5,272 nt of DNA from Ramlibacter sp. (GTDB lineage Bacteria; Pseudomonadota; Gammaproteobacteria; Burkholderiales; Burkholderiaceae). The position numbers and the translations under genes are program-made. The stretch covers positions 1 through 5,272 of the forward strand of contig JACMQP010000480.1 of the NCBI GenBank assembly GCA_014376915.1, read 5' to 3'. Numbering within the stretch: position 1 is the stretch's first letter; each line of letters begins with the position of its first letter. This document shows, in pieces, positions 1-5,272 of this stretch. The notes under the pieces are model-generated. The model did no database searches. It was not told where the DNA came from and saw only the letters and a program-made list of their open reading frames with translations.

Positions 1-234
1 ATTGCCTCGGCGGCCTTCATCGCCTACCTCTCCAGCCTGACCAACGTGACCTATTCGGCGACGCAGTACGCGCTGTTCAGCTCGATGATGCTGCTGCTGC
101 CGAAATTCCTGGCGGGCTATTCGGGCAAGTACGTCGACGCCTTCGGCTACGCCAACTTCTTCACCGGCACCGCGCTGCTGGGCGTGCCGGTGCTGGTGCT
201 GGTGTGGCTGGCATCGCGGATCCAGAGGCGCTGA
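1..234 (+). CDS. ampG: AmpG-family muropeptide permease, C-terminal fragment
   Basis: This is the last 77 residues of an MFS-type inner-membrane permease; the 5' part lies outside the window, and the frame is open from base 1 to a TGA. The segment with TNVTYSATQYALFSSMM (about residues 14-30) followed by a PKFLAGYSG stretch and a DAFGY-FF motif matches what I know of AmpG C-termini. AmpG imports GlcNAc-anhydroMurNAc-peptides from the periplasm for peptidoglycan recycling, and in many Gram-negatives supplies the signal for AmpR-controlled beta-lactamase. Two hydrophobic segments are visible, roughly residues 21-40 and 51-73, ending in a short basic tail (RIQRR), as expected for a cytoplasmic C-terminus. 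A related MFS sugar permease is the main alternative because only the tail can be seen. A GC hairpin follows directly after the stop. Confidence 0.72.
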   Translation: MASAAFIAYLSSLTNVTYSATQYALFSSMMLLLPKFLAGYSGKYVDAFGYANFFTGTALLGVPVLVLVWLASRIQRR

Positions 235-237
235 TCA

Positions 238-253
238 GGCGGCCAGCGCCGCC
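238..253 (+). other. GC hairpin just after the ampG stop codon
   Basis: GGCGGC (238-243) and GCCGCC (248-253) form a perfect 6-bp stem with a CAGC loop, four bases after the TGA. No T-run follows, so it is not a canonical intrinsic terminator. It could protect the 3' end of the ampG mRNA or assist termination. GC-rich repeats of this length also arise by chance in this DNA. Confidence 0.35.
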
Positions 254-286
254 AGCGCCAGTGGGTCCAGCGCATGCACCGGCTCA

Positions 287-302
287 TTTACCTAACTTTA
301 CC
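287..302 (-). promoter_or_regulatory. CpxR-box-like direct repeat, candidate operator
   Basis: TTTACC occurs at 287-292 and again at 297-302, exactly 10 bases apart, in an AT-rich pocket of otherwise GC-rich DNA. Read on the minus strand it is GGTAAAGTTAGGTAAA, that is GTAAA-N5-GTAAA, which fits the box known for E. coli CpxR (two GTAAA half-sites a few bases apart). OmpR-family regulators bind such tandem half-sites with about one helical turn between them. The response regulator encoded downstream resembles CpxR, so autoregulation is a reasonable inference. The site lies about 75-90 bases upstream of the likely transcription start at 377. A third TTTACC at 363-368 overlaps the proposed -10 element. 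Confidence 0.5.
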
Positions 303-364
303 GCCGCGACAAGCGCACTTGCCGCACCGTCGCCAAGATGGCCGCTTCCCCATGCCATGGCCTT

Positions 365-376
365 TACCATTGCGGT
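365..376 (+). promoter_or_regulatory. -10-like element for a leaderless response-regulator mRNA
   Basis: TACCAT (365-370) fits the TANNNT pattern of a -10 box and lies six bases before the ATG at 377, so a start seven bases downstream would fall on the A of the ATG. No Shine-Dalgarno sequence is visible before 377. I see no good -35 hexamer at 342-347, so an activator, possibly at the 287-302 site, may be needed. The same TACCAT-N6-ATG spacing recurs before the nitronate monooxygenase gene. Confidence 0.45.
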
Positions 377-1090
377 ATGCAGCAACTCTTGATGATCGAA
401 GACGACGCCCGCCTCGCGCAGATGGTGGGCGAGTACCTCGAACGTTCCGGCTACACCGTCACGCACGCGCTGGATGCCAGGTCCGGCATGGCCCTGCTGC
501 AGGACCCGCCCGGCGGCGTGCCGGTGGACCTGCTGATCCTGGACCTCATGCTGCCCGACATGGACGGACTGGAAGTCTGCCGCCGGGTGCGCGCCATGCC
601 CGGTGAAGTCGGCAAGGTGGCGGTGCTGATGCTGACCGCCAAGGGCGACCCGATGGACCGCATCGTCGGCCTCGAGCTGGGCGCGGACGACTACCTGCCC
701 AAGCCCTTCGAGCCGCGCGAGCTGCTGGCGCGCATCCGCGCCATCCTGCGCCGGCGCAGCGAGGGCTCGGCGCCCGCCGCCAAGCTGCTGCGCTTCGGTT
801 CGCTGGAGATCGACCGCGATGCCCGCACCGTCATGGTCGGCGACCAGGTCTGCGATCTCACCTCCTACCAGTTCGACCTGCTGATCGCGCTGGCCGAGCG
901 CGCCGGCCGGGTGCTGACGCGCGACCAGATCATGGAAGCGGTGCGCGGTCGCGAGCTGGAAGCATTCGACCGCTCGATCGACGTCCACATGGGCCGCATC
1001 CGCGCCGCGATCGAAGTCGATGCGAAGAGCCCCAAGCGGATCCTGACCGTGCGCGGCGTCGGCTACGTGTTTGCCAAGCAGCAGGACTGA
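377..1090 (+). CDS. OmpR-family response regulator, CpxR-like
   Basis: This 237-residue DNA-binding response regulator is normal length for the OmpR/PhoB family. The receiver domain (about 1-125) has the acidic pocket E8-D9-D10, phosphoacceptor D56 in LILDLMLPDMDG, switch T87 and K109 in the LPKPF motif. The winged-helix domain (about 138-235) ends in ILTVRGVGYVF. The stretches DRIVGLELGADDYLPKPF, RELLARIRAILRR and FDRSIDVHMGRIR closely resemble E. coli CpxR as I remember it, so a CpxR-like (or RstA-like) role in envelope-stress control is likely, but orthology is unproven. The start at 377 gives the usual MQQLLMIEDD opening. An in-frame ATG at 338 would add 13 unusual residues and run over the proposed -10 box. 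The partner kinase begins 20 bases downstream in the same operon. Confidence 0.93.
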   Translation: MQQLLMIEDDARLAQMVGEYLERSGYTVTHALDARSGMALLQDPPGGVPVDLLILDLMLPDMDGLEVCRRVRAMPGEVGKVAVLMLTAKGDPMDRIVGLELGADDYLPKPFEPRELLARIRAILRRRSEGSAPAAKLLRFGSLEIDRDARTVMVGDQVCDLTSYQFDLLIALAERAGRVLTRDQIMEAVRGRELEAFDRSIDVHMGRIRAAIEVDAKSPKRILTVRGVGYVFAKQQD

Positions 1091-1110
1091 CGTCCGCGCG
1101 CCGAGACTGC

Positions 1111-2292
1111 ATGCGGTTTCCGATCTACCTTCGCATCTGGCTGGCCGTGGTGGTCGCCGTCGGCCTGCTCACGTTCGCGTTCGGCTGGCTCTGGCGCGCC
1201 AACGCCGAACAGTCGCCCGCGCGCGAGCTCTTCATCCGCAACGAGGCCGGCGACGTGCTCGGACAAACCAGGCAGCGGCCGGTGCGGGTGCCGGGCCAGG
1301 GTGTGGAGTTCCAGGTGGCGATGAACGACGGCAGCACGCTGGTGGTCCAGATCCCGCCGCGGGCGCGCCGGGTCGGCGAGGGCCCGCCGCCGCGGCCCTG
1401 GGCCTGGACCCGCGGTCCCGAAAGCCTGTTCTGGTTGTTCGGCATCGTGGCGCTGGCGGTGGCGATCGGCACTTATCCCATCATCCGGCGCCTGACCCAG
1501 CGGCTTGAAGACCTCCGGCGCAGCGTCGAGCGCTGGGGCGAAGGCGACCTGAGCGTGCGGGTAAAGGAAGGCGGCACCGACGAAGTGGCCTTCCTGGCGC
1601 GCCGCTTCAACCACGCCGCCGAGCGGGTGGAGACACTCGTCAAGACCCACAAGTCGCTGCTGGCCAATGCCTCGCACGAGCTACGCTCGCCACTGGCGCG
1701 GATCCGCATGGGACTGGAGCTGATGGACGGCGAGTCCACCATCGGCTCGCGCGCGGAAATCTCGCGCAACATCGCCGAGCTCGACCAGCTGATCGACGAG
1801 ATCCTGCTGGCCAGCCGCCTCGACGCCAGCGAAAGCGACATCGGGACGATCGAGCAGGTCGACCTGACGGGGCTGGCGGCCGAGGAATGCGCCCGGGCCT
1901 GCGCCGAGCTGGTCGAGGTGAACCAGGGCCGGGCGATCGTGGTGGACGGCGTGTCGCGGCTGCTGCGGCGGGCCATCCGCAACCTGCTTGAAAACGCCCG
2001 CCGCTACAGCGACGGCCCGGTCACCGTCGAGGTGACGCGCGAAGGGTCGCAGGCAGTGCTGCGGGTTGGTGACCACGGCCCGGGCGTCCCGCCGGCTGAG
2101 CGGGAGCGGATCTTCGAGCCGTTCTACCGCTTGCCTGGCGCCAGCGAGCGGGCCGGCGGCGTCGGCCTGGGGCTGGCGCTGGTGCGCTCGATCGCAACCC
2201 GGCACCACGGCAGCGTGCGCTGCGATGACCAGCCTGGAGGTGGGGCCGTTTTCGTTCTCAGCGTCCCTGTCACGAGGTGTAATTCACTGTAA
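1111..2292 (+). CDS. Membrane sensor histidine kinase (CpxA/RstB-like), partner of the upstream regulator
   Basis: This 393-residue kinase should autophosphorylate on histidine and pass phosphate to the response regulator encoded 20 bases upstream. The first transmembrane helix is about residues 7-29. A short periplasmic sensor (about 30-104) follows and ends in an Arg/Pro-rich stretch (82-97), then the second helix (about 105-127), a HAMP linker (about 128-180) and HisKA with H189 in NASHELRSPLARIRM. The ATPase domain shows the N box N291-LLEN-A, the G1 box DHGPGV (321-326), the F box FEPFYR (335-340) and the G2 box GGVGLGLAL (349-357), so all catalytic motifs look intact. The sensor is shorter than I recall for E. 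coli CpxA, so the signal may differ. A weak GAGA lies just upstream of the ATG. The last twenty or so codons are less GC-biased at third positions, where a candidate promoter overlaps. Confidence 0.93.
   Translation: MRFPIYLRIWLAVVVAVGLLTFAFGWLWRANAEQSPARELFIRNEAGDVLGQTRQRPVRVPGQGVEFQVAMNDGSTLVVQIPPRARRVGEGPPPRPWAWTRGPESLFWLFGIVALAVAIGTYPIIRRLTQRLEDLRRSVERWGEGDLSVRVKEGGTDEVAFLARRFNHAAERVETLVKTHKSLLANASHELRSPLARIRMGLELMDGESTIGSRAEISRNIAELDQLIDEILLASRLDASESDIGTIEQVDLTGLAAEECARACAELVEVNQGRAIVVDGVSRLLRRAIRNLLENARRYSDGPVTVEVTREGSQAVLRVGDHGPGVPPAERERIFEPFYRLPGASERAGGVGLGLALVRSIATRHHGSVRCDDQPGGGAVFVLSVPVTRCNSL
2255..2283 (+). promoter_or_regulatory. Candidate sigma-70 promoter inside the kinase 3' end
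   Basis: TTCTCA (2255-2260, four of six against TTGACA) and TGTAAT (2278-2283, five of six against TATAAT) are separated by 17 bases. The expected start is near 2290, on the kinase stop codon, and the first hairpin of the intergenic RNA begins a few bases later. The promoter is embedded in coding sequence whose codon choice is locally relaxed (for example AGG TGT AAT TCA), which would fit a constraint other than protein coding. This is a match by eye and needs start-site data. Confidence 0.42.
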
Positions 2293-2433
2293 GAGAGTCC
2301 GCCGGGACTCACCGCGAACGCGAAAGATCACCAAGATAAGGCCGTAGCGAAGCGGGCTCCACGCCCGCTCCAGGTCTCCCAACGACGTCCTTCCAAGGAC
2401 TTGATACAGCCACCGCGAGGTGGCTGTTTTTTT
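2290..2433 (+). ncRNA. Putative small RNA (or structured 3' UTR) with four hairpins
   Basis: This stretch has no convincing ORF but holds four successive stem-loops. They are GAGTCC/GGACTC at 2295-2310 (loop GCCG), AGCGGGC/GCCCGCT at 2351-2369 (loop TCCAC), GTCCT/AGGAC at 2387-2400 (loop TCCA), and the terminator stem at 2406-2427. An A-rich, probably single-stranded segment (about 2320-2342) and a C/T-rich one (CTCCAGGTCTCCCAACGAC, 2368-2386) separate them. TCTCCC in the latter could pair with Shine-Dalgarno-like GGGAGA, as proposed for C-rich loops in other bacterial sRNAs. With the promoter at 2255-2283 the transcript would be about 140 nt. It could instead be released from the two-component operon mRNA by processing. 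I do not recognise it as a named family. Confidence 0.5.
2406..2433 (+). terminator. Strong Rho-independent terminator
   Basis: ACAGCCACC (2406-2414) and GGTGGCTGT (2419-2427) form a perfect 9-bp stem closed by a GCGA (GNRA-type) tetraloop, followed by seven T residues (2427-2433). It ends transcription of the response regulator/kinase operon and of the proposed small RNA, and separates them from the next kinase gene. It also argues against any start codon for that gene upstream of 2434. Confidence 0.93.
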
Positions 2434-2437
2434 GCCC

Positions 2438-2462
2438 CCGGCGCGGCAGGGTGCGGTACCGT
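2438..2462 (+). promoter_or_regulatory. Promoter-like block upstream of the orphan kinase gene
   Basis: CCGGCGCGGCAGG (2438-2450) is followed closely by GGTACC (2455-2460). The same 13-mer followed by GGTACC recurs at 3677-3693 just before the nitronate monooxygenase gene. Here TACCGT (2457-2462) is a weak -10 candidate that would start RNA near 2469 and leave a leader of about 20-35 bases. CGGTACCG (2454-2461) is a palindrome. No -35 hexamer is evident. Confidence 0.3.
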
Positions 2463-2490
2463 ACAGACACCCCGGACACGGCTCGCCACC

Positions 2491-3630
2491 ATGCTTGCAA
2501 CCATGATGTCTCATTTCCTCTCCAACAACCGCGACGAGTTGATTGCGCGCTGCAAGACCAAGGTCGCGCAGCGGCCCCGGCGCGACGCCACGCCGATTCA
2601 ACTCGCCAGTGGCGTCCCGATGTTCCTTGAGCAGCTGACCCGCACGCTCGAGGCCGAGGAAGGCGAAGAAGCCGGGGAAAGCCTGCGGATTTCGGGGCCT
2701 TCGGGCGGCGATTCGATGGCCTTGTCCGAAATCGGCCGAGTCGCGGCCGCCCACGGCAAGGAACTGCTCAAGCTCGGCTTTTCAGTGGCACAGGTCGTGC
2801 ACGACTATGGCGACCTGTGCCAAGCCATCACTGACCTGGCCTTCGAACGCGACGCGCCGTTCGCCGTCGACGAATTCCGCACCCTCAACCGCTGCCTGGA
2901 CAACGCCATTGCCGACGCCGTGTCCGCGTTCAGTTCGCAACGCGACGCCACGCTTGCCCTGCAGCAGCGCACCGATGCCAACGAGCGGGTCGGCTTCCTG
3001 GCCCACGAACTGCGCAACGCCCTGAGCACTGCGACGCTTGCCGTCAGCGCGCTCGAACTGGGCAACATGACGTTGGGCGGCGCCACCGGCGCGGTCCTCA
3101 AGCGCAGCCTGGCCGCGCTCGAGCGCCTGATCACCCGGTCGATCGAGGAAGTGCGGGACAACGCAGCGGTCGAGCGACGGACGTTTTCGCTGGCCGGCTT
3201 CATCACGGACGCGCAGCACGCGGCCGAGCTCGACGCGACCGCGACCGGCTCTCCCTTCACGGTCGCGCCCGTCGATCCGGCCCTGGGCGTGTACGGCAAC
3301 CGCGAGTTGCTGCTGGCGGCCTTGGCCAACGTGTTGCAGAACGCATTCAAGTTCACCCGGCCGCGGACCGCAGTGACGCTGAATGCGCTGGCTTTCGGCG
3401 CCCACGTGATCATCGAGGTCTCGGACCATTGCGGGGGACTTGCGCCCGGCGTGGTGGAAGCGATGTTCGTGCCGTTCGTACAGCGCGGCAACGACAAGTC
3501 CGGCCTCGGGCTCGGGCTGTCGATTGCCCGGCAAAGCGTGGAAGCCGACGGCGGTACCCTGAGCGTGCGCAACCTCCCGGGCACTGGCTGCGTCTTCACG
3601 ATCTGCGTGCCGCGGCACGCGTTGCACTAG
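2491..3630 (+). CDS. Soluble orphan sensor histidine kinase
   Basis: This histidine kinase (379 residues from 2491) has no transmembrane segment, so it is probably cytoplasmic. The N-terminal half (about 8-150) is helical and opens with FLSNNRDELIARCKTKVA; it contains VVHDYGDLCQAITDLA and looks like an RsbRD-type N-terminal sensor module, a resemblance I cannot test here. HisKA carries H172 in FLAHELRNALSTA. The ATPase domain has N280-VLQN-AFKF, a variant G1 box SDHCGGL (311-317), F box MFVPF (325-329) and G2 box KSGLGLGLS (336-344). No response regulator is adjacent, so its partner is unknown; crosstalk with the upstream regulator is only a possibility. In-frame ATGs at 2491, 2503 and 2506 lack a clear ribosome binding site. 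Starts at 2503 or 2506 (MMSHFLSNN) are equally plausible. Confidence 0.87.
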   Translation: MLATMMSHFLSNNRDELIARCKTKVAQRPRRDATPIQLASGVPMFLEQLTRTLEAEEGEEAGESLRISGPSGGDSMALSEIGRVAAAHGKELLKLGFSVAQVVHDYGDLCQAITDLAFERDAPFAVDEFRTLNRCLDNAIADAVSAFSSQRDATLALQQRTDANERVGFLAHELRNALSTATLAVSALELGNMTLGGATGAVLKRSLAALERLITRSIEEVRDNAAVERRTFSLAGFITDAQHAAELDATATGSPFTVAPVDPALGVYGNRELLLAALANVLQNAFKFTRPRTAVTLNALAFGAHVIIEVSDHCGGLAPGVVEAMFVPFVQRGNDKSGLGLGLSIARQSVEADGGTLSVRNLPGTGCVFTICVPRHALH

Positions 3631-3676
3631 ACCCTGCCGGAGCTTTGCACACCGGTGGGGCCGGCGCCGCCCGGGT

Positions 3677-3701
3677 CCGGCGCGGCAGGTACCATCCGGC
3701 G
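3677..3701 (+). promoter_or_regulatory. Leaderless-type promoter of the nitronate monooxygenase gene
   Basis: TACCAT (3690-3695) is a -10-like box exactly six bases before the ATG at 3702, placing the expected RNA start on the ATG itself. There is no Shine-Dalgarno sequence. It is preceded by CCGGCGCGGCAGG (3677-3689), also present at 2438-2450. No -35 hexamer is seen at the usual spacing. The rest of the 71-base gap (3631-3701) is GC-rich with a CACCGGTG palindrome at 3650-3657 and no T-run terminator. Confidence 0.45.
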
Positions 3702-4688
3702 ATGGGCATTCCCCTGAACTCCCGTTTCTGCCAGCGCTTCGGCCTGCGCTCACCCGTCGCCCTCGCGCCGATGGCGCTCGCCGCCGGGGGCGCGCTGGCG
3801 GCGGCCTGCGCCCGCGCCGGCGCGCTGGGACTGGTGGGCGGTGGCTACGGCGAGCTGGCGTGGACGCAGCGGGAATACGCGCTGGCGCAGGCGGCGGCGG
3901 ACACCGACCGCATCGGCTGCGGCTTTATCGTGTGGAAGCTGGACCAGGATGCGTCGGCGCTCGACTGGGTCCTGGAGCGCAAGCCGCGCGCCATCATGCT
4001 GTCGTTCGGCGACCCGCGGCCCTATGCGCAGCGGGTCGCCGCCGCCGGCGCCGAGCTGCTGTTCCAGGTGCAGCGTCTCGAGCAGGTGCCGATCGCGCTG
4101 GAAGCCGGCGCGACGGTGATCATCGGCCAGGGTGGCGAGGCCGGCGGCCACGGCATGCACGCCCTGAATGCGCGCGCGACGATCACCCTGGTGCCGGAGC
4201 TGGCCGACTGGCTGGCCGCGCATTCGCCGCAGACCCTGCTGCTGGCGGCGGGCGGCGTCGCGGACGGCCGCACGCTGGCCGCCGTTCGCGTGCTGGGCGC
4301 CGATGGCGCGCTGGTAGGCTCGCGTCTGTGGGCGACGCAGGAAAGTCTGGCGCAGGCCGGCGCCAAGCAGCTGGCGGTCGCGACCAACGGCGACGGCACC
4401 GCGCGCAGCAGCGTGTTCGACATCCTGCGCCGCAAGAACTGGCCGGCGCCGTACGACTTCCGCGCCATCCGCAACGACCTGCACCGCAAGTGGGAAGGCA
4501 AGCTCGCCGCGTCGCACCCATCGGTGGAAGAAGCGCGGGCCGACTACGACGCCGGAGTGCAGGCCGGCGACTTCACGCGCGCCCACGCGACTGTCGGCGA
4601 GGCCGTGGGCCTGATCCACGACCTGCCGCCGGCGGCGGAAGTGATCGAGCGCATGACCGCCGGTGCGACGCAGATCCTCGGCGCCTGA
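3702..4688 (+). CDS. Nitronate monooxygenase family flavoprotein
   Basis: This 328-residue cytoplasmic FMN enzyme of the nitronate monooxygenase (formerly 2-nitropropane dioxygenase) TIM-barrel family would oxidise alkyl nitronates such as propionate 3-nitronate, using oxygen. An LRSPVALAPMA segment (15-25) sits near the N-terminus. GQGGEAGGHG (142-151) is the flavin loop containing H150, the position of the family's catalytic histidine. AAGGVADGR (182-190) and GADGALVGSRLWATQES (199-215) form the phosphate-binding end. Length is usual for the family. The ATG at 3702 gives a standard N-terminus; the frame stays open upstream over the previous kinase gene, but that is an out-of-frame shadow. 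The gene seems to be a single unit, convergent with waaF. The family also contains other flavin enzymes, so the true substrate is uncertain. Confidence 0.9.
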   Translation: MGIPLNSRFCQRFGLRSPVALAPMALAAGGALAAACARAGALGLVGGGYGELAWTQREYALAQAAADTDRIGCGFIVWKLDQDASALDWVLERKPRAIMLSFGDPRPYAQRVAAAGAELLFQVQRLEQVPIALEAGATVIIGQGGEAGGHGMHALNARATITLVPELADWLAAHSPQTLLLAAGGVADGRTLAAVRVLGADGALVGSRLWATQESLAQAGAKQLAVATNGDGTARSSVFDILRRKNWPAPYDFRAIRNDLHRKWEGKLAASHPSVEEARADYDAGVQAGDFTRAHATVGEAVGLIHDLPPAAEVIERMTAGATQILGA

Positions 4689-4690
4689 GT

Positions 4691-4799
4691 TGTCATGCCG
4701 GGCTGAAGACAGTTAACAACGGAACGGCTGCCGCTTTCCCGATCGACGGAATAGCTCTCCATCGAAGCGTCTGGATCCCGGCTCAGGGCCGCGATGACA
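4691..4799. repeat. Degenerate REP-like inverted-repeat element
   Basis: TGTCATGCCGGGCTGA at the left end is echoed on the opposite strand at the right end by TGTCATCGCGGCCCTGA, with perfect TGTCAT/ATGACA outer ends. The right half folds by itself: ATCCCGGC (4775-4782) pairs with GCCGCGAT (4788-4795) at seven of eight positions. The CTGGATCCCGG...GATGACA style resembles dispersed intergenic repeats common in high-GC proteobacteria. It lies between convergent genes and overlaps the end of waaF by about 17 bases. The roughly 55-base centre is unrecognised, apart from a GTTAAC palindrome near its left side. Confidence 0.55.
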
Positions 4800-5272
4800 G
4801 CAAGGCGGCGGCGACTCGCCCGGCCGTCAGATCGACCAGACAGCGGGTGTGGCCCAGCGGGCACTCGCGCTCGAAGCAGGGCGAGCAATCGAGCGGCGGC
4901 TGGTAGGCGGGATCGTCCTTCAGCCACAGCACCCGCGCGCGGTCGTTGAGCGGCGGCGTGTGCAGCGGACTGGACGAGCCGAACAGCGCCACTTGCGGCA
5001 CGCCGAACGCGGCGGCGACGTGCATCAGGCCGGAGTCGTTGCTGACGACGGCATGCGCGCCGGCGATCAGGGCGAAGGCCTCGTTGAGGGCTGTCTTGCC
5101 TGCCAGGTTCAGGCACTTGCCGGGGGCGAGGCGGGAGATCTCCTCGCACAAAACCGCTTCCTTGGCAGAACCGAGCAGAACAGCCGGCCGATCGAGAAGG
5201 TTCGCCAGCTGCGCGAAGTGCGCCGGCGGCCAGCGCTTGGCGGGTCCGAACTCGGCGCCCGGCGCGAAGACG
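4783..5272 (-). CDS. waaF: ADP-heptose:LPS heptosyltransferase II, C-terminal part
   Basis: The reverse-strand frame is open from the right edge to a TGA at 4783-4785 and gives 162 complete residues; the N-terminal half is outside the window. WaaF (RfaF) adds the second heptose to the LPS inner core on the cytoplasmic face of the inner membrane and belongs to glycosyltransferase family 9. Visible hallmarks are PGAEFGPAKRWPPAHFA near the edge, NLAGKTALNEAFALI, the donor-binding VVSNDSGLMHVAAA, FGSSSPLHTPPLND, and a cysteine-rich DCSPCFERECPLGHTRCL typical of WaaF tails. A TTG at 5149-5151 is internal, not a start, because the conserved frame continues upstream. The final codons (SSRP and stop) are read from the REP-like element, so the extreme C-terminus may differ from relatives. 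Confidence 0.93.
   Translation of the reverse strand, partial: VFAPGAEFGPAKRWPPAHFAQLANLLDRPAVLLGSAKEAVLCEEISRLAPGKCLNLAGKTALNEAFALIAGAHAVVSNDSGLMHVAAAFGVPQVALFGSSSPLHTPPLNDRARVLWLKDDPAYQPPLDCSPCFERECPLGHTRCLVDLTAGRVAAALLSSRP

Follow-up and report, generated by a model that had tools for sequence, protein, structure and literature searches.

CpxQ of E. coli and Salmonella is an sRNA that is cut from the cpxP mRNA, and 3'UTR-derived sRNAs of the CpxQ type are freed from the mRNA by RNase E. Nearest in layout to the sRNA that we discuss are the Burkholderia double-hairpin RNAs of Rfam family RF02278, 'Betaproteobacteria toxic sRNA' (ncS03, ncS05, ncS27 and ncS62). RNAs of this type are about 60 nt long with a CU-rich 5' segment, one hairpin and a terminator, and some are processed to a short form (PMC5688073). 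S17 of Bordetella pertussis is related to RF02278 by its own paper, which gives the short form S17S as a 67 nt RNA processed by RNase E from a 190-nt precursor (PMC11722255).

The stretch of DNA that was analysed, the window, is 5,272 nt from Ramlibacter sp. It has on its forward strand genes for an OmpR-family response regulator (377..1090, with Pfam Response_reg and Trans_reg_C) and a sensor histidine kinase (1111..2292, with Pfam HAMP, HisKA and HATPase_c), and directly 3' of the intergenic stretch is the gene for a second HATPase-domain protein (2491..3630), which is below all of the NCBIfam kinase cut-offs displayed. Further genes in the window are for an NMO-type protein and of the heptosyltransferase type. 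A preliminary description had called the operon CpxRA-like, and the OmpR family assignment holds, but the two proteins fall below the NCBIfam equivalog cut-offs for CpxR and CpxA and are not placed in CpxRA on that basis: the regulator has 158 bits against 341 for CpxR and 228.5 against 331 for OmpR, and the kinase 153.6 against 486 for CpxA and 205.8 against 478 for RstB. The DNA had also been attributed to Xanthomonadaceae, but the nearest relatives of the kinase put it in Comamonadaceae, with Ramlibacter and Caenimonas on top among the matches listed from genome contigs (80 relatives kept); no kinase relative was found in viral contigs.

Judged by comparison of related sequences, there is a conserved RNA gene between the two HATPase genes, with a core of about 60 nt in double-hairpin form at 2373..2433 (+), defined by covariance models R1 and R2, identity and fold. 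The core comprises an unpaired TCCCAACGAC at 2377..2386 (+), which is conserved and is the putative seed, hairpin 1 at 2387..2400 (+), GTCCT-TCCA-AGGAC, supported by covariation, and an intrinsic terminator with a GCGA loop and T run at 2406..2433 (+), with its stem at 2406-2427, supported by a terminator scan and covariation. The window has a covariance model score of 78.4 bits at 2375-2430. In blastn of the intergenic stretch against the loci of kinase relatives there is a single conserved piece at about 2371-2433, with 88-97% identity in L001-L008. The 5' boundary of the core is sharp at about 2373, and in the window the core starts 86 nt 3' of the kinase. The predicted fold is more stable than that of shuffled sequences for 2290-2434 (z -3.7), for 2373-2433 (z -4.1) and for the predicted transcript of about 90 nt from 2344 (z -4.35). 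Several elements of the preliminary description are thus borne out, namely the canonical terminator with its GCGA loop, the C-rich segment, which is an unpaired and conserved UCUCCC, and the lack of an ORF, there being no + strand ORF of at least 60 aa (the range of the listing) wholly inside 2255-2433. Across the genus there is no joint conservation of the three upstream hairpins that it proposed (2295-2310, 2314-2322 and 2350-2370), and 2293-2370 is without conservation of the core type in relatives; stem 2295-2310 is identical in the closest relative, L424, and by eye is partly formed in some others.

In an alignment of the window with 34 other loci, 96.3% of cells in the stems are paired against 90.0% in shuffles, and 7 of the 14 pairs are changed on both sides, a number reached by none of 500 shuffles. 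When the stem partners were slid as a control only 31-59% were paired. Hairpin 1 includes exchanges of UA and CG at the inner pair and of CG and UA at another. With 89 members aligned, two-sided changes are seen at 11 of the 14 pairs, a figure biased by the fitting of this larger alignment to the model. In the smaller alignment CCAACGAC is nearly invariant and among the most constant parts, and stem 2387-2400 and the single-stranded segment match the terminator in strength of conservation. The outcome lies between conservation of the terminator alone, which the preliminary description had set against an sRNA, and conservation of all that it proposed: the promoter and most upstream stems drift, and stem 2387-2400 and the unpaired segment are kept, with covariation. 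An unpaired conserved segment is what is expected of the seed of an Hfq-dependent trans-acting sRNA, and TCCCAACGAC may have this role.

The claim of an sRNA gene absent from Rfam and adjoining an OmpR-type two-component operon is thus supported by conservation and covariation. The window is under every Rfam cut-off, as are the ten other members that were scanned. For RF02278 the window has 16.7 bits against a cut-off of 50, and the best of the ten others, L175, has 31 bits. The layout of an unpaired 5' CU segment, hairpin and terminator in about 65 nt is shared with RF02278, but it is common to unrelated sRNAs, and the conserved sequence in RF02278 is different (TTGTCTCCTCCA.. with a C-rich loop). 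A match to RF02278 (E<=0.001) is also present in 64 of 79 genomes positive by model R2, and when both sites were compared by eye in 30 genomes all differed, so the two are not orthologous. S17 is alike in layout, in having a short 3' form and a conserved 5' part, and in its link to a two-component system (Bvg), a likeness of description and not of letters, but its gene is flanked by a glycosyltransferase gene and coq7, and BvgA was not needed by its promoter in vitro (PMC11722255). With isrD (RF01388) the likeness is in the terminator letters only (21.7 bits against a cut-off of 37). CpxQ, compared in sequence through the Rfam scan alone, is alike as an sRNA with a link to a regulator of the OmpR family and envelope type, but there is no cpxP-like gene at this locus, and the parallel drawn in the preliminary description is possible only as that of an sRNA under a CpxR-like regulator. 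In the open-licence literature we found no sRNA study devoted to Comamonadaceae or Ramlibacter and no description of this RNA, the letters CCAACGACGTCC leading to two unrelated papers only.

With regard to distribution, the samples were 399 genomes of the family (that of G005), 300 of the order and 60 of the genus (that of G001). By model R2 the core is present in 147 of the 399 family genomes, with one match each except for two in G296, and in 4 of the 300 order genomes, all four of which are also in the family sample; CCCAACGACG was present in all 20 additional R2 matches inspected. Model R1 gives 105 matches in 104 of the 399 family genomes, of which L182, L186 and L169 are doubtful by eye. 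In the order sample R1 gives 8 of 300 at E<=1e-5, and four of these, at 35-38 bits, resemble plain terminators. In the genus sample it is positive for 38 of 60, and G728 is a 39th, scored negative only since its contig ends inside the core. L439 was counted as core-less, its genome being unscored by R1, and at 321 nt downstream it has one string that differs from the seed at no more than two positions.

A kinase homologue is directly upstream on the same strand in 56 of the 105 R1 matches, the others being elsewhere or unresolved, and the fixed tie to the operon that had been proposed does not hold. Matches lacking the kinase often have neighbours in common (MmsA-like, UPF0149-like, LysR, Hsp70-like, PriA and DadA, as read from the letters and not by database search), and since so many cores have no kinase neighbour and share other neighbours, the sRNA gene is free-standing in other genera. 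G296 alone in the family sample has two strong copies (L136 and L137), of which only one follows the kinase. The element could in principle be a mere 3'UTR terminator of the operon with a stabilising hairpin and no separate RNA function, as might be suggested by the 56 matches directly behind the kinase and by the terminator being the strongest element, but the constancy of the unpaired CCAACGAC and the conserved free-standing copies with their own promoter block, seen away from the kinase, make this highly improbable.

That promoter-like block, P2, is found across the family. It consists of a palindrome TCCCC-N6-GGGGAT (TCCCCcaaatGGGGATG), 20-21 nt, TAcAgT (TACAGT) and tgctgtcacag at the likely start, and its score exceeds the shuffle 99th percentile at 115 of 125 loci, the shuffles being mononucleotide and the matrix trained on the same loci. 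L182 and L186 had been dropped before this count as terminator-like matches, and L169 was kept despite its degenerate seed. The predicted start is 6-115 nt upstream of the core, with a median of 68. Ten loci are under the threshold: the window (-18.9) and L001 (-12.3), in which the loss is real; L121, L152 and L153, in which the start is so near the core that the script clipped the block (L121 alone was read); and L104, L129, L142, L159 and L168. In the genus set P2 is found by regular expression in 24 of 34 rows, a count that includes the duplicate loci L352/L002 and L357/L003; the failures are the window, L361, L086 (from the genome of L001) and seven rows in which a GGAT- or TAnAnT-like piece can still be read. 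The four loci most alike by kinase, namely the window, L424 (88% identity to the window), L361 (85%) and L001 (79-81%), have no readable P2, which is present in the next, L351 (78%).

The P2 palindrome TCCCCCAAATGGGGGATG with up to 2 mismatches is found in 12 of 20 genomes, with 10 copies in G135 and 8 in G355, against 4 control matches overall, and TCCCCCAAATGGGGGAT recurs 8-10 times in these two genomes (L330-L350). Near some of the sites are genes for a Usp protein, PAS/GAF and MASE4 sensors, a U32 peptidase and sigma-54 activators. The copies in G135 and G355 read as sites of a regulator, and our guess for the palindrome would be a NarL-like dimer site. A dyad, GTTG-CTGTCA-CAAC or ACTG-CTGTCA-CAGT (L009, L059, L128 and others), is also seen at the start predicted for P2, some 40-110 nt 5' of the core; its arms change in step, and it may form a hairpin at the 5' end or serve as a binding site.

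Loci of the genus also commonly have promoter-like elements, P1, at the kinase stop. The preliminary description put a -35/-10 pair there, and the letters are indeed present (TTCTCA at 2255-2260 and TGTAAT at 2278-2283), but they do not satisfy the rule of the promoter scan, which returned 0 promoters, and relatives do not retain the -35 hexamer; the retention of TGTAA is explained by its overlap with the kinase stop and with a response-regulator box. This box is a CpxR-type direct repeat, GTAA-N6-GTAA, at 2279..2292 (+), over the kinase stop codon. The CpxR box motif we take to be GTAAA-N5-GTAAA, which is present in reverse upstream of the regulator gene as TTTAC-N5-TTTAC (287..301, +), a putative binding site of CpxRA type. 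The reversed box precedes the regulator gene in 46 of 78 loci and appears in none of 300 shuffle rounds. Of 36 loci whose kinase identity is at least 68%, 24 have the kinase-stop box (shuffle mean 0.12), as against only 3 of 73 others; both counts include the duplicates L352/L002 and L357/L003, which were removed for the genus counts that follow and for the genus stem comparison. At 2262-2292 the C-terminus of the kinase is in a different frame in the window and L361 (..SVPVTRCNSL and ..LPCHEV respectively), and the DNA around the repeat is nearly equal in the two despite this, as after a one-base difference.

Downstream of the box is a promoter-like pair, TCACC-N18-CAAGAT, at 2309..2337 (+). 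The pattern TC[GA]CC-N17-19-[CG]A[AC][GT]AT is present in 19 of 35 core-bearing genus loci (shuffle mean 0.02), and box and pair together in 17 of 35, with spacings of 16-17 and 18 only in a search that allowed 10-24 and 15-20, giving for P1 the layout GTAA-N6-GTAA, 16-17 nt, TC[GA]CC, 18 nt and [CG]AA[GT]AT. The last of these is a poor match to the sigma-70 consensus. Of 22 genus genomes scored as lacking the sRNA 17 have the kinase, and one of these, L424 (G728), has the box and P1, followed by the first part of the core where the contig ends, and was moved to the positives; the other 16 kinase loci have neither box nor P1. The box is thus in 26 of 36 loci with the sRNA and in none of 16 without it (Fisher p 1e-6, with kinship ignored). 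It is absent from 10 of the 35 core-bearing loci; in L361 the box is present and the TCGCC/-10 pair not recognisable, and in L001 the pair is present and the box one base shorter. The spacing from the conserved P1 elements suggests a start near 2344 and not near 2290 as had been proposed, and, taking 2332-2337 as the -10-like element and the terminator as the end, the predicted primary transcript is of about 90 nt at 2344..2433 (+). The proposed link to the response regulator of the operon is plausible on this evidence.

We consider it probable that this is a member of an undescribed family of trans-acting sRNAs of Comamonadaceae, itself probably Hfq-dependent, which in the branch that includes the window is expressed under the neighbouring regulator or by operon read-through. 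The core would be the functional 3' part, in which the unpaired UCCCAACGAC would pair with mRNAs and protection of the RNA would fall to the small hairpin and terminator, and the terminator with its T run would fit dependence on Hfq. The ancestral state would be expression from its own regulated promoter, P2. In the Ramlibacter group P1, located upstream where the kinase ends, would be a second promoter, of response-regulator type, such that the sRNA of most of the genus would be under two inputs. As P2 has gone in the branch of the window, transcription there would start near 2344 under the regulator, or come by read-through, and end at 2433, and the RNA of about 90 nt may be cut back to the 60-nt core, in the manner of S17 (PMC11722255). 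Somewhat more tentatively, and short of an even chance in our estimation, there may have been a promoter hand-over, in which P1 was gained in one genus and the ancestral promoter then lost, the regulon of the RNA being moved whole from one signalling network to another.

It is rather unlikely, but to be taken seriously, that in this branch the sRNA comes from the operon mRNA, read-through ending at the terminator and RNase E freeing the 60-nt 3' end. The loss of P2, the position of the core 86 nt behind the kinase and its sharp boundary at about 2373 would all suit such an origin, as would the processing by RNase E of S17S (67 nt, from 190 nt), which has the same layout, as reported (PMC11722255); the P1-like elements that lie between at fixed spacing however fit a promoter. 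We think it very unlikely that P1 is a site for something else, such as a repressor of the end of the operon, or a remnant, with the RNA decaying after the loss of P2. P2 is missing in the window, L424, L361 and L001, and cores can decay, as in L429 and L430, but the core of L361 is identical to that of the window at 61 of 64 positions and that of L001 at 60 of 64, although the kinases differ by 15-20%. For the P1 stretch the figures are 46 of 68 and 42 of 68 respectively. L429 and L430 are genus loci scored as sRNA-less in which P2-like letters, CTGTCAC and the terminator are kept and the seed is gone, and are apparently decayed copies.

For the preferred reading, that of a trans-acting sRNA, we looked for targets. 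Exact GTCGTTGGGA is present at 137 places in 24 genomes, against 170 for the reversed control, and ACGTCGTTGG at at least 436 places against at least 335 for its control, part of the former being the sRNA itself and codon bias being uncontrolled. The GTCGTTGGGA sites inspected numbered 110 (30 loci and 80 of 92 other listed non-self places). The largest recurring set, of six loci, is one conserved gene region, read as antisense to the coding sequence, and was rejected, as was the second, of five, which is the sRNA itself. Two pairs, L268/L318 and L294/L307, are in sense near or inside coding starts. Pairing of the sRNA with the start regions of its own operon is not beyond that of shuffles (p 0.46-0.96). 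No conserved perfect target emerged from the seed searches or this pairing test, and our claim is thus limited to a trans-acting sRNA with targets unassigned.

Comamonadaceae are common in soil and water, and an sRNA that is outside Rfam, nearly single-copy and with an almost constant seed is an entry point to Hfq regulation in the family. The change of promoter between close relatives, if true, would allow a direct test of the passing of an sRNA regulon from one signal to another.
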